A DNA stretch of 64,000 nucleotides, taken from positions 381,854 through 445,853 of the forward strand of contig JBDXCV010000009.1 of the NCBI GenBank assembly GCA_039980135.1, given 5' to 3'. The notes beneath the pieces were generated by a model that was not told where the DNA came from, made no database searches, and worked only from the letters and a program-made list of their open reading frames with translations. The position numbers were made by a program, and so were the translations under genes. The DNA comes from Alphaproteobacteria bacterium. Lineage in GTDB: Bacteria; Pseudomonadota; Alphaproteobacteria; UBA6615. Positions 1-64,000 of this stretch are shown piece after piece (positions within the stretch are counted from its first letter, which is position 1; every line of letters begins with the position of its first letter).

Positions 1-1
1 C

Positions 2-2131
2 CGCGCACTCGTCCAGCTCGCCCGGCGCGACGACCGCGAATCCAGCTCCCGGATCGAGGAGATCGAAGCGGCCATCGATGCCGGGATCGAGGCGCTGCTG
101 GAGCGGGCCGAAATATCCGGCGACCCGTTCCGGGTCTCCGAACCCTTCGCCCGCCTGCACGCGGTCTGGACCAACGTGAAGCGAATCCGACGCGCCGGCG
201 ACGCGGCGACAACCGAGAACCCGCATCAGGGCATCGAGCGCGAGCTGGTGGACCTGAACCGGCACCTCGGAAACACGTCGAATCTGGCGGTCGATTCCGG
301 CCTCGAATCGACGCATCTGATCGACCTGGTGGTCATCGAACTGCCGCAGATGATCGCCCGGGTGAGCGAGGCGCGCAGCCGCGCGCTCAACATACTGGAA
401 AGCGGTCGCGAACCGACCTTGCGTGACCGCCAGCTCCTGAGCATTGACGATTGGGCGCTGCAGACCGCGCACGACAATCTTTTCTACGGCTTCAACATCG
501 CCGTCGGGGAGGACGGCGAGATTGCCCGCAACCTCACCCGCCAGTTCGAGGATTTCGACCGCGACACCAACAAGTTCCACCACTTCATCGCCAGCGGTGA
601 TTTCAACCGGCCGCCGGGCGAGGTTTTCGCCCTGGGCACATCCTCGATCGAGGCCAGTTTACGGCTCTACGACCAGATCCTTCCGGAACTCCGCCGCGTT
701 CTGGTCAAGCGCATGCGCGACCTGGAGAGCACCAAGCTCATCGCCATCGCGTCGGTGATCGCGGCATCGATCATCGCGGGCCTTTCCGGATGGCTGCTGC
801 TGCGTGGCCTGACCGGCCCCCTGCAGACCGAGGTCGCCGAGCGCCGCCGCGTGCAGGCCCGCCTGCGTGATCTCGCGGCGATCGTCGAACAGGCGGAAGA
901 TTCGATCCTGACCCTCTCGACAACCGGTGAACTGACCAGCTGGAACAAGGGCGCGGAGCGGCTCTATGGCTACACGGCGGAAGAGATCATCGGCAATGAT
1001 GTCAGCATCCTGTCGCCGGAAGGTTTCGAGCACGAAACCACCCAGCTGATGAAGGCGATGATGTCGGGCGCGCCGACGCCGACCCGCGAAACGATCCGGG
1101 TGCGCAAGGACGGCGAGCTGGTCGACGTGTCGCTGCGTTTCTCGCTCATTCGCAGTCAGGATGGCCATATCCGCGGCGCGGCGGTGATCGCGCGCGACAT
1201 TCGCGAGCGGAAAAAGGCCCAGGCGGAGATCTTCAACAAGGAAAAGATGCTGCAGACACGCATCGACCAGCTTCACGAGACGCAGGAAGAACTCCAGCAG
1301 CATCGCGATCGCCTGGAAGACAAGGTCCGCGAGCGCACGGCGGAGGTTCGCGAACAGGCCGCCCAGCTCGAAACGGCGCTCGAGAAAGAAAAGGATTTCA
1401 GCGCCCTCCAGCGCAAGTTCGTTTCGATGGCCTCCCATGAATTTCGCACACCGCTCGCCATCATCGACGGTGCCGCCCAACGCGTCGAACGTCGCATAGA
1501 CATCATCGAAGCGCCGGAACTGGAGAAACGCCTGTCGCGGATTCGCGGCGCGGTGCGCCGGATGCTGGCGCTGATCGAAAGCACCTTGTCCGCGTCACGT
1601 CTCGACGAGGGTCATGTCGAGTTGCGTTCGCAAATGATGGATCTGGCGGAACTCGTCCGCAATGTCTGCGAACGCCAGGCCGAACTCTCCGATGAGGTGG
1701 ATATTCACCTGGATCTGGAAGACCTGCCGGACGCGGTTGAGGCGGACGCGGCCCTTCTCGACCAGGTCTTCACGAACCTTCTTTCCAACGCCGTGAAATA
1801 CACACCGAACACGCCGCGCATATCGGTCATCGGCGCCCGCGAGGCCGACGGTTTTCTGACAATCGCGATCGCGGATAACGGCATCGGCATCCCCAAGGAC
1901 GAACTCTCGCGCCTGTTTGACCGGTTCTTCCGGGCCACCACGTCCGAGGGAATCGCGGGAACCGGCATTGGCCTGAACCTGGCCAGCGAACTCGTGGAAA
2001 TGCATGGCGGGAACATCACTGTCGAAAGCAATGTCGGCGTGGGGACAACCTTCACCGTGCGCCTGCCGGAACGCCGCCCCGATGCCCGCGGCGACTCCAG
2101 TTCACCCCTTGACGTCAACGCGGCCGCCTAG
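2..2131 (+). CDS. PAS-containing sensor histidine kinase (5' end outside window)
   Basis: Hybrid-free sensor kinase that should autophosphorylate and signal to the response regulator encoded 23 bp downstream. The frame is open from base 2, so the GTG at 176 is probably internal and the gene begins outside the window. In order: an N-terminal helical sensor region, a TM helix (about 737-805), a PAS domain (about 870-1200; SWNKGAERLYGY core), a coiled coil, a HisKA H-box with the phospho-accepting His at 1436-1438 (MASHEFRTPL), and an HATPase with an N box (FTNLLSNAVKYTP), G1 (DNGIGIP) and G2 (GTGIGLNLA). The signal sensed is not evident. The class is certain; only the N-terminus is missing. Confidence 0.95.
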   Translation, partial: RALVQLARRDDRESSSRIEEIEAAIDAGIEALLERAEISGDPFRVSEPFARLHAVWTNVKRIRRAGDAATTENPHQGIERELVDLNRHLGNTSNLAVDSGLESTHLIDLVVIELPQMIARVSEARSRALNILESGREPTLRDRQLLSIDDWALQTAHDNLFYGFNIAVGEDGEIARNLTRQFEDFDRDTNKFHHFIASGDFNRPPGEVFALGTSSIEASLRLYDQILPELRRVLVKRMRDLESTKLIAIASVIAASIIAGLSGWLLLRGLTGPLQTEVAERRRVQARLRDLAAIVEQAEDSILTLSTTGELTSWNKGAERLYGYTAEEIIGNDVSILSPEGFEHETTQLMKAMMSGAPTPTRETIRVRKDGELVDVSLRFSLIRSQDGHIRGAAVIARDIRERKKAQAEIFNKEKMLQTRIDQLHETQEELQQHRDRLEDKVRERTAEVREQAAQLETALEKEKDFSALQRKFVSMASHEFRTPLAIIDGAAQRVERRIDIIEAPELEKRLSRIRGAVRRMLALIESTLSASRLDEGHVELRSQMMDLAELVRNVCERQAELSDEVDIHLDLEDLPDAVEADAALLDQVFTNLLSNAVKYTPNTPRISVIGAREADGFLTIAIADNGIGIPKDELSRLFDRFFRATTSEGIAGTGIGLNLASELVEMHGGNITVESNVGVGTTFTVRLPERRPDARGDSSSPLDVNAAA

Positions 2132-2154
2132 ACGGCCGAACCGGGAAAACGCCC

Positions 2155-3024
2155 ATGACAAAAATCCTCTGTATCGAAGACGAAGCCGAGCTGCGCGAAG
2201 ATATTGTCGAAGAGTTGCGCGAAGCCGGTTACGACATGTTCGAAGCCGCCAACGGCCGCGTGGGCTACGACGCGATCGTCGCGCACAAGCCCGATCTGGT
2301 TCTCTGCGACGTGAACATGCCCGACATGAACGGGTATGAGCTCCTCACGAAGCTGCGCGACGCCCATGCGGAATATGACGACGTCCCGTTTGTGTTCCTG
2401 TCAGCCCTGGCCGACCGCAAGGACATCATTGCGGGCAAGAAACTTGGCGCCGACGACTACCTGACGAAGCCCGTAGATTTTGAAATGCTGCTGGTGACCG
2501 TCGAATCGCGCCTGCGCCAGATCGTGCGGATCAACCGGCACAAGGAAGAGCAGCTCGTGCGCCTCTACCGCGCCTTGTCCGGGACGCCGGAACCGGTCGA
2601 CGATCCCGCATCGGCCGTCATCGCCGGGAATCCCATGACCGTGGTCGCCGTCGTCGATGCGGAGTTCGATCTGTCGGAAATTCGCATGGCGGTCGAGGCC
2701 GGCGGCCACATGGTGATCGAGATGAACAGCGGCAAGCAGTTCCTCGATTGTCAGGAAAGCATCACCCCGGATCTGCTTCTGGTCTCGTTCAACACCAGCG
2801 ACATGCAGGCCCCGATGATGGTGCGGCTCCTGAAAAACGCGGCCTACCCGAAGGTGTTGATGATTCCGCCGTCGATGTCCGGCATGGACCGTTTCGATTC
2901 CCTGCCCGGCTTCGATGCCACCGTTCGCTGGCCGTGTCCGGCCGATGAACTCCAGCGACGCATCTCCGCGCTACAGGGGTCAATCGACGACCCGGAGGCC
3001 GACGACACCCGCCGGGCCGGCTAG
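2155..3024 (+). CDS. Response regulator: receiver plus degenerate second receiver-like domain
   Basis: Partner of the preceding kinase. Residues 1-120 are a canonical receiver: acidic pair E8-D9, phospho-acceptor D52 in LVLCDVNMPDMNG, switch S83 and K105. There is no DNA-binding or enzymatic output domain. Instead residues about 155-275 look like a second receiver in which PDLLLVSFNTSDM aligns with the PDLVLCDVNMPDM stretch, placing S211 where the phosphorylatable Asp should be. The protein may therefore act through protein-protein contacts or dimerisation. It meets the next gene tail to tail with no gap. The receiver is certain; the pseudo-receiver reading is inference from pattern only. Confidence 0.93.
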   Translation: MTKILCIEDEAELREDIVEELREAGYDMFEAANGRVGYDAIVAHKPDLVLCDVNMPDMNGYELLTKLRDAHAEYDDVPFVFLSALADRKDIIAGKKLGADDYLTKPVDFEMLLVTVESRLRQIVRINRHKEEQLVRLYRALSGTPEPVDDPASAVIAGNPMTVVAVVDAEFDLSEIRMAVEAGGHMVIEMNSGKQFLDCQESITPDLLLVSFNTSDMQAPMMVRLLKNAAYPKVLMIPPSMSGMDRFDSLPGFDATVRWPCPADELQRRISALQGSIDDPEADDTRRAG

Positions 3025-4107
3025 CTAGACGGCAAACTTCTCAAGCGCGCCGGGTTTAAGCGTCAGCCCCAGCCCCGGGCCGTCCGGCAGCACCACGGCA
3101 CCCTCTTCAACAACAAGCGGGTCGGTGAACAATTCCTCCCACCACTCCATATGCTCCAGCATCAGCGCGTGGGGCTGGGCCGCCAGCACATGGCCCGAGG
3201 CTTCCGTGAACAGGTGCGACGACACCGGCTGATCGTATGCGGCGCACAGCGCGCAGGTATTCAGGTAATCCGTGATCCCGCCCATCCGCTGCAGATCCGG
3301 CATCAGCACGTCCGCCGCGCGCACATCCAGATGCTGCTTCATCGCCGCCGAGCCGTAGGCCGTCTCGCCGGTCGCCACCCGCATATCCAGCGCCGCGGTG
3401 ATCCGCGCGCAGCCTTCGATGTCGGTATAGTAGACCGGCTCCTCGAGCCAGAAGATGTCCAGCGCCTCGAATTCGCGTCCGGCCCGGATCGCGACCGATT
3501 CCGGCCACGCCTGGTTGGCGTCAACCATCAGAGTAATGTCCGGCCCCACCGCCGCGCGCACCTCGCGGACCCGCTCGACATCCTTCATGAAATCCGCCTG
3601 TCCGACACGCACCTTCATGGCCCGGTGGCCGTCATTCACCAGTTCCAGCGCCTCCGCGGTGAGCGCATCGATCGACCGGTCCAGCCAAAGGGCGGACGAC
3701 GCATAGGTCTGGACCCGCGTCCTGGCCCCGCCGAGATGGCGGTACAGCGGCACGTCGGCAGCCAGCGCCGCCAGCTCCCAGCACGCCGTGTCGATACCCG
3801 ACAGCGCGATCATCGACGCCCCGGCGTGACCGAGGAAATTCATGTCCTTCCACGCCATGGCATGATTGTCCCGCACCGCGCGCGGGTCGCGGCCCGTGTA
3901 CAGCGCGGCCAGATCTTCCGCCAGCAGCGCCAGCACATCGGCCTTGCGTTCCTCGAAGGCGAAACACCAGCCCATGCCCGTCAGCCCCGCATCCGTGCGC
4001 ATCTGCACAAGCACCGTGTGGGCGTGGGAGAAATCGTGGAACGAGGTGCGGATCGGACGGCGCATCGGCACCGCCAGGCGGGTGATCTCTGTTTTGGTGA
4101 TCTTCAT
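3025..4107 (-). CDS. Mandelate racemase/muconate lactonizing family enzyme (enolase superfamily)
   Basis: Divalent-metal enzyme acting on a carboxylate by alpha-proton abstraction, probably a sugar-acid dehydratase or racemase. Seen: metal ligands in MVDANQAW, FWLEEPV and ATGETA; a C-terminal Asp/His dyad (MPDLQRMGG, SSHLFTEASG) typical of the MR subgroup. The usual KxK is KVR (K165, R167), so the second catalytic lysine is replaced, which favours one-sided chemistry such as dehydration. I chose ATG 4107 (MKITKTEI), with GGGGC upstream; the ATG at 4134 lacks a ribosome site. Divergent from the ketopantoate reductase gene, sharing a 74-bp promoter region. Substrate unknown. Confidence 0.9.
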   Translation of the reverse strand: MKITKTEITRLAVPMRRPIRTSFHDFSHAHTVLVQMRTDAGLTGMGWCFAFEERKADVLALLAEDLAALYTGRDPRAVRDNHAMAWKDMNFLGHAGASMIALSGIDTACWELAALAADVPLYRHLGGARTRVQTYASSALWLDRSIDALTAEALELVNDGHRAMKVRVGQADFMKDVERVREVRAAVGPDITLMVDANQAWPESVAIRAGREFEALDIFWLEEPVYYTDIEGCARITAALDMRVATGETAYGSAAMKQHLDVRAADVLMPDLQRMGGITDYLNTCALCAAYDQPVSSHLFTEASGHVLAAQPHALMLEHMEWWEELFTDPLVVEEGAVVLPDGPGLGLTLKPGALEKFAV

Positions 4108-4181
4108 ATTGGTGCCCCGGACGGCTCGTTTCACATCGGAATGATCGGCTACAATAACCGAAGCACGGGGAGGTGCGGGGC

Positions 4182-5114
4182 ATGAAGTTTCTGATTCTGG
4201 GGGCCGGCGCGATCGGCGGCTATGTCGGGGGACGGCTTACCGAGGCCGGGCGCGACGTCACGTTCCTGGTTCGCGACGCGACGCGCGAACGGCTGGCGCG
4301 CGACGGGCTGCGCATCGAGAGCACCTACGGCGATTTCGCGGGACCGGTGAAAACCATCCGGCAGGCCGAGCTGACGCCGGACTACGACCTCATTCTCCTC
4401 ACCTGCAAGGCCTACGATCTCGACGACGCGATCGCCGCGATCGCGCCCGGCGTCGGCCCGGACACCATGGTCTTCCCGATTCTCAACGGGCTCGACCACA
4501 TCCGGATACTCAACGACCGGTTCGGTGCCGATCATGTCCTCGCGGGCACGGTGAAGATTTCCGCCGCCCGGATGCCCGACGGCACGATCAAGCATATGAA
4601 CGACTGGCGCTGGCTGAATTTCGGCGAGCAGGCCGGCGGCATCACCGACCGGGTCAGCGCACTCCGCGCTGCACTCGAAGGAGCAAAAGGCCTCGAACCC
4701 GTGGCGCTGGAGAACGCCATGGCGGAGATGTGGGAGAAGATGGTCCATCTCGCGTCGGCCGCCGGCATGACCACGCTGATGCGCGCCAATGTCGGACAGA
4801 TCGTGCGCACGCAGGAGGGCGCGGCCCTGTTCCGGCATTTCCTCGAGACAACCGCCGAGGTCGCCAAACGCTCGGGCTACCCGCCGAGCGACGCCTTCTT
4901 GGAAAATTACCGGGCGCTGTTCGCGGACCCGGACTCCGGATACGTCACCTCCATGCTGCGTGATATCGAGGCGGGGAACCGCTCGGAAGGCGAGCATATC
5001 CTCGGCATGCTGCTGCGGACGGCCCGCGAGGTCGGCATCGACGACCCGCTGCTCGCCACGGCCTATGCCGGCGTTAAGGCCTACGAGGCCCGCCAATCCG
5101 ATGGCGGGCTCTAG
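4182..5114 (+). CDS. panE: 2-dehydropantoate 2-reductase family oxidoreductase
   Basis: NADPH-dependent reductase of the ketopantoate reductase family, 310 aa, normal length. The Rossmann motif is at the N-terminus (FLILGAGAIGGYVGG), followed by the helical ApbA C-terminal domain with the family's ENAMAEMWEKM lysine region, where K is a catalytic residue. ATG 4182 has GGGAGG 8 bp upstream; the in-frame GTG at 4173 overlaps that site and is unlikely. The location beside a sugar-acid type enolase enzyme, not with panB/panC, leaves open that the true substrate is another 2-keto acid. Confidence 0.85.
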   Translation: MKFLILGAGAIGGYVGGRLTEAGRDVTFLVRDATRERLARDGLRIESTYGDFAGPVKTIRQAELTPDYDLILLTCKAYDLDDAIAAIAPGVGPDTMVFPILNGLDHIRILNDRFGADHVLAGTVKISAARMPDGTIKHMNDWRWLNFGEQAGGITDRVSALRAALEGAKGLEPVALENAMAEMWEKMVHLASAAGMTTLMRANVGQIVRTQEGAALFRHFLETTAEVAKRSGYPPSDAFLENYRALFADPDSGYVTSMLRDIEAGNRSEGEHILGMLLRTAREVGIDDPLLATAYAGVKAYEARQSDGGL

Positions 5115-5121
5115 GCTTCCA

Positions 5122-5718
5122 TCAGGCTAGTCTTGTCGCGCGGGCGGCAGCGGAGTTCCTGTCGCCGCGCCCATAGGCCTCTGCCAACGCGTCCAGCCCG
5201 CGCAGCAGCGCCGCCCGCTCGATCGCGTCGGCCTTGCCCAGCGACCCGGCCTTGGCGCGCCAGAACCAGGCGGGCAGCCGATGCTCGACGCTTACCCGGC
5301 GCGTCTCCGACCAGGCAAGCCGTCCCGCATTGCGCAAAACATTGTCGCCGCGCGCGAAGATGTCCCGCGCCCGCGCATCCGCGTCGGGATAGAGATTGGC
5401 GCCGCCGGCGTTCATCCCCGTGAGCCCGCTGGCATAGCGCTGATAAATATGGGTGTAGGGCGTCGGCTTCCCGAAGGCCCGCCAGCGCATCACCGTATAG
5501 ACCCAGCCGGCATCCATCTGCGCCTGGGTGATATGCCCCGACAGGCGGAGAATTCCGAGCGGGTCCCCGGATCGGGGATCGCGTGCGCCGTCCGCGCCAA
5601 CAACAAGCGCGCGTCGGGCATAGAATTCCGGTGTCCCGGCATCGGCCGGGCGGCGTTCGCGCCGCGTGGTCTTGCGGCGTACTGCATCCAGCTTCCGTTT
5701 CCGGCCCGCACGCGCCAT
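5122..5718 (-). CDS. Hypothetical protein of island operon, possibly phage-derived
   Basis: 198-aa basic protein starting MARAGRKRKLDAVRRK with an Arg/Lys-rich N-terminus, which suits nucleic-acid binding; I do not recognise a family. The ATG at 5718 lies 4 bp after the stop of the upstream HTH-type gene and has GGCGGAG 7 bp before it, so the two are co-translated. The frame opens further upstream but that part overlaps the other gene and looks like shadow. Divergent organisation against an S24 repressor suggests a control-region gene of a decayed prophage or integrated element. Function unknown. Confidence 0.6.
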   Translation of the reverse strand: MARAGRKRKLDAVRRKTTRRERRPADAGTPEFYARRALVVGADGARDPRSGDPLGILRLSGHITQAQMDAGWVYTVMRWRAFGKPTPYTHIYQRYASGLTGMNAGGANLYPDADARARDIFARGDNVLRNAGRLAWSETRRVSVEHRLPAWFWRAKAGSLGKADAIERAALLRGLDALAEAYGRGDRNSAAARATRLA

Positions 5719-5722
5719 CCGG

Positions 5723-6088
5723 TTACTCCGCCGCCTGATACAGCGGGACCGGCTCCAGCATCCACGGCTGCACCTGCCCCCGGGCCCGCACGGTCCGTGC
5801 AGCCGGCTCGTGGCCCCAATCCTCATACTCGCGACCGGCATAGAGCCGGCGCATCGCCGTCTTGGTGATCCGGCTGCCGGCACGTTGTTCGCGCACCCGC
5901 GCGCGTTTCTTGCGCGGCAATGCCGCCACCCCGAACTTCATGCGCTGCCCATAGATGCTGGCGCGGCTCAGGCCGAGCAGCCGGGCGATCTCCAGATCGG
6001 TCCCCACGGCCCGTTGCCAGGCCAGCATTTCCTCATCGGATCGCGGCGGCCATTGCAGGTCCGGCCGGTTGCGGCGAAATTTCGACAT
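5723..6088 (-). CDS. Small helix-turn-helix protein divergent from the S24 repressor
   Basis: 121-aa basic protein. Residues about 30-50 (TDLEIARLLGLSRASIYGQR) form a likely helix-turn-helix, followed by a highly basic segment. Start chosen at ATG 6088 with AAGGGGAG upstream; the earlier ATG at 6151 has none. It is the first gene of the leftward pair and faces the CI/S24-type repressor gene across 190 bp, like the early-gene arrangement of temperate phages. Likely a DNA-binding regulator or packaging/replication accessory; the family was not recognised. Confidence 0.65.
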   Translation of the reverse strand: MSKFRRNRPDLQWPPRSDEEMLAWQRAVGTDLEIARLLGLSRASIYGQRMKFGVAALPRKKRARVREQRAGSRITKTAMRRLYAGREYEDWGHEPAARTVRARGQVQPWMLEPVPLYQAAE

Positions 6089-6278
6089 GGCTTGTCTCCC
6101 CTTGTTAAACTGCAAACGCAGATGAGAACGAATCGTGAACACTTTACGCATTTTGCCGCCCGATGCATGCGAAATTTCCGATCACGGTGGACAACTCAAC
6201 GCGATCGGAATGTTGTGTTTTTCACATTGCGCATGCAACTTAAAACATGATAATTTCGCAACTTCCTGAAATCGCAAC
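6089..6278. promoter_or_regulatory. Divergent control region with TTGC/GCAA-type half-sites
   Basis: 190 bp between the leftward operon and the repressor. It is AT-richer than the flanks. It holds CTGC-AAAC-GCAG (6110-6121), TTGC-GCAT-GCAA (6227-6238) and two direct TCGCAAC copies (6256-6262 and 6272-6278), the second touching the repressor start. A related TGCG-N5-CGCA lies downstream of the repressor at 7008-7020. These are candidate operators for the S24 repressor, inferred by position and symmetry only. Confidence 0.5.
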
Positions 6279-6968
6279 ATGTTCGCAGCCATGGAACTCG
6301 ATTGGATACGCGACGGGCTGACCAAGCCCGGCAAGACCCAGCGCGGTCTCGCCGCCGCCCTCGGTGTCGATCCGTCGGCAATCAGCCGGCTGCTTGCCGG
6401 CACCCGTCAGCTGCGCGCCGCCGAACTGCCCGTCGTCGCGGCTTATCTGGAGTCCGGGATTCCATCCGGCCTCACACCGGAATCTGCCGCATCGGCGGGC
6501 ATACGCACGGCCGCACCCGTTCGCCCGGCCGGGTTCGGCTCTCGGGACCTACCGGTGATGGGCACTGCGGTCGGCGGATCCGTCGGGAAATCCGGCGGAG
6601 AATCAGACGGCATGTTCCTGATGAACGGCGAAATCCAGGACTATGTGGAGCGGCCGCCATCCCTGCGTGGTGTGGCCAGCGCCTATGCCGTCTATGTGTC
6701 CGACACCTCCATGGTGCCCCGCTACTTCCCCGGCGAGACCCTGCATGTCCATCCCGGCCGCGCGGTCGTGAACGGCGACGACACCTTCGTCGTCGTCCAG
6801 CTCCGGCCCGACGCCGAGGGTGAGCCGCCCCGCGCCCTGGTCAAACAGTTTCTCCGGCGGACCGCCGAGACCCTGTATCTGAAGCAGTTCAATCCGGCGA
6901 TACAGCTTGAATTTCCCCGCGATCAGGTCGAGAGCCTGCACCTGATTATCTGGGCCGGGCGGGGATAG
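6279..6968 (+). CDS. XRE-family S24 (CI/LexA-like) repressor
   Basis: 229-aa phage-type repressor. The N-terminal XRE helix-turn-helix (KTQRGLAAALGVDPSAISRL) is followed by a linker and a C-terminal S24 peptidase-like fold with Ser in SDTSMVPRYFPGE and Lys in RALVKQFLRR, the two catalytic positions. I see no clear Ala-Gly or Cys-Gly cleavage site, only GTAVGG, so self-cleavage is uncertain. The ATG at 6279 has no ribosome site and abuts an operator-like repeat, so the mRNA may be leaderless as for lambda cI; ATG 6291 is an alternative. It probably represses itself and the divergent pair. Confidence 0.88.
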   Translation: MFAAMELDWIRDGLTKPGKTQRGLAAALGVDPSAISRLLAGTRQLRAAELPVVAAYLESGIPSGLTPESAASAGIRTAAPVRPAGFGSRDLPVMGTAVGGSVGKSGGESDGMFLMNGEIQDYVERPPSLRGVASAYAVYVSDTSMVPRYFPGETLHVHPGRAVVNGDDTFVVVQLRPDAEGEPPRALVKQFLRRTAETLYLKQFNPAIQLEFPRDQVESLHLIIWAGRG

Positions 6969-7142
6969 GGACACTCCGGGGACCGGCATCTCGGGCTTGC
7001 AAAAACTTGCGTTTTTCGCATTATCTGGGCGATTATATAGATGACACACGCAGATTCAGAACATCTCGCGGATCGTCGCGATTCGGCAGAAGTGGTATGT
7101 CTTTTCTCAACTACCCGTGGGGGGTGTGATGAGGAACGGAAG

Positions 7143-8024
7143 ATGTACCGCGTAAATCAGTATGAATTTATTGAGATGGGCAAGGCGTTCTTCCGCCTGC
7201 GCTCGTTAAGAGAGGGGGTGTCTCTAGAAGATGCGATAGCGCCGCTCATGACGGCGATGACCCATCTCAGAGATCTTTTAGAGGGCAAGCCCGTTTCGGT
7301 TATGCATTGCAGGCACGATGCAACGGAGCTCCTCGGAAAGCTGGAGGCGTTTCATAGAGAAAACTACCTCAGGCCGGGGACCGATGAATGGGACGGCGAA
7401 AAGAATTGGGACGACCAGGTGCCGTCCCATCATTTTTGGGGGTTTCACAGTCTAATCGACCGGTTTGAGCATAATCTGGCAGCGGAATTGCGCGGTTCTC
7501 CGACGTACCAAGTCGCCGACGTGGGAATCTTCAATACGTCGTCATTGGTTGACACTGCCGAGGACCACATCCCTGTTGATCTTAGATCAATGGTTAGTGA
7601 GGATGCCAAACGAGAACTGAATCTCGCGGGCAAGGCCATAGCGTACGGATTGGCCACTGCTGCGGGTTTTCACGTGCTGCGCGCCACTGAGTTGGTGCTG
7701 GAAGACTACTACCGGACCTTTGCTGGCCCTGATGCCAGGCCCTGCAAAAGCTGGCACGACTACATCACGCAGTTGACCGAGTGGGCGGAAAGCGACGCAC
7801 CGATCCGCCCTGAGAGGAAGACGGTTCGGAACCTTGACCAGATGCGTGATTTGGATCGAAATCCTGTGATGCATCCGCGCGAAACGTACACAGAGAGCAA
7901 GGCCGTCGAGATGTTCAATAATGGCACCACCGCGATCATGGCGATGGCTCGCGAGATGCAGAGCAACGTGCCGGAGTTGCCTTTGTTGGTGGTTGAGAAT
8001 GCCGAAGCAGAAGCCGGAGAGTAA
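7143..8024 (+). CDS. HEPN-motif protein of the accessory island
   Basis: 293-aa soluble protein of no family I can name. Near its C-terminus it has R239-N-P-V-M-H244, the R-N-x3-H form of the RX4-6H ribonuclease motif of HEPN domains. It is preceded by a helical stretch (GFHVLRATELVLEDYYR) like the alpha-helical part of Abi-type HEPN proteins. HEPN RNases are common in toxin-antitoxin and phage-defence systems. ATG 7143 has GAGGA about 8 bp upstream; the longer frame from 7041 is less likely. Its last 26 bp overlap a 50-aa gene. Composition is clearly more AT-rich than the core genes, consistent with transfer. RNase activity is inference. Confidence 0.72.
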   Translation: MYRVNQYEFIEMGKAFFRLRSLREGVSLEDAIAPLMTAMTHLRDLLEGKPVSVMHCRHDATELLGKLEAFHRENYLRPGTDEWDGEKNWDDQVPSHHFWGFHSLIDRFEHNLAAELRGSPTYQVADVGIFNTSSLVDTAEDHIPVDLRSMVSEDAKRELNLAGKAIAYGLATAAGFHVLRATELVLEDYYRTFAGPDARPCKSWHDYITQLTEWAESDAPIRPERKTVRNLDQMRDLDRNPVMHPRETYTESKAVEMFNNGTTAIMAMAREMQSNVPELPLLVVENAEAEAGE

Positions 8025-8151
8025 ATCACTCCCCGCTGACGAACAGAGTCAGCGCGAGGATGAAGTGTTAAGGCGGATGCTGAACACGCCGCCGAAGCCG
8101 CACAAGGAAGGCGGGCGACCCGATAAGCCGCCCGCCCCCAAAGACTCGTGA
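7999..8151 (+). CDS. Small protein overlapping the HEPN gene
   Basis: 50-aa hydrophilic protein beginning MPKQKPESKS and containing RMLNTPPKPHK, a motif I have seen in short alphaproteobacterial proteins of unassigned function. It starts inside the 3' end of the HEPN-motif gene in the +1 frame, so it is probably translationally coupled. By position and size it could be an antitoxin or partner, but nothing in the sequence proves that. There is no obvious folded domain; Pro and Lys are abundant. Confidence 0.6.
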   Translation: MPKQKPESKSLPADEQSQREDEVLRRMLNTPPKPHKEGGRPDKPPAPKDS

Positions 8152-8199
8152 TTGGCCTCATATGGCGTCTGCTAGAGCCTCGCGTAGAGGCGGCGATAA

Positions 8200-8598
8200 C
8201 TAACCGCCTAATAGACCTTTGCCGCGCCCTTGAAGCCCGAGGCCAAATAGCCCCGTTGACCCCGTCAACCCCGATGTTGAGGTGCGCAACTGTTCATTGG
8301 CTGGAGGATTATAGAACTCAATCATATCCTTCTCCGCAGTGCGGCGAACAGCCTCGCTGCCCGGAAGGTGCATCGCCAGAATGACGGTCGCTCCATATCG
8401 TTGCGATTCGGCCCACTTATCGTGAGATGGCCCCGGTTTGCGAGACGCAAAGCTGTTTGTTTGCCCGATGTATTTTGGGATGCCTTCCGGCGTCACAAAG
8501 GCGTAGATGCCCGCGACATGCCTCCATTGGCCGTTTGCCAAACAAATTTCGAACGTGTACGTTTTTCCGGTAATTCCGGTCAGGGTAGTTGTCTGCAT
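8200..8598 (-). CDS. Small GIY-YIG nuclease-domain protein
   Basis: 132-aa protein with the two family strands AGIYAFV (about 30-36) and KYIGQTN (about 42-48), followed by a conserved-looking Arg and Glu region and a glycine-rich tail. Single-domain GIY-YIG proteins of this size are usually phage or mobile-element nucleases, or mobile-element passengers. It is encoded convergently with the HEPN pair. The start at 8598 has only a weak purine-rich upstream site. The glycine-rich C-terminus (last 25 residues) is low-complexity and may be degenerate. Confidence 0.75.
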   Translation of the reverse strand: MQTTTLTGITGKTYTFEICLANGQWRHVAGIYAFVTPEGIPKYIGQTNSFASRKPGPSHDKWAESQRYGATVILAMHLPGSEAVRRTAEKDMIEFYNPPANEQLRTSTSGLTGSTGLFGLGLQGRGKGLLGG

Positions 8599-8624
8599 TG
8601 ATTTCTACTTTCGATTGGTTGCTA

Positions 8625-8666
8625 AGAAGCCGCCCCGCCAGATGTCCAAATCTTGGGGCGGCTTCT
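8625..8666. repeat. Perfect 12-bp inverted repeat, 18-nt loop
   Basis: AGAAGCCGCCCC (8625-8636) and GGGGCGGCTTCT (8655-8666) pair perfectly around 18 nt. A short A/T-rich stretch follows on the right (TCTATTATA), so it could act as a terminator for plus-strand transcription, or be the end of a mobile remnant. It lies 27 bp upstream of the GIY-YIG start. Confidence 0.6.
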
Positions 8667-9001
8667 CTATTATACCACAGCGCGCGAATCAGTTCTTGGT
8701 TCGTTCTCGCCACCTCAGGAACGCCCTAAGGTGCTGTTTGACCGTCTTGGGCTTCGTCAGGCCGTCGATAGGTGAGGCGCTTGCCACCGATGCCCTTGAG
8801 GGCTTTATCGGTGCGGGCCATGTCATCGACACCAAGGGCGTCACGCTCGTTGTATCATTTGGGCCAAATCAGCACACACCTTGTCGAACTCTATGAGCGG
8901 TCGGCGGCAATCCAGCAGTCTCTTGCAGAGATAAATGCGAAGACGCGCTAATGGGCCCCGGTTCACGAGAACCCGACCTGGCAGCGCCGGACACTCTAAG
9001 T

Positions 9002-9091
9002 ATCATTTGTCATAGAATTATCTATTTTGGAATCATTTTTCATGTGTTAGTATCAAAATTCATAACGAAACTAAAATGAACTCAAAATTCA
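9002..9091 (+). promoter_or_regulatory. Phased ATCA-N4-TCAT repeats upstream of the Fic gene
   Basis: ATCA-N4-TCAT occurs at 9002-9013, 9032-9043 and 9052-9063. A fourth relaxed copy is at 9081-9092 (TCAAAATTCA core shared with copy three). Start-to-start steps are 30, 20 and 29 bp, close to whole helical turns, so a bound protein would lie on one DNA face. Likely an operator for autoregulation of the Fic gene starting at 9111; the regulator is unknown. Confidence 0.5.
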
Positions 9092-9110
9092 GGATAGAGA
9101 TACAGTTTTC

Positions 9111-10661
9111 ATGCCAGAAGAGGCGCAGACTCAATTTTCAGGGCCCGTTACCGTTCTTCAGGAAAGACGCATTCCTGAGACAGCGACCCCTGCTGGCTAT
9201 AGCGCCTTAATCGACGCTTATCGTCTTGCGGTGCCATTGCCCAGGATTCTCTCAGCCACGGGTGAGCACCACCGTGTCACAGAAGAAAATAGCTGGCGCA
9301 TTCTGACGCCGCGCCACGCCCCACACCCCACACTTGAAGGACATCTCACCTTTGCCCTCAAATATGAGGGACTCGACCTTGCCGTTCTAAAACGCCTCTT
9401 CTTCGCAACCGGGCCAGACAAGATAGAAGCGCTCATTCGCGAAAAGCCGACAGGTGCGTATGCGCGTCGTATCTGGTTCCTCTATGAGTGGCTTACTGGT
9501 CAGACACTCGACCTGCCTGACGCATCCGCCGGGCGTTACGTCCCCGTTGTCGATCCGACGCTACAATATGCATCCGAAGGTGAAAACGCAGCCCGTTACA
9601 GGGTCCGGAACAACTTGCCGGGCAGCCCCGAGTTTTGCCCTTTGGTCGCCAGGACAGACCGGCTCGAACAATTCACAGGGCTTGATCTGCCAAAGCGCGC
9701 CAGGGATATCGTTGCAGATGTACCTCGTGATCTCCTCGCCCGAACGGCTGCGTTCTTGCTCCTGAAAGACTCCAGATCGAGCTACGCCATCGAAGGCGAA
9801 GCGGCCCCGCAAGATCGTATTCAACGCTGGGGAAGAGCGATTGCCGAAGCGGGCCGTCAGCCACTTGATCGTGAAGAATTACTCCGTTTGCAAAAAATAG
9901 TCATCGGAGATGCCCGCTTTGTAAAACTTGGGTTTCGGCAGGAGGGCGGATTTGTCGGCGAACATGACCGCGATAGCCGTCTGCCCCTCCCCGATCATGT
10001 GAGTGCCCGACATGAAGATCTGCCAGACCTTCTCACCGGCTTGATAGATTTTGGGCATGGCGCGGCGCGCACGCTTGATCCGGTCATGGCCGCCGCCATC
10101 CTGGCTTTTGGGTTTATCTACATCCATCCGTTTGATGACGGTAATGGCCGCATCCACCGCTACTTAATCCACCATGTTTTGTCAGAACGGGGCTTTAATC
10201 CGCCCGGCGTCGTCTTCCCTGTATCTGCTGCCATTTTAGAGCAGATCGACACCTATCGAAGGGTTCTCGAAAGCTATTCAGAGCGCTTACTCCCGTTTAT
10301 TGAGTGGGAGGCCACTGAGCAATTCAATGTCCGCGTTCTCAACGACACCGGAGATTTTTACCGTTTTTTTGACGCCACTCCGCATGCCGAGTTTCTGTAT
10401 GCCTGTGTCCGGAAAACCATCGAAGAAGACCTGCCCAACGAAACAGAATTCTTGCGTCGCTACGATGAATTCAGAACAAGGGTGGAAGCGCTAATCGACA
10501 TGCCCGAACGCTTGATTGATCTGCTCTTCCGCTTCCTGCATCAAAATGAAGGTCGTCTTTCCAATCGCGCCCGCGATAAGGAATTCAGCGAGTTAACTCC
10601 TGACGAGACACAAAAAATAGAGACAATCTACGCGGAGATTTTCGCTCCGGCAGAACAATAA
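9111..10661 (+). CDS. Fic-domain protein (predicted AMP/nucleotide transferase)
   Basis: 516 aa. The active-site motif is HPFDDGNGR with catalytic His339. The N-terminal-side inhibitory motif is present (S223-S-Y-A-I-E228-G), whose Glu blocks the nucleotide gamma-phosphate in class II Fic proteins. The enzyme would therefore be auto-inhibited and transfer AMP or another nucleotide moiety to a target protein hydroxyl. The C-terminal 150 residues are helical and may include a winged-helix region. Base composition is AT-richer than the flanking core genes, and phased repeats precede it. Adjacent to HEPN and GIY-YIG genes, so a role in stress or defence is plausible but unproved. Confidence 0.92.
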   Translation: MPEEAQTQFSGPVTVLQERRIPETATPAGYSALIDAYRLAVPLPRILSATGEHHRVTEENSWRILTPRHAPHPTLEGHLTFALKYEGLDLAVLKRLFFATGPDKIEALIREKPTGAYARRIWFLYEWLTGQTLDLPDASAGRYVPVVDPTLQYASEGENAARYRVRNNLPGSPEFCPLVARTDRLEQFTGLDLPKRARDIVADVPRDLLARTAAFLLLKDSRSSYAIEGEAAPQDRIQRWGRAIAEAGRQPLDREELLRLQKIVIGDARFVKLGFRQEGGFVGEHDRDSRLPLPDHVSARHEDLPDLLTGLIDFGHGAARTLDPVMAAAILAFGFIYIHPFDDGNGRIHRYLIHHVLSERGFNPPGVVFPVSAAILEQIDTYRRVLESYSERLLPFIEWEATEQFNVRVLNDTGDFYRFFDATPHAEFLYACVRKTIEEDLPNETEFLRRYDEFRTRVEALIDMPERLIDLLFRFLHQNEGRLSNRARDKEFSELTPDETQKIETIYAEIFAPAEQ

Positions 10662-10791
10662 GGGCATGCACCCCTAGGTCTGTCTTCGACGGCCGGGGAT
10701 GCTTGCCTGTCCCCGCCCGTTGCACCACGATACGGGCAACAGGTGCCGGGGAACCAACCCGGCCGCCGATCTGATCAGGGAAGCAAATGCG

Positions 10792-12489
10792 ATGAGAAAT
10801 TCACCCGACGGCGGCGATGCCGTCCTCCAGGCCTTCCGCGCGCTCGGAATCGACTATGTGATGTCTTCCCCCGGCTCCGAATGGGGCCCCGTCTGGGAGG
10901 CAATGGCCCAGCAGAAGCTCTCCAACGAGCCCGGCCCCACCTATCTCACCTGCGCCCATGAAACCCTCGCCGTCAATCTGGCGGTTGGCTACACCTCGAT
11001 CACCGGCCGCATGCAGGCCGTTATGCTCCACGCCGGTGTCGGGCTGCTCCAGGGCGCGCTCGGGGTCGAGGGGGCGCTGCGCGGCGCCATTCCCATGGTC
11101 GTCCTGTCGGGCGAGTCTCTCAGCTTCGGCGAGGACCCCGAGTTCAATCCGGGCTTCCAGTGGCAGGCGCTGTTGAACCAGGTCGGCAGCAACCCGCGGC
11201 TGCTCGAACCGCTGGTCAAATGGTCTCAGCAGGCCGGCAGCGTATCCGCCATGCACCAGCAGATCGTCAGCGCCGGCGAGCTCGCCCAGCGCACCCCGCG
11301 CGCGCCGGTCTATCTGTCGGTGCCCATCGAGGTCATGACCCAGCCCTGGACCCCGCCCGACGAGCTGCGCGACCCGCCGCCGGCACCCGTTCTCACCGCC
11401 ACCGCCGACGATATCGACGCGGTCGCCCGGATGCTGCTCGCCGCGAAGAACCCCGCGGTCATCACCGAAGAGGCCGGGCGCGACCCGGCCGGTCATGCGG
11501 CATTGCGCGAACTCGCCGAACTGCTCGCGATCCCCGTGGTCGAGGGGCTGTTTGCGCTCTACGCAAATTTCCCCACCGACCATGCCCTGTATCAGGGCCC
11601 CGGCCGCCCGCCGCTCATCGACGAGGCGGACCTGATCCTCACCATCGGCTGCCGCCAGCCCTGGTACCCGCTGGCCAACAAGCCCAAGAAGGCGCGCATC
11701 GTCGCCATCGACGACACCCCGTTCCGCGATCACATGGTCTATCAGCCAAGCGAGGCCGAGCGCTTCATCGAGGGCACGATCACCGCCAACCTGGAGCTTC
11801 TCGCCGCGGCCATTCGCGCCGCCGGGCCGGACACCGACGCGGTCGAGGCGCGACGCGCGACCTGGACCAGCGCATCGGAAGCCCGACGCACGGAGTTAAA
11901 GGCGGCGGAAGCCGACGCCGCGAAGCGCGACACCATCTCGCCGGCGTTGCTCGCCGCCTCGATCGCGCAGGCCGCACCCGACGACGTGATTGTTGTCGAC
12001 GAATGCATCACCCACCGCCCGGCGATCCTGCGCCATCTGCGCAGCGGGGCGCCGCACAGCTATTTCCGCGTTAATGGCGGGCTCGGCCAGTCGATGGGCG
12101 TAGCGCTCGGCGCCAAGCTGGCCGCGCCCGAGCGCGCCGTGGTCAACACGCTGGGCGACGGCACCTTCCTCTACAACCCGGCCGTCCAGGCGCTCGCCTT
12201 CGCGCGCGAGCACCAGCTCGCGACCCTGACCATCGTGTTCAACAATCACGGCTACAACGCCATGCGGAAGGATCAGGAGAGCTACTATCCCGACGGCGTC
12301 GCGGCGCGGAACGATCTGTGGATGGGCCACCCGATCACCGAATTCGACTATGCGGAACTCGCCAGACCCTTCGACGCGTTCGGCGCCAAAGTCGAGACCC
12401 CGGCCGAGCTGCCCGGCGTCCTGGAGCAAGCCTTCGCGGCGGTCGCAGAGGGTCGCCCGGCGTTGCTCAACGTCCTGCTCGACGCCTAG
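10792..12489 (+). CDS. Thiamine-diphosphate-dependent enzyme (acetolactate synthase/benzoylformate decarboxylase type)
   Basis: 565-aa ThDP enzyme of the three-domain decarboxylase fold. N-terminal PYR domain has the conserved Glu in LTCAHETLAVNLAVG; the central domain lacks an obvious FAD site; the C-terminal PP domain has the ThDP motif from LGDGTFLYNPA to FNNHGYN (GDG...NN). ATG 10792 is preceded by AGGGA 10 bp away; the upstream 31 codons are shadow. It most likely decarboxylates or ligates a 2-keto acid; the substrate is unknown. Its stop overlaps the 3' end of a truncated dehydrogenase copy on the other strand, and the intact dehydrogenase homologue is at 20.2 kb, so the two once formed a convergent pair. 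Confidence 0.9.
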   Translation: MRNSPDGGDAVLQAFRALGIDYVMSSPGSEWGPVWEAMAQQKLSNEPGPTYLTCAHETLAVNLAVGYTSITGRMQAVMLHAGVGLLQGALGVEGALRGAIPMVVLSGESLSFGEDPEFNPGFQWQALLNQVGSNPRLLEPLVKWSQQAGSVSAMHQQIVSAGELAQRTPRAPVYLSVPIEVMTQPWTPPDELRDPPPAPVLTATADDIDAVARMLLAAKNPAVITEEAGRDPAGHAALRELAELLAIPVVEGLFALYANFPTDHALYQGPGRPPLIDEADLILTIGCRQPWYPLANKPKKARIVAIDDTPFRDHMVYQPSEAERFIEGTITANLELLAAAIRAAGPDTDAVEARRATWTSASEARRTELKAAEADAAKRDTISPALLAASIAQAAPDDVIVVDECITHRPAILRHLRSGAPHSYFRVNGGLGQSMGVALGAKLAAPERAVVNTLGDGTFLYNPAVQALAFAREHQLATLTIVFNNHGYNAMRKDQESYYPDGVAARNDLWMGHPITEFDYAELARPFDAFGAKVETPAELPGVLEQAFAAVAEGRPALLNVLLDA

Positions 12490-12599
12490 CGGGTTTCGCG
12501 TGCGGCGAGCGCCGCGCGCATTTCCGCGCGCACCTGCTCCGTGATCGCCGCCAGCCCGTCGCGCCCGCCCAGTTCGGTCGGCTGCAGCGCGCCGTCGCG
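12486..12599 (-). pseudogene. Truncated 3' end of the decarboxylating dehydrogenase gene
   Basis: Bases 12505-12599 match 20188-20282, the 3' end of the intact dehydrogenase gene, over 95 bp with 2 mismatches. It still encodes the C-terminus DGALQPTELGGRDGLAA and ends in its own stop overlapping the ThDP enzyme gene. Homology stops sharply at 12600. It is a relic of the event that placed the amidase/biuret segment here. Confidence 0.85.
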
Positions 12600-13207
12600 A
12601 GCAACCGACGCGCGCGCGACACGCGGAATCACCAGGCGGACATGGTTCGACAGCCTCGTCGATTGCCTCAACCAGCTGCCATGGTCGGCCATCGTCGTGA
12701 TGACTATCCGCTACTTCCTGGCCTCCTGGCGCGACTCGGAGGCGTTTCAGATCATCAACCTCGCGCTCCAAGCCGCGCCCGAGCGCACGAAGCTCATCGG
12801 CTGGCGTGATCGTGACTTTCTGTTCCGATGCGCGCGAGCTTCAGAAATCCCGCGACCAGAAACCCATGGCGCTCTCCACCGAAGCCTTCGCTGTGCAGGA
12901 GGGGCGGATCGAAACCCTGCGCCGGACGCAGCATGGCACATCGGGTGCCTATATGCCGGAGATTGCGGACCGGTCCATCCCACTTTCCAACCTCTCGATC
13001 GCGGAATGGAATCGGCGTCGGCAGCGACAAAACCGGTCCTCATCCTGAGGTCGGCAGGAACAAATCCAATCCTAATCCCGAAGAGGTGAGAAGCACCGTA
13101 TCGAAGGATCGTGCTTCGCCGCGCAGCGCCAACTCCCTCATGCGCGGCCCCCGCCCTCTCATTTTGCGCTTCGGGCACAACGTCCGACCATGCTGTTCGT
13201 CGGAACG
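12600..13207. other. 608-bp mosaic spacer without a convincing gene
   Basis: Starts at the breakpoint of the duplication. Open frames exist on both strands but none shows a recognisable domain or ribosome site; short stretches look coding-like in different frames (12806-13048 plus strand), which suggests pieces of old genes. A degenerate CCTCATCCTGAGG repeat (13038-13050) with a GAAGGAT element near 13103 belongs to the dispersed repeat family seen elsewhere in the window. Confidence 0.45.
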
Positions 13208-14668
13208 TTATCCCGGGATCATTTCTGCAAGGATCGGTGGCATTCTGTCAATCCAGGGTTGGGCCGCCTCGAAACAGGCCGAAGCTCGCAGAACCATGGG
13301 ATCATCGAGATGCTTGCCAATGATCTGCAAGCCAACGGGTAATCCGTCATCGGTGAACCCGGCCGGAATGGAAGCCGCCGGTTGACCGGTAAAATTCAAC
13401 GGGAAGGTAAACGCGAGCCAACTGAACGGGCTCCCGATTTTGCCATCAATTTTCTCAGGCCCCTGCATGTGCACCGGAAAAGCCGGAACCGCCAGCGTGG
13501 GAGTCAGAAGGAAGTCGTAAAGCTCCATAAACCGCCACATCTTGCTGTTAACGGCCTTGCGGGTCATTTGTGCATTGGTCAGATCTTCCGCAGTCCACGG
13601 GTACATGATGAGCTCCACAAGATGTGGGGTCATTTCATGGCCGTGCTTGTCGACCATCTCGCGAAGACCCTTGAGATCACTCCCGCCGATAACGGCCGCA
13701 AAGAAATCGGCACCCGGATCGTCCCAGCCCGGGTTGGCAACTTCAACGGTGCAGCCCAGATCCGTTTCGAAGACCTTGACGGCGGCCGCGACCACTTCGC
13801 GAACCTGCGGATCGACGGCGGCATAACCCCAATCCGGGCTGAACGCGACCTTGCAGCCCTTGATATCCCCCTTGATACATTCCAGCCAATCGAACTCGGG
13901 GCCGGGCAGTGACATCCGGTCGCGTGAATCCGGCCCGGAACCTATGACGGACATCATCAGTGCCGCGTCTTCGACCGTTCGTGCCACCGGCCCGATATGT
14001 TCAAGGTCTTCCCAGGACGACACACCGGGATAACGCTCGTCCTTCGTGCCGGGCCACAATGGCACGCGCCCCATGGACGCTTTCAACCCGTAGGCACCAC
14101 TCAGCGATGCCGGAATCCGGATTGAACCCCCTCCATCCGAGGCGATCGCATAGGGTGTCATTCCGGTGATTGTCGAAACCACCGACCCCGCCGAAGACCC
14201 TCCGGGCGTTAGATCGGTGTTCCACGGATTTCGCGTGGTTTCAAAAACAGGATTGTGACCAACGCCCGAGAATCCGAATTCCGGAACATTGGTTTTTCCC
14301 AGGATAAGGCTATCGGAACCCTTCAGACGTTCGACAACAATATCGTCGTCTTCGGAGATGTAGTCCTGATAGGCGACAGACCCGGAAACTGTCGGGTAGT
14401 CCTTCATGACAACCAGGTCCTTGATCCCCACAGGCACGCCGGCTGTCGGCCCCACTTCGTCCCCGTCCATGATCTTCTTCTCAACCGCCTTTGCCTGCGC
14501 CCGCATGAGGTCTGGCGTGGGTGTGCAATAGGCGTGGAGCACGGGGTCCAGCAATTCCATACGCTCGATTGAGGCCTCGGCTACTTCAACGGGTGAAATT
14601 TTCTTGCTACGGACCAGTCCAGCCAGCTCAGTCGCAGACATGGAGCAGATTTCATTACTTTTCGACAT
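13208..14668 (-). CDS. Amidase (amidase signature family)
   Basis: 486-aa hydrolase splitting a C-N amide bond. The Ser-cisSer-Lys triad is present: Lys in PVGIKDLVV, cis-Ser in TPGGSSAGS, nucleophile Ser in DGGGSIRIPAS. Cytoplasmic, no signal peptide. ATG 14668 has AAGGGA 6 bp upstream; the adjacent ATG 14671 is too close to it. It is the last gene of a minus-strand run with two biuret-hydrolase-like genes and an NMT1 binding protein, so its substrate is likely a small imported amide or ureide. It resembles the other amidase (17726-19186) only in the general signature, not in the allophanate-hydrolase-specific stretches. Confidence 0.9.
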   Translation of the reverse strand: MSKSNEICSMSATELAGLVRSKKISPVEVAEASIERMELLDPVLHAYCTPTPDLMRAQAKAVEKKIMDGDEVGPTAGVPVGIKDLVVMKDYPTVSGSVAYQDYISEDDDIVVERLKGSDSLILGKTNVPEFGFSGVGHNPVFETTRNPWNTDLTPGGSSAGSVVSTITGMTPYAIASDGGGSIRIPASLSGAYGLKASMGRVPLWPGTKDERYPGVSSWEDLEHIGPVARTVEDAALMMSVIGSGPDSRDRMSLPGPEFDWLECIKGDIKGCKVAFSPDWGYAAVDPQVREVVAAAVKVFETDLGCTVEVANPGWDDPGADFFAAVIGGSDLKGLREMVDKHGHEMTPHLVELIMYPWTAEDLTNAQMTRKAVNSKMWRFMELYDFLLTPTLAVPAFPVHMQGPEKIDGKIGSPFSWLAFTFPLNFTGQPAASIPAGFTDDGLPVGLQIIGKHLDDPMVLRASACFEAAQPWIDRMPPILAEMIPG

Positions 14669-14739
14669 CATTTTTCCCTTTAGGATCGCGAACCGGTTCC
14701 ATTCGGATCAGGCTACAAACCCAAGCACGTATCTGAAGA

Positions 14740-15483
14740 TCAGGACCCCGATATTTCATTTGACGGGTTCGCAGCCTCAAGGGCATCCAGCAGGTCTTGC
14801 GAATTCGCGACAGTTCCAAACAGTCCGTACCCCTGAATGGTCGAACGAATAATCGCATCGTGGTTGGCTTGTTCCGTCGCCGCGCAACAATCTTCCAACA
14901 GCAGGCACTCAAAACCCCGGTCATTGGCGTCACGCATGGTCGTGTGAACACAGCAATCGGTTGTCACACCGGCAAAGATCAAATTCCGGATGCCAGCGCG
15001 ACGGAGTATTTGCTCCAAGTCCGTTGCGTAGAACGCACCCTTGCCCGGCTTGTCGATAACCGGTTCGTGCGGCAACGGGGTCAGTGCAGGGACGATTTCC
15101 CAGCCGGGTTGTCCGCGCGTCAGGAGACGGCCGCATGGACCGGGCGAGCCAATTTCCGCGCCCGTACGCGCGGAACGCCAACGCTTGTTGTCATTGAGAT
15201 CGGAGAGGTCGGACCGGTGTCCCTCACGGGTGTGCAACACATGAAATCCCAACGGGCGAATGACATCGAGCAACCTGCGAATGGGCTCGATCACACCGCC
15301 CGTCAAGCCAACATCAACGCCCATCTGATCGACATATCCGCTCGGCAGACAGAAGTCCGTTTGAACATCGATGACGATCAACGCCGTATTCTGCGGGTTC
15401 CAGTTGCCGTCAAACGGGAAGGCATAAGGTTGTGCGACAAGCGGCGGCAGCACTGAATCCGCGACCTTGTCAACCGATGGCAT
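14740..15483 (-). CDS. biuH: Isochorismatase-fold cysteine hydrolase, biuret-hydrolase-like
   Basis: 247 aa. The catalytic triad of cysteine hydrolases is visible: D39 (VIDVQTDFC), K148 (DKPGKGAF), C178 (TTDCCV). The string NTALIVIDVQTDFC, the THTREGHR-like VLHTREGHRSDL, and GPCGRLLTRGQPGW closely recall the rhizobial biuret amidohydrolase (biuret to allophanate plus ammonia). From memory the resemblance is strong along the whole length. Its ATG lies inside the 3' end of the upstream paralogue (14-bp overlap), so the two are translated together. Biuret specificity is inference. Confidence 0.85.
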   Translation of the reverse strand: MPSVDKVADSVLPPLVAQPYAFPFDGNWNPQNTALIVIDVQTDFCLPSGYVDQMGVDVGLTGGVIEPIRRLLDVIRPLGFHVLHTREGHRSDLSDLNDNKRWRSARTGAEIGSPGPCGRLLTRGQPGWEIVPALTPLPHEPVIDKPGKGAFYATDLEQILRRAGIRNLIFAGVTTDCCVHTTMRDANDRGFECLLLEDCCAATEQANHDAIIRSTIQGYGLFGTVANSQDLLDALEAANPSNEISGS

Positions 15484-16147
15484 CGATCAAATCCCCCGAT
15501 GTCGCGATGGAACCGTAGTGTCCGCCAACCAGCCGAAATATTTCCACCTGCGCCTCATGTTCCGTTTGAAGAACGGCGGCACAGCAATCCTCCAGAAGGA
15601 GGCACTCAAATCCTCGGTCATTGGCGTCGCGCAAGGTGGACTGAACACAACAGTCTGTCGTAACCCCGGTCAAGATAAGGTTGCGAATATTTGCCTTGCG
15701 CAACAATTGTTCGAAGTCGGTTGCGAAGAAAGCGCTCTTGCCCGGCTTGTCGACGATGGTTTCAGACGGCATTGGTGCAAGTTCCGGGATGATGTCCCAG
15801 TTGGCTTCACCGCGCACCAAGTATCGCCCTAACGGTCCCTCAGCGCCGATTTCGGCACCGTTCTGAACCGATCGCCAGTGTTTGTTGGCGTTGAGGTCAG
15901 TCAGGTCCGGGCGGTGACCCTCACGGGTATAAATGATCGGATATGAGGCCTTACGTGCGGACGCAAGGACCATTTGCAGTTTCGGAATTGGCTTTCGTAA
16001 TGGCGCAAGGTCTACGCCTGTCCCATCTAGCCAACCGCCTTCGGCGCAGAAATCTGTTTGCATATCAATAACAACAAGAGCCGTATTTACCACCGAAAGT
16101 GAACCATCGAATGGCCAGGGATAGAGTCCCCGAACAAAGCGTTCCAT
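15470..16147 (-). CDS. Second isochorismatase-fold hydrolase, biuret-hydrolase-like paralogue
   Basis: 225 aa, paralogue of the next gene: D28 in VIDMQTDFC, Lys in DKPGKSAFF, Cys in TTDCCVQSTLRDANDRG. It shares most of the YTREGHRPDLTDLNANK and LLLEDCCAA segments. Shorter N-terminus and a G-for-C change in GPLGRYLVRGEANW set it apart, so the pair may have split substrates (biuret and an N-substituted or oxidised relative) or form a hetero-oligomer. It sits between the binding-protein gene and its paralogue. Confidence 0.85.
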   Translation of the reverse strand: MERFVRGLYPWPFDGSLSVVNTALVVIDMQTDFCAEGGWLDGTGVDLAPLRKPIPKLQMVLASARKASYPIIYTREGHRPDLTDLNANKHWRSVQNGAEIGAEGPLGRYLVRGEANWDIIPELAPMPSETIVDKPGKSAFFATDFEQLLRKANIRNLILTGVTTDCCVQSTLRDANDRGFECLLLEDCCAAVLQTEHEAQVEIFRLVGGHYGSIATSGDLIDAIG

Positions 16148-16335
16148 CTAGAATTTCTCCGTCCGTAAGGTTGGAAACCGCACCGCCTTAAACCACTGGC
16201 TGGACATCCCTCGTGCCTTAGCTGACCTGACGCCCCGAACAGGTTGAGAACTCGATCACACCGGCACGCGATAGACGATCCGGCCAGTGGAGGCGGTCAT
16301 TCCGGCCTCCCCTAGTCAGGGTCGAATGATACGGT

Positions 16336-17382
16336 CTACTTCAGGTCGTCGGGCTGGAGCATGATGGTCCGGACATCCAGATGAGCCTTAATCACACCGG
16401 CGTCATGGAAGATATCCGCGAACGCCTGATAGGCGACGATGTCCTTCTCCTCGATTTGGGTGTTGGTGCGCCAGTAGACGGGTCCGACAACCGGAATGGC
16501 CGATTGCGGAACAGCTGTGTACTTGGCAAGCAGGGGAGCATACTTCTTGAAGTCGTCTTCGACCATGCGGGTAGCCTTGTCGATCACGGCGATCGTTTTC
16601 TTGGCCACGGAGGGTCGCTCTTTCATAAACTTTGTGGTGATCACCGAAGCACCCGCCCAAAACGGGTCGGCAATAAACAGCGCTGTCGGATTGACGACAA
16701 CAACCTTGATATTGTCGTTGGCCGCCGCCATGGACGCGACAGGCTCAAGCGCGAGTACGGCATCGACGGTTCCACCCAGGAGTGCCTGTGTCCAGTTAGG
16801 CACGGCCAGATCCTGCAAGGTCACATCCTTGTCCGGGTCAAGACCGTTCTTCTGAATGATAAACCGGCTGATGGTCTTCCATTGAATACCCGGCAAATGC
16901 GCCATGCGCTTGCCCTTCAGGTCCGCAAAAGATTCGATTGCGCTGTCGGCCGGCACGATGAGCGATTCGTTGACCTGACCGCCGGTAGGGTTGCCACCCT
17001 GCAAACCAAAAACTTTCATGGTGCCCGGAAACCGCGTGGAGGCGATAACGGTAATGCCTGCCGCCGACGCCAGCGGGCCGATATCCGAACGCCCCGAAAT
17101 GAATGAGTCGATGATCAGATTGGGGTTCTCCATCTTGACAGCTTCAGGCTCGATGCCCTCGGCCTCGAACATCTTCTCTTCCAGCGCCACAAAAAGCGGC
17201 AGTGCATGGGTCACGGGCAGGTAGGCCATCGTGACCTTTTCTGACGCCAATATCGGTGTTGTGGTTGCAACGTTTCCACCAAATGCGACAGCAAGAGCGA
17301 CCGCCACGGCGCCGAGTGCCGTGCGTACCCGTCTGGAGTCCTGTCCTCGTTTGGGAGATGAGAATTCAAAAGCACTATGCAT
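16336..17382 (-). CDS. NMT1/TauA-type ABC substrate-binding protein
   Basis: 348 aa with an N-terminal signal peptide (hydrophobic 22-45; cleavage expected near PILASEK). The mature part is a two-lobed NMT1/SsuA-like binding fold (TMAYLPVTHALPLFVALEEK; FADLKGKRMAHLPG). These proteins bind sulfonates, pyrimidines, nitrate or small ureides in the periplasm. It heads a minus-strand run with two biuret-hydrolase-like genes and an amidase, so it probably captures biuret or a related amide. No permease or ATPase gene is in the insert, so it must borrow a membrane complex encoded elsewhere or be an orphan. Confidence 0.85.
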   Translation of the reverse strand: MHSAFEFSSPKRGQDSRRVRTALGAVAVALAVAFGGNVATTTPILASEKVTMAYLPVTHALPLFVALEEKMFEAEGIEPEAVKMENPNLIIDSFISGRSDIGPLASAAGITVIASTRFPGTMKVFGLQGGNPTGGQVNESLIVPADSAIESFADLKGKRMAHLPGIQWKTISRFIIQKNGLDPDKDVTLQDLAVPNWTQALLGGTVDAVLALEPVASMAAANDNIKVVVVNPTALFIADPFWAGASVITTKFMKERPSVAKKTIAVIDKATRMVEDDFKKYAPLLAKYTAVPQSAIPVVGPVYWRTNTQIEEKDIVAYQAFADIFHDAGVIKAHLDVRTIMLQPDDLK

Positions 17383-17725
17383 GAAAAGCTCCTAATGTTT
17401 GGATCCGCGCTCTTGCAGATGAAGTTCTGCAATGTGGGTCCCTCGGACTAAAAGAGTGCAAGCGCCATGCCACAAGGCTGGTGATTAGCGGAGAACTCGT
17501 GGATGCATAATTGGAGAGCAATTTCGCCAGCAAAGGGCAGCAGATTGCTTTCTAATTGCGCAACCACATGCAATTTCATTCGGTCCGTTCCCGACAAAAA
17601 TTTACACATTTGATATTGGTATCTGTGCCGTCGCAGCGTGATGATCACGTGCCGAATGTTTGGACATGCTTGCCAGTTAAGTGATCAAACGAGAGCAGCA
17701 CAGACAGGTGAAGGCCCAACATCAA
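17383..17725. promoter_or_regulatory. 343-bp promoter region of the binding-protein operon
   Basis: No credible gene. It separates two minus-strand transcription units and must carry the promoter for the binding protein and biuret-type genes. Two palindromic TGATCA cores embedded in an inverted repeat (TGATCAC 17642-17648, GTGATCA 17681-17687, 32 bp apart) could be a regulator site. The stretch is AT-rich at 17530-17625. Confidence 0.4.
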
Positions 17726-19186
17726 CTAGACCGACCGGGGCAATTCCCATTCCATCGCGCCGAGCGTCGGGCAGACATGCCGATGCAGGACCGACGCGAC
17801 GGAAGCAACCCAGTGGTCTTCACCGGAGCCCGCCAGAATCGTGACGCTACTAGGCCGACCGTCGACACGCGGACGCACAGGCACCGCAATACCACACATA
17901 TCCATCAGGTTGACGAAGTTCGTATACGTGCCAAGCCGTGAGTTGGGTCCGATCGGGTCCGCCGCGAGGTCGGCGCACGAATAGAATGTCGGAATGCTTG
18001 GAACACACAGCATATCGACGTCCTGCATCTGCGGGCGAACAGTCATCTTGAGTTCAGACAGCTTGTAGAAGTCCCGGAAGACATCCACCGCCGAATAGGA
18101 GGCGGCCGCGGATATTATCTGGCGCGTAACAGGATAGATGGCGTCAGGGTTGCTGGCGAGCAACGACTCGATAAGCGCATAGCGTTCTGCCAGCCACGCC
18201 CCCTCATAAAGCATCCTTGCGATCGCGTAGAAGGGCGCAAAATCGAGCTCTACCAACTCGACGCCCAGATCCCGCAAGTCGCGCAGCGCAACGTCGAACG
18301 CAACCTCCTGATATTGATCATCAAAGAACTCCCGGCTCTCACGGCTTGGTATACCCATACGAATAGTCGGCGCGGGCGTCTCCCGATCCTGCACTTTCAA
18401 GTTCCTAGAAAATGCATCCAGCGGGTCATAAACGGCCATGGTTCGGAACGCTGCGGTGGCATCTTCAACACTCAATGCAAACACGGACAATGTGTCGAGT
18501 GAGCGCACGGCCGGCACTGTTCCCGAAGACGAAAGAATGCCGCTGCTCGGCTTCAACCCGACAATGTTGTTCAGCGCGGCCGGCACGCGGCCTGATCCCG
18601 CCGCATCACTGCCCAATGAAAAGCAGACAAGCCCCTGTGCAACAGCAACGGCCGAGCCGGAACTGGAACCACCGGGGACTATTTCGGGATCGAGCGCGTT
18701 GCGCGGTACAGGATACGGCGTCCTGACGCCCACGAGACCGGTTGCAAACTGGTCCATGTTGGTCTTGCCGATAAGCAACGCGCCAGCCGTACGCAGCAGT
18801 TTCAGGACAAAGGCATCATCCTCGGCGGTATAGGCGAAAGCCGGGCAGGCCACCGTCGTCGGCATGCCTGCCGCGTTTACATTGTCCTTGATTGCAAACG
18901 GAATTCCCCAAAGCGGCTTGCGCGCGGGATCAAAATCTCCAAGATCCCCGGCGTCGGCGTGAACATCATCCTGCTCTCGCAGATGCAGGAATATTCCGGG
19001 ATCGTCGACGGCCCCGATCCGCCGATACACTTCCGTGACAACCTCTTCTGGCGCGCGCCCTGCGGCATAGGCCGCATGAATGTCGTGGATCGTGAACGGA
19101 AGCTGCCCTAGGCTGTCCCTGGCACGGTTCCCGGTCCGAAGACGCCCGAATTGCAGGCTGCGCCTGCCGTGGTCACTGAACGTCAT
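17726..19186 (-). CDS. atzF: Allophanate-hydrolase-like amidase lacking the C-terminal domain
   Basis: 486 aa. It follows the allophanate hydrolase (AtzF/TrzF) amidase domain throughout: WGIPFAIKDNVNAAGMPTT, TNMDQFATGLVGVRTPYPVP, GGSSSGSAVAVAQG, AGSGRVPAALNNIVGLKPS and YTNFVNLMDMCGIAVP. The Lys, cis-Ser and Ser triad is intact. AtzF is about 600 aa; here the roughly 120-residue C-terminal domain, which in the full enzyme completes breakdown of the intermediate, is absent. It would hydrolyse allophanate made by the neighbouring biuret-hydrolase-like enzymes. It starts 28 bp after a haloacid-dehalogenase gene and has CTGGTGA upstream of ATG 19186. Confidence 0.88.
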   Translation of the reverse strand: MTFSDHGRRSLQFGRLRTGNRARDSLGQLPFTIHDIHAAYAAGRAPEEVVTEVYRRIGAVDDPGIFLHLREQDDVHADAGDLGDFDPARKPLWGIPFAIKDNVNAAGMPTTVACPAFAYTAEDDAFVLKLLRTAGALLIGKTNMDQFATGLVGVRTPYPVPRNALDPEIVPGGSSSGSAVAVAQGLVCFSLGSDAAGSGRVPAALNNIVGLKPSSGILSSSGTVPAVRSLDTLSVFALSVEDATAAFRTMAVYDPLDAFSRNLKVQDRETPAPTIRMGIPSRESREFFDDQYQEVAFDVALRDLRDLGVELVELDFAPFYAIARMLYEGAWLAERYALIESLLASNPDAIYPVTRQIISAAASYSAVDVFRDFYKLSELKMTVRPQMQDVDMLCVPSIPTFYSCADLAADPIGPNSRLGTYTNFVNLMDMCGIAVPVRPRVDGRPSSVTILAGSGEDHWVASVASVLHRHVCPTLGAMEWELPRSV

Positions 19187-19214
19187 GATTCACCAGAATT
19201 AATTGCGGTTGGTG

Positions 19215-19889
19215 TCAGTTGACGAGCAGGCTCGTCAGTTCTTCAAGGTTGTCGACCACATAGTCGGGCCGGCTCACATTCGGATAGAGCGTCGAACCCG
19301 GCCGGCGAATGAACGCCGTCTGGAGACCGGCCTTCTTCGCCCCGATCAGGTCCCAGGCATGGGCGGCAACCATCAGGACATCGGCAGGCCTGGCCCCGGC
19401 GACCCTTAGCGCATGTGCATAGGGTCTCGGATCAGGCTTGAACGCCCTTACCTCTTCCGTGCTGATACGGTGACGGAAATAGTCGATGATGCCCGCATGG
19501 GTAAATAGCTCGGTGATTCCGTCCGCCGAATTGTTGCCGAGGCAAACAAGCTCGATACCGGCACCGGACAACGTCTTCAGAGACGGTCGCACGTCGGCGT
19601 GCGGTGGCAACTTTCGAAATGGCTCAATGACAGCCGCCTCGGCGGTTGCCCGATCGATATCGAGCCCCTGTTTCTCACCCAGCATGATAAGTGCCGCGAC
19701 ACCGATCTGAAAGAAGTCGCGGTAGTGGTCGGTCATGGTATCGACTAGGGAATAGTGCAGGAGAGTCGAGAACCATAGGGGCAGAAGGTCGCTCCGACCC
19801 CCAAGCGCTTGGCTCACCGACGCCTTCACGGGCTCGAGGTCGAGCAGGGTCTCATTGATATCGAAGAATATGGTCGTCGGTTTGATCAT
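19215..19889 (-). CDS. Haloacid dehalogenase type II (HAD superfamily)
   Basis: 224-aa HAD hydrolase. Motif I is FDINETLLDL with the nucleophile Asp, motif II CLGNNSADG, motif III Lys in RAFKPDPRPYAHAL, and the C-terminal VAAHAWDLIGAKKAG is typical of L-2-haloacid dehalogenases, which use an Asp nucleophile to hydrolyse C-halogen bonds. Motif II has Asn-Asn where many relatives have Asn-Gly. I prefer ATG 19889 over 19937 because homologues begin a few residues before FDxNETLLD. First gene of the unit that includes the allophanate-hydrolase-like gene; the functional link is unclear. Confidence 0.85.
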   Translation of the reverse strand: MIKPTTIFFDINETLLDLEPVKASVSQALGGRSDLLPLWFSTLLHYSLVDTMTDHYRDFFQIGVAALIMLGEKQGLDIDRATAEAAVIEPFRKLPPHADVRPSLKTLSGAGIELVCLGNNSADGITELFTHAGIIDYFRHRISTEEVRAFKPDPRPYAHALRVAGARPADVLMVAAHAWDLIGAKKAGLQTAFIRRPGSTLYPNVSRPDYVVDNLEELTSLLVN

Positions 19890-20177
19890 CGGTCGCTTTC
19901 TGGCAGGGAGACTGCCGTTCGGGCCCTTGGGGACCAATACTTACTGTGCTCCTTAATACTGGCTAGCAATCGCCGTGCCACCCGGCCTCGGCACATGTTC
20001 ACGAACGGAATTGTGCGGTGGCAAAAGATGACCGCCGATACGCGCAGTTCCACAGGTGCCGTTGCTACGCCTGAAAAACAGGCGATGCTGAGGGACTGAC
20101 CAAATGTTGGGCAAACTGTGCAGGCGATCGCTGCAGCGAGAGCGATAGAGCGCTCGCACAAGAGAAAATTAGCCCGA

Positions 20178-21302
20178 TCAACGCGCCGCGAGCGCCGCGC
20201 GCATCTCCGCGCGCACCCGCTCCGTGATCGCCGCCAGCCCGTCGCGCCCGCCCAGTTCGGTCGGCTGCAGCGCGCCGTCGCGGAAGGCCGTGTCCACGGC
20301 GCTTCGGAATATCTCCGCACCCTCGCGCAGTTCGGGGGCATCGTGCCGTTCGCCCAGCCAGTCCAGCATCATCGCGCCCGACAGGAACATCGCCGTGGGG
20401 TTGGCCTTGCCGCTGCCGGCGATGTCCGGTGCCGTGCCGTGGCAAGGCTGGAACACCGCATGTCCCGGGCCGATATCCGCCGAAGGGGCCATGCCCAGCC
20501 CGCCCATCAGCCCGGCCCCCAGATCCGACAGGATGTCTCCCAGCAAGTTCTCCATCACCATCACGTCGAAGGCCCAGGGCTGCTTGACCAGGGCCAGCGC
20601 GGCTGCATCCGCATAGATATGCCGCGTTTCGATGTCCGGATGACGCGCCGCGCGTTCATCGAACAGGCGCCGGAAGAAGCCGAAGGACTGCAGCACATTG
20701 GCCTTGTCCACGCAGGTCACGATGCCCGGCCCGCCGCGCGTCTTGCGCGTCCGCGCCAGTTCGAAGGAAAAGTCGAACAACCGTTCGCACGCAGCCCGCG
20801 TGATGGTCAGCCGGTCGGTGGAGCTGTCGTCCGTTTCCTCGGCCTCGCCGCGATGGGCGAACAGGCCCTCGGTGGATTCCCGGACGATCACGAAATCCAG
20901 TTCCTGCCCCCGCGGGTCGGCCAGCGGCACCGGCATTCCCGGCCGGGTCATGACCGGCCGCACCCCGGCATAGAGCTCGAAGTAATCGCGCAGGTCGATC
21001 TGCGGCACGATCTCGGTGCCGTCCGGGTAGCGCACATCCGGGTCGCCCATGGCGCCCAGCAGGATCGCGTCGGCCGCAGCCGCCCGGTCGAGCGAGGTCT
21101 GGGGCAGCGCCTCACCGGTCTCCTGATAATGCGCTGCACCCGCGTCCAACGCCTCGAATTCCAGGGCAGGCCCGCCGAGCGCCCCGGTGAGTTCCCCCAA
21201 AATCTCAACACAAGGTGCGGTGACCTCCGGGCCGATGCCGTCCCCGGCAAATACCGCAATCGTGAGCTTGGAATTGTCCTGGGTCATGGCTTGTCTGCTC
21301 AT
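20178..21302 (-). CDS. Isocitrate/isopropylmalate-type decarboxylating dehydrogenase
   Basis: 374 aa. Binds a 2R-malate-type acid and NAD, oxidising and decarboxylating it. Seen: AGDGIGPEV, a substrate loop VIVRESTEGLFA, the Lys in VDKANVLQ and metal-binding Asps in ENLLGDILSDLGAGLMGG, ending with CHGTAPDIAGSGKANP. The loop differs from leuB (RELTGG) and icd, so tartrate, malate or an alkylmalate is possible. ATG 21302 has GGGAG 11 bp upstream; ATG 21287 is the alternative. Its last 95 bp are duplicated at 12.5 kb. Divergent from a GMC oxidoreductase across 94 bp. Confidence 0.87.
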   Translation of the reverse strand: MSRQAMTQDNSKLTIAVFAGDGIGPEVTAPCVEILGELTGALGGPALEFEALDAGAAHYQETGEALPQTSLDRAAAADAILLGAMGDPDVRYPDGTEIVPQIDLRDYFELYAGVRPVMTRPGMPVPLADPRGQELDFVIVRESTEGLFAHRGEAEETDDSSTDRLTITRAACERLFDFSFELARTRKTRGGPGIVTCVDKANVLQSFGFFRRLFDERAARHPDIETRHIYADAAALALVKQPWAFDVMVMENLLGDILSDLGAGLMGGLGMAPSADIGPGHAVFQPCHGTAPDIAGSGKANPTAMFLSGAMMLDWLGERHDAPELREGAEIFRSAVDTAFRDGALQPTELGGRDGLAAITERVRAEMRAALAAR

Positions 21303-21396
21303 ATCGGTTTTCTCTCCCGACGCTACCATGCCGCCTTCACGTGCCGTAAATTGTCCTTCGGGACGCATGCATGAACGGTGGGGAAAACAGAAGTCC

Positions 21397-23016
21397 ATGG
21401 CCGATACGTTCGACTACATCATCGTCGGGGCGGGTTCCGCCGGCTCGATTCTCGCCAACCGCCTGTCGGCGGGTGACGCGACGGTCTGCCTGCTCGAGGC
21501 CGGCCCGCCCGACCGCAACCCGTGGATTCACATCCCGGCCGGCTTCACGAAGACCCTTTCCAACCCGAAGGTGAACTGGCTGTTCGAATCCGAGCCCAGC
21601 GCGGGCACGGCCGGGCGCCCGGTCTATGTGCCGCGCGGCAAGACCCTGGGCGGCTCCAGCTCCATCAACGGCCATATCTACAATCGCGGCCAGCGGATGG
21701 ATTACGACAGCTGGGCCCAGGAGGGGAATCGCGGCTGGGGCTATGCCGACATCCTGCCCTACTTCAAGCGCAGCGAGCGACGCGTCGGCGGCGAGGACAA
21801 GGATTTCCACGGCCGCGACGGCGAGCTCCCGGTCACCGATATCGACGGCCCCGACCCCGTCTGCGACGCCTTCATCAACGGCGCGGTCGGCCTCGGCATT
21901 CCGCGCAATGACGATTATAACGGCGCCACCCAGGCCGGGGTCGGCTACTTCCAGCGGGTCATCGAGAACGGCCGCCGGGTCAGCGCGGCGCGCGCCTTCC
22001 TGCACCCGATCAAATACCGCCCCAATCTCGACATCCGCACCAACGCACACACCCAACGGATTCTGTTCGAGGGCAGGCGCGCCGTCGGCATCCGCTACCG
22101 GAAGGGCGCGCGCGAAATCGAAATCCGCGCCCGCCGCGAGGTCATCCTCGCCGGCGGGTCGGTCGGCTCACCCCAGCTGCTGCAGGTCTCCGGCGTCGGC
22201 CCGGCGGCCCTGTTGAAGGATCTCGGCGTCAATGTTGTCCACGACCTGCCCGGCGTCGGCGAGAACCTGTCGGACCATTACCTCGCCCGCATGACCGCGC
22301 GGGTGAAGAACGCGCGCACCATCAACGAGCGCGCCCGCGGCCTGTCCCTGGTCAGGGAAGTCGCGGACTATGCGTTGCGGCGCAAGGGCCTGCTGGCCAT
22401 GTCCCCGAGCCAAGTCTTCGTGTTCTGGAAGTCCCACCCGGCCATGGATCAGCCCGACATGCAGCTGATATTTACACCGGCCACCTACAAGGCCGGCATG
22501 ATCGCCCGGCTCGAGGACGAGCCGGGCATGACGGCCGCCACCTTCCCGCTGCGCCCCCTCAGCCGGGGCCATGTCCGCGCGCGCACGGCAAACATCGCCG
22601 ACAAGCCGGTCATCCAGCCCAATTATCTCGATCACGAGACCGACCGCCAGGTCACCATCGCCGGGCTGCGCCTCGACCGGCAGCTCATGAACGCGCCGGA
22701 ACTCGCCCCTTACTTCGATCATGAGATCGTCCCGGGCGCCGACCTGCAGACCGACGACGAGCTGCTCGATTTCGCGCGCCGCTACGGCACCACCGTGTTC
22801 CACCTGGTCGGCACCTGCAGCATGGGGGCCGCCGAGCGCGGCAACGTGGTCAGCGACGAACTCAGGGTCCACGGCATCGAGGGCCTGCGCGTCGTCGACG
22901 CCTCGGTCATGCCGACCATGCCGTCGGCCAACACCAACGCCGCCACCATGATGATCGCCGAGAAGGGCGCGGACATGATCCTCGGCAACGCCCCGCCGCC
23001 CCCGGCGAACGTCTAG
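21397..23016 (+). CDS. GMC-family FAD-dependent oxidoreductase
   Basis: 539-aa choline-dehydrogenase-type enzyme oxidising an alcohol with FAD. Rossmann motif [18 protein letters not shown] at the N-terminus, GMC signature 1 ([15 protein letters not shown]), signature 2 (GGSVGSPQLLQVSGVGP), and the C-terminal active-site HLVGTCSMG plus PSANTNAATMMIAEKG. ATG 21397 follows GGGGAA; the frame extends upstream into the divergent gene, but that part is not GMC-like. Substrate unknown. A second GMC gene lies at 25.7 kb; the two share the same domain order but differ enough for separate roles. Confidence 0.93.
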   Translation: MADTFDYIIVGAGSAGSILANRLSAGDATVCLLEAGPPDRNPWIHIPAGFTKTLSNPKVNWLFESEPSAGTAGRPVYVPRGKTLGGSSSINGHIYNRGQRMDYDSWAQEGNRGWGYADILPYFKRSERRVGGEDKDFHGRDGELPVTDIDGPDPVCDAFINGAVGLGIPRNDDYNGATQAGVGYFQRVIENGRRVSAARAFLHPIKYRPNLDIRTNAHTQRILFEGRRAVGIRYRKGAREIEIRARREVILAGGSVGSPQLLQVSGVGPAALLKDLGVNVVHDLPGVGENLSDHYLARMTARVKNARTINERARGLSLVREVADYALRRKGLLAMSPSQVFVFWKSHPAMDQPDMQLIFTPATYKAGMIARLEDEPGMTAATFPLRPLSRGHVRARTANIADKPVIQPNYLDHETDRQVTIAGLRLDRQLMNAPELAPYFDHEIVPGADLQTDDELLDFARRYGTTVFHLVGTCSMGAAERGNVVSDELRVHGIEGLRVVDASVMPTMPSANTNAATMMIAEKGADMILGNAPPPPANV

Positions 23017-23080
23017 TCGGGTTTTCAATCCGTGCCATACTAATACGACACGTCAGGACTGAACTCCGGGGGGAAATGTC

Positions 23081-24685
23081 ATGGCAGGCTCTAACGGTGC
23101 TGATTTCGACGGTATCATTATCGGCGCGGGCCACAACGGGCTGACCGCCGCGGCTTATCTCTCGCGAACCGGCCAGAAAATCGCCGTGCTCGAGGCCAGT
23201 CCCGAGATCGGCGGCGGCACCTCGACCGAGGAGCCGGCCATGCCCGGCCACCGTGCCAACCTGCACGCCAGCTTCTTCATGGGGTTGGGCCACGCGCCCC
23301 TGATGCGCGATCTGGAACTGCCGCGTTTCGGCTTCTCCTATGTCGAACCCGAGGTCCAGCAGGCCGGCACCTTCCGCGACGGCAGCTGCGTCGTCATCCA
23401 CAAGGATCTGGAAAAGACCTGCGCCTCGCTGGCGCGGTTCTCCAAACGCGACGCCGACACCTTCCGCGACCTCTACCACCGCTACGTGATCGAGATGCGG
23501 CCCCTTCTGGTCTCGCTGATGTACAACGCGCCGCTGCCCCTGGACCAGCTGCAGGACCGGCTCTCCGGCCCAAAGGCAAAAGAGCTCCTCGGCCACGCCA
23601 AACACGACCTGTTCTCCGTCGTCTCGGAATATTTCGACGACGACCGCATCAAGACCCTCTTCACTTCCTACATGCATGTCATCACGACGGAGAATGTCCC
23701 CGGCAGCGGCATGGTCTTCCCCGGCATCTTCGCCAATGTCACCGGCTTCACCCTGCCGGTCGGCGGCGCCATCGCCTATCCGCTGGCCTGCGCGCGTATC
23801 GTGGCGGCATCCGGCGGCGTGGTCCGCACCAATACAAACGTGCGCGAGATCACGGTCACCGGCGGGCGCGCCACCGGCGTAGTGCTGGATGACGGCACCA
23901 CGCTCACCGCCAATAATTTCGTCGCCAGCTCCGTCGACACGCCGACGACGGTGGCCATGGCCGGACGTGATCTGTTCGACGATGCGGTGAACGAGAAGCT
24001 CGACAACTGGCACTGGGGCAACCACAGCCTCGTCACCCTGCACCTCGCGCTGAAAGAGGCACCCGTCTACAAGGCCCGCGATTTCGACCCCGACATCGAC
24101 GACGCCTACAACATCTTTTTCGGCATGGAGGATCTGGACGAGGTCCGCAGCTGCTTCGCCGATTGCGAGGAAAAGCGCTTCCCCGACGTGCTGATGGGCA
24201 ATGGCGCGTGCAACAGCGCGTTCGATCCGTCCTACGCCCCCGCCGGCCGCCATTCCGCCTTCTGGTGGCCGTTCGCCCCCTACGCGGTCGACGGCGATGC
24301 GGCAAACTGGGACGAGAAGCGCGCCGACTACACCCGGCGAATTCTCGACCGGTGGCGCGACTACGCCACCAATCTCGACGACGACAATGTCGACGCGACC
24401 TACCTCTACACCCCGCCGGATATCGAGCGGCACAACGCCAACATGATCCGGGGCGCGGTGCGCATGGGGGCTTATATTCCCGGCCAGCTCGGCGTGAACC
24501 GGCCCCACCCGCAGCTGTCGGGCACGCGCACGCCGGTCGAGGGGCTGTATATCTGCGGGTCGGGCGTGGGCAATGGCGGCGGCATGAACGGCGCGCCCGG
24601 CTACATCGCCGCCAACGCCATCGTCGACGACCTCGGCCTGACCCGCGACTGGACACCGGTCGCCGCACCCGAATGGCGGGAATAA
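23081..24685 (+). CDS. Phytoene-desaturase-like NAD(P)/FAD oxidoreductase
   Basis: 534 aa. The FAD-binding dinucleotide motif is GAGHNGLTAAAYLSRTGQ, followed by VLEASPEIGGGTSTEE, and a C-terminal FAD segment GLYICGSGVGNGGGMNGAPG. This is the COG1233-type amine-oxidase/desaturase fold. No carotenoid genes are nearby, so the substrate is open. ATG 23081 has GGGGGG about 8 bp upstream and follows the GMC gene by 64 bp, so both may be one transcript. Confidence 0.9.
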   Translation: MAGSNGADFDGIIIGAGHNGLTAAAYLSRTGQKIAVLEASPEIGGGTSTEEPAMPGHRANLHASFFMGLGHAPLMRDLELPRFGFSYVEPEVQQAGTFRDGSCVVIHKDLEKTCASLARFSKRDADTFRDLYHRYVIEMRPLLVSLMYNAPLPLDQLQDRLSGPKAKELLGHAKHDLFSVVSEYFDDDRIKTLFTSYMHVITTENVPGSGMVFPGIFANVTGFTLPVGGAIAYPLACARIVAASGGVVRTNTNVREITVTGGRATGVVLDDGTTLTANNFVASSVDTPTTVAMAGRDLFDDAVNEKLDNWHWGNHSLVTLHLALKEAPVYKARDFDPDIDDAYNIFFGMEDLDEVRSCFADCEEKRFPDVLMGNGACNSAFDPSYAPAGRHSAFWWPFAPYAVDGDAANWDEKRADYTRRILDRWRDYATNLDDDNVDATYLYTPPDIERHNANMIRGAVRMGAYIPGQLGVNRPHPQLSGTRTPVEGLYICGSGVGNGGGMNGAPGYIAANAIVDDLGLTRDWTPVAAPEWRE

Positions 24686-24717
24686 TGGCAGCGTAAACTC
24701 AAAATGCCCGCACTTGT

Positions 24718-24740
24718 AATAGTACACAACGTGTACTATT
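24718..24740 (+). promoter_or_regulatory. Palindromic operator of higBA
   Basis: AATAGTACAC (24718-24727), a 3-bp spacer, then GTGTACTATT (24731-24740): a perfect 10-bp inverted repeat ending 7 bp before the toxin start. HigA-type antitoxins autorepress at such palindromes. TACTAT inside the right arm could be the -10 element, so occupancy would block RNA polymerase. Confidence 0.75.
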
Positions 24741-24747
24741 TTAGGAC

Positions 24748-25038
24748 ATGTCGATTGAGACGTTCGCGGACAGAAAGACTGAAAATCTGTTCAACGGCGA
24801 GAGCGGCCATAAATTCGCAACCGATATCGTCCGGCGCGCGAAGGCAAGGTTGGACCAGATCAACCTCGCAGCGGACCTGCGCGACCTTAAGGTGCCGCCG
24901 GGGAACAGACTGGAGGCCCTGAGTGGCGACAGGGAAGGGCAATACAGCATCCGCATCAACGACAAATGGCGGATTTGTTTCAGGTGGGAAGACGGAGACG
25001 CCTTTGATGTCGAGGTCAATAACCACTACCGAGTTTAG
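24748..25038 (+). CDS. higB: HigB toxin, RelE/ParE-like mRNA interferase
   Basis: 96 aa, full length for HigB. Follows the family pattern: N-terminal TFADRKTENLFNG, helical AKARLDQINLAADLRDLKVPPGNRLEAL, and the catalytic strand region YSIRINDKWRICFRW. HigB binds the ribosome and cuts mRNA during translation; HigA neutralises it. Toxin-first order with the antitoxin starting 9 bp after its stop is typical of HigBA. Preceded by a perfect palindrome. Confidence 0.93.
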   Translation: MSIETFADRKTENLFNGESGHKFATDIVRRAKARLDQINLAADLRDLKVPPGNRLEALSGDREGQYSIRINDKWRICFRWEDGDAFDVEVNNHYRV

Positions 25039-25047
25039 GAGACTGTC

Positions 25048-25371
25048 ATGGCACGCATCCCGACAAATAGGGTAGCGACCCACCCGGGGGAGTTTCTCCG
25101 GGAGATTATTGAGGACGAAGAAGTCGGCATGAGCGGCAATGCGCTTGCGAAAGCGCTCGGTGTACCTCCCAACCGGATAACCCGCCTCATCAGTGGCGTT
25201 ACAGGCGTTTCCGTTGACACAGCCTTTCGGCTTGGTCGCTATTTCGACATGACCCCGGACTTCTGGATGAACGCGCAGATGGCCTACGACCTGTCAACGG
25301 CCCGCATGGACAAGCAGCTGCAGACCCGCATCAAGACCGATGTGCGCCCGCGCGAGACCGAGGCCGCCTGA
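25048..25371 (+). CDS. higA: HigA antitoxin, XRE-family repressor
   Basis: 107 aa. N-terminal HPGEFLREIIEDEEVGMS then an HTH (NALAKALGVPPNRITRLISG) and the HigA-specific TAFRLGRYFDMTPDFWMNAQ. It should bind HigB and repress the operon through the palindrome at 24718-24740. The gene ends 48 bp before the 3' end of a convergent tRNA-Pro gene. Confidence 0.93.
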   Translation: MARIPTNRVATHPGEFLREIIEDEEVGMSGNALAKALGVPPNRITRLISGVTGVSVDTAFRLGRYFDMTPDFWMNAQMAYDLSTARMDKQLQTRIKTDVRPRETEAA

Positions 25372-25419
25372 CGGACCCGCATGTCGCGGTTCCAGACTTC
25401 AGGATTGTATGAAGAAAAT

Positions 25420-25496
25420 TGGTCGGGAAGAGAGGATTCGAACCTCCGGCCCCTACGTCCCGAACGTAGTGCTCTACCAGGCTGAGCTACTTCCCG
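25420..25496 (-). tRNA. tRNA-Pro (anticodon CGG), CCA encoded
   Basis: 77 nt on the minus strand. Acceptor arms CGGGAAG and CTTCCCG pair fully, with discriminator A and encoded CCA (25420-25422 on plus as TGG). D-arm GCTC-AGCCTGGTAG-AGC, anticodon stem CTACG/CGTAG around loop TTCGGGA giving anticodon CGG, T-loop TTCGAAT. No duplicated 3' end that would mark an integration site was found in the window. Confidence 0.96.
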
Positions 25497-25553
25497 ACGG
25501 CGGGTTTATTACGACACAAGGCGCGGCTTTGCAAACGCCTGAGCGCGCAGGAG

Positions 25554-25695
25554 ATACGCGGGTCAAGCCCGCGTATGACGAGACATAAGGATCGCGGTCT
25601 CTAACTGACCGTCATACCCGGACTTGATCCGGGTATCTCTTCCGCCAATGTCGTCTTCGGTAACGAAGATGGCCGGATCAAGTCCGGCCATGACG
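25554..25695. repeat. Dispersed palindromic repeat (CCGGACTTGATCCGG family)
   Basis: 25610-25695 is a composite unit: hairpin ATACCCGGA/TCCGGGTAT (25614-25636), a 30-nt spacer, and hairpin GGCCGGATC/AAGTCCGGCC (25671-25689), with CGTCAT and ATGACG at the outer ends as an inverted pair. A half-unit ATACGCGGGTCAAGCCCGCGTAT precedes it (25554-25576). A second full copy is at 46322-46409. Confidence 0.85.
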
Positions 25696-25705
25696 CCTGT
25701 TTAGT

Positions 25706-27340
25706 TCACACACCCGGCCCGCCTTGCCGCGCATCCTCAAGGATCATGTCCGATGCCTTCTCCGCGATCATGATCGTCGGCGCGTTGGTGTTGCCCGATG
25801 TGACCGCCGGCATCACCGACGCGTCCACCACCCGCAGCCCCTCGAAACCGTGCACCCGCAGGCGCGGGTCCACGACGGCGGTCTCGTCGACGCCCATGCG
25901 ACAGGTGCTGGTCGGGTGGAAGCCGGTGTTTCCGAAGTTGCGCAAGTAGTCGATCACATCGTCGTCGCTGACGACGTCGGCGCCGGGTTCGATCTGCGCG
26001 CCCACGAAGGGCTCCAGTGCGGGTTGGCCCATGATCCGCTGCACCTCGCGCACCCCGCGCATCAGGGCCCGGGCGTCATTCTCGCTCGAAAGATACCGGC
26101 TCTTGATCAACGGGGCATCGCGCGGGTTGGCCGACCCGATTTCCACAGCCCCCCGGCTTTCGGGGCGCAGCATGATGATCGTCGCCGACAGGCCGGAGAA
26201 TTCATGCAGGCCCGCGCCATGCTTGCCCGATGCGCCGCCGTTCGAATACAGCACGATATGATGCTGGAGATCGGGCGTTGCGAGGCTCGGGTCGCTGCGG
26301 AAAAACCCGCCTGTCGGCACGGCGGCCATCGCCATCATGCCCCGGCGAAACAGCAGATAGCGGAGCAGGGTTCCTGCCGAGCGCCAGCGGCTGCGCATCA
26401 CGTCATTGAGCGTGACCGGCTGCTTGCACCGGTAGACCATGCGAACCAGATAATGGTCCTGCATGCCCGCGCCGACGCCGGGCATGTCCGCGACCACCTC
26501 GATGCCGTGTTCTTGCAACAGGCCCGCCGGCCCCACACCCGACAGCTGCAGCAGTTGCGGTGAGTTGAACGCGCCGAGCGACAGAATGACTTCCTTGCCC
26601 GCACGCGCGACCCGCGTCTCGTCACCGATCTGATATTCGATGCCGACTGCGCGGCGTCCCTCGAACAGCACCCGGTTGGCGAAGGCGCCCGTCTCGACGG
26701 TCAGGTTCGCACGCTTGCGCGCCGGGCGCAGATATCCACGTGCCGTCGACCAACGCCGACCGGTCCGTTGGGTGACCTGGTACTGCCCGAATCCCTCCTG
26801 TTCCGCGCCGTTGAAATCGGGATTGCGCGGATGGCCTGCCTGTGCCGCCGCCTCGAGATGCGCGCGCCCGAGGGGATGGAAATCGCGCTGCTCGGAGACC
26901 GCCTGGGGGCCGCCCGTGCCGTGGAATTCGTCCCGGCCGCGCGCATTGTCCTCCAGCTTCCTGAAGTAGGGCAGCACATCCTCATGGCTCCAGCCCGTGT
27001 TGCCGAGTTGGCGCCAATGGTCATAGTCGGCGGCGTTGCCCCGGATATAGACCATGCCGTTGATCGAGCTGGAACCGCCCAGCACCTTGCCGCGCGGCTG
27101 GACAATCCGCCGCCCGTTGCAGGTCGGGTCCGGCTCCGTGGCGTAGCACCAGTTCACCTTGGGGTCGTCGAAGACCTTGCCATAGCCGAGCGGAATGTGG
27201 AGCCAGGGATTGGTGTCCTTACCCCCGGCCTCCAGCAGCAGCACCTTGTAGGCGCCGTTTTCGGTCAGGCGATTGGCCAGCACGCAGCCCGCACTGCCCG
27301 CACCGACGATCACATAGTCGAATTGCTCCGTTTCCGGCAT
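25706..27340 (-). CDS. GMC-family FAD-dependent oxidoreductase (TRAP operon)
   Basis: 544 aa choline-dehydrogenase-like flavoenzyme: [16 protein letters not shown] at the N-terminus, signature 1 [15 protein letters not shown], signature 2 [16 protein letters not shown], and the active-site region [10 protein letters not shown] with [17 protein letters not shown]. It is the last gene in a unit TAXI binding protein, TRAP permease, universal stress protein, GMC enzyme, so it probably oxidises the alcohol or polyol that the transporter imports. Start ATG 27340, 28 bp after the stress-protein gene. Confidence 0.93.
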
Positions 27341-27368
27341 GGCGATGTCCGAATGCCCCAGCCGGATG

Positions 27369-27794
27369 CTACCGGACGATCAGCACCGACTGGTTCGCAT
27401 GGCGCGCCACCCGTGCGGCGTTGGGGCCCAGCAGGTAGTCGCTGATGTCGGGATGATGCGCCGACATCACGATCAGGTCCGCCTTCGCGCTGTCCGCCGC
27501 GTTGATGATCTCGTTGTAGATCCGGCCATGGGCGACCATCTGCCGGGTCGCGACGCCGTCGGGCACGTTCGCGTCCACATAGGCGTCGAGCCGCGTGGCG
27601 GTTTCAGCGAGGGCCTTTTCCGCGAAGTCGTCGGGGAAAAAGGAACCGACGACGCTCATGCCGAAATCGGGCACGACCGTCAGCACATGCAGGGTCGCGC
27701 CCAGCGCCTTTGCCTGGGCCACCGCGACATCAAGCGCCTGCGCCGATGACGCCGAATCCTCGAGATCGACCGGCAGAAGGATATCCTTGTACAT
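27369..27794 (-). CDS. Universal stress protein (UspA family)
   Basis: 141-aa single-domain Usp: begins YKDILLPVDLEDSASS and ends in the ATP-loop type region IVMSAHHPDISDYLLGPNAARVARHANQSVLIVR, close to the G-x2-G-x9-G(S/T) pattern but with Leu-Gly-Pro-Asn in place of the second glycine cluster. It starts at ATG 27794 (GGGGGAG upstream), 14 bp after the TRAP permease. A Usp (TeaD) regulates the ectoine TRAP transporter TeaABC in Halomonas, so a regulatory role on this transporter is a reasonable analogy. Confidence 0.9.
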   Translation of the reverse strand: MYKDILLPVDLEDSASSAQALDVAVAQAKALGATLHVLTVVPDFGMSVVGSFFPDDFAEKALAETATRLDAYVDANVPDGVATRQMVAHGRIYNEIINAADSAKADLIVMSAHHPDISDYLLGPNAARVARHANQSVLIVR

Positions 27795-27808
27795 CGCATT
27801 CTCCCCCG

Positions 27809-30007
27809 TTAAGCCGCTGCCGGTGCGGCACCGCCGTCCCGGCCCGCCTTTCGGCGTTTCTGATAGAGATACATCAGGACCCACAACGCTGCCGCGATCG
27901 CCTGGACGATCTCGCGCTGCAAGCCGATCTCGTCCGTAATCAGCGCCGGCCGGAACATTGCGATCGCGAGTGCCAGCAGGATGATCCGCTCGATCCAGTT
28001 ACAATTGTCCGCGAAATAGCCCTGCATGAAGGCCGCGAAGGAGAACATCGCGACCAGCGATATCCCGAACACCCAGGCCAGGTTGAGGATGGAGTCGATC
28101 CAGATGATATCGCCGTTGGGTGCCACGCCGGAGATCATCAGCAACTCGGTGTTGAAGATGAATACAAACGGCAGGATCGCGGTCCGCATATCGTAGGTGA
28201 AGCCCTGGATGCCCGTCTTGATCGGGTCCGACTGGGCAATCGCCGCGCCGGCGTAGGCTGCGAGGCCGACCGGCGGCGTGTCATCCGCCAGGATGCCGAA
28301 GTAGAACACGAACAGATGGGCCGCGATCAGCGGGAAGATCAGCCCGGCATCACCGCCGAGTTCGACGATGACCGGCGCGGTCAGTGTCGCCATCAGGATA
28401 TAGTTCGCCGTGGTCGGCAGCCCCATGCCCAGGATCATGCTGGTGACCGCCGTCAGGACGAGCATGACCATCACGCTGCCGCCGGAAACCGCGGAAATCA
28501 GGTTGACGAAGCGCCCCGTCAGGCCGGTCGTGCTGACCACGCCGACGATGATGCCGGCCGCCGCCGTCGCCACACCCACGCTCATCATGGAGCGGGCGCC
28601 GTTGACGAGGCCTTCCCAGATGTCCTTGAGCCCGTCGAGGAACGCCGCGCCGAGGATCCCGCCGATCTTGGTGTCGGGATCGAGGCTGCCCGCCTTCTTG
28701 TGCGCGCCGAGCGCCAGATAGGCGATGATCGGGCGCTGGATGACCATCAGCACCGCCAGCGCCTCGATCGCCGTCAGGGCGGAGAAGATCGGCGAACGTT
28801 TTTCGATCACCAGGAACCAGATCAGCACGCCGAGCGGAATCAGATAGTGACTCCCGTTGACGAAGGTCTTGAGCATCGGCGGCAACTCGCTCTTCGACAA
28901 CGGCCGAAGGTTGAGTTTCAGCGCCTCCAGATGCACCACATAGAACAGCGCCAGATAGGAGATGATCGCGGGGAACAGCGCCGCGCGCACCACATCCAGA
29001 TAGGGGATGCCGATGATGTCGGCCATGATGAACGCCGCCGCACCCATGATCGGCGGCATCAGCTGCCCGTTGGTCGATGCGGCCACCTCGACCGCGCCCG
29101 CCTTGTAGGCCGGAAGCCCGACCTTCTTCATCAGCGGGATGGTGAAGGTACCCGTGGTTACCACGTTGGCGATCGACGAACCGGAGACCAGGCCCGACAG
29201 GCCCGACGCGACGACGGCGGCCTTCGCCGGTCCGCCGATCTTGTGGCCGAGGCCCGAGAAGGCAACATCGATGAAGTATTTGCCGGCTCCCGCCCGGTCG
29301 AGCAACGCGCCGAACAGGACGAACAGGAAAACGAAGCTGGTCGAGACGCCCAGCGGTACACCGAAGATGCTGGTGTCGGTCAGGTACATCTCGGAAATGA
29401 AGAACTCGAAGGTCGTCCCGCGATAGCGCAGCAGGTCCGGAACCCAGGGCTCGCTGCCGACAAACGCGTAAATTATGAAAATGATACAGATCGTGCTCAG
29501 CGCCACGCCAAGGGCGCGCCGCGCGGCCTCGAGCAGCATGACGATCAGGATGGCACCCATCCAGACTTCACGCGGGCCGCCCAGGCCGCCCATCGCCTGG
29601 ATTTCCTCCTGGAAGAAGACGATGAACAGCGAGGACCCCGCTGCGATGATCGCCAGCAGGATATCAAAGGCGGGTATGTATTCCCGGTTCGATCGCTTGC
29701 CCCGCAGAAACGGGAGAACACGGTGCAACGTCCGTGCCCAGAGCGGCGGATTGCGGTAGTCATAGGCGGGAAATGCGAGATAAACGAGTGCCAGCGCGAA
29801 CCCCAGATGCCAGGACCGGGCGAGTTGCGAATTGATGGGGTTCTCGGCGATCCAGAGCTGGAACAGCGACCAGATCACGCAAAGGAGGGTGATGACGCCG
29901 ACGGCGATCTTGTTCGTCGGACTGCGCGGGCCGCTCTCGACCTCCGCGATGAAATCACGCTCTTCGGTCTCGACGACCTCTTCGCCGGCGTTATCTTGCG
30001 TGGTCAT
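27809..30007 (-). CDS. TAXI-TRAP transporter fused membrane subunit (DctQ-DctM type)
   Basis: 732-aa polytopic inner-membrane protein of the fused small/large TRAP permease type (4TM/12TM) used with TAXI binding proteins. It moves substrate in symport with sodium or protons. The C-terminal half has the DctM-like GMGLPTTANYILMATL and GVAAATAAAGIIVGVVSTTGL-type helices. ATG 30007 has GGGGGGAG 5 bp upstream; the longer frame is less likely. Lies between its binding-protein gene (82 bp upstream, past a hairpin terminator) and a Usp gene. Confidence 0.92.
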   Translation of the reverse strand: MTTQDNAGEEVVETEERDFIAEVESGPRSPTNKIAVGVITLLCVIWSLFQLWIAENPINSQLARSWHLGFALALVYLAFPAYDYRNPPLWARTLHRVLPFLRGKRSNREYIPAFDILLAIIAAGSSLFIVFFQEEIQAMGGLGGPREVWMGAILIVMLLEAARRALGVALSTICIIFIIYAFVGSEPWVPDLLRYRGTTFEFFISEMYLTDTSIFGVPLGVSTSFVFLFVLFGALLDRAGAGKYFIDVAFSGLGHKIGGPAKAAVVASGLSGLVSGSSIANVVTTGTFTIPLMKKVGLPAYKAGAVEVAASTNGQLMPPIMGAAAFIMADIIGIPYLDVVRAALFPAIISYLALFYVVHLEALKLNLRPLSKSELPPMLKTFVNGSHYLIPLGVLIWFLVIEKRSPIFSALTAIEALAVLMVIQRPIIAYLALGAHKKAGSLDPDTKIGGILGAAFLDGLKDIWEGLVNGARSMMSVGVATAAAGIIVGVVSTTGLTGRFVNLISAVSGGSVMVMLVLTAVTSMILGMGLPTTANYILMATLTAPVIVELGGDAGLIFPLIAAHLFVFYFGILADDTPPVGLAAYAGAAIAQSDPIKTGIQGFTYDMRTAILPFVFIFNTELLMISGVAPNGDIIWIDSILNLAWVFGISLVAMFSFAAFMQGYFADNCNWIERIILLALAIAMFRPALITDEIGLQREIVQAIAAALWVLMYLYQKRRKAGRDGGAAPAAA

Positions 30008-30033
30008 CCCATCTCCCCCCGGAAACTCGTACG

Positions 30034-30074
30034 GCAAAAAAGAAAATAACGGGCGGCACCATCTGGTGCCGCCC
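30034..30074 (-). terminator. Hairpin with U-run between TAXI binding protein and TRAP permease
   Basis: GGGCGGCACC (30051-30060), loop ATCT, GGTGCCGCCC (30065-30074). On the minus strand a U-rich run follows (complement of the A-rich 30036-30050). It is a strong intrinsic-terminator shape that would let the binding protein be made in excess over the permease, or serve as mRNA 3'-end protection. Confidence 0.8.
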
Positions 30075-30088
30075 GCTACCGGACCGAA

Positions 30089-31066
30089 CTACATCAGGCC
30101 CTTTTCCTTATAATATTTCTCGGCGCCCGGATGGAGCGGGGCCGAAAGGCCGCCGAGCATGTCTTCCGGCTTCAGGATCTTGAACGCGGCATGCGTGCCC
30201 TTCAGCTCTTCCAGATTCTCGAACACCGTCTTCACATAGTCGTAAACGACCTGGTCTTCGACATCGGCGCTCGTCACGACCGTCGCCTTCACGGCATAGG
30301 TCTCGAACTCATCCACACCCTTCACGATACCGGCCGGATACTTGGCCAGAACATAATAGGGCTTGTCGGAGATGAACTTCTTGATCGCGTCCGAGTTGAT
30401 ATCGAGGATGTCGATCTCGGTCGAGTTCGCCGGCTCCTCGATCGCCGCGCTCGGCATGCCGACCGTGTAGATGAAGGCATCGACCTTCTTATCGACCAGC
30501 GCGCGGGACGCTTCGCCCTGCTGCAGGCCCTCGGCCTTGATGTCCTTGTCCGGATCGATTCCATAAAGCGGCAGCAGATCCATGGAGTTGCCGCGCTGGC
30601 CCGACCCCGGGTTACCGATGTTCACGGTCTTACCCTTGAGATCGCCGACCGATTTGATGCCGGCGTCCTTGCGGGTTACCAGGAGCACGGCCTCGGGATG
30701 TGCCGAGAACACGCTGCGAAGCTTGTCGACCGGCTTGCCGTCCCAGTCGGCCTTGCCGTTCGCGGCCTGCCAGTTGCGATCGGACTGCGCCACGCCGAAG
30801 TCGAGCAGACCACGGTTGACCGCATTCACGTTGAACACCGAACCGAGCGCCGGGCGACCGACGCAATTATATTTCCCGCCGGAATGCTTGTTCATGATCT
30901 GGCAGGTCTGGAGGGCCACCTGATAGTAGACGCCGGTGACCGAACCGCCGCCGATCAGGATATCGCGCTGTTGTGCGCTGGCCTCGGGGGCGTGCAAGGA
31001 CACCCCGCCGATGGCGACCGCAGCCGCAGCCGCGACCGACAAAAGGGATTTTCGGTAGTAACTCAT
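30089..31066 (-). CDS. TAXI-family TRAP solute-binding protein
   Basis: 325 aa. Signal peptide of about 31 residues (LLSVAAAAAVAIGG; cleavage near ASAQQ). The mature part starts RDILIGGGSVTGVYYQVA and has the TAXI features KGKTVNIGNPGSGQRGNS. It captures the substrate in the periplasm for the fused permease. TAXI proteins bind glutamate, 2-oxoglutarate or unknown organic acids; specificity cannot be read here. ATG 31066 follows GGAGAG. First gene of the unit. Confidence 0.93.
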   Translation of the reverse strand: MSYYRKSLLSVAAAAAVAIGGVSLHAPEASAQQRDILIGGGSVTGVYYQVALQTCQIMNKHSGGKYNCVGRPALGSVFNVNAVNRGLLDFGVAQSDRNWQAANGKADWDGKPVDKLRSVFSAHPEAVLLVTRKDAGIKSVGDLKGKTVNIGNPGSGQRGNSMDLLPLYGIDPDKDIKAEGLQQGEASRALVDKKVDAFIYTVGMPSAAIEEPANSTEIDILDINSDAIKKFISDKPYYVLAKYPAGIVKGVDEFETYAVKATVVTSADVEDQVVYDYVKTVFENLEELKGTHAAFKILKPEDMLGGLSAPLHPGAEKYYKEKGLM

Positions 31067-31241
31067 GATCTCTCTCCTCTTCCCATAGTCTTGAAGTTTT
31101 GCTTGTAAGCCGGCTTCCCGAGCATTTGGCCGACCCCGTTACTCTTGCCGTAACTCTATCGTCACATGCCCGGGCTGTCACAAATCCGTCTCGCGGATTC
31201 GTGAAATTTCATACTTATGGATGATGCAAACGCGGATTTTT

Positions 31242-32639
31242 TCAGGCTGCGCTTGCGATTGCGGCATCAATGGCCTCCCCCAAACGTTCGACAATCAGGT
31301 CGATTTCCGTCTCTCCAACGACGAACGGCGGCGCCAGCAGAATATGATCGCCCCGGGTCCCGTCGATCGTGCCGCCTGCCGGGTAACACATCAGGCCGCG
31401 GCCCATGGCCTCAGCCTTGACCCGCGCATGCAGTTTCAGCGCCGGGTCGAACGGCACCTTCGTGGTCCGGTCGGCCACCAGTTCAAGCCCCCGGAACATC
31501 ACCCGGCCGCGCATATCTCCGACATGCGGGTGATTGCCGAACCGCTCGTTCAGCCGCGTGTCCAGCATTTCACCGAGCGTCTGGACATGAGGCATCATTT
31601 CGGGCGCTTGCAATTTTTCCTGCACGACGAGTCCTGCCGCGCAGGCCGTCGCATGTCCCATGAAGGTGTGGCCGTGCTGGAAGAAGCCGGAGCCGTCGTA
31701 AAAGGCATCGAAGATTTCCTCCGAAAGAAGCACCGCGCCAATCGGCTGATACCCCGCCGCCAGCCCCTTGGCCACGGTCACCATGTCGGGCACGATCCCG
31801 TCCTGCTCGAAGGCGTACAGCGACCCCGTACGACCAAGGCCGCACATGATCTCGTCGAGGATCAGCAGTACGCCGTGGCGGTCGCAGACCTCGCGGATTT
31901 TCCTGAAATATCCCGCAACCGGCTCCACGCCGCCGCTGGTCGCGCCGACCACGGTCTCGGCCACGAACGCGATTACCCGCTCGGGTCCCGCGGCCTGGAT
32001 TTCCGCTTCGAGTTCGTCCGCGAGCCGGGACGCATAGGCATCTTCGCTCTCGCCCTCGCCCTGTCCCCGATAGGCGTAGCAAGGGTCCACATGGCGGGTT
32101 TCGGCCATGATTTCGCGAAACGGCGCGCGACGCCATTCGTTGCCACCGACCGAGAGCGCACCCAGCGTGTTGCCGTGATAGGACTGGCGGCGCGCGATGA
32201 AGGTCGTGCGCGCCGGCTGGCCGATCTCGATGAAATACTGCCGCGCCATCTTCAGCGCCGCCTCGATTGCCTCCGAACCGCCCGACGTGAAGTAGACCCG
32301 GTCGAGCCCTTCGGGTGCACCGGCAACCATCAAATCCGCGAGTTGCTCCATGGGTTCGTTCGTGAAGAAGGCGCTGTGGGCAAACGGCATCTTGCCGATC
32401 TGCGCCTGCACCGCCGCGATCACCTCCGCATCGCTGTGCCCCAGGCACGACACGGCCGCGCCGCCCGACGCATCCAGGTAGCGCTTGCCGTTCGTGTCGA
32501 TCACATAGGGGCCGTCGCCAGACGCCGCGACCGGGAGAACACTGTGTGAGTGACGATGCAGCACCCGCGTGTGGGCCGCCGGACGCGCGTCACCCCTGCG
32601 CGCCTTCGGCGTGCGCGTCGATGTTACGGGCTTGTCCAT
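31242..32639 (-). CDS. Class III PLP-dependent aminotransferase
   Basis: 465 aa omega-aminotransferase type. PLP-binding: TSGGSEAIEAALK phosphate loop, LILDEIMCGLGRTG with the ring-contact Asp, and Schiff-base Lys in TVAKGLAAGYQPIGA. It transfers an amino group between a primary amine or amino acid and a 2-keto acid. It starts 2 bp after the RpiR regulator gene, so the two form an operon; the regulator likely senses the pathway. It lies next to the TAXI-TRAP operon on the same strand, which may supply its substrate. Confidence 0.92.
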   Translation of the reverse strand: MDKPVTSTRTPKARRGDARPAAHTRVLHRHSHSVLPVAASGDGPYVIDTNGKRYLDASGGAAVSCLGHSDAEVIAAVQAQIGKMPFAHSAFFTNEPMEQLADLMVAGAPEGLDRVYFTSGGSEAIEAALKMARQYFIEIGQPARTTFIARRQSYHGNTLGALSVGGNEWRRAPFREIMAETRHVDPCYAYRGQGEGESEDAYASRLADELEAEIQAAGPERVIAFVAETVVGATSGGVEPVAGYFRKIREVCDRHGVLLILDEIMCGLGRTGSLYAFEQDGIVPDMVTVAKGLAAGYQPIGAVLLSEEIFDAFYDGSGFFQHGHTFMGHATACAAGLVVQEKLQAPEMMPHVQTLGEMLDTRLNERFGNHPHVGDMRGRVMFRGLELVADRTTKVPFDPALKLHARVKAEAMGRGLMCYPAGGTIDGTRGDHILLAPPFVVGETEIDLIVERLGEAIDAAIASAA

Positions 32640-32641
32640 AT

Positions 32642-33658
32642 TCAGGACCCGCGCCGCTCCTGCGAACGATCGAAGGACGCCGGAGCCTCTCGAATATCCG
32701 GACCATCGCCGTCAGACGCAGCCGGTGCGATATCTGGTGCGGCGACCCGGTCCGCCTCCGTCCAGTAAGCGCCAAAGGTCTCGAGCTGGTGCTCGCTCTC
32801 GGCGACGCTGGTGAGCGCCGACTGGCCGCCCTGGGCCAGGATCTGGGCGACCAGGACCTGGGCGATACTGAGGACCGGGACGACCGACTTGAAAAGGGCC
32901 GGCGTGTCCGTACCGACCAACAGCATGTGCTTGGTCAGGGACGAAAGCGGCGAGACCAGGCTGTCGGTCACGGCGATGATCGCGGCCCCGCGGGTCGCCG
33001 CGTACTCGGCCGCCTCGACCGCGCCGCGCGAATAGGGTTCGAAGGAGAATACCAGCATCGCATCCTCGGCCGAAATACCGCGCAGGCGGTCGGCAAAGGT
33101 GCCGCCATTGCCGTCCATCAGGATCATGTCGTCGCGGAACATGGAGCAGGCGTAATGCACGTAGAAGGCCGCAGGGAACAAACTGCGCTGGCCAACGACG
33201 TAGATGCGCCGCGCACCGGCCAGCACATTGGCCGCCTCCGCCAGTTCGTCCGAACCGATGGCCTCCAGGCTCAGGGAAAGATTGTCGCGGTCCGCCGCCA
33301 CCATTTCGTTCGCCAGCTGGGCCAGCGCCCGGCCCTTGCGGCGGCGGCTGGTGCGCGCCAGGAGTTTGCGCGCGCGCTGCCCGAAACCCGCGGGCTGGCG
33401 GCGCAATGCGTCGCGAAAAGGCTCGCGCAGGGCCTCGTAGCCATCGAATCCGAGCGCCTGGGCCAGGCGCACCATCGTCGCCGGCTGGACCTCGGCCCGG
33501 TCGGCGAGTTGCCGCATGGAGGTGAAGGCGATCTCGTCGGGTCGGTCGATCAGATAATGCGCGGCCCGGCGCAACTGCGGGCTGAGATTGGGATACACGT
33601 CCTGAAGATCCGCCAGAATCCTCTCGCTGGTGGGTATCTGGTCGCGCTCTGAATCCAT
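32642..33658 (-). CDS. MurR/RpiR-family transcriptional regulator
   Basis: 338 aa. N-terminal RpiR helix-turn-helix (FTSMRQLADRAEVQPATMVRLAQALG) and a C-terminal SIS phosphosugar-binding-type domain (RRIYVVGQRSLFPAAFYVHYACS; VFSFEPYSRGAVEAAEYAATRG). RpiR regulators often control TRAP transporters and sugar-acid or amine catabolism. ATG 33658 has GGGGA upstream; the extra 28 residues in the longer frame are not RpiR-like. Divergent from apt across 226 bp. Confidence 0.9.
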   Translation of the reverse strand: MDSERDQIPTSERILADLQDVYPNLSPQLRRAAHYLIDRPDEIAFTSMRQLADRAEVQPATMVRLAQALGFDGYEALREPFRDALRRQPAGFGQRARKLLARTSRRRKGRALAQLANEMVAADRDNLSLSLEAIGSDELAEAANVLAGARRIYVVGQRSLFPAAFYVHYACSMFRDDMILMDGNGGTFADRLRGISAEDAMLVFSFEPYSRGAVEAAEYAATRGAAIIAVTDSLVSPLSSLTKHMLLVGTDTPALFKSVVPVLSIAQVLVAQILAQGGQSALTSVAESEHQLETFGAYWTEADRVAAPDIAPAASDGDGPDIREAPASFDRSQERRGS

Positions 33659-33884
33659 GGTGTCGGGTCCCCATTCTCTCGAACTGTCGTTGTTTTGCAA
33701 CAGTCGGTTCGTAAAGCGGGGTCTATGAAACAACTGATTCAACTTTTCGACAAGCGCAAAAGCACATCCTGCAGGTGCATTATCGGCCGGTCCGATTGTG
33801 CCGACGCCCCGCGGACGCTAGCATCCGGGCCGATTTCACCCGCTATACGCACCGCGTATAATTCGTACCGCAGGACAGATATCC

Positions 33885-34400
33885 ATGAACATCGCCGACC
33901 ATATTCGAACGATCCCGGACTTCCCGAAGCCCGGAATCCTGTTCTACGACATCTCGACCCTGCTGGCGCACCCGCAGGCGTGGCGCCACACGGTCGACCT
34001 GCTGGCGGTCGCCATCCGCCAGCACGAACCCGATGTGATCGCCGGCATCGAGAGCCGGGGATTCCTGGTCGGCGCGCCGCTGGCGCTGCAACTGGGCTGC
34101 GGCTTCACCATGCTGCGCAAGCAGGGCAAGCTGCCCGGCGAGACGACGTCATATACCTATGAACTGGAATACGGCGCCGACACGGTGGAAATGCAGGTCG
34201 ACGCCATCGCCCCGGGCCAAAAAGTGGTGATCATCGACGACCTGCTCGCAACCGGTGGCACCGCGGGCGGCGCGCTGCATCTGCTGCGCCAGGCGGATGC
34301 GGATGTCCGCGCCGCGGCCTTCATCATCGAACTCGCCGGCCTCGGCGGACGCGAGCACCTGGACGTACCGATCACCGCATTGCTCGAATTCGACGCCTAG
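33885..34400 (+). CDS. apt: Adenine phosphoribosyltransferase
   Basis: 171 aa, normal length. Converts adenine and PRPP to AMP in purine salvage. It begins with the family [18 protein letters not shown] and has [18 protein letters not shown] and the PRPP-binding motif [17 protein letters not shown] 33885 follows AGGAC. Monocistronic; the downstream 80 bp carry a degenerate dispersed repeat. Confidence 0.95.
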
Positions 34401-34413
34401 GACTTGTACCGGC

Positions 34414-34470
34414 CCTCATCCTGAGCCAGCCGCAGGAAAGAGCCAAAGCGCGTGCTTCGACAAGCGCCGC
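34414..34470. repeat. Degenerate copy of CCTCATCCTGAGG-type repeat
   Basis: CCCTCATCCTGAG at 34414-34426 followed by a GC-rich arm and GTGCTTCGACAAGC. It resembles the ends of the better copies at 38970-39119 (CATCC and TCTCGAAGGAT elements). It lies between the convergent ends of apt and the epimerase gene. Confidence 0.5.
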
Positions 34471-34482
34471 ATGAGCAAACAA

Positions 34483-35481
34483 TCACGCGCCTGCCTGGTC
34501 GGCGATCTGTCCGTCCAGCTCATCGGCAATGAAGTTCTCGATAATCTCCGAAACCGACGCGTCGGGCGCCATACCCAGGGCGCGGGCCCGTTCGCCATCT
34601 CCATACCATGGCCAGCTGTCGACGATGGTCTGAACCAGCGCATCGGGTTCGTCGCGCACCCGTTCCGCGACCGCGTCGCCGGCGATGGCGCGCAACGCAT
34701 CGAGCATTTCCCCGATCGAGGGTGAAATCCCGTTCATCATCACCGACCGGTTGGGGCCAAGGAAATCGCCGTCGGCATTGTGCACATCGATAAAGGCCTG
34801 CACCGCGCGCTTCGGCGAAAGGATCAGCATTCGCGTGTCCCGGCTCGCCGGGTTGTCGATCGCATCGCCCTGCAGGGGTTCGCGAATGATCGAGCTGGCG
34901 AAGCCCGACGCCGCCTTGTTGGGCTTGCCAGGCCGCACCACGATCGTCGGCAGGCGCAGGGTGCGACCGTCGACGAAGCCCTTGCGGGTGTAGTCGTTGA
35001 CCATCAGCTCGCCGATCGCCTTCTGTGTACCGTAGGAGGTCTGGGGAGTCAGGGCCGTGGAATCGTCGATCGAGCGCTCACCGCCATAGACCGCCAGCGA
35101 GCTTGTGAACACGATCTTCGGGCATCGGCCGGTGTGCCGGCTGGCCTCGAGCACGTTGCGCCCGCCGTCGAGATTGACCGCATAGCCGAGATCGAAATCC
35201 GCCTCGGCACCGCCGCTGACCACGGCTGCGAAGTGGAACACAGAATCCGTCTCACCATCGATCAGGGCATCGACCGTGGCTGGATCACAGATATCCCCGG
35301 TGACGATTTCCACCCGCGGGTCCTCGGGCGGCGGCTCGACCGGCTCGAACGCGTCGAACAGCACCAGTTTTTCCACCGCCTCCGGCGCACCGCTCGGGCC
35401 GACCAGTTCGGGTTTCGCCAGGATTCGCAGCGCCAGGCGTCGGCCCAGCATGCCTGTGCCACCCGTTATCACAACCTTCAT
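34483..35481 (-). CDS. NAD-dependent epimerase/dehydratase-family oxidoreductase (DenD-like)
   Basis: 332-aa extended SDR. NAD motif KVVITGGTGMLGRRLALRI at the N-terminus, catalytic triad in FTSSLAVYGG and TSYGTQKAIGE. In my recollection it resembles D-erythronate dehydrogenase (DenD), which oxidises D-erythronate at C2, but the kinase and aldolase partners of that pathway are absent here. Start ATG 35481 has GGGAG 8 bp upstream. Downstream of an aminotransferase (32-bp gap), so a single operon. Confidence 0.85.
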   Translation of the reverse strand: MKVVITGGTGMLGRRLALRILAKPELVGPSGAPEAVEKLVLFDAFEPVEPPPEDPRVEIVTGDICDPATVDALIDGETDSVFHFAAVVSGGAEADFDLGYAVNLDGGRNVLEASRHTGRCPKIVFTSSLAVYGGERSIDDSTALTPQTSYGTQKAIGELMVNDYTRKGFVDGRTLRLPTIVVRPGKPNKAASGFASSIIREPLQGDAIDNPASRDTRMLILSPKRAVQAFIDVHNADGDFLGPNRSVMMNGISPSIGEMLDALRAIAGDAVAERVRDEPDALVQTIVDSWPWYGDGERARALGMAPDASVSEIIENFIADELDGQIADQAGA

Positions 35482-35513
35482 GCAATCGTCTCCCGGTCCA
35501 CGGTCCGAATTAC

Positions 35514-36713
35514 TCAGGAAAAGGCCCGCTCGAGCCGATCCATCGCCGCCGACAATATGTCGGCTTCGGCCGCGAAGCACAGCCGCAGCCAGCCTTCGCC
35601 CTCTTCACCGAAGGCCCGCCCCGGCGCCATCCCGACACCTGTCTCCGCAATCAGCTCGCGCGCATATTCCAGGCTGTCGGTCATGCCGTCGACAGAGAAG
35701 AACGCATAGAAGGCGCCCTCCGGGCGTGACAAGGTCACCCGCGGCATGGCGCCGAGCCGCTGGAATACGAGATCCCGGTTCCGGCGATACCGCTCGACCA
35801 TTTCCGTCACGAACGGCTCGCCATCACGCACGGCCACGACACCGGCATGCTGCACGAAGGTCGCCGGCGAGGCGATATTGAACTCGTTCAGCTTGGACAG
35901 GTCCGGCCCGAGGTCGGCGGGATGGGTCAGCCAGCCGAGCCGCCAGCCCGTCATAGACCAGGTCTTCGAGAAACTGTTGATGACGATCACCCGGTCTTCG
36001 GGTTCCGCGATATCCAGGAACGACGGTGCGCGCGGCCGGTCATAGATGAGCCGGATATAGACCTCGTCCGAAATCAGATAAATGCCGCGCTCGCGGGTGA
36101 ACTCCAGCAACTCGCGCTGCTGGTCCTGCTCCATGATCCAGCCGGTCGGATTGCCCGGTGAGTTGACGAATACCGCCCGCGTGCGTTCGTCGCACCGGCT
36201 GCGGATGTCGTCCAGGTCGAGATGCCACTGGCCGTTCTCGTCGGCCCGCAGGGGTGCGGTTCGCGCCTCACCGCCCATGATGAACACGGTGCCCTTGCAG
36301 TTCGGCCAGACCGGCCCGACCACCACGACATTGTCGCCATTATCGACCAGCACCTCCGAGGTCAGCATGATCCCCGCCATCCCCGAGACGGTCGCGGTGA
36401 TCCGCTCGACGCCGATCTCGCGCCCGATCAGTTTGCTCGAATAGGCGGCGAGCGTCTCGCGCAGCGGCGGAATTCCGCGATTCTGGGCGTAGAAAACATG
36501 ATCATCCGCCACGGCCTGGACCAGCGCCTGCTTGATATAATCCGGCGTCGGCAGGTCCGGTTCGCCGAACCAGAGCGGAATCACATCATCGCGTCCGATA
36601 TTCGTCTCGGCGACCTTCCGGATCAGCGAGCCTTCGAGCTCGTCGACCGCAGGCCGCAGCCGGCGGCGGTCGTTGGCGATTTTAACGGTCGCACTATCTG
36701 CACTCTCGTTCAC
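35514..36713 (-). CDS. Fold-type I PLP aminotransferase (class I/II)
   Basis: 399 aa. AspC/ArAT-like: LWFGEPDLPTPDYIKQAL near the start, NSPGNPTGW, a Schiff-base Lys in NSFSKTWSMTGWRLGWL and the terminal Arg in WLRLCFAAE. Transamination of an amino acid with 2-oxoglutarate or similar. Start is GTG 36713, placed 5 bp after GGAGG; an ATG in another frame overlaps it (ATGTGA). Forms an operon with the DenD-like gene; divergent from the thioesterase gene. Confidence 0.88.
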   Translation of the reverse strand: MNESADSATVKIANDRRRLRPAVDELEGSLIRKVAETNIGRDDVIPLWFGEPDLPTPDYIKQALVQAVADDHVFYAQNRGIPPLRETLAAYSSKLIGREIGVERITATVSGMAGIMLTSEVLVDNGDNVVVVGPVWPNCKGTVFIMGGEARTAPLRADENGQWHLDLDDIRSRCDERTRAVFVNSPGNPTGWIMEQDQQRELLEFTRERGIYLISDEVYIRLIYDRPRAPSFLDIAEPEDRVIVINSFSKTWSMTGWRLGWLTHPADLGPDLSKLNEFNIASPATFVQHAGVVAVRDGEPFVTEMVERYRRNRDLVFQRLGAMPRVTLSRPEGAFYAFFSVDGMTDSLEYARELIAETGVGMAPGRAFGEEGEGWLRLCFAAEADILSAAMDRLERAFS

Positions 36714-36843
36714 ATGTTCCTCCCGAACTTCTGCGCCAGTGTACCCGCCCGCGACGCGCACGGGAATTGCCCCGCCTGCCCCGATCGGGCATATCAGCAC
36801 TCACACAGCGACGACCCTTGGAAATTCCATAGAGACTTAGAGC

Positions 36844-37275
36844 ATGACCGAATTTCAAGCACGTGAACTGACCGAGGGATTGAACGGATATCTCGGTTTC
36901 CGGCTGATCGACTGGCGCGAGGGATTCGCCCAAATCGCCGTCGACCTCAAGGACCAGCACAAGAACCGACAAGGCGGGCTGCACGGCGGCGTGACCGCCT
37001 CGCTGATCGATGCGGCGACCGGCTTCTGCGGGGTCTACGAACCCGATCCCGAGAAACGCCGGGGCAACGTCACCGTGTCTCTCAACGTCAACTTCGTGGG
37101 CCGGGCCAAGGGCGACACGCTGATCTGCACCGCGAAGACGATCCGCGCCGGCCGGCGGATCTATTTCGCATCGGGCGAGGTGCGTGACGAGCATGACAAT
37201 CTGGTCGCCAGCGCCGAGGCGGTCTACGCCTATGTGGACCGGGACGCCCAGCGCCGGCCCGCGGACAGATCATGA
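36844..37275 (+). CDS. PaaI-family hotdog thioesterase
   Basis: 143-aa single hotdog domain. Central helix and active-site region QGGLHGGVTASLIDAATGF, then RGNVTVSLNVNFVGRAKGD, both typical of the PaaI/YdiI type, which hydrolyse acyl-CoA thioesters. ATG 36844 lacks a strong ribosome site. Its stop overlaps the ATG of hspQ by 4 bp (ATGA). Confidence 0.88.
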   Translation: MTEFQARELTEGLNGYLGFRLIDWREGFAQIAVDLKDQHKNRQGGLHGGVTASLIDAATGFCGVYEPDPEKRRGNVTVSLNVNFVGRAKGDTLICTAKTIRAGRRIYFASGEVRDEHDNLVASAEAVYAYVDRDAQRRPADRS

Positions 37276-37589
37276 GTGAATCCTCCGCGCGTTTTCATGT
37301 CGGCCAGGTCATCCAGCATCGGCTCTTCGGCTATCGCGGTGCGGTGTTCGATGTCGACCCGACCTTCGAAGGCAGCGATGAATGGTATGACGAGGTCGCC
37401 AGGTCCCGGCCACCCAAGGATGCGCCCTGGTATCATGTGCTCGTTCATGATTCCGCCCACACGACCTATGTCGCCGAGCGCAACCTGATCGCCGACCCCG
37501 ACCCGGCGCAGATCGACCATCCGATGCTCGGCGATTACTTCAACCTGTATGACGGCACCCGCTACCTGACCGGCGCCCGCACCAACTGA
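37272..37589 (+). CDS. hspQ: Heat shock protein HspQ
   Basis: 105 aa, full length of the HspQ/YccV family: FHVGQVIQHRLFGYRGAVFDVDP, then PWYHVLVHDSAHTTYVAERNL. In enterobacteria it binds hemimethylated DNA and acts as a Lon specificity factor. Overlaps the thioesterase stop by 4 bp, implying coupled translation. The riboswitch for the next transcription unit begins 46 bp after its stop. Confidence 0.93.
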   Translation: MSESSARFHVGQVIQHRLFGYRGAVFDVDPTFEGSDEWYDEVARSRPPKDAPWYHVLVHDSAHTTYVAERNLIADPDPAQIDHPMLGDYFNLYDGTRYLTGARTN

Positions 37590-37634
37590 CGCGCTTGACT
37601 CGGCCGGACACGCCGAGCATCGTTCGGTCAGTTC

Positions 37635-37720
37635 GTGACGCTGGGGTGCCCCACCAAAACCGGGGCTGAGAAGAAACCCACTAACCTGATCCGGATTATG
37701 CCGGCGGAGGGAGTTGTCAC
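37635..37720 (+). promoter_or_regulatory. TPP riboswitch (THI element)
   Basis: Canonical consensus in order: closing stem GTGAC/GTCAC (37635-37639, 37716-37720), GGGGTGCCCC, the GGGGCTGAGA core, AACCTGATCCGG and the CCGGCGGAGGGA segment. It lies 63 bp upstream of the start of an ABC binding-protein gene. The intervening leader contains GTCTGTCTCAGAC and a small TTCG-GAGG-CGAA hairpin that can hold the ribosome site, so control is probably translational: TPP shuts the importer operon off. Identification is high-confidence; the mechanism is inference. Confidence 0.95.
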
Positions 37721-37783
37721 GGGCCGTCTGTCTCAGACACTCCGCCCGCCGCCGAACCCGGATCATCGCTTCGGAGGCGAAAC

Positions 37784-38935
37784 ATGTATGCAATATCGCG
37801 CTTTTGGGTTGTCGCGACCGCACTCGCGGCCATCGTGGTCGCCGCGGGCCTGGCGTCGCTGACGGATGCCCGCGCCGAGCCGCTGCGCATCCCCGTCCTG
37901 GTCCCGATCACCGGCTTTCTTTCACTTGAGGGCACCAGCCAGCGTAACGGTGCCGAGCTCGCCCTGCGCGGCTCCGGCGTCGACTTCGATGTCGACGACA
38001 CCGCCACCTCGCCGGAAATCGCGGTCAATGCGTTCGAGCGCGCGTTGACGTCTGGCCGCAACCGCGACGACGTGATCGCCGTCGTGGCGCCGATGCTCGG
38101 CACCCAGATGCTGGCGCTGATCCCGCTGGCGGATGAATTCGAGGTGCCCATGGTGACCGTGTCGGGCACCGCCCGCATCACTGAACTCGGCAGCCCCAAC
38201 GTGTTTCGCTTCTTTCCCGGCGACGTGGTCGTCAAGGCCGCCCATGCCCGCTACGCCATCGAGGAACTGGGCGCAAAACGCCCGGCGGTGATTTTCCAGA
38301 CCACCGCCTATGGTCAGAGCGGCCGCACCGAGCTCGACCGCAACCTCATCGCACTCGGCCACCCGCCGGTGATCGCGGAGGGGCTCGACGTGTCGGTCAA
38401 GGACATGCTGCCGGTGCTCAGCAAGGTGCGGGATTCGGGTGCCGACGCGCTGCTGCTTCATCTGCATTCAGGCCCAACCGCGCTGGTCGTCCGCCAGGCC
38501 CGCGCGATGGGGCTCGACATCCCGATCATCGCCGGCTCGGCCATGCACCAGCCGGAAACAGCCGCGCTGCTCGAGCCTTCGGAGTTGGATGGTGTTTGCG
38601 CGGAATCCGGATCGTCGCCGATATCGGAAACCAACACCGACATGCTTGCGTTCGCCGACGCCTACCGCACCGCCTTCGATCGCGAACCGGACGCCTTCGC
38701 ACTGGGACAGTATGACGGGGTGAACATGATCCTCGCCGCAATCGGTGCAGGGGCAAAATCCGCCGCCGATATTCGCCAGTATCTGGCCACCCGGCGCTAT
38801 CGGGGCCTCGCCATGACCTACGCGTCGGACGGCAAGGGCAACATGGCCCATTCGGCGGTGATCCTCTGCTACGCGGGCAACAGTCGGGTGCCGGCCATCG
38901 TCAAGCGCTACGAGAACCTCACGGGCGTCCTCTAG
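37784..38935 (+). CDS. LIV/HAAT-type ABC substrate-binding protein under TPP-riboswitch control
   Basis: 383 aa. Signal peptide (hydrophobic VVATALAAIVVAAGLASL; cleavage near DARAEP), then a type I periplasmic-binding fold like LivJ/AmiC (LRIPVLVPITGFLSLEGTSQRNGAELAL). The usual LivJ ligands for alpha-amino groups are not obvious. It starts 6 bp after CGGAGG, 63 bp downstream of a TPP riboswitch. The position makes thiamine or a precursor (pyrimidine or thiazole moiety) the likely ligand. First gene of a complete importer operon with 39148-42391. Confidence 0.9.
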   Translation: MYAISRFWVVATALAAIVVAAGLASLTDARAEPLRIPVLVPITGFLSLEGTSQRNGAELALRGSGVDFDVDDTATSPEIAVNAFERALTSGRNRDDVIAVVAPMLGTQMLALIPLADEFEVPMVTVSGTARITELGSPNVFRFFPGDVVVKAAHARYAIEELGAKRPAVIFQTTAYGQSGRTELDRNLIALGHPPVIAEGLDVSVKDMLPVLSKVRDSGADALLLHLHSGPTALVVRQARAMGLDIPIIAGSAMHQPETAALLEPSELDGVCAESGSSPISETNTDMLAFADAYRTAFDREPDAFALGQYDGVNMILAAIGAGAKSAADIRQYLATRRYRGLAMTYASDGKGNMAHSAVILCYAGNSRVPAIVKRYENLTGVL

Positions 38936-38969
38936 CGGCACGACGACGGTTTCATGTTTTCCCCTTCCC

Positions 38970-39119
38970 CATCCTTCGAGACGCCCGCAACGCGGGCTCC
39001 ACAGGATGAGGTGTTGGCGCCGCTCCCGTCTCGGCGTCCGGTGGGTGAAGTGGATTGTAATGTTGTCCTCATCCGGAGGAGGCGCGAGCGCGAAGCGGGC
39101 GCGCTGTCTCGAAGGATTC
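38970..39119. repeat. Two inverted copies of the CATCCTTCGAGACG / CCTCATCC palindromic repeat
   Basis: Copy 1, 38970-39008: CATCCT...AGGATG ends enclosing CCCGC-AAC-GCGGG. Copy 2, about 39066-39119: CTCATCC start and TCTCGAAGGAT end, around GC-rich arms, in the opposite orientation. They lie between the binding-protein and first permease genes of the thiamine-linked operon and could fold the mRNA there. Confidence 0.7.
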
Positions 39120-39147
39120 CCGAACAGACGAAAATCGGGGCGTAACG

Positions 39148-40032
39148 ATGCTCGGCGCCCAGCTTGCCTTGAACGCGGTAGCCCTCGGCGCCGCCTACGC
39201 ACTGGTGGCCATCGGGTTCGTCCTCGTGCTCAACGCGACCACGGCCGTGAACTTCGCCCATGGCGAGAGCGTCGTCGCCGGCGGGTTCGCCGCGGTCGCA
39301 CTGGCCATGCTCCTGCCCGCGGGCGGCGCCATCCCGGGGATTGTCCTGCTGCCCGGCGTGCTGGTGCTGACCGCGCTGCTGGGCCTGGCCATTGCGGCGC
39401 TCGCCTATCTCCCAATCCGCAACCGCCCGCCCGTCTCGGTCTTCGTCACCACCATCGCGTTCGGCATCATCGTGACCAACGGCCTCAACGCGGCCTTCGG
39501 CGCCGCCCCGCGCGCCGCCCCCGCACTCCTGGGCACGGGTGCGATTGAATTCCTCGGCGTCACCGCCAGCCGACAGTCACTCGCGATCATCGCCACGGCG
39601 GTATTGCTGGTCGGTGCGCTCGCATTCGTCCTGCAGCGCACCCAGCTCGGCCGCCAGTTCCGCGCCTGCGCTCAGGACCCGGAGATGGCGCGCGCGCTCG
39701 GCATCCGCCTGACCCTGATCACCCTGCTGGCCTTCGCGCTGGGCACCGCATTTGCGGGCGCGGCAGGGTTGCTGCTCGCCCACCAGTTCTTTGTCACCCC
39801 GTCGGACGGCGCGGGCCTGATCCTCAAGGCCTACATCGCGGTCGTCATCGGTGGCTGGGGCAGCCTGCGCGGCGCGGCCATCGGCGCCATGCTCATTGCC
39901 GTCTTCGAGGTCGGCGTGGCGTCGATCTCCTCCCAGCCGCTGGCCGAGGGTCTGCTCTATCTCGCCGTGCTGCTGGTGCTGCTGGTCCGGCCCGACGGTA
40001 TCTTCGGCGAGCCCCAGCGATTGCGCGTATGA
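39148..40032 (+). CDS. LivH-type ABC permease
   Basis: 294-aa integral membrane protein of the branched-chain-type permease family, about eight TM helices: starts LALNAVALGAAYALVAIGFVL, includes FAHGESVVAGGF and the ATPase-contacting loop ACAQDPEMARALGIRLTLI. Forms the translocation pore with the permease half of the next gene, whose ATG overlaps its stop (ATGA). The 212-bp gap before it holds two palindromic repeats. Confidence 0.92.
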   Translation: MLGAQLALNAVALGAAYALVAIGFVLVLNATTAVNFAHGESVVAGGFAAVALAMLLPAGGAIPGIVLLPGVLVLTALLGLAIAALAYLPIRNRPPVSVFVTTIAFGIIVTNGLNAAFGAAPRAAPALLGTGAIEFLGVTASRQSLAIIATAVLLVGALAFVLQRTQLGRQFRACAQDPEMARALGIRLTLITLLAFALGTAFAGAAGLLLAHQFFVTPSDGAGLILKAYIAVVIGGWGSLRGAAIGAMLIAVFEVGVASISSQPLAEGLLYLAVLLVLLVRPDGIFGEPQRLRV

Positions 40033-41747
40033 GCCCGACGATTTCATCCTTCACCAGACAAAACCGGCTGGTCATCGTCGCGGGCGGCGCACTGGCAGTC
40101 TACGCGCTGTTCTTCGCCACTTCCTACGACCAGCGCATTCTCACCCTGGCGGGCGTCTATGTGATCATGGTGCTCGGCTATCAGTTCATCTTCGGCCATG
40201 CCGGCGCGCTGAGCCTCGCCCAGGGCGCCTTCTTCGGCGTCGGCGCCTATGTGACGGGTATTCTCGCCAGCCAGTTCGGCAGCGGGTTCCTCGTAACCTT
40301 CCCGCTCTCCATATTGGTCGCGAGCGTGCTGGCGCTGATCGTCGCGGTACCGGTACTGCGCCTGGCGTCGCATTACTTCGCGCTGGCCACCCTGGCCCTC
40401 AGCCAGCTCCTGCTCCTGATCGCGGTAAACTGGGAATCGGTCACGGGCGGCGCCAACGGCCTGCCCGGTGTCCCACCCATCACCATCGGCGACTGGCATT
40501 TCACCCGCGGCCTCCCGCTCCTGCTCTTCGTCTGGGGCCTGGCGGTGGCCGCCATGCTAATCACCCGGTGGCAACTCAACCCGCTGCGGGTCACGGTGTT
40601 CACGGTGATGCGCGAATCACCCCTAGCCGTCCCCGCCTTCGGGATCGACCCCGGCCTGCTGCGCCTGCGCGCCTTCCTGCTGAGCGCGGCCTTCGGCGGC
40701 GCGGCAGGGGCGCTGTTCGTCCATACCAACCGGGTGGTGTCCCCAGAGACGCTGGGCTTCGGAATCATGGTGACATGCCTGACCATGACGGTCGTCGGCG
40801 GGCGGTTCGGCATTCTCGGCGCGGTTATCGGCGCGCTCCTGCTGACCCACCTGCCGGAATGGTTCCGCGGCCTCGACGAATATTATCTCGTCGCGGTCGG
40901 CGTCCTTCTGCTGGCGATGGTGGTCTTCGCACCCGACGGGCTGGCGTCCTTCATCAAATCCAGACCTGTGCCGGTGCCCGCCCCCCTGGAATCCACAACT
41001 ACCGTCCCCGCGTCACCGAACGCAGATGGCTTGCCGGTCCTCGAGGTCGCGAACCTGTCCAAACGTTATGGCGGCATCCAGGCGCTCGACGACGTCGGCC
41101 TGACGATCAGCGCGGGAGAAATCGTCGGGCTGATCGGGCCCAACGGCGCGGGCAAGACCACCCTGGCGAATATCATCACCGGCATCGCCCGGGCTGACGC
41201 GGGAAGCATCACCTCCGCGGCATTCTGTCTCACGACCGCAACACCAACTTCCATCGCCCGCCAAGGCGTCGCGCGCACCTTCCAGACGCCCCAACTGCCC
41301 GATGGGTTGACCGTCCGTGAGACCGTGGCAACCGCCGCCGCGAATATCGGCGACCCGAACAACAACAGCGCGCGCGCCACCGCCGCCATCGCCACATGCG
41401 GCCTCACAGATGTCGCGGACGCGCGCTGCGGCACGCTTGCCCATGGTCTGCGGCGGCGGGTCGAGATCGCCCGCGCGTTGGCCGGCGCGCCAACCGTCCT
41501 GGTGCTCGACGAGCCCGCCGCCGGACTTGCTCCCACAGAACAAACCGAAATCGCCGACATCCTGCGCACCCTCGCCGCCGGTGGCATCGCCGTCCTGGTC
41601 ATCGATCACAACATCGAATTTCTGCGGCCACTCGCCACCCGCCTGGCCTGCCTCGACGCCGGGCACCTGATCGCCGACGGGGCCTTCGAAGACGTTCTCG
41701 CCGACACGGCCGTCCGGAATGCCTATTTCGGGCTGGTGCAGCGATGA
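40029..41747 (+). CDS. LivM-LivG fusion: permease plus ATPase
   Basis: 572 aa in one chain. Residues 1-320 are a LivM-like permease (YQFIFGHAGALSLAQGAFFG; ATPase-contact loop MRESPLAVPAFGIDPGLLR). Residues about 340-572 are a LivG-like ATPase: Walker A GPNGAGKTT, Walker B VLVLDEP, H-loop His in VIDHNIEF. The ABC signature is LAHGLRRRVEIA instead of LSGGQ-like, as is common but weaker in LivG. A flexible Pro/Thr/Ser-rich linker (about 318-338) joins the halves. Permease-ATPase fusions are unusual for this family, though they enforce 1:1 assembly. Confidence 0.92.
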   Translation: MSPTISSFTRQNRLVIVAGGALAVYALFFATSYDQRILTLAGVYVIMVLGYQFIFGHAGALSLAQGAFFGVGAYVTGILASQFGSGFLVTFPLSILVASVLALIVAVPVLRLASHYFALATLALSQLLLLIAVNWESVTGGANGLPGVPPITIGDWHFTRGLPLLLFVWGLAVAAMLITRWQLNPLRVTVFTVMRESPLAVPAFGIDPGLLRLRAFLLSAAFGGAAGALFVHTNRVVSPETLGFGIMVTCLTMTVVGGRFGILGAVIGALLLTHLPEWFRGLDEYYLVAVGVLLLAMVVFAPDGLASFIKSRPVPVPAPLESTTTVPASPNADGLPVLEVANLSKRYGGIQALDDVGLTISAGEIVGLIGPNGAGKTTLANIITGIARADAGSITSAAFCLTTATPTSIARQGVARTFQTPQLPDGLTVRETVATAAANIGDPNNNSARATAAIATCGLTDVADARCGTLAHGLRRRVEIARALAGAPTVLVLDEPAAGLAPTEQTEIADILRTLAAGGIAVLVIDHNIEFLRPLATRLACLDAGHLIADGAFEDVLADTAVRNAYFGLVQR

Positions 41748-42391
41748 GCGCCGCCCTGCAGATCGACAGTCTGACGGTGCGCCATGGCGCTGTGGTGGCG
41801 GTCACGGACGCGTCGCTGACTGCCGCAGCCGGCGCGATCACCTGTCTGGTCGGGGTAAACGGCGCGGGCAAATCCAGCCTGCTCCGCGCCATCGTCGGCC
41901 TCGCGGCGGCCGAGGGCGCCATCCGCCTGGGCACCCGGGATATCTCCCGGATGTCGACCGAGTTGCGTATACATGCCGGACTGGCCTACGTGCCCGAGGG
42001 GCGGCGTGTCTTCCCCGGCCTGACCGTCGGCGAGAACCTGCTGGTCTCCGGTCCGTCGAGCGCGCGGACGCGCCGACAACGGCACGACGAGGCGCTCGAC
42101 CTTTTCCCGCTTCTCGCACCCCGAATAAACGACCGCGCCTGGCAGCTCTCGGGCGGCCAGCAGCAGATGCTGGCGATCGGACGCGCCCTGATGGCCCGAC
42201 CCGCGGTCTATCTCATGGATGAGCCCACGCTCGGGCTCGCACCGCAGATCATCGACGTCGTCGCCAACAGCCTGCTGCGGCTAGCGGCGTCGGGTGCGGC
42301 GATCCTGGTCGCCGAGCAGAATGCGGGGTTCGCGGAACGGATCGCCGACGCGACGATCATGATCCGAAACGGCCGGATCTCGGCTTCCTAG
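41744..42391 (+). CDS. LivF-type ABC ATPase
   Basis: 215 aa. Walker A GVNGAGKSS, Q-loop and YVPEGRRVFPGLTV segment of LivF, signature LSGGQQQMLAIGRAL, Walker B VYLMDEPTLGLAP, H-loop replaced by EQN (VAEQNAGFAER), as in LivF proteins generally. ATG 41744 overlaps the stop of the fusion gene (ATGA). It ends in a 4-bp overlap with the convergent SH3 gene. Pairs with the LivG half of the fusion to make the ATPase heterodimer. Confidence 0.92.
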   Translation: MSAALQIDSLTVRHGAVVAVTDASLTAAAGAITCLVGVNGAGKSSLLRAIVGLAAAEGAIRLGTRDISRMSTELRIHAGLAYVPEGRRVFPGLTVGENLLVSGPSSARTRRQRHDEALDLFPLLAPRINDRAWQLSGGQQQMLAIGRALMARPAVYLMDEPTLGLAPQIIDVVANSLLRLAASGAAILVAEQNAGFAERIADATIMIRNGRISAS

Positions 42392-42921
42392 GGACAGCGC
42401 GTCTGGGTCAGCCAGCCGGCACTGGGCCCCGTGTCCGGCCAGACGGTGGCCGTGACCGCGACTTTCGGGTCGAGCAACTCACGCCACGCACAGGCCACAT
42501 CGCGCGCGATCGCGCCGGCCTGTTCCACGGCCACGCCATCGCCGAGAACGATCGAAATCCGGTCGTCGGCCTCGACCGAGACCTCGGACAGATCACCGCG
42601 CTCGGATGCCCATTCGAGGAAGGCGTTCTCCGCCTCTCCGAAAGCGGGCGCCATGAATTCCTTGGGCAGCCGCACGAACGACCGATGCACCCAGCCCGTC
42701 GCACCCGTTTCGTCGAAGTCACGAATATGAATCCAGCGACCGTCTTCATCGAAGGCGCGCGCGCTGTCGCCGCGCTTCAGCTTGCCGACGATCGGATGGC
42801 CCTCGCCCGGGCCCGCGCGCACGTTCAGGTTGCGCGCCGAGATTGTCGCGTCCCAGCTGCGCCGGGATTCATCCGCGATCCCCCCGCTGCCCGCCAGCAG
42901 CAAGAGGATACCCAGCAACAT
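42388..42921 (-). CDS. Secreted bacterial-SH3 domain protein
   Basis: 177 aa with a short signal peptide (LLGILLLLAGSGG) and an N-terminal SH3b domain (about 30-85): ISARNLNVRAGPGEGHPIVGKLKRGD then GWVHRSFV. The C-terminal 90 residues have no recognised domain and end in a Cys-containing tail. SH3b domains usually bind cell-wall peptides or ligands in the periplasm. I chose ATG 42921 (AAGGGG upstream) instead of 42942. Convergent with the LivF gene with overlapping stops. Confidence 0.82.
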   Translation of the reverse strand: MLLGILLLLAGSGGIADESRRSWDATISARNLNVRAGPGEGHPIVGKLKRGDSARAFDEDGRWIHIRDFDETGATGWVHRSFVRLPKEFMAPAFGEAENAFLEWASERGDLSEVSVEADDRISIVLGDGVAVEQAGAIARDVACAWRELLDPKVAVTATVWPDTGPSAGWLTQTRCP

Positions 42922-43069
42922 AGAAACCCCTTTTCGGCACATATCCGGGCCCGTTTCCTGCAGACCGTCAGCATGTTCGGCACACGCGCGCCGAACATCT
43001 TCCGGAATCCGTCATCTCGACTTGCGCATCCGGTGCTGCGATTATGGCACGCCCAACGGTCGGCACATA

Positions 43070-43696
43070 ATGCACGCACAAAAGTTTCAAATCCGCTACT
43101 CGCCGGTCCAGGACCGGGTGCTGATCATCGTCACGGGCGAGGATGCGCAGGAGCGGGTATTCGGGCTCACCCGCCGGATCGTCAAGCGGCTGGTGCCGGG
43201 TCTGAGGGGCATCATGGGAAACGATACCTTCACCCGCCTGACCCCGACGCTGCCGTTCGATCCCCCGTCGCCAGCCCAGGGCCCAACCACCGGAAGTGGT
43301 GCGCAGCCAGGCGAAACGACCGCCGCGGCGACCGCAACGGCAAGCCAGGCGACCGGTGACGGCACAAGCGATTCGACATCTGGCCCGGCGTCAAATCCGG
43401 CGGCGCCCCAGCCCGACACCCATCTCGTAACCCGCCTGCGCATCGTCGAGAAATCGAAGGGCACCCATGTGCTGCAGATCTCGGACACCGCCACGACACT
43501 AAACGTACCGCTGAACGGCGATCAGATCGTCCAGTTCACCCAGGGTATCCTGACGGTGCTGGAACGTTCCGAATGGGCGCTCGAATGGGACGCGGAAATG
43601 GCCGAGCCGCAATCGGGTTCCACCGCCCCCGAGGCCGCCGGCGACACCGGCGCCATCGACATCACCGCCGACAGCCCTTCGCGATACCGTCACTAG
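43070..43696 (+). CDS. Hypothetical protein with low-complexity linker
   Basis: 208 aa, no known domain. Two charged, structured-looking ends flank an Ala/Thr/Ser/Gly/Pro-rich linker (about 70-118). The N-terminal part YSPVQDRVLIIVTGEDAQERVFGLTRRIVKRL and the C-terminal part HVLQISDTATTLNVPLNGDQIVQFTQG look like halves of one beta-rich fold. Start ATG 43070; the longer frame to 42782 overlaps the SH3 gene and looks like shadow. Single gene between the SH3 gene and pyrE. Confidence 0.6.
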   Translation: MHAQKFQIRYSPVQDRVLIIVTGEDAQERVFGLTRRIVKRLVPGLRGIMGNDTFTRLTPTLPFDPPSPAQGPTTGSGAQPGETTAAATATASQATGDGTSDSTSGPASNPAAPQPDTHLVTRLRIVEKSKGTHVLQISDTATTLNVPLNGDQIVQFTQGILTVLERSEWALEWDAEMAEPQSGSTAPEAAGDTGAIDITADSPSRYRH

Positions 43697-43843
43697 TGAT
43701 TGCCATCCCCCGGCATCGCAGGCCGGCTTTGCCGGGTTTCCCACAGGAAATCACGCCTGACACCGGCGCGCGACTCACCCGGACCCGCTAATTTCCTATC
43801 TGTGGGTTCCACGCCCAGACATTGAACCGAACGGGAAAGATCC

Positions 43844-44533
43844 ATGGCACGGCCGGACAACATGGTGCATGACAGCGACGCAGCGGCGGCGGCGGCGCGC
43901 GACACGGCGCATTATCTGCTCAATATCGGCGCGGTGAATTTCCGGCCCGAAGACCCCTACACCTTCACCTCCGGGCGGGTCAGCCCAAGCTACATCGACT
44001 GTCGCCGCGTCATCGCCTTTCCCGAGGCGCGCGAAGCAATGACCGCCCATGCGGTCGCCCTGATCGACCGCGATATCGGCCGGGACAATATCGATGTCAT
44101 CGCCGGCGGCGAGACGGCGGGCATTCCCTACGCCGCCTTCGTCGCCGTGGCGCTGGGCAAGCCCATGGTCTATGTCCGCAAGGAACCCAAGGGGTTTGGC
44201 CGGATGGCACAGATCGAGGGCGCGCTGGATGACGGCGCGCGCGTGCTCCTGGTCGAGGATCTGACGACCGACGGCGGCAGCAAGGTGCGCTTCGTCGAGG
44301 CGCTGCGCGCGGCCGACGCAACGGTCGAGCACACCTATGTGGTCTTCCATTACGGGATTTTCCCCGAAAGCCAGACGACGATGGACGAGCTCGGCGTCGG
44401 CCTTCACGCTTTGGCGACCTGGTGGGACGTGCTCGAGGCCGCGCGCGAACAGAAAAGCTTCTCGACCGAGCAGCTCGACAGCGTCGAGGCCTATCTGCAC
44501 GACCCCGACGGCTGGAAACCCATGCAGGGTTAA
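43844..44533 (+). CDS. pyrE: Orotate phosphoribosyltransferase
   Basis: 229 aa. Converts orotate and PRPP to orotidine 5'-phosphate in pyrimidine synthesis. TFTSGRVSPSYIDCRR substrate region, VIAGGETAGIPYAA, VYVRKEPKGFGR and the PRPP motif VLLVEDLTTDGGSK, all as in the alphaproteobacterial PyrE form. ATG 43844 follows GGGAAAGAT. No pyrF adjacent. Confidence 0.94.
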   Translation: MARPDNMVHDSDAAAAAARDTAHYLLNIGAVNFRPEDPYTFTSGRVSPSYIDCRRVIAFPEAREAMTAHAVALIDRDIGRDNIDVIAGGETAGIPYAAFVAVALGKPMVYVRKEPKGFGRMAQIEGALDDGARVLLVEDLTTDGGSKVRFVEALRAADATVEHTYVVFHYGIFPESQTTMDELGVGLHALATWWDVLEAAREQKSFSTEQLDSVEAYLHDPDGWKPMQG

Positions 44534-44619
44534 CGCCTCCCGAACGGTCATGAAGTCGTGAAAGCCAGGGCGCCTCGCCGCAATTTCCGCGACGGGCCGC
44601 ATGGCCTACAATCGGGCCC

Positions 44620-46302
44620 ATGTTGAAACTCAAGACCGTCATCGCCGCCGCCGCACTTGCAACCGTCACGGCCACCGCCCTCGGTACCACCCCGGCCCTC
44701 GCGCAGGAGCAAGCCCGCGACGAGCTGGTCATCGGCGTCAGCCAGTTCCCCCAGGGTTTCCACCCGAACCTCGCCAGCCATGTGGTCCTGTCGCTGATCA
44801 ACGGCATGACCCGGCGGCCCTTCACCGTCTACGACGCGGACTGGAAGCTCATCTGCATGCTGTGCGAGACGCTGCCGTCACGCGCGGCCGGCACCATCCG
44901 CGACTGGACGACGCCGGACGGTGAAGACGGGCTGGAGGTCGATTACGTGATCCGCCCGGGTGCCACCTGGGGCGACGGCGTACCGGTGACGACGAAAGAC
45001 GTGGCATTCACCTGGGCGATCGGGCGTGATGAAACCGCCGGCATCAACAATCAGGAACTCTATCGGCGGATGGAGAAGATCGTCGCCCACGACGATTCAC
45101 GCTTCACCATTTTCTGGAACAAACGCACCTGCAACGCCGAGGCGATCAACGATTTCGAGCTCGTCCCGGCTCATCTCGAGGCCGAGGCCGCGACCGACCC
45201 GGCGGCCTACCGGACCCGCAACGCCTACGACACGAACCCGACCCGAGCCGGGCTGTATTTCGGGCCCTACCGCATCGCCCGGGTCGAGCCCGGCGCCACG
45301 ATCACACTGGAGCCCAACCCCACTTGGTGGGGCAAGAAACCGGCCTTCAAGCGCATCACCGTGCGCACCATCGAGAACACCGCAGCGCTGGAAGCCAACT
45401 TGCTGTCGGGCGAGATCGACTATATCGCCGGCGAGGACGGCATCTCGCTGGATCAGGCGCTCGCGTTCGAAAAGCGCCATGGCGATCGCTTCAACGTGGT
45501 CTTCAAGCCGGGGCTGTTCTACGAGCATGTGGATCTGCGTCTCGACAACCCGATCCTCGAAAATCTGCGGGTCCGCCGGGCGCTGCTCCACGCCATCAAC
45601 CGTGCTGCCATCAGCGCGCACCTGTTCGAGGGCAAGCAGCCCGTCGCCGACACTTTCGTGCACCCGCTGGACGCCGTACACACTGACAACGTGCGCAAAT
45701 ATCCGTTCGATCCCGATACCGCGCGGACACTCCTGGATGAAGCCGGCTGGACCGACATCCGCAAGGGTATCCGCCACAACGCCGTCGGCGAGCCGCTCCG
45801 CCTGGAGATCATGACCACCGCCGGCAACCGGGTCCGCGAGCTGGTCGAACAGGTGATCCAGTCGAACCTGCGCGAGGTCGGCGTCGATCTGCGTATCCGC
45901 AACCAGCCCGCCCGGGTGCTGTTCGGCCAGACCATCCGCCAGCGTGAATTTCCGGGTATGGCCATGTTCGCCTGGTTCTCGACGCCGGAAAACATCCCGC
46001 GCACGACGATGCATTCCTCGATGATCCCCACCGCCGAAAACGGCTGGTCGGGCCAGAACTACACTGGGTATTCCAACCCGGTCATGGACGAGGCCATCGA
46101 TCGGGTCGAGGTCGAGTGCGGTGCAGAGGCGCAGACCCGCCACTGGACAACGATCCAGCAGAATTACGCCGAACAGCTGCCCGTGCTGCCGCTGTATTTC
46201 CGCGCCAACGCGTTCGTCATGCCCCAATGGCTGTCCGGCGTCACCCCGACCGGCCACCAGTATCCCAGCACCCTGTGGATCGAGAACTGGAAGGCGAAGT
46301 GA
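44620..46302 (+). CDS. Peptide/nickel-type ABC substrate-binding protein (SBP_bac_5)
   Basis: 560 aa. Signal peptide (about 30 aa; AAALATVTATALG, cleavage near ALAQEQ). DppA/OppA fold: FRFDPDTARTLLDEAGW-like KYPFDPDTARTLLDEAGW, LRVRRALLHAINRAAI and a C-terminal LPLYFRANAFVMPQ. Binds a peptide, opine or other organic solute in the periplasm. Followed, after a palindromic repeat, by two permease genes; no ATPase gene follows, so the complex needs DppD/F-type ATPases from elsewhere. Confidence 0.92.
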   Translation: MLKLKTVIAAAALATVTATALGTTPALAQEQARDELVIGVSQFPQGFHPNLASHVVLSLINGMTRRPFTVYDADWKLICMLCETLPSRAAGTIRDWTTPDGEDGLEVDYVIRPGATWGDGVPVTTKDVAFTWAIGRDETAGINNQELYRRMEKIVAHDDSRFTIFWNKRTCNAEAINDFELVPAHLEAEAATDPAAYRTRNAYDTNPTRAGLYFGPYRIARVEPGATITLEPNPTWWGKKPAFKRITVRTIENTAALEANLLSGEIDYIAGEDGISLDQALAFEKRHGDRFNVVFKPGLFYEHVDLRLDNPILENLRVRRALLHAINRAAISAHLFEGKQPVADTFVHPLDAVHTDNVRKYPFDPDTARTLLDEAGWTDIRKGIRHNAVGEPLRLEIMTTAGNRVRELVEQVIQSNLREVGVDLRIRNQPARVLFGQTIRQREFPGMAMFAWFSTPENIPRTTMHSSMIPTAENGWSGQNYTGYSNPVMDEAIDRVEVECGAEAQTRHWTTIQQNYAEQLPVLPLYFRANAFVMPQWLSGVTPTGHQYPSTLWIENWKAK

Positions 46303-46321
46303 GGACCTGTTTTCCAGGAAT

Positions 46322-46409
46322 CGTCATGCCCGGACTTGATCCGGGCATCTCAGGCACGGCGGAACACGACCCAGATACATGGATGGCCGGATCAAGTCCG
46401 GCCATGACG
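46322..46409. repeat. Dispersed palindromic repeat inside the peptide-ABC operon
   Basis: Second full copy of the composite unit: CGTCATGCCCGGACTTGATC hairpin at 46322 onward, spacer, then GATGGCCGGATCAAGTCC hairpin ending at CATGACG (46409). It sits between the binding-protein and first permease genes, and its right hairpin supplies the false upstream start (ATG 46379) of the permease frame. It may stabilise the upstream mRNA. Confidence 0.85.
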
Positions 46410-46414
46410 GGATT

Positions 46415-47380
46415 TTGTTAGCCTTCCTGACCCGTCGCCTGTTCGGCATGGCCGTCGTGCTGACGGTCATGTCGTTCATCGTCTTCATGCTGATCGGGCT
46501 GATGCCCGGTGACCCGATCGACATCATGATCGCGTCGAACCCGGACCTCACCCCCGCCGACGGCGAACGGCTCAAGCGCCTGCACGGGCTCGATCTGCCC
46601 CTGTGGGAGCGCTACGCCAACTGGCTGGGCGGCGTGTTCACCGGCGATCTGGGCTTCTCGCGCACCTACAACCGCCCGGTCATGGAGATCCTGCTGCCGC
46701 GCCTCGGCAACACCGTGATCCTGCTGGGCCTGAGTTCCCTCGTCGCCATCGCCGTCGCCATTCCCCTTGGCGTGATCGCCGCGACCCGGCCCCAGTCCCG
46801 GCTCGACGGGGCGATCAACCTGTTCTGCTTCGCGGGCATCTCGGTGCCGCCCTTCTGGCTGGCGCTGCTGTTCATCATGGTCTTCGCCGTCGGGCTTGGC
46901 TGGCTCCCGGCGGGCGGCATGGGCGCGGCCGACGCCGGGTTCCTCGCGGGGCTGAAATTTCTCGTGCTGCCCGTTGCCACGCTGACCATCGCCAGCCTCG
47001 CCGGCTACACGCGGTTCGCCCGCGCCGCGATGATCGAGGTGCTGCGCCAGGACTATATCCGCACCGCGCGGGCCAAGGGCGTCGGCCCGCGGCGGACTCT
47101 GTTCGGCCACGGGTTGCGCAACGCCATGCTGCCACTGACGACCATCATTGCGCTGGATTTCGGGACGCTGTTTTCCGGCGCGCTAATAACCGAAACCATG
47201 TTCGGCTATCTGGGCATGGGCAAGCTGATCTACGATTCCATCCTCGGCAACGACTTCAATCTCGCGCTGGTCGGCCTGCTGCTGGCGACCCTCGTGGTGT
47301 TGATCGGTAACTTCCTCGCCGACATTGCCTACGCCGTGCTCGATCCTCGCATCAGCTTCCGGGCACTGGAGGCGGCGTGA
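46415..47380 (+). CDS. DppB-type ABC permease
   Basis: 321-aa permease of the BPD_transp_1 family, about six TM helices. Begins LAFLTRRLFGMAVVL, the usual N-terminus of DppB, so I place the start at TTG 46415, right after the palindromic repeat; the in-frame ATG 46379 lies in the repeat and ATG 46448 would lose the first helix. The EAA loop toward the ATPase is VLRQDYIRTARAKGVGPRRTL. Its stop overlaps the GTG of the next permease. Confidence 0.9.
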   Translation: MLAFLTRRLFGMAVVLTVMSFIVFMLIGLMPGDPIDIMIASNPDLTPADGERLKRLHGLDLPLWERYANWLGGVFTGDLGFSRTYNRPVMEILLPRLGNTVILLGLSSLVAIAVAIPLGVIAATRPQSRLDGAINLFCFAGISVPPFWLALLFIMVFAVGLGWLPAGGMGAADAGFLAGLKFLVLPVATLTIASLAGYTRFARAAMIEVLRQDYIRTARAKGVGPRRTLFGHGLRNAMLPLTTIIALDFGTLFSGALITETMFGYLGMGKLIYDSILGNDFNLALVGLLLATLVVLIGNFLADIAYAVLDPRISFRALEAA

Positions 47381-48297
47381 ATATGGCCGCCGACACATCC
47401 TCGGGCGCTGACGCGTCGCGCTTCTGGCAGCGCTTCCGGCGCAACCGTCCGGCCATGTTCAGCGCCACCGCACTCGTCGTGATCGCACTGGCGTCGCTCC
47501 TGGCGCCCGCGTTCGAGGCCATTCTCGGGGTCGATGCCACCCGGGTCGATCTGTTCAACCAGTACGCGCAGCCCGACGCGACCCACTGGCTCGGGACCGA
47601 CGAGGCCGGGCGCGACGTGCTCGTACGCCTGCTGTATGGCGGGCGCATCTCCCTGCTGGTGGGTCTGGTCGCCGCGTTGGGTGCGGCGACCATCGGCACC
47701 TTCGTCGGGCTGCTCGCCGGCTACTACGGCGGACGACTCGACACGCTGCTGATGCGCACCACCGACGGGGTGATTGCCCTGCCGCTCTTGCCGCTGCTGA
47801 TCATCCTGGCGGCGGTGGATCTGGGCAAGGTGGGTGTGCCCGCCGACATCGCCAATTCCGAGATGGCGAGCCTCTACAGGATTATATTCATCATCGCAGT
47901 TGTCGGCTGGACGACGGTCGCAAGGTTGGTCCGCGCAGGGACTTTGTCCGTACGAACCCGCGAGTTCGTGCGCGCCGCCGAGGCCACGGGCGCGCAGCCC
48001 TCCGTGATCATGCTGCGCCACATCCTGCCAAACATAGTGTCGCCCATCATCGTCGCGACCACTCTGTCCATCGGCACCGTGATTCTGCTGGAATCGGTGC
48101 TGAGCTTCCTCGGTTTGGGCATCCAGCCGCCAATCCCCAGCTGGGGAAATATGCTGACCAACGCCCAGGAGCTGGCGACCCGCGCGCCCGCGCTCGCCGT
48201 CTGGCCGGGCGCGGTCATCTTCGTGACGGTGATGGCGTTCAACTTCCTCGGCGACGGGTTGCAGGACGCGCTCGATCCCCGTGCGACGCGGCGGTAG
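47377..48297 (+). CDS. DppC-type ABC permease
   Basis: 306 aa, partner of DppB. N-terminal FWQRFRRNRPAMFSA, HWLGTDEAGRDVLVRLLYGGR and EAA loop REFVRAAEATGAQPSVIMLRHILPN are family hallmarks. Start GTG 47377 overlaps the DppB stop (GTGA); ATG 47383 is a close alternative. The operon ends here without dppD/dppF ATPase genes; the AraC regulator is convergent 7 bp downstream. Confidence 0.92.
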   Translation: MNMAADTSSGADASRFWQRFRRNRPAMFSATALVVIALASLLAPAFEAILGVDATRVDLFNQYAQPDATHWLGTDEAGRDVLVRLLYGGRISLLVGLVAALGAATIGTFVGLLAGYYGGRLDTLLMRTTDGVIALPLLPLLIILAAVDLGKVGVPADIANSEMASLYRIIFIIAVVGWTTVARLVRAGTLSVRTREFVRAAEATGAQPSVIMLRHILPNIVSPIIVATTLSIGTVILLESVLSFLGLGIQPPIPSWGNMLTNAQELATRAPALAVWPGAVIFVTVMAFNFLGDGLQDALDPRATRR

Positions 48298-48303
48298 GCA
48301 TCG

Positions 48304-49245
48304 TCAGGTCCGCGAGCTGCGGTATGCCGCCGGTGTCATTCCCACATCTTTCTTGAAAACCCGCGCGAATGCGGCCTCGGAGCCATAACCCACGAGCTCG
48401 GCGGCCTCGAGCGTGCTGACACCGCCATCGGTCAATGCCTCCTGCGCGAGCTGCACCCGCCATCGCGTCAGATATTGCAGCGGCGTGATTCCCATCTTCT
48501 GCGCAAATCGCTGCGCGAACCCGGTGCGGGACAAACCCGCCTCCCGCGCCAAACTTTCGACAGTCCAGGACGCAGCCGGCTTTTTGTGGAACGCGGTCAA
48601 CGCGCGGGCGATATGCGGATCAGCGAAACCCGACAGACCGGCAGACACCGCCGCCTCGCTTTCGATGAACGTCCGGAGCGCCTGCGCAAAAATCACTTCC
48701 GACATCTTCAGCGCGATCAGATCGGCACCCATCCGGTCCTGCCCTGCCTCTTCGCCAATGGCCCGCAGCGTCGCCTCCATCCACGACGCCGAGGATGCGC
48801 CATAGTTTCGAATGTGGATAAAGGGCGGAAGCCGCTCAAAGATCGCGTGTCGGGCATCGGATGCGAAAGAAATATGACCGCAGATGAGCTGGGTCGGTCG
48901 ATCATCGGACGAATCGCCGCCATAAACGAGAACGCCGTCACCATCGTAGCCGGACTCTTCAATGACGCGATCGAGATCGAGGATCGCGTCTTCCTCGGTC
49001 GCGGCGCAGAACAGACTATGACCCGCCCCATGGGGAATGATCACGAGGTCCCCCTGCGCCAGCGACACGATGTCAGGTGCACCGGCAACCCGCACGAGAC
49101 ATTCACCGCGGGCCGCATAGTGGAACCGGGCAACATTCTCGAACGGGGGCACCTCCACGCCCCAGGGCGAGGTGAAAGAGGTGCGGAAATACAGTGTGCC
49201 CTTGATCGCGAGGCGCGAGAGCACATCACTGAGAACATCGAGCAT
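48304..49245 (-). CDS. AraC-family transcriptional regulator with cupin sensor domain
   Basis: 313 aa. N-terminal cupin_6 sensor (LAIKGTLYFRTSFTSPWGVEVP, LVIIPHGAGHSLF) and C-terminal AraC double helix-turn-helix (SWTVESLAREAGLSRTGFAQRFAQ; LEAAELVGYGSEAAFARVFKK). I use ATG 49245; GTG 49269 is a possible earlier start. Divergent from the DUF4142-like/cupredoxin pair across 135 bp, so it likely regulates them and itself. Confidence 0.88.
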   Translation of the reverse strand: MLDVLSDVLSRLAIKGTLYFRTSFTSPWGVEVPPFENVARFHYAARGECLVRVAGAPDIVSLAQGDLVIIPHGAGHSLFCAATEEDAILDLDRVIEESGYDGDGVLVYGGDSSDDRPTQLICGHISFASDARHAIFERLPPFIHIRNYGASSASWMEATLRAIGEEAGQDRMGADLIALKMSEVIFAQALRTFIESEAAVSAGLSGFADPHIARALTAFHKKPAASWTVESLAREAGLSRTGFAQRFAQKMGITPLQYLTRWRVQLAQEALTDGGVSTLEAAELVGYGSEAAFARVFKKDVGMTPAAYRSSRT

Positions 49246-49380
49246 CCGCGCATTATCCAAAAGATACACGCATACGTCCAGTATTCTGAACGATTGATCA
49301 TATTTTACGAACTATCTGATATTCATTGTTCTTCGTTCGGCAACCATATTGCGGTTTCCATTCAAACCAGGAGAACCGAA

Positions 49381-49905
49381 ATGAAACATTTTGCCGCCGC
49401 GATCCTCGCACTATCCATGCTGACCGGCACACAGGCCGTGGCTCAGGATGCCGCCGAATTGAATGATCTTCAGATCGCTCATGTCGCCTACACGGCAGAC
49501 AATATCGATATCCGCTACGCCCATCTCGCACTCGCGCTCACAAACTCACCCGACGTCCGGAACTTCGCCGAAACCATGATCCGAGACCACACGGCGGTAA
49601 ACAATGAAGCGTTGGCTTTGCTGGCGAAACTGGACGCCCAGGCCCAGGACAATTTCCTGAGCCAGACGCTCAACGCCAACGCCGAGAAGATCATCGACGA
49701 TCTCTCCGGTCTTCGCGGCATCGCGTTCGATCGCGCCTACGCAGCCAATGAGCTGGCCTACCACAAGGCCGTTAACGAACTGGTCGAGAACACCTTCATC
49801 CCGAACATCGAAAACGCGGAAGTGAAGGCGCTCTTCGAACAGGGGCTGGAAATTTTCAGGGTGCATGAAGGCCATGCCGCTCACATGGTCCAGGCGCTCA
49901 AGTAG
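49381..49905 (+). CDS. Secreted DUF4142-type protein
   Basis: 174 aa with a clear signal peptide (AAAILALSMLTGTQAVAQ; cleavage after VAQ or AQD). The mature part is an all-helical, ferritin-like-looking domain of the DUF4142 type (SPDVRNFAETMIRDHTAVNNEALALLAKL; ELAYHKAVNELV). Function unknown in the family, often periplasmic. ATG 49381 has AGGAG 7 bp upstream. Five bp before the cupredoxin gene, so an operon; divergent from the AraC regulator. Confidence 0.85.
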   Translation: MKHFAAAILALSMLTGTQAVAQDAAELNDLQIAHVAYTADNIDIRYAHLALALTNSPDVRNFAETMIRDHTAVNNEALALLAKLDAQAQDNFLSQTLNANAEKIIDDLSGLRGIAFDRAYAANELAYHKAVNELVENTFIPNIENAEVKALFEQGLEIFRVHEGHAAHMVQALK

Positions 49906-49910
49906 AGCCG

Positions 49911-50249
49911 ATGCTGAACCGACGAAAATTCGTCACCGCTGCGATGGCAAGCGCCGTCGCAGCGGTCATCCGACCGGTGGCGGCGCGCACGGACAAAGGC
50001 GTCACACATGATATCGCAATACGCCGCTTCAAGTTCGTTCCCGCCAGCCTCGAAGTGCGGCCAGGTGACATCATCCGATGGACCAACTTTGACCTCGCGC
50101 CGCATACCGCCACCGCAGACGATGGCGAGTTCGACACCGGGCCACTAAAAAAAGGCGAAAGCCAGAGCCTCATGGTCATCGAGAACCTCTCGCTCTCCTA
50201 TCATTGCGCGTTTCATCCACACATGAAGGCGCGCATCGATCTCAGCTAG
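49911..50249 (+). CDS. Cupredoxin-like protein with Tat-type signal
   Basis: 112 aa. Twin-arginine-type leader NRRKFVTAAMASAVAAV. The mature domain has the blue-copper ligand set: His in DLAPHTAT, and Cys, His and Met in SYHCAFHPHMKA. Amicyanin/pseudoazurin type, an electron carrier or periplasmic copper binder. With DUF4142 upstream it may act in periplasmic redox or copper handling. Confidence 0.88.
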   Translation: MLNRRKFVTAAMASAVAAVIRPVAARTDKGVTHDIAIRRFKFVPASLEVRPGDIIRWTNFDLAPHTATADDGEFDTGPLKKGESQSLMVIENLSLSYHCAFHPHMKARIDLS

Positions 50250-50257
50250 CGTATCCG

Positions 50258-51211
50258 TCACCGCGGCAGGGCGATGAACGTCCCGTTGTTCTGGCGCGTG
50301 ACTTCGCGCATCAGGGTCTCGAACCGGCCTTCGGTCTGCAGCGAGATGAAGCCGATGGCGTGCACCCGCGCCTTGGGCTCGCCGTTGATCCGGTTGGTGT
50401 TGAGCCGCGACAGGGTGGCGATCACCGGATCATAGGATGAACCGGTGTAATCATCCCCGAAGATGTAGATCGAGACCTTCTCGTTGGGTTTGACGTACCG
50501 TTTGAGCGCCACCTCCAGCCCCTCGACCGGGCTCGAATTCGACGCGCTCTTCCAGCTGCGGAACAGGCGGATCGCCCGGTCCCGCGCGCCCTTTGTGTCG
50601 GGAATCCAGCGCCCGCTATAGCCGCCAATCAGATGGGTGCCGTTGTCGTTCAGGACCTGGAAGCCCTTGATTTGCGGGTGGATGTTGATGATGTTCTCGA
50701 CCTCGCGCGTCACCCGTTCCCAGATCGACTGCATGCTCCCCGAGGTATCGACGACGAAGACTACGAACTCGCTGTCCACGGGAATCCCGCCGACCTCGGC
50801 ATCGCGCGGTGCGCTCTCGGGGGCCGAAACCCCGGCGCGGGCCTGGTTGCGCAACGCGCTCTCGACCGTCTTGAGCCCTTCCACGTTGCGCGCCGCTTCC
50901 GCCGCCGCCGCATTTGCGCTTTGCAGGTCGCGTTCGGCCGTGCTGACCGCCGCGCCCTCGGACTCCAGCCGCGCGCGGGTCTCGGCCAGGGTCTCGCTTT
51001 CACGTCCCAATGCCACCTGAAGCTGCTCAATGCGTGACTCGGTACTGATCAGGCGTTGCAAAAGCGTGCTCGTCTCGTCCGTGCCGCCGACCTCGTCCGA
51101 GACGCCAAACGGCGAAATCAGCACCAGCAGCACCACCGCGCCGAAGCCGCACGAGATCACATCGAGAAACGACAGGCTGAAGATTTCGAATTCCGCGCGC
51201 TTTTTTCTCAT
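50258..51211 (-). CDS. Membrane-anchored von Willebrand A protein, MotB-like TM (VWA-1)
   Basis: 317 aa, last gene of the eight-gene operon. One N-terminal TM helix starts with Asp: FLDVISCGFGAVVLLVLI. The pattern F-L-D at the start of the helix matches MotB, whose TM Asp carries protons next to MotA. A coiled coil (about 45-105) follows and then a VWA domain with a full MIDAS (FVVDTSGSMQSIW; later FGDDYTGSSYD). Start ATG 51211 has GAGG 8 bp upstream. 10 bp after the second VWA gene. The periplasmic metal-dependent VWA domain would be a ligand- or substrate-binding part. Confidence 0.85.
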   Translation of the reverse strand: MRKKRAEFEIFSLSFLDVISCGFGAVVLLVLISPFGVSDEVGGTDETSTLLQRLISTESRIEQLQVALGRESETLAETRARLESEGAAVSTAERDLQSANAAAAEAARNVEGLKTVESALRNQARAGVSAPESAPRDAEVGGIPVDSEFVVFVVDTSGSMQSIWERVTREVENIINIHPQIKGFQVLNDNGTHLIGGYSGRWIPDTKGARDRAIRLFRSWKSASNSSPVEGLEVALKRYVKPNEKVSIYIFGDDYTGSSYDPVIATLSRLNTNRINGEPKARVHAIGFISLQTEGRFETLMREVTRQNNGTFIALPR

Positions 51212-51221
51212 GGCCAATTCC

Positions 51222-52277
51222 TCACGGCCAACTCGTGGCGGGGCTGATCAGGATACCGTCCGTCGCCGCCGTCCAGTTCCAGAATTCGTGGGACGCCTGG
51301 GGGTCGCCCTCGATCGGCAGCAGCACGACATTGACCCGCGCGTTGCCGAGGCCCGCATTGCTGATCGTGTGGCGCACCAGCCGGACCCGGCAGGCCCCCG
51401 AGATCGACGTAGCGCCACCCCAAAGCGCGGAGCAGTTCGAGAAAGGGTTGAGGCTGCGATACCCGCCCGTGCCGGCCGTCGGCAGGCCGTCGGTAATCAG
51501 GTAGACATCGGTCGGCCGGAATGCCGCCAGTGACGTCAGCCCCGCCGCCAGGTTGGTCGGCCCGGCCGGCACGACAGCATCGAGATCGCGGAGCACCCGG
51601 CCCAGACCGGCGGCATCGCCGCCATTGACCACGGCCCCGAGCGGCCGCGCCTGGTCGTTGAAGGCAATTACCTGCACGTCCGAGCGTTCCGGGACCCGGG
51701 CTAGGAACCAGTTCACCACGCGGCGTGTACGCTGCCATTTCGGCCCGGCCTGCTTGGCGGCATCGGCCATGTTCTTGCGGCGGATCACGTCAATCAGCAC
51801 CTCGTCGGTCATCGAGGCGCTGGCATCCACCAACACGCCGATCCGCGCACCCTCGACCCGCAGTCCTACGATGTAGTTTTCGCTGCCGGTCGGCCGGGTC
51901 TCGATCACATCCGGTTTCTCCGGGATTTCGATGGCAGTGATCGTCTCTTCGAGCGCCCGCGCAGCACTCTGGCTGGCCGCGATCCGGTCCTGTTCGCGCG
52001 CCAGTTCCGCCTGCAGCCGGGCGAGTTCCGCGGCCCGTGCGGCAACTGCTTCGGCGCCGACCGCCTTGTCGCGCAGAAGTGCCGTGATCCGCGCGGCCAG
52101 GTCGGTCTCCGTCGCCTCAAGGCGCGCCAGATCCTCGCGCAACCGGTCGCTCTCGGCCGACACTTTGTCGGTGTCGAGTTTCACCAGCATCAGAACAAGG
52201 ATGATCGCCCCCAGCCCGCAGGACATGATGTCCAGGAAGGCGAGGTTGAACCCCGGGGGTGAACGGCGCCGTCTCAG
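51222..52277 (-). CDS. Membrane-anchored von Willebrand A protein, MotB-like TM (VWA-2), CTG start proposed
   Basis: 351 aa from the proposed CTG at 52277. N-terminus RRRRSPPGFN, then TM FLDIMSCGLGAIILVLMLVK with the same leading Asp as VWA-1, a coiled coil (about 40-120), and a VWA domain with a variant MIDAS (VLVDASASMTDE: Ser-x-Ser kept). The CTG sits in CTGA, overlapping the proton-channel stop by 4 bp with GGGTGG 6 bp upstream; related proteins begin with a basic cluster right before the TM. ATG 52367 would force a 94-bp overlap. Pairs with VWA-1, possibly as a heterodimer. Confidence 0.8.
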   Translation of the reverse strand: MRRRRSPPGFNLAFLDIMSCGLGAIILVLMLVKLDTDKVSAESDRLREDLARLEATETDLAARITALLRDKAVGAEAVAARAAELARLQAELAREQDRIAASQSAARALEETITAIEIPEKPDVIETRPTGSENYIVGLRVEGARIGVLVDASASMTDEVLIDVIRRKNMADAAKQAGPKWQRTRRVVNWFLARVPERSDVQVIAFNDQARPLGAVVNGGDAAGLGRVLRDLDAVVPAGPTNLAAGLTSLAAFRPTDVYLITDGLPTAGTGGYRSLNPFSNCSALWGGATSISGACRVRLVRHTISNAGLGNARVNVVLLPIEGDPQASHEFWNWTAATDGILISPATSWP

Positions 52278-53080
52278 CTCGGGCCACCCGTATCTTGAAC
52301 CGACATGTTCAGGTCGGCTTGGCTCAGGCCCGCCGCGCTGATCCGGTTGAGCAGGAAGGATTCGCAATATTCCTGGGTGTCCACGAGCATCCCGTCCTGC
52401 AGCCGCTGGAGCTGGTGCAGCAGGAACATCAGGACGATACTGATCAGCAGCGCCACGAAGGTGGAGTTGAACGCCACGCCGAGGCTCTCGGTCATCCCGG
52501 CGATATCACCCGCCAGCGCCTGGTCGGCCTGGGACAGCGCCTCACCGATCCCGCGCACGGTACCGATGAACCCGATCGCCGGGATGGCCCAGATCAGATA
52601 ACGGATCAGGGAGTTCTCGGCCTCCTGTTTCTGCGCCATGGCATCGACGCTCGCCTCTATGGTCTCCGACGTATTGTGTACGTCTCGCGTGATCAGGAAC
52701 CGACGCAGGCTCGCCATCAGCGTGCGCACGAGCGGCGCGCGGCGAATCTTCTCCGGCAGGTCTTCAAGTGTCTTGAGGGTCGCGGCCATGTCGGCGTCCT
52801 CGCTGCCTTCAAGCAAATCCACATTGAACAGGTAGCGCTCGCGCAGGATCGCAATGGATTTCTCGAAGATCAGGTAGAGACCCCAGAACATCAGGATAAT
52901 CGCGATCTCCTGTTCCCAGTCCTTGAGGATCACCACGATGTTGCGCGGGGCGCTCTGGCCGGCCGCGCGCGACGCCTCGATCAGCGCGGTCGATTCCGGC
53001 CAGACATACCCAGCGTAGAACAGATGGACGACGATGATCGAGACGACCAGCGCGAGGATATTCTTGGCGACTTCGGGCAT
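52274..53080 (-). CDS. MotA/TolQ/ExbB-type proton channel protein
   Basis: 268 aa, four predicted TM helices (about 5-27, 60-80, 160-185, 205-230). The C-terminal half has the family core IPAIGFIGTVRGIGEALS and LGVAFNSTFVALLISIVLMFLL. It uses the ion gradient to drive movement of partner single-TM proteins; here the two VWA proteins that follow are the obvious partners. ATG 53080 follows AGGGA. Lies after the 55-aa small gene (34-bp gap). Confidence 0.92.
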   Translation of the reverse strand: MPEVAKNILALVVSIIVVHLFYAGYVWPESTALIEASRAAGQSAPRNIVVILKDWEQEIAIILMFWGLYLIFEKSIAILRERYLFNVDLLEGSEDADMAATLKTLEDLPEKIRRAPLVRTLMASLRRFLITRDVHNTSETIEASVDAMAQKQEAENSLIRYLIWAIPAIGFIGTVRGIGEALSQADQALAGDIAGMTESLGVAFNSTFVALLISIVLMFLLHQLQRLQDGMLVDTQEYCESFLLNRISAAGLSQADLNMSVQDTGGPS

Positions 53081-53114
53081 GCTTTGCGTCCCTGCTTGCG
53101 TCTGACGTGTACTT

Positions 53115-53282
53115 CTAGATGTCGACCGGAAATGACACCGGCGAATTCAGGCTCAATGACGTGGATGACTGGGCGTAGGCAAAGCCGAACAGCCCGATCC
53201 CGGCCGCGACGGCGATCGCCACAACCGTGAGGCGGCGGCGGGCGTTGCCTGCAGATGTATTACTGTGGCGCTGTTTCACCAT
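53115..53282 (-). CDS. 55-aa small secreted or membrane protein within the motor operon
   Basis: Reads MVKQRHSNTSAGNARRRL, a hydrophobic helix VVAIAVAAGIGLFGFAYA, then a polar 18-residue tail ending VSFPVDI. Signal-peptide-like with AYAQ as a likely cleavage site, or a single-TM anchored peptide. ATG 53282 has AGGGAG 8 bp upstream and overlaps the SUMF1-type gene by 23 bp in another frame; its stop is 34 bp before the proton-channel start. Conserved position would confirm it; no family known to me. Confidence 0.7.
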   Translation of the reverse strand: MVKQRHSNTSAGNARRRLTVVAIAVAAGIGLFGFAYAQSSTSLSLNSPVSFPVDI

Positions 53283-55287
53283 GGAGGTATCTCCCTATTC
53301 TGAATCCGACGTCGTCCCGCCCGGTGGACAGGCCGTCCCGGTAGGCCGCGCGTAAGGTAGTGCGCGTACCCGATCGCCAACTCGATCCCTTGACCACATG
53401 GGAGTCGCCGAAGGATGGCCCGAGCGGATCGGTCGCGATGGAGCCTTTCACGGGCGGCTCCAGCGAGTACCAGTCATGGACCCATTCGCTGACATTCCCC
53501 GTCAGGTCGAAAAGCCCGGATTTCTCGGCCGCGAAGCTTGCCACGGGCGCGATCCGCGCATGTCCGTCATTGTAATTGGGAACGAAATTCCGGGCCACAC
53601 CATTGGCGGATTCGTCAGCAATGTTACCCGCGCCCCGCGGGATGGTCGCCGCATCGCCCCAGGTGAATATGCTCCGGGCCGGCCGACCGGCCTTACGCGC
53701 GAGCCATTCCCATTCCGCCTCGCTCAATAGCCGGTATCCGTCTGCCTTCGGATCGATCCCGCGCAACCGCCCCCCGGACATGTCATAGAACGGCTTGAAC
53801 CCCTCCTTTGCGCTCAGCCAGTTGGCGAAGGCCGCCGCGTCCTGCCAGCGCACGTCGCTCACGGGTTCGTTCGGCGCCAGTCCCTGGCTGCCCCTGAACA
53901 TCGCCATCTGGCCATTGGTTGTCTCATGCCTGGCCGCATAGAACGGCCGGGTCAGGCGTACTTTCCGCTCGAATTCGTTGGCCCGCTGGCCGACCTCGTG
54001 GCGCGGCGCGCCCATCGTGAATTCATCTTTGGGCTCGAACAGCACGAGTTCGATCCCCGCGCTGTTGGTGTAGACGCGCGGTGCCTCGGCCAGTTTCGCC
54101 GTTGCCTCGGGGATCAGCGTCTCGCGGATCGCAAGCGGGCGTGCCGCCGATGGCAGCACGGTGCGGGTGATCCCACGGTAACCCGGCCGACGCAGTTCGA
54201 TGGTCGTCGGCACCGCCGGCAGGCGCAGGGACATACGGCCCGCACCGCGCGCCTTTCCGTTCACCAGTATCTGCGCCGGCGGCTTGGTCTCGATCTCCAC
54301 CAGTCCCAACTCGGGTTTGAGTGCAATCTCGAGGGTCCGCGTCTCGCGGGGTTTGAGCCGCACCGTCCGGGTCACGCCGCTGTAACCGTCAAGAATATAG
54401 ACGACGGTGTGGTCCTCCCCAGCGCTGACATCGATACTCTCCGAAGGATTGACCCGTCGGCCATCGACCAGAAGCTCGCCTCCGGCGGGCGTCACGCCAA
54501 ACCGGAGCGTCGCCGCAAGGGGCGGCAGCCGATAATTCCGAATCACTTGCGGCCGGGTGTTGGTGATTCGAATCACGTCCTCGACCGGTTGCCGGTTCGG
54601 TGCCGTGACCGTGACCCGGTACTCTCCGCCCGTCAGCGAACGGTCGATCGGCGCCGCGCCCGCCCCGGCACCATCAATCGTCACTGTCGCGCCGGCAGGA
54701 TCCGAGCGAATGGTTAACCGCCCCGAGACTGGTTCCAACGCTATCTCAATCTCGGTGATCTCGCCCCGCACCAGTTCGATGTCCCGCGTCGCCTTCGCGA
54801 AATACGGGTGATCCACCGCCAGCACATGGGGGCCCGCTTCGCCCTCGATATCGAGCACGGGCCCAACGGTCACCGGCCGCCCGTCGAACGACCAGCGGCT
54901 CTCGTTGCGCGCGAGCGATGTCGTCGCCACGACCCGGCCGGGTAACGGCACCAGGGTCACCGTGATCCGGCGGCCTTTCTCACCCGACTGAATTTCCCGC
55001 ACAGACTCCCGGAACCCCGGCGACCGCACCAGCAATACCGGTGCGCGCGATACCGTGTAGACCGCATCCCCCACCGTCAGCCCGAACCCCTCGGCCAGAT
55101 CGATGGTCCCGGCCGGTTCGGCCTCGGCGGGCAGGATCGTCACCCGTGTCGCGTTGGTGGAAATCAAAACCCCTGCAACCGCGACAACCACCAGGACCAG
55201 CGCCACCAGTCCGAACAGATAAAGCCGGGCCTGCCGTGCGCGCGCCTTGCGCAGTCCCCGTTCGAACGTGTGCTCAGATTCGTTCAT
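53260..55287 (-). CDS. Membrane-anchored PEGA-repeat SUMF1-like protein without cysteines
   Basis: 675 aa. TM helix near 22-44, several PEGA-type beta repeats (about 180-400; RLTIRSDPAGATVTIDGAGAG, LVEIETKPPAQILVNGKARG), and a C-terminal formylglycine-enzyme-like domain (about 420-670; GYRLLSEAEWEWLARKAG, SGLFDLTGNVSEWVHDWY). The whole chain has no cysteine, so FGE chemistry is impossible; the fold is probably a scaffold, as in gliding protein GldK. ATG 55287 overlaps the upstream gene by 14 bp. Co-encoded with a proton channel and VWA proteins. Confidence 0.88.
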   Translation of the reverse strand: MNESEHTFERGLRKARARQARLYLFGLVALVLVVVAVAGVLISTNATRVTILPAEAEPAGTIDLAEGFGLTVGDAVYTVSRAPVLLVRSPGFRESVREIQSGEKGRRITVTLVPLPGRVVATTSLARNESRWSFDGRPVTVGPVLDIEGEAGPHVLAVDHPYFAKATRDIELVRGEITEIEIALEPVSGRLTIRSDPAGATVTIDGAGAGAAPIDRSLTGGEYRVTVTAPNRQPVEDVIRITNTRPQVIRNYRLPPLAATLRFGVTPAGGELLVDGRRVNPSESIDVSAGEDHTVVYILDGYSGVTRTVRLKPRETRTLEIALKPELGLVEIETKPPAQILVNGKARGAGRMSLRLPAVPTTIELRRPGYRGITRTVLPSAARPLAIRETLIPEATAKLAEAPRVYTNSAGIELVLFEPKDEFTMGAPRHEVGQRANEFERKVRLTRPFYAARHETTNGQMAMFRGSQGLAPNEPVSDVRWQDAAAFANWLSAKEGFKPFYDMSGGRLRGIDPKADGYRLLSEAEWEWLARKAGRPARSIFTWGDAATIPRGAGNIADESANGVARNFVPNYNDGHARIAPVASFAAEKSGLFDLTGNVSEWVHDWYSLEPPVKGSIATDPLGPSFGDSHVVKGSSWRSGTRTTLRAAYRDGLSTGRDDVGFRIGRYLHGETAPQ

Positions 55288-56758
55288 CGGGCACGATCTC
55301 CAGGACCAGGTCGGCCTGTCCCGGCGCAATATCGACTCGCACCAACACGGCCTGAAACCCCTCGCGGACTCCCTCAAACGTATAGCGCCCAGGCCGCAGC
55401 TCGATGGTCCGCTCGGTGATCTTTCCCACGATTCCGACCCCGCGCACGGTGATGTTGGTCTTCCCGTCCGACACGATCCGTACCGGCATCTTTACGGCAT
55501 ATGCCGCGACCACCCCGGCGAGCGAGTCGGCCTGCGCGGCAAGCCGGGGGCTGTCATTGCGCAACGGCGCCACGGCGTCGACGATCGATCCGGCGTCGGC
55601 AGCCACCGCCTCCGAGGCCAACCGTTCGGGTGCCGCCAAGTGCCGTGCCGCACGCGCGTGCAGACCGGTGATTGTCTGCGCAAGCGCCAGCCCGTCGCCG
55701 ATGTCGCGGTCGGCCGGTGCGAGCCGGCGAAGCTGGATATAGGTCTGCTCCGCCTTGGTCCAGTCGTCGGCCTGCGCGGCCGCCTGCGCTGTCGCGGTCA
55801 GGCGCGCTATCAGAAGTTCCAGCTCCAGGCCGGCGATCTTCTCGTCCAGCACATCGACCTCGGCACGATCGGGATAGATCGCGCGTGCGGCATCCAGGTT
55901 GCCTTGCGCCGATGTGAGTTTGCGGGCGGCCACATCGTTGAGACCCCTCACGATATGTCCGGCGAACCGCGCTTCGCGCTGCAGACGGCGAATTTCGGTC
56001 AGCCTCGAAGCCAGTGCACCGCGCGCCGGATCGATCGTCAGCGCAGCGTCGAGATGCTCACGCTCGGCATCCAGATTATTCTCGACCCGCGCGACCGCTG
56101 CGGCCTCGATCTTTGCAAGCAGCGACGGCAGCGCGTCGATCCGTTCCTTCAGAGCCAGAGCGGGCGCCGCGCCCGGTCGGATATCCAGCGCCCGGCCGAT
56201 CGCCAGGGCGGCCGCGTCGTAGCTATCGTCCCCAAATGCGGTCTCGGCGGTGCCAAACGCATCATTGAACGCCGTCTCACGCGCCGCCAATGCCGCCTCG
56301 GCGATCTTGCGCGCCGCCGCGAGTTCGGCGACGCCCCCGGCATAGCTGCCCTCGCCGAACAAGGCGATGGCCTTCGCCTTGCCGTCCAGTATCCGGCGCT
56401 GTGCGCCGGCATCCCAGCGGGCGAAATCCTCGTGAATCACCGCCGGCTCCAGTTCGGCCTGGAATGCGGCCAGATTGGCCGTGAATTGGGTGCGGGCGGC
56501 CTCGTTCGCCGCTTCGTCCGGGGCGATTTCCGGTGTTACAACTTCCGGTGCCGCCGGTTCATTCCGGGGTGCCTTCGCGACCGTTTCGGCGTTTGGTTCC
56601 GCCGCGCGCGACACAGGTGATACGTCCGAGGGCCGCAGCAGGACGATTCCGCCATAGACGAGACCGATCACCGCGATGCCCGCAGCGATGCCGACCACCA
56701 GCTGCATCCGGCGGCGCTGAGCCGCCCGGCTTTCCTGTTCGAGTTTCTCCTGGAGCAT
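55274..56758 (-). CDS. Single-TM protein with TPR-like helices and PEGA-like C-terminus
   Basis: 494 aa. Cytoplasmic N-terminal basic stretch, TM near 19-42 (LVVGIAAGIAVIGLVYGGIVLL), a long helical region with TPR-like pairs (FGEGSYAGGVAELAAARKIA; SYDAAALAIGRALDIRP), then a C-terminal beta domain IELRPGRYTFEGVREGFQAVLV typical of PEGA-like modules. Likely a periplasmic scaffold of the same machine. Starts 15 bp after the lipoprotein gene. Confidence 0.8.
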   Translation of the reverse strand: MLQEKLEQESRAAQRRRMQLVVGIAAGIAVIGLVYGGIVLLRPSDVSPVSRAAEPNAETVAKAPRNEPAAPEVVTPEIAPDEAANEAARTQFTANLAAFQAELEPAVIHEDFARWDAGAQRRILDGKAKAIALFGEGSYAGGVAELAAARKIAEAALAARETAFNDAFGTAETAFGDDSYDAAALAIGRALDIRPGAAPALALKERIDALPSLLAKIEAAAVARVENNLDAEREHLDAALTIDPARGALASRLTEIRRLQREARFAGHIVRGLNDVAARKLTSAQGNLDAARAIYPDRAEVDVLDEKIAGLELELLIARLTATAQAAAQADDWTKAEQTYIQLRRLAPADRDIGDGLALAQTITGLHARAARHLAAPERLASEAVAADAGSIVDAVAPLRNDSPRLAAQADSLAGVVAAYAVKMPVRIVSDGKTNITVRGVGIVGKITERTIELRPGRYTFEGVREGFQAVLVRVDIAPGQADLVLEIVPDERI

Positions 56759-56773
56759 GGGCGCCCGTGTCGC

Positions 56774-58039
56774 CTAGAGCTGGACGTTCGGGGTTCGCTC
56801 TTCCTCGAAGACCTTCTGCAGAAAGGCCCGCCACTGAGCGAATTGTTCCTTCGCCGTACCCGTCAACTCCACAGTCTTCTCGTTGAACGCCACAACCCGC
56901 GGGCCGAGATCGATATCGATGGATTCGCCCAGCTCGGCCAGCGCTTCACGATGCACCTTTGCTTCCTTGCTGGTCTGGAAACTGCTCGACAGCAAGGTCG
57001 CGCCCACCGTTCCGGCGACGACACCGCCAGTGACACCTGCCGTCTGGCCCGCCGTCGAGTCCGAATTTGCCCCGGCGATCACCGCCAGCACGCCCAGTCC
57101 GATCGCCAACACACCCAGTGCGGCCTCGCCGATCGCCTCCTCGTTGGCATCACGCCGGGCCTGGATTTCCAGCAGGCTCTGCTCCTGCCAGATCAGGTAG
57201 CTGTCCTGCATCTCGGCGCTGAAGGCGCGGTAATGGTCCTGCAAACCGTCGACGAACAGTTGATCGCGCACCCGCACGGCCCGGGTACGTTCCAGCATCG
57301 GGTCCGCATCGCTTGGGAAACTGCGCAAGGCAACAGTGTTTCGTTTGGTTTCCAGATGCTCGGCAAACGCCGCCTCGGCGAAATTGGAACCGAAGCGCAA
57401 CTCGGTCAGCCGGCCCAGATTGTCCAGCTCCGCGATCGAGTAATCGTCGAGTTCAAGAGCAACCCGGTTGGCGGCTTCCGCAAACACCGGGTCATAGGGG
57501 TCGAGCCCGTCATTGCGCGCGTTCTTGTGGAAACCCGGAGAAACCTCATGGTCAAAGGACCGAACGAACCACGACTTGCCCGACACATCCACAACCTCGA
57601 CCTGGATTTCGACATCCTCGCCGGTGGATTCGATGATCGTTCCCAGCACATACAGATCGCCTGTCGCGCTGCTGTCCGGCGTCACGCGGACCGCGCCGAA
57701 CGCACCCGTCGCCTCGAGCGCCTCTTTCAGTTTCAATGCAAAGCGGTTCGCCTCGGCCCGGCGCAGTTCCGGCCAAACGCCCTCTTCCTCATAGTTGCGT
57801 GCGGCATCGGAAAGGCCCGGATCGAACACGGGCACGACCACATCCAGGCGCGGCTTCGCGGGGTCGACCTCCGCCGGCCCCTTGGGGTCGAACAGCGACG
57901 ACAATTGCGGCCCCACATTCGGGCCGCTGGCACCACTCGCGCCGCCGCCAGAGCCGACATTTCCGTTGGTCACGCAGCCCGTGAGAATGAAGCACGCGCA
58001 AAGGGCGTAGACACCCGTCTTGCGGAAAAGTTTCTGCAT
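56774..58039 (-). CDS. Outer-membrane-type lipoprotein of the motor operon
   Basis: 421 aa. Lipobox LTGC with Cys22; the next residue is Val, which would allow sorting to the outer membrane. The N-terminal globular part (LDVVVPVFDPGLSDAARNYEEEG... LYVLGTIIESTGEDVEIQVEV) resembles LPP20/CsgG-like lipoproteins in style. A hydrophobic Gly/Ala segment near 305-345 may insert into membrane. ATG 58039 has CGGAGAG upstream. Second gene of the operon, 20 bp after the first. Confidence 0.82.
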   Translation of the reverse strand: MQKLFRKTGVYALCACFILTGCVTNGNVGSGGGASGASGPNVGPQLSSLFDPKGPAEVDPAKPRLDVVVPVFDPGLSDAARNYEEEGVWPELRRAEANRFALKLKEALEATGAFGAVRVTPDSSATGDLYVLGTIIESTGEDVEIQVEVVDVSGKSWFVRSFDHEVSPGFHKNARNDGLDPYDPVFAEAANRVALELDDYSIAELDNLGRLTELRFGSNFAEAAFAEHLETKRNTVALRSFPSDADPMLERTRAVRVRDQLFVDGLQDHYRAFSAEMQDSYLIWQEQSLLEIQARRDANEEAIGEAALGVLAIGLGVLAVIAGANSDSTAGQTAGVTGGVVAGTVGATLLSSSFQTSKEAKVHREALAELGESIDIDLGPRVVAFNEKTVELTGTAKEQFAQWRAFLQKVFEEERTPNVQL

Positions 58040-58059
58040 GTCGCTCTCCGTCTGCCCGC

Positions 58060-58848
58060 CTAGTCCTGCACGGGCAGGCCCTTATACCTGCGATACTCGT
58101 CCCACAGCCGCTTTTTCAGCTGCGGATCGGTTTCTTCGATCGCCGCCTGGCGTATCTGCGCCTCCAGGGCGCTGTCATTATCCGCCGGCGGGATGTCCTC
58201 GGGAACCTTACCGCTGCCCGGTGTCCGCGCGGCCTCGAGCACCGGCTCATCACCCGGCGGGCTGTCTTCGGGCGGTTGCGCGCCCTCGACATCGTCGGGC
58301 CGGGTCCATTTGCCATCCGGGTTCGACCGCGTCGTCCCCGAAGACGTCGACGTGGACGCGGTCACGGTCGGTTCATCACCGGCCACATCACTAGCGGCCG
58401 TCGAAGCGCCCGGCGCGGATGGCGCCGCCTCCTGCGCATCCGGGCCGGAGATATCGCTCGCCGCCGTGGACATCTCGCTGCCATCCGATTCGGAACCGGC
58501 CGCCCCGGACCCCGTCGACCCGTTGGCACTCGCGCCGCCAGCGCCACCGCCGCCGCCCGTCCCGGCGCGTTGGCTTTGGCATTCCTCGAAACGGGCCAGC
58601 GAACGCTGAAAGGCCCGGTCCATGCGCGCGATCCGTTCCTCGCGGGTCAGGCCGGGCTCGTCGGCATAGTCGACGGTCACCTCGGTGCAATCATGCGAAA
58701 GTGTGCCCGCGTCGCGCGTGCCCTGTCCGTTTGATGGCCCGTTGGTCGGTGTGCCCGATTGGGCCCAGGCTGGGGCTGCAAGCAGTGCAACCAGACCCGC
58801 AAACGCCGTCAGCATCACCAGATTTCCCGTTCTCGGCCCGATTGCCAC
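58060..58848 (-). CDS. Secreted Ser/Thr/Gly-rich protein heading the motor operon
   Basis: 262 aa from GTG 58848, preceded by GGGAG 6 bp away. Signal peptide ([20 protein letters not shown]; cut before QSG). A short conserved-looking helix with Cys ([30 protein letters not shown]) and a long disordered Gly/Ser/Thr/Pro-rich stretch precede a basic helical C-terminus ([19 protein letters not shown]). Two or three Cys could form a disulfide. No known domain. Probable first gene of the unit; the upstream 247 bp to rpsU hold divergent promoters. Confidence 0.72.
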
Positions 58849-59095
58849 AACATGCTCCCATCCAGATGCGCGCGTCCGAATGCGCACGTTGCGATGGTAC
58901 CGCCATCGCGTCGACATGCCCAACGCGGGCTGCCGGATATCATGGAAACGCCGAAATAAGGCGATTTTCCGGCGAATACACCCCACGCAAACTTGGCTTT
59001 TCCGCCAATCCCGTGTTAGAAGGCGCCTCCCCGTTGGGGACGGCACTGAAAACCGCGTATTTATGCGGGTTGCAGGTCGGAATGTGCGGAAGGGG

Positions 59096-59311
59096 GTGAT
59101 TCCTATCGTCCAGGTCGTAGTTAGAGACAATAATGTCGACCAGGCGCTGAAAGCGCTGAAGAAGAAGATGCAGCGCGAAGGCGTATTTCGCGAGATGAAG
59201 CTCCGTCGCTCATATGAGAAGCCGTCGGAAAAGCGTGCTCGTGAGAAGGCGGAAGCGGTTCGCCGGGCTCGGAAGCTCGCGCGCAAGCGCAAGGAACGCG
59301 AAGGCTTCTAG
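59096..59311 (+). CDS. rpsU: 30S ribosomal protein S21
   Basis: 71 aa, typical of alphaproteobacterial S21: [36 protein letters not shown] and a basic tail. It takes part in initiation through the small subunit. The first codon is unsettled: GTG 59096, or the next codon ATT 59099, which aligns with the Met of homologues starting MPIVQV. The GGAAG at 59088-59092 is spaced better for ATT. Ends before a strong hairpin terminator. Confidence 0.95.
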
Positions 59312-59346
59312 CCCCGCGACAACACCTCCTGTTTTCAGGAAAAAGA

Positions 59347-59378
59347 AAACGCACGACCTTATCGGGTCGTGCGTTTTG
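59347..59378. terminator. Bidirectional terminator between rpsU and pntB
   Basis: AAAACGCACGACC (59347-59359), loop TTATCG, GGTCGTGCGTTTT (59366-59378): a perfect 13-bp stem with U-run on both strands, between two convergent genes. Confidence 0.9.
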
Positions 59379-59427
59379 CGTTTCTGGATGGGCGCGTGGT
59401 TTGGTTCGCGCCCGGGAATGGCGGCGC

Positions 59428-60831
59428 CTAGTGGCCGCCGCCCTTCAGCGCCTTGACGATGTCCTCACACATTTTCTTCGCATCGGCGAACAGCATCATC
59501 GTGTTGTCTTCGTAGAAGAGCGGATTGTCGACACCGGCATAACCCGAGGCCAGCGAGCGCTTGATGAACAGCACCGTGCCCGCCTCCTCCACGTTGAGGA
59601 CCGGCATCCCGTAGATCGGGCTGGACTTGTCGGTCTTCGCCGCCGGGTTGGTGATGTCGTTCGCGCCGATCACGAAGGCCACGTCGGTCGAGGAGAAGTC
59701 CGAGTTGATCTCGTCGAGTTCGAACACGACGTCATAAGGCACACTCGCCTCGGCCAGCAGCACATTCATGTGGCCCGGCATACGCCCGGCTACGGGGTGA
59801 ATGGCGTAACGCACATCCACGCCCTTTTCCTCGAGGACCTGCGCCATCTCGGCCAACGCGTGCTGGGCCTGGGCCACGGCCATGCCGTAACCCGGCACGA
59901 TGATGACCTTCGTTGCCTGCTCCATGATGAAGGCCGCATCGTCCGCGGCGCCCTGGCGGACCGTGCGGTCGCCGAGGTCTTCCATGCCCGGCGTCGCGGT
60001 CTCGCCGCCGAACCCGCCCAGGATCACGTTGAAGAAGGACCGATTCATGCCCTTGCACATGACGTAACTCAGGATCGCGCCGGAGGAACCCACCAGCGCG
60101 CCGACGATAATCAGCGCCGGATTGGCCAGGGTGAAACCGATGCCCGCGGCCGCCCAGCCGGAATAGGAGTTCAGCATCGACACGACGACCGGCATGTCGG
60201 CGCCGCCGATCGGCACGATGATCAGGACACCGAGCACCAGCGAGATCGCGACGATGACCCAGAAGGCCGAGTCGGACTGGGCGACGGTCAACCAGATCAC
60301 GCAGACCACCAGCGCGATGCCGAGCCCCAGATTGAGCATGTGCTGGCCCGGGAAGACCAGCGGCTTGCCCGGCAGGATCCCCTGCAGCTTGCCGAAGGCG
60401 ATAATCGAGCCCGTGAAGGTGATCGCGCCGATGGCCGTGCCGATCGACATCTCGATCAGGCTTCCCGTGTGGATATCGCCGACGGTGCCGATCCCGTAAG
60501 CCTCGGGCGAGAAGAAAGCCGCCCCGGCGACAAACACCGCGGCGAGGCCGACCAGCGAATGGAATGCGGCGACAAGCTGCGGCAGCGCCGTCATGGCGAT
60601 CTTCAGCGCGATAATCGCACCGAGGCCGCCGCCAATCGCGATCCCGAGGGCGATGGTCCCGAAGGAGGTCACACTGGGCAGGGTCAGGGTGGTGAGGATG
60701 GCGATGACCATCCCCGTGACGCCATAGATATTGCCCATCCGGGCGGTCTTCGGCGAGCTGAGCCCGCGCAGCGCCATGATGAAACAGACGCTGGCGACCA
60801 GATATGCAAATGCTGTGAGTGAAGCTGGCAT
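59428..60831 (-). CDS. pntB: NAD(P) transhydrogenase subunit beta
   Basis: 467 aa. Nine-plus TM helices then the NADP-binding domain III (VIVPGYGMAVAQAQHALAEM; DVAFVIGANDITNPAAK). Couples hydride transfer between NADH and NADP to proton entry, supplying NADPH. Third gene of pntAA-pntAB-pntB; 13 bp after pntAB. Family length and residues are normal. Confidence 0.95.
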   Translation of the reverse strand: MPASLTAFAYLVASVCFIMALRGLSSPKTARMGNIYGVTGMVIAILTTLTLPSVTSFGTIALGIAIGGGLGAIIALKIAMTALPQLVAAFHSLVGLAAVFVAGAAFFSPEAYGIGTVGDIHTGSLIEMSIGTAIGAITFTGSIIAFGKLQGILPGKPLVFPGQHMLNLGLGIALVVCVIWLTVAQSDSAFWVIVAISLVLGVLIIVPIGGADMPVVVSMLNSYSGWAAAGIGFTLANPALIIVGALVGSSGAILSYVMCKGMNRSFFNVILGGFGGETATPGMEDLGDRTVRQGAADDAAFIMEQATKVIIVPGYGMAVAQAQHALAEMAQVLEEKGVDVRYAIHPVAGRMPGHMNVLLAEASVPYDVVFELDEINSDFSSTDVAFVIGANDITNPAAKTDKSSPIYGMPVLNVEEAGTVLFIKRSLASGYAGVDNPLFYEDNTMMLFADAKKMCEDIVKALKGGGH

Positions 60832-60844
60832 GTCTTGCGCTCTG

Positions 60845-61252
60845 CTACTTTTTCGCGCGGAACATCGAGAGCATACGCTGCGTCACGATAAACCCGCCAA
60901 ATATGTTCACCGACGCGAGAATCACGGCGATGAACCCGAAAGTCTTGGAAATGTTCCACTCACCCGGCCCGGCCGCGATCAGCGCGCCGACGATGATCAC
61001 CGACGAGATGGCGTTGGTGACGGCCATCAGCGGCGAATGCAGCGCCGGGGTGACGCTCCACACCACGTAGTAGCCGACGAAACAGGCCAGCACGAACACG
61101 GTAAACAGGAACACGAACGGATCGCCGCCGGCGGCCGTCTGGGACAGGGCGAGTTGCGTCGCGTCCTGCGCCAGCGCACCGGCGCGCTCGGCAATGCCCT
61201 GCGCGTCGTTGGCCAGTTGGGCGGCGTTTTCAGCTAGGGTCGAAGGATCCAT
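60845..61252 (-). CDS. pntAB: NAD(P) transhydrogenase subunit alpha, membrane part
   Basis: 135 aa, the split-off TM domain of alpha in alphaproteobacteria: [20 protein letters not shown] and [18 protein letters not shown], the proton-conducting helices that pack with pntB. Starts 2 bp after the pntAA stop. Confidence 0.94.
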
Positions 61253-61254
61253 GG

Positions 61255-62505
61255 TCAGGCTCCCGGCTCGGATGAGGTTTCTTCGTTATCCGCCGCGTCG
61301 TCCGCGTCCGTGTCGTCCGCTGGCGCGGGCTCCGGGGCGGGCGGCGTTTCGTCTTTCGGCTGCAGGGCCGGGTGCACGATCTTGCCGTCGCGCGTCAGGC
61401 AGGTGCCGACGATGATCTCGTCTTCCCAGTCGATGGCGATCTTCTTCTCGTCCTTGTCGACCAGCAATTCGATAAAGTTCTGCAGGTTGCGTGCATACAG
61501 CGCAGACGTGTCTGCCGCGAGCTGCGACGGCAGGTTGAGTTCGGCCAGGATGATCACGCCGTTGTCGGTGACATGCTTCTCGCCCGGCTTGGTCTGGGTG
61601 CAGTTGCCGCCCTGTTCCGCCGCGAGATCGACAATCACCGAACCGGCTCTCATCGAGGCGACCATGTCGTCATTGACCAGCACCGGTGCCTTGCGCCCCG
61701 GGATCAGCGCCGTCGTGATGACGATGTCCTGATTCTTGATGTGATCGGCGATCAGTTCGGCCTGGCGGCGCTTGTAATCGTCGGACATTTCCTTGGCGTA
61801 GCCGCCGGTGGTCTGTCCGGTATCGCCCTCGTCGGGCTCGACCATCACGAAGGACGCGCCGAGGCTCGCCACTTCTTCCTTGGCGGCCATGCGCACGTCG
61901 GTGGCCGACACGATGGCGCCCATGCGGCGCGCCGTGGCGATGGCCTGGAGGCCGGCCACGCCGGCACCCATCACAAACACCTTGGCCGGGTTGATTCGAC
62001 CCGCGGCCGTCATCAGCATCGGCATGCCGCGACCATAATTCGCCGCGCCGTCAATCACGGCCTTGTAGCCTGACAGGTTCGACTGGGAACTCAGCACGTC
62101 CATCGACTGGGCGCGGCTGATGCGCGGCAGCATCTCCATGGCAAACGCCACGATGTTGTGCTTCGCATATTCCTCGACGCCGATCGGGTCACCATACGGG
62201 TTGTGCAACGCGATCAGCATCGCCCCGTTCGGGATGTCAGAGAGACCGTCCTCGCCGCCATCCGCCTGGGTGCGCGGGCGCTGTACCTTGAGCACGATAT
62301 CGGCGCCCGCCAGCGTTTCGGCGCGGGTGGACTCGACAGTCGCGCCGGCCTCGGTATAGGCGGCGTCGGGAATCGCTGCCGCCTCGCCGGCGCCGGACTC
62401 GACGCTCACATCGAATCCCCATTGCAGGTAGCGTTTGATCGTATCTGGGGTTGCGGCCACGCGGCGTTCGTGCGGGCGGCGTTCCTTTGCAATCGCGATC
62501 TTCAT
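61255..62505 (-). CDS. pntAA: NAD(P) transhydrogenase subunit alpha, NAD-binding part
   Basis: 416 aa, soluble domain I. Alanine-dehydrogenase-like: [23 protein letters not shown]-binding [19 protein letters not shown] and [16 protein letters not shown] 62505 (MKIAIAKE) is the family start; the longer frame adds 53 unrelated residues. C-terminal 30 residues are acidic and Pro-rich. First gene of the operon. Confidence 0.94.
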
Positions 62506-62790
62506 GGTGTGAAGAACCTCGTTTCGAACCAACATGTGCAGGGCCGATCGACGCCTGCACCGTGCACCTGACAGTGCGGTAAGAATATGCCGCGCTGCAG
62601 CACTCAGGGCAAGCCACATCCCCTGCCTTGTCTTGTGCCACGGGGGAAAACCGGCCTCGAACACCGGCGGCCGCCCGTTCCCCGCGGCGTCGGCGCCTGA
62701 CCTGGGTCAATTCGCCACCGCCGGCGTTCCCATAAAGTTTGCGCAAGGGTCGGCACAGCCGCCCATCAAGAACTCGGAGACAAGGAAAAT

Positions 62791-63042
62791 GTCCTCAGCA
62801 CGCTGGACCATTGTTCGATCCGGACCGTCAAACTCGACGGTTCCGGCGGCTCCGGCGCCTTCGATCATGTGGCGTTCCGGGCGAAGAACCCCGAAATGCT
62901 GATGTCCAGGCTTGAGGCGAAACGCGTCCGGTTCCGCGAGCGCACGGTTCCCGACCACGACCTGTTCCAGATCTTCATCGAAGACCCGAACGGGATCACG
63001 GTGGAACTCAACTATCTCGCGGATGAACAGGTCGCGGCCTAG
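62791..63042 (+). pseudogene. VOC/glyoxalase-family remnant with internal deletion
   Basis: 84 codons. The start LSTLDHCSIRTVKLDGS matches the beginning of VOC proteins (LDHVxIRTxDL), and it jumps directly to GAFDHVAFRAKN...FQIFIEDPNGITVELNY, the second beta-alpha-beta-beta-beta half. About 45 residues between the halves are missing and no start codon with ribosome site is in frame upstream. Best read as a decayed glyoxalase/dioxygenase-fold gene. Confidence 0.7.
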
Positions 63043-63179
63043 CGCCGTTTCCGGAATTCCGGCTGTGCGGTGTTGCACGCCGGGCTTGTGAATCCGTAAA
63101 CCGGCCTGCTACTCAAGGTGGGGAGCAGTCGCGATCCGTCGTGGACGCCGTCACTATCTGCACGATCAGGGGAACAGCC

Positions 63180-63590
63180 ATGCCCGACAACGTCATCCTG
63201 AAATTTGACGAGATCCAGCCCCTTGAACGCGGTGGCGGTGTCGCCAGTACGCCGCTGGTCATCCCGCTTGTGCGTCCGGATGCGGCCTTTACCACCGGCG
63301 TCAGTTCTTTCCCGGTCGGCCAGGCCGCACCACTCCACAAACATAATTGCGACGAACAGGTCACGATCCTGTCGGGCCGCGCCGAGGTCGAAATCGACGG
63401 CGAGACGACCGAACTGAAGGCGTATGACACGACCTATGTGAATGCAGGGGTCGAACATTGCTTCCGCAATATCGGCGACGAACCGATGGTGATCCTGTGG
63501 ATTTACGGTTCCAACAAGGTCACGCGCACATTTGCCGGAACCGATAAGGAAGTCGAACATCTGTCCGCGGCGGACTTGCTGGCGCGCTGA
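63180..63590 (+). CDS. Cupin-domain protein
   Basis: 136-aa small cupin: PVGQAAPLHKHNCDEQVTIL supplies two His and a Glu of the metal site (motif 1), and NAGVEHCFRNIGDEPMVILWIYG the third His (motif 2). Could bind a small ligand or act as an isomerase/dioxygenase. Start ATG 63180 has AGGGGA upstream; ATG 63141 is less likely. Confidence 0.85.
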   Translation: MPDNVILKFDEIQPLERGGGVASTPLVIPLVRPDAAFTTGVSSFPVGQAAPLHKHNCDEQVTILSGRAEVEIDGETTELKAYDTTYVNAGVEHCFRNIGDEPMVILWIYGSNKVTRTFAGTDKEVEHLSAADLLAR

Positions 63591-63634
63591 TGGGCTTGCG
63601 AGCCAGCCAGACAACCCGTGATACAACTTCGGAA

Positions 63635-64000
63635 ATGAATCCGATCGCCAACGGGTAGCGTGCCATTCCTCGTAAATCGCCCACGATCCCGCTGCTCACC
63701 GTCCTGATTTCCAGCAGCGCGATTGCCTATAATCTCTTCCTGCCGTCGATCCCCGATATCGGGCGGGCCTTCGATGTTCCCTCGACCACGGTGCAGGGCT
63801 CGCTGATCGCGTTCCTGGTTCCCTACGCGATCGCGCAACTCTTCTACGGCGGCGTGTCGGACCGCTTCGGGCGACGCCCCACCCTGCTCTGGGGTCTCGC
63901 CATCTATACGGTCGCCAGCCTCGTTTGCGCGAGTTCGACCTCGATGACGATGCTGATTATCGCGCGCATCGCGCAGGGTATCGGGGCCGCCGGATCGATG
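63635..64000 (+). CDS. MFS transporter, Bcr/CflA type, N-terminus interrupted by an amber codon (3' end outside window)
   Basis: Partial, runs to the right edge. Translates IPLLTVLISSSAIAYNLFLP (TM1) through motif A GGVSDRFGRRPT and TM4, fitting the DHA1 Bcr/CflA drug-efflux group. The in-frame ATG 63635 opens 7 codons then TAG at 63656. Past this stop no ATG, GTG or TTG precedes the first helix; ATT 63665 (ATT-CCT-CGT-AAA) gives MPRKSPTIPLLTV, a normal-looking start. It is either an ATT start, a nonsense mutation, or a sequence error. Confidence 0.8.

What the first reader, a model, noticed from the sequence alone, without database searches (positions are those of the whole stretch)
50258..58848. 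Eight-gene operon joining a proton channel, two VWA proteins, a pseudo-FGE/PEGA protein, a lipoprotein and a 55-aa peptide
All genes are on the minus strand with gaps of 34 bp or less or with overlaps. A MotA/ExbB subunit is paired with two single-TM VWA proteins whose TM helix starts with an Asp at the place where MotB carries protons. Further members have periplasmic PEGA, TPR-like and SUMF1-like parts and an outer-membrane-type lipoprotein. GldK (SUMF1-like) with the GldL/GldM motor is a functional analogy for an ion-driven envelope machine, not clear homology. I know no described system with this exact set.
Basis: partly seen in the sequence, partly recalled or inferred. Interest (0 to 1): 0.88.

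Follow-up and report, generated by a model that had tools for sequence, protein, structure and literature searches.

The report
Eight-gene proton-driven envelope machine

Summary
Of 80 loci fetched by the lipoprotein gene, 66 have all eight genes, in the same order and strand; 13 others are cut by contig ends and one (L046) is an exception. In one sample of 398 phylum genomes the lipoprotein and VWA2 profiles hit the same 16. All eight genes are under purifying selection.

Anatomy: a MotA/TolQ-like channel with invariant pore threonines; two paralogous VWA proteins, each with an invariant Asp in its TM helix; two bitopic proteins (TPR; PEGA plus dead FGE fold); a lipoprotein with a CsgG/PelC/TolB-N-type domain; a predicted secreted protein; and a 44-63 aa peptide ending FP[VLI]DI-stop in 65 of 65 profile-found copies, window included.

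Prior art: TolQ-like genes with heterologous Asp-bearing TM-VWA pairs were reported in 2025 as predicted motors of unknown function (PMC12204202). I found no paper on the eight-part set, its lipoprotein or its peptide. Best reading: a dedicated ion-driven trans-envelope machine, perhaps for export; function is inferred, not shown.

The parts
58060..58848 (-). P262: predicted secreted/periplasmic protein with a hydrophobic N-terminal signal-like segment, low-complexity Gly/Ser middle and a conserved C-terminal stretch. Start codon uncertain.
   Evidence: No Pfam family above cut-off; first gene of the operon in the 66 intact loci; conservation pattern; dN/dS 0.16-0.26.
56774..58039 (-). Lipo421: outer-membrane-type lipoprotein; residues about 54-203 have a CsgG/PelC/TolB-N-type fold, followed by a long helical hairpin with two hydrophobic stretches.
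   Evidence: Lipobox, no Asp after the Cys; model pLDDT 76, pTM 0.72; PelC Z 10.7 over 112 residues at 2.3 A, FlgT Z 10.8, CsgG entries Z about 9-10; hydrophobic hairpin in 80 of 80 sequences measured.
55274..56758 (-). TPR494: single N-terminal TM helix, periplasmic TPR-like helices, C-terminal PEGA-like stretch (the last by eye only).
   Evidence: TM by hydropathy; TPR_2 hits in 3 of 5 members, none in the window copy.
53260..55377 (-). FGE705: single N-terminal TM helix, PEGA repeats and a C-terminal SUMF1/FGE-fold domain without the FGE active-site cysteines. Likely start near 55287.
   Evidence: Pfam; alignment to FGE structures; first active-site Cys position is Ser in 72 of 72 and the second is never Cys.
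53115..53282 (-). 55-aa peptide: basic N-terminus, one hydrophobic segment, small-x-Ala motif, then about 17 residues ending L-N-S-P-x-S-F-P-V-D-I at the stop codon.
   Evidence: C-terminus FP[VLI]DI-stop in 64 of 64 profile-found loci plus the window; position counts; [AVSI]xA 14-20 residues before the end in 58 of 64.
52274..53080 (-). MotA/TolQ/ExbB-family channel subunit, four hydrophobic (TM) segments.
   Evidence: PF01618 53 bits; Thr174 and Thr207 in 69 of 69 sequences with a residue there.
51222..52367 (-). VWA1: basic N-terminus, TM helix beginning A-F-L-D, coiled coil, VWA domain with MIDAS. Start codon uncertain.
   Evidence: Asp46 in 69 of 69; D-x-S-x-S in 68 of 68; Thr271 and Asp293 in 66 of 66.
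50258..51217 (-). VWA2: second, paralogous TM-VWA subunit with TM helix beginning S-F-L-D and a MIDAS.
   Evidence: Asp19 in 69 of 69; D-x-S-x-S in 68 of 68; profile match to VWA1 E 2.1e-19.

Best explanation
The operon encodes one dedicated, proton- (or sodium-) driven machine that spans the cell envelope. Inferred working: a pentamer of the MotA/TolQ-like protein surrounds a dimer of the two VWA proteins (probably one of each), whose TM Asp takes up ions in the threonine-lined pore, so ion flow moves the VWA heads in the periplasm. The two bitopic proteins (TPR494 and the PEGA/pseudo-FGE protein) act as stator or couplers between motor and outer membrane. The lipoprotein forms a ring at the outer membrane, as CsgG- and PelC-type proteins do, with its hydrophobic helical hairpin dipping into the membrane. 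P262 and the processed tail of the small peptide are soluble parts; the fixed free C-terminus of the peptide docks in a partner, possibly the VWA metal site (through its Asp), the substrate groove of the dead FGE domain, or the ring. The likeliest job is energised transport or assembly through the outer-membrane ring. Shown: composition, order, co-occurrence, conserved residues, purifying selection, predicted fold of the lipoprotein N-domain. Inferred: stoichiometry, ring, coupling, peptide docking, transport role.
For: Eight-gene unit in 66 of 66 intact loci (these loci were fetched by the lipoprotein) and all eight genes in 4 of 4 strong VWA1-hit genomes of the class sample; same 16 of 398 genomes for lipoprotein and VWA2; no recurring ninth gene, the two most widespread flanking families reaching 9 loci each; invariant TM Asp pair and pore threonines; both VWA genes in all 66 intact loci, matching the published heterologous-pair motors (PMC12204202); gene distances correlate (r 0.52-0.90 over seven families); lipoprotein N-domain matches PelC, CsgG, FlgT and TolB-N; fixed peptide C-terminus.
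Against: No complex was modelled; the 5:2 or 5:1:1 architecture is by analogy. The fold of the lipoprotein N-domain is common among lipoproteins, so ring formation and a pore are not shown; the DUF330 protein XCC0632, not a known pore, ties with PelC (Z 10.5). The hydrophobic part of the hairpin (about residues 301-360) has pLDDT mostly below 60. No cargo gene is linked, so transport has no named substrate except possibly the peptide. The peptide may stay uncleaved as a TM subunit; no null was computed for its small-x-Ala motif. L046 lacks the peptide and channel in the 404 bases after its FGE gene, and L103's peptide end has diverged.
Confidence: 0.6

Rival explanations
1. An envelope-maintenance machine of the Tol-Pal type: the motor pulls on or recycles the lipoprotein to move it or loosen a complex, with no export channel.
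For: The lipoprotein domain also matches the N-terminal domain of TolB (Z about 8), PqiC (Z 8.0), the DUF330 protein XCC0632 (Z 10.5) and LptE (Z about 7); no linked cargo.
Against: Patchy presence even within a genus (11 of 23 genomes of g295, with several near-complete genomes lacking it) does not fit housekeeping; PelC and CsgG entries score above TolB.
Confidence: 0.2
2. A surface motility or adhesion machine like Myxococcus Agl-Glt or Bacteroidota GldKLMN, with the VWA heads driving or making surface contacts.
For: One A subunit with two different B-type subunits is also the Agl design (AglR with AglQ and AglS; passages of PMC4488436, and PMC9389320); the SUMF1 domain resembles GldK/PorK.
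Against: GldK, GldJ and GltJ models far below cut-off; no recurring flanking gene that looks like an adhesin (by eye); the VWA domains are on TM-anchored proteins of the motor.
Confidence: 0.12
3. An anti-phage defence system analogous to Zorya (a MotA/MotB-type motor with partners).
For: Patchy distribution and varied genomic places; MotA-family channel.
Against: ZorA matches are weak (13.5 bits against a cut-off of 500; PADLOC ZorA2 E 0.0019); no predicted cytoplasmic effector; of 119 neighbouring proteins no defence family matches more than one (16 families, each in one member, at E 1e-10); tree largely follows bacterial class; lipoprotein not found on plasmids, phages or viral contigs.
Confidence: 0.06

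Closest known systems
TolQ-like / TPH-vWA heterologous-pair motors (Mol Biol Evol 2025, PMC12204202; section 8 read)
   Same: TolQ-like gene next to two different TM-VWA genes, no TolR/ExbD, conserved Asp in the helix and a ring of threonines; function unknown.
   Different: The paper's main text has no mention of PEGA, formylglycine, SUMF or Methylophaga, and section 8 names no lipoprotein or peptide with this second family; its figure was not seen, and its reference protein (Idiomarina) was not compared here.
Agl-Glt gliding machine (AglRQS), Myxococcus
   Same: One MotA/TolQ-like subunit with two different B-type subunits plus envelope-spanning partners.
   Different: The passages seen describe AglQ/AglS as MotB/TolR/ExbD homologues, not VWA proteins.
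GldKLMN / PorKLMN (type IX secretion)
   Same: Ion-driven inner-membrane motor working with a SUMF1-fold protein and an outer-membrane-side ring.
   Different: Here the SUMF1 domain is on a TM-anchored protein and fails the GldK cut-off; the channel belongs to PF01618.
CsgG, PelC, FlgT, TolB N-terminal domain
   Same: Predicted fold of the lipoprotein N-domain (Z 8-11).
   Different: No sequence match in the PDB set at E up to 1; followed by a long hydrophobic helical hairpin.
Tol-Pal and Zorya
   Same: PF01618 channel with single-TM partners.
   Different: No TolR, TolA, TolB, Pal or ZorB-E model among the hits of the eight proteins; ZorA match weak.

Membership tests
TPH-vWA / TolQ-like motor pairs (PMC12204202) | TolQ-like gene adjacent to TM-VWA genes | tested here: met
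   All 66 intact loci have MotA-VWA1-VWA2 in a row.
TPH-vWA / TolQ-like motor pairs (PMC12204202) | Heterologous VWA pair and no TolR/ExbD/MotB gene in the cluster | tested here: met
   VWA1 and VWA2 are diverged paralogues, paired in all 66 intact loci; no such model among the hits of the eight proteins.
TPH-vWA / TolQ-like motor pairs (PMC12204202) | Asp in the helix and Thr ring in the channel | tested here: met
   Asp 69 of 69 in each; Thr174 and Thr207 69 of 69.
TPH-vWA / TolQ-like motor pairs (PMC12204202) | Sequence relation to the paper's Idiomarina protein | not tested
   The Idiomarina sequence was not fetched.
TPH-vWA / TolQ-like motor pairs (PMC12204202) | VWA helices inside the pentamer | not testable with these tools
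   Only single chains can be predicted.
MotA/TolQ/ExbB channel family (PF01618) | Match over curated cut-off | tested here: met
   53 bits against 22.9.
5:2 rotary motors | Pentamer around a dimer, ion-driven rotation | not testable with these tools
   Single chains only.
GldKLMN / T9SS | GldK equivalog score | tested here: not met
   57.1 bits against 350.
Zorya | ZorA model score | tested here: not met
   13.5 bits against 500; PADLOC ZorA2 15.3 bits, E 0.0019.
Formylglycine-generating enzyme (catalytic) | Active-site cysteine pair | tested here: not met
   First Cys position Ser in 72 of 72; second never Cys (alignment).
CsgG/PelC/TolB-N superfamily | Fold of the N-domain | tested here: met
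   PelC Z 10.7, 112 residues, 2.3 A; one Foldseek hit under 1e-3, PelC at 9.0e-4.
CsgG/PelC/TolB-N superfamily | Oligomeric ring in the outer membrane | not testable with these tools
   No oligomer prediction.

The most novel reading that the evidence does not exclude
A proton-driven motor with a heterodimeric VWA axle drives an outer-membrane ring whose pore is made of helical hairpins, and processes, loads or exports a tiny peptide of about 17 residues. The peptide's free C-terminal strand (alternating hydrophobic, ending F-P-V-D-I) is the universal ligand or plug of the machine. This would be a new class of energised envelope machine with a built-in peptide.
Probability: 0.2. Interest if true: 0.9.

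Novelty: new variant of a known kind. Interest (0 to 1): 0.7.

Why it matters
Ion-driven motors of this kind power swimming, iron uptake, outer-membrane constriction, gliding, secretion and phage defence. A complete, portable eight-part system with a strict parts list turns the recent prediction of VWA-type motors into something testable: it names the partners and the probable outer-membrane end. The near-invariant free C-terminus of the small peptide is a sharp handle for finding what the machine does. Cultured strains among the records (Methylophaga thiooxydans and others, Sneathiella litorea, Mariprofundus sp. EBB-1, Magnetovibrio blakemorei, Aestuariispira insulae) make tests practical.

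Tried and rejected
Plasmid, phage and viral-contig searches with the lipoprotein found nothing, so a mobile-element origin has no support. A search of the flanks for a constant ninth gene or cargo found none, and the PADLOC scan of 119 neighbours showed no recurring defence family. The Pfam scan of the same 119 proteins lists only the first 25 of 161 families, so it excludes nothing. The first lipoprotein model from 5 sequences was poor (pLDDT 56) and its fold search pointed weakly at LptE, PqiC and TolB; the 72-sequence model replaced it. Sequence searches of the PDB found no relative for the lipoprotein at E up to 1 or the channel at E up to 0.1; VWA1 hit one uncharacterised 'Conserved protein' (8s05, E 3.8e-5, residues 190-285) plus weak coiled-coil matches; VWA2 gave only RipA coiled-coil matches at E 0.054; TPR494 gave weak TPR-type and other helical matches. 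A catalytic FGE was rejected for lack of the cysteines. A likeness of the peptide's L-N-S-P to the sulfatase C-x-P motif that FGE reads is recalled and was not tested; it stays speculation. The own genome holds one site for the peptide's end followed by a stop-like codon, the peptide gene itself.

Results against the reading: the profile missed the peptide in 6 intact loci; by eye 5 of these have it ending FPVDI and 1 (L103) ends differently. L046 has no peptide or channel in the 404 bases after FGE. Of the 64 profile-found peptides 6 lack the [AVSI]xA motif in the stated range. The system is rare: lipoprotein in 16 of 398 phylum genomes, 11 of 24 in the window's family, 13 of 74 in the family of G328. 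Literature: eight accepted searches listed no description of the full set in the held open-access library; one search listed 20 of 63 papers, and subscription journals and preprints are not covered.

Dropped before counts: the tree and distance correlations used 65 rows (window and 64 loci) that had all seven long proteins, with L026, L095, L072, L033 and L081 left out (near-copies or cut). The neighbour scan used 119 of 699 flanking ORFs (nearest two per side, at least 120 aa, within 5 kb, in 34 chosen loci). The genome-contig scan kept 80 of 102 loci; the other 22 were not seen. The 80 loci were chosen by the lipoprotein, so only searches test co-occurrence without that choice.
Full report
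What is there. The window (G000:C9:381854-445853 of a 3.76-Mb genome) carries eight minus-strand genes between 50258 and 58848, with gaps of at most 34 bp or overlaps. In transcription order they are P262, a lipoprotein (421 aa), a TPR protein (494 aa), a PEGA/FGE-fold protein (705 aa as called, probably about 675), a 55-aa peptide, a MotA/TolQ-like channel (268 aa), VWA1 (381 aa as called) and VWA2 (319 aa). Pfam supports the channel, the PEGA and FGE-fold domains and, weakly, the VWA domains. The lipoprotein and P262 match no family above cut-off; among 72 lipoprotein family members Pfam gives five weak families, each in one member.

Is it a unit? In a class sample of 289 genomes, VWA1 has strong matches in the window's genome and four others, and weak ones in four more. 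tblastn finds all eight genes in the same order in the four strong ones. A genome-collection scan with the lipoprotein found 102 related loci, of which 80 were kept. Profile searches of these loci show all eight genes in 66, all in the same order and strand; in six of the 66 the peptide was found by eye and not by profile. Thirteen of the remaining 14 end at contig edges; L046 has 404 bases after FGE without the peptide or channel. By record title the 80 loci are from Rhodospirillales and other Alphaproteobacteria, Sneathiella, Magnetovibrio, Methylophaga, Cycloclasticus, Mariprofundus and records labelled Desulfobacteraceae, Desulfocapsaceae, Pseudodesulfovibrio, Nitrosomonadaceae, Nitrospirales, Binatota and Caldithrix; many are metagenome bins, whose labels may be wrong. 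In one sample of 398 phylum genomes the lipoprotein profile and the VWA2 profile each hit 16 genomes (window's own included), the same 16. Flanking genes differ: the two most widespread flanking families reach 9 loci each, an ABC ATPase and a sensor-like membrane protein by eye, with many flanks short. All eight genes show dN/dS of 0.05-0.26 against three relatives, and the distances of the seven long ones correlate (r 0.52-0.90). So the unit is these eight genes.

Distribution. It is patchy: 11 of 24 genomes in the window's family, 13 of 74 in the family of G328 and 11 of 23 in its genus g295 (match coordinates equal to those of Mariprofundus loci L042 and L073 suggest that g295 is Mariprofundus). 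The tree of channel, lipoprotein and VWA2 mostly groups by class (9 changes for 8 groups, least possible 7). An old cassette with many losses and some transfer fits. Plasmid, phage and viral-contig collections gave no copy of the lipoprotein.

The motor. The channel has four hydrophobic segments, and its pore threonines (174, 207) are invariant in 69 of 69 sequences with letters there. Each VWA protein has one TM helix beginning with [A/S]-F-L-D; the Asp is present in 69 of 69 in both families, and the MIDAS D-x-S-x-S in 68 of 68. That this Asp sits where MotB, ExbD and TolR have theirs is from recalled sequences and the paper below. VWA1 and VWA2 are paralogues across helix, coiled coil and first MIDAS motif, and both are present in all 66 intact loci. 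That is the design reported in PMC12204202, whose section 8 I read: TolQ-like genes with heterologous pairs of TM-VWA genes, no TolR/ExbD, the Asp surrounded by the threonine ring in AF3 models, function unknown. One A subunit with two B-type subunits is also known from AglR/AglQ/AglS (passages). The stator survey PMC12505986 has no 'VWA' or 'von Willebrand' in its main text (term count and passages). The motor part is therefore a member of an already predicted kind.

The outer-membrane end. The lipoprotein has a lipobox in nearly all members and, in the 76 copies where it was found, never Asp after the Cys, which by the recalled Lol rule means outer membrane. The 72-sequence model (pLDDT 76, pTM 0.72) has a well-predicted domain at about residues 54-203 that matches FlgT (Z 10.8), the PelC dodecamer subunit (Z 10.7, 112 residues, 2.3 A), the DUF330 protein XCC0632 (10.5), CsgG entries (about 9-10) and TolB's N-domain (about 8). 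Foldseek alone gives one hit below 1e-3, PelC. That PelC and CsgG form rings in the outer membrane is from PDB titles and general knowledge. After this domain comes a long helical hairpin whose two hydrophobic stretches are kept in 80 of 80 sequences measured; model confidence there is low. A ring with a helical membrane plug or pore is plausible but not shown.

The couplers. TPR494 and FGE705 each have one N-terminal hydrophobic helix, so their domains should be periplasmic. The FGE fold lacks the enzyme's cysteines: Ser in 72 of 72 at the first position, never Cys at the second. It scores 57 bits against the GldK cut-off of 350, so it is a pseudo-enzyme of the SUMF1 superfamily and not a GldK.

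The peptide. This is the most unusual part. Its first half varies, but the C-terminus is FP[VLI]DI followed by the stop in 64 of 64 profile-found loci and the window; Leu at -11, Phe at -5, Pro at -4, Asp at -2 and Ile at -1 are invariant in the 64. Positions -1, -3, -5, -11 and -13 are hydrophobic throughout and -7 is Val or Ala in 57 of 64, while the even ones between are mostly polar or Pro, as in a beta strand that adds to a sheet. A small-x-Ala motif lies 14-20 residues before the end in 58 of 64, as for signal peptidase I, so a free peptide of about 17 residues is likely; no null was computed and cleavage is unproven. The own genome has no second site with that exact tail.

What it does. 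The parts list fits an ion-driven machine that reaches from the inner membrane to an outer-membrane ring. I favour energised transport or assembly, because several of the nearest folds of the outer-membrane part belong to export rings and because a tiny exported peptide is built in. Envelope maintenance, surface motility and phage defence are the rivals; the defence reading is weakened by flanks without recurring defence families (119 neighbours) and by weak Zorya matches.

Novelty. Eight literature searches listed no paper on the full set; PMC12204202 covers the motor core only, as far as its text goes (figures not held). I therefore call it a new variant of a known kind.

Noticed in passing
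L020:4754-10552, L021:995-4521, L023:2276-9833: Other VWA sets of the class (MotA + two VWA in L020 and L023; VWA only in the short contig L021) sit beside Ser/Thr kinases fused to beta-helix repeats, PP2C phosphatases or a trypsin/FHA protein; the lipoprotein, FGE and peptide profiles do not hit there. They may be a second, signalling-linked class of VWA motors.
   Followed up: partly
L024 and L025 (two contigs of one bin, SI072_bin63); G307: Two diverged copies of the operon appear in one genome bin (L024, L025), and G307 has two lipoprotein matches.
   Followed up: no
L040:12680-14693: In Magnetovibrio blakemorei MV-1 the FGE gene is found in two reading frames, suggesting a frameshift or an assembly error.
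   Followed up: no
L046:6098-6502: A Mariprofundus bin keeps the first four genes but shows no peptide or channel in the 404 bases after FGE.
   Followed up: partly
window 52274-53080; G000: The genome holds five MotA_ExbB-family genes; the operon's channel is the second weakest match of the five to the Pfam model.
   Followed up: no
L016:510-1772: An ORF that looks like a tyrosine integrase lies about 6.7 kb downstream of the operon in G059 (by eye).
   Followed up: no
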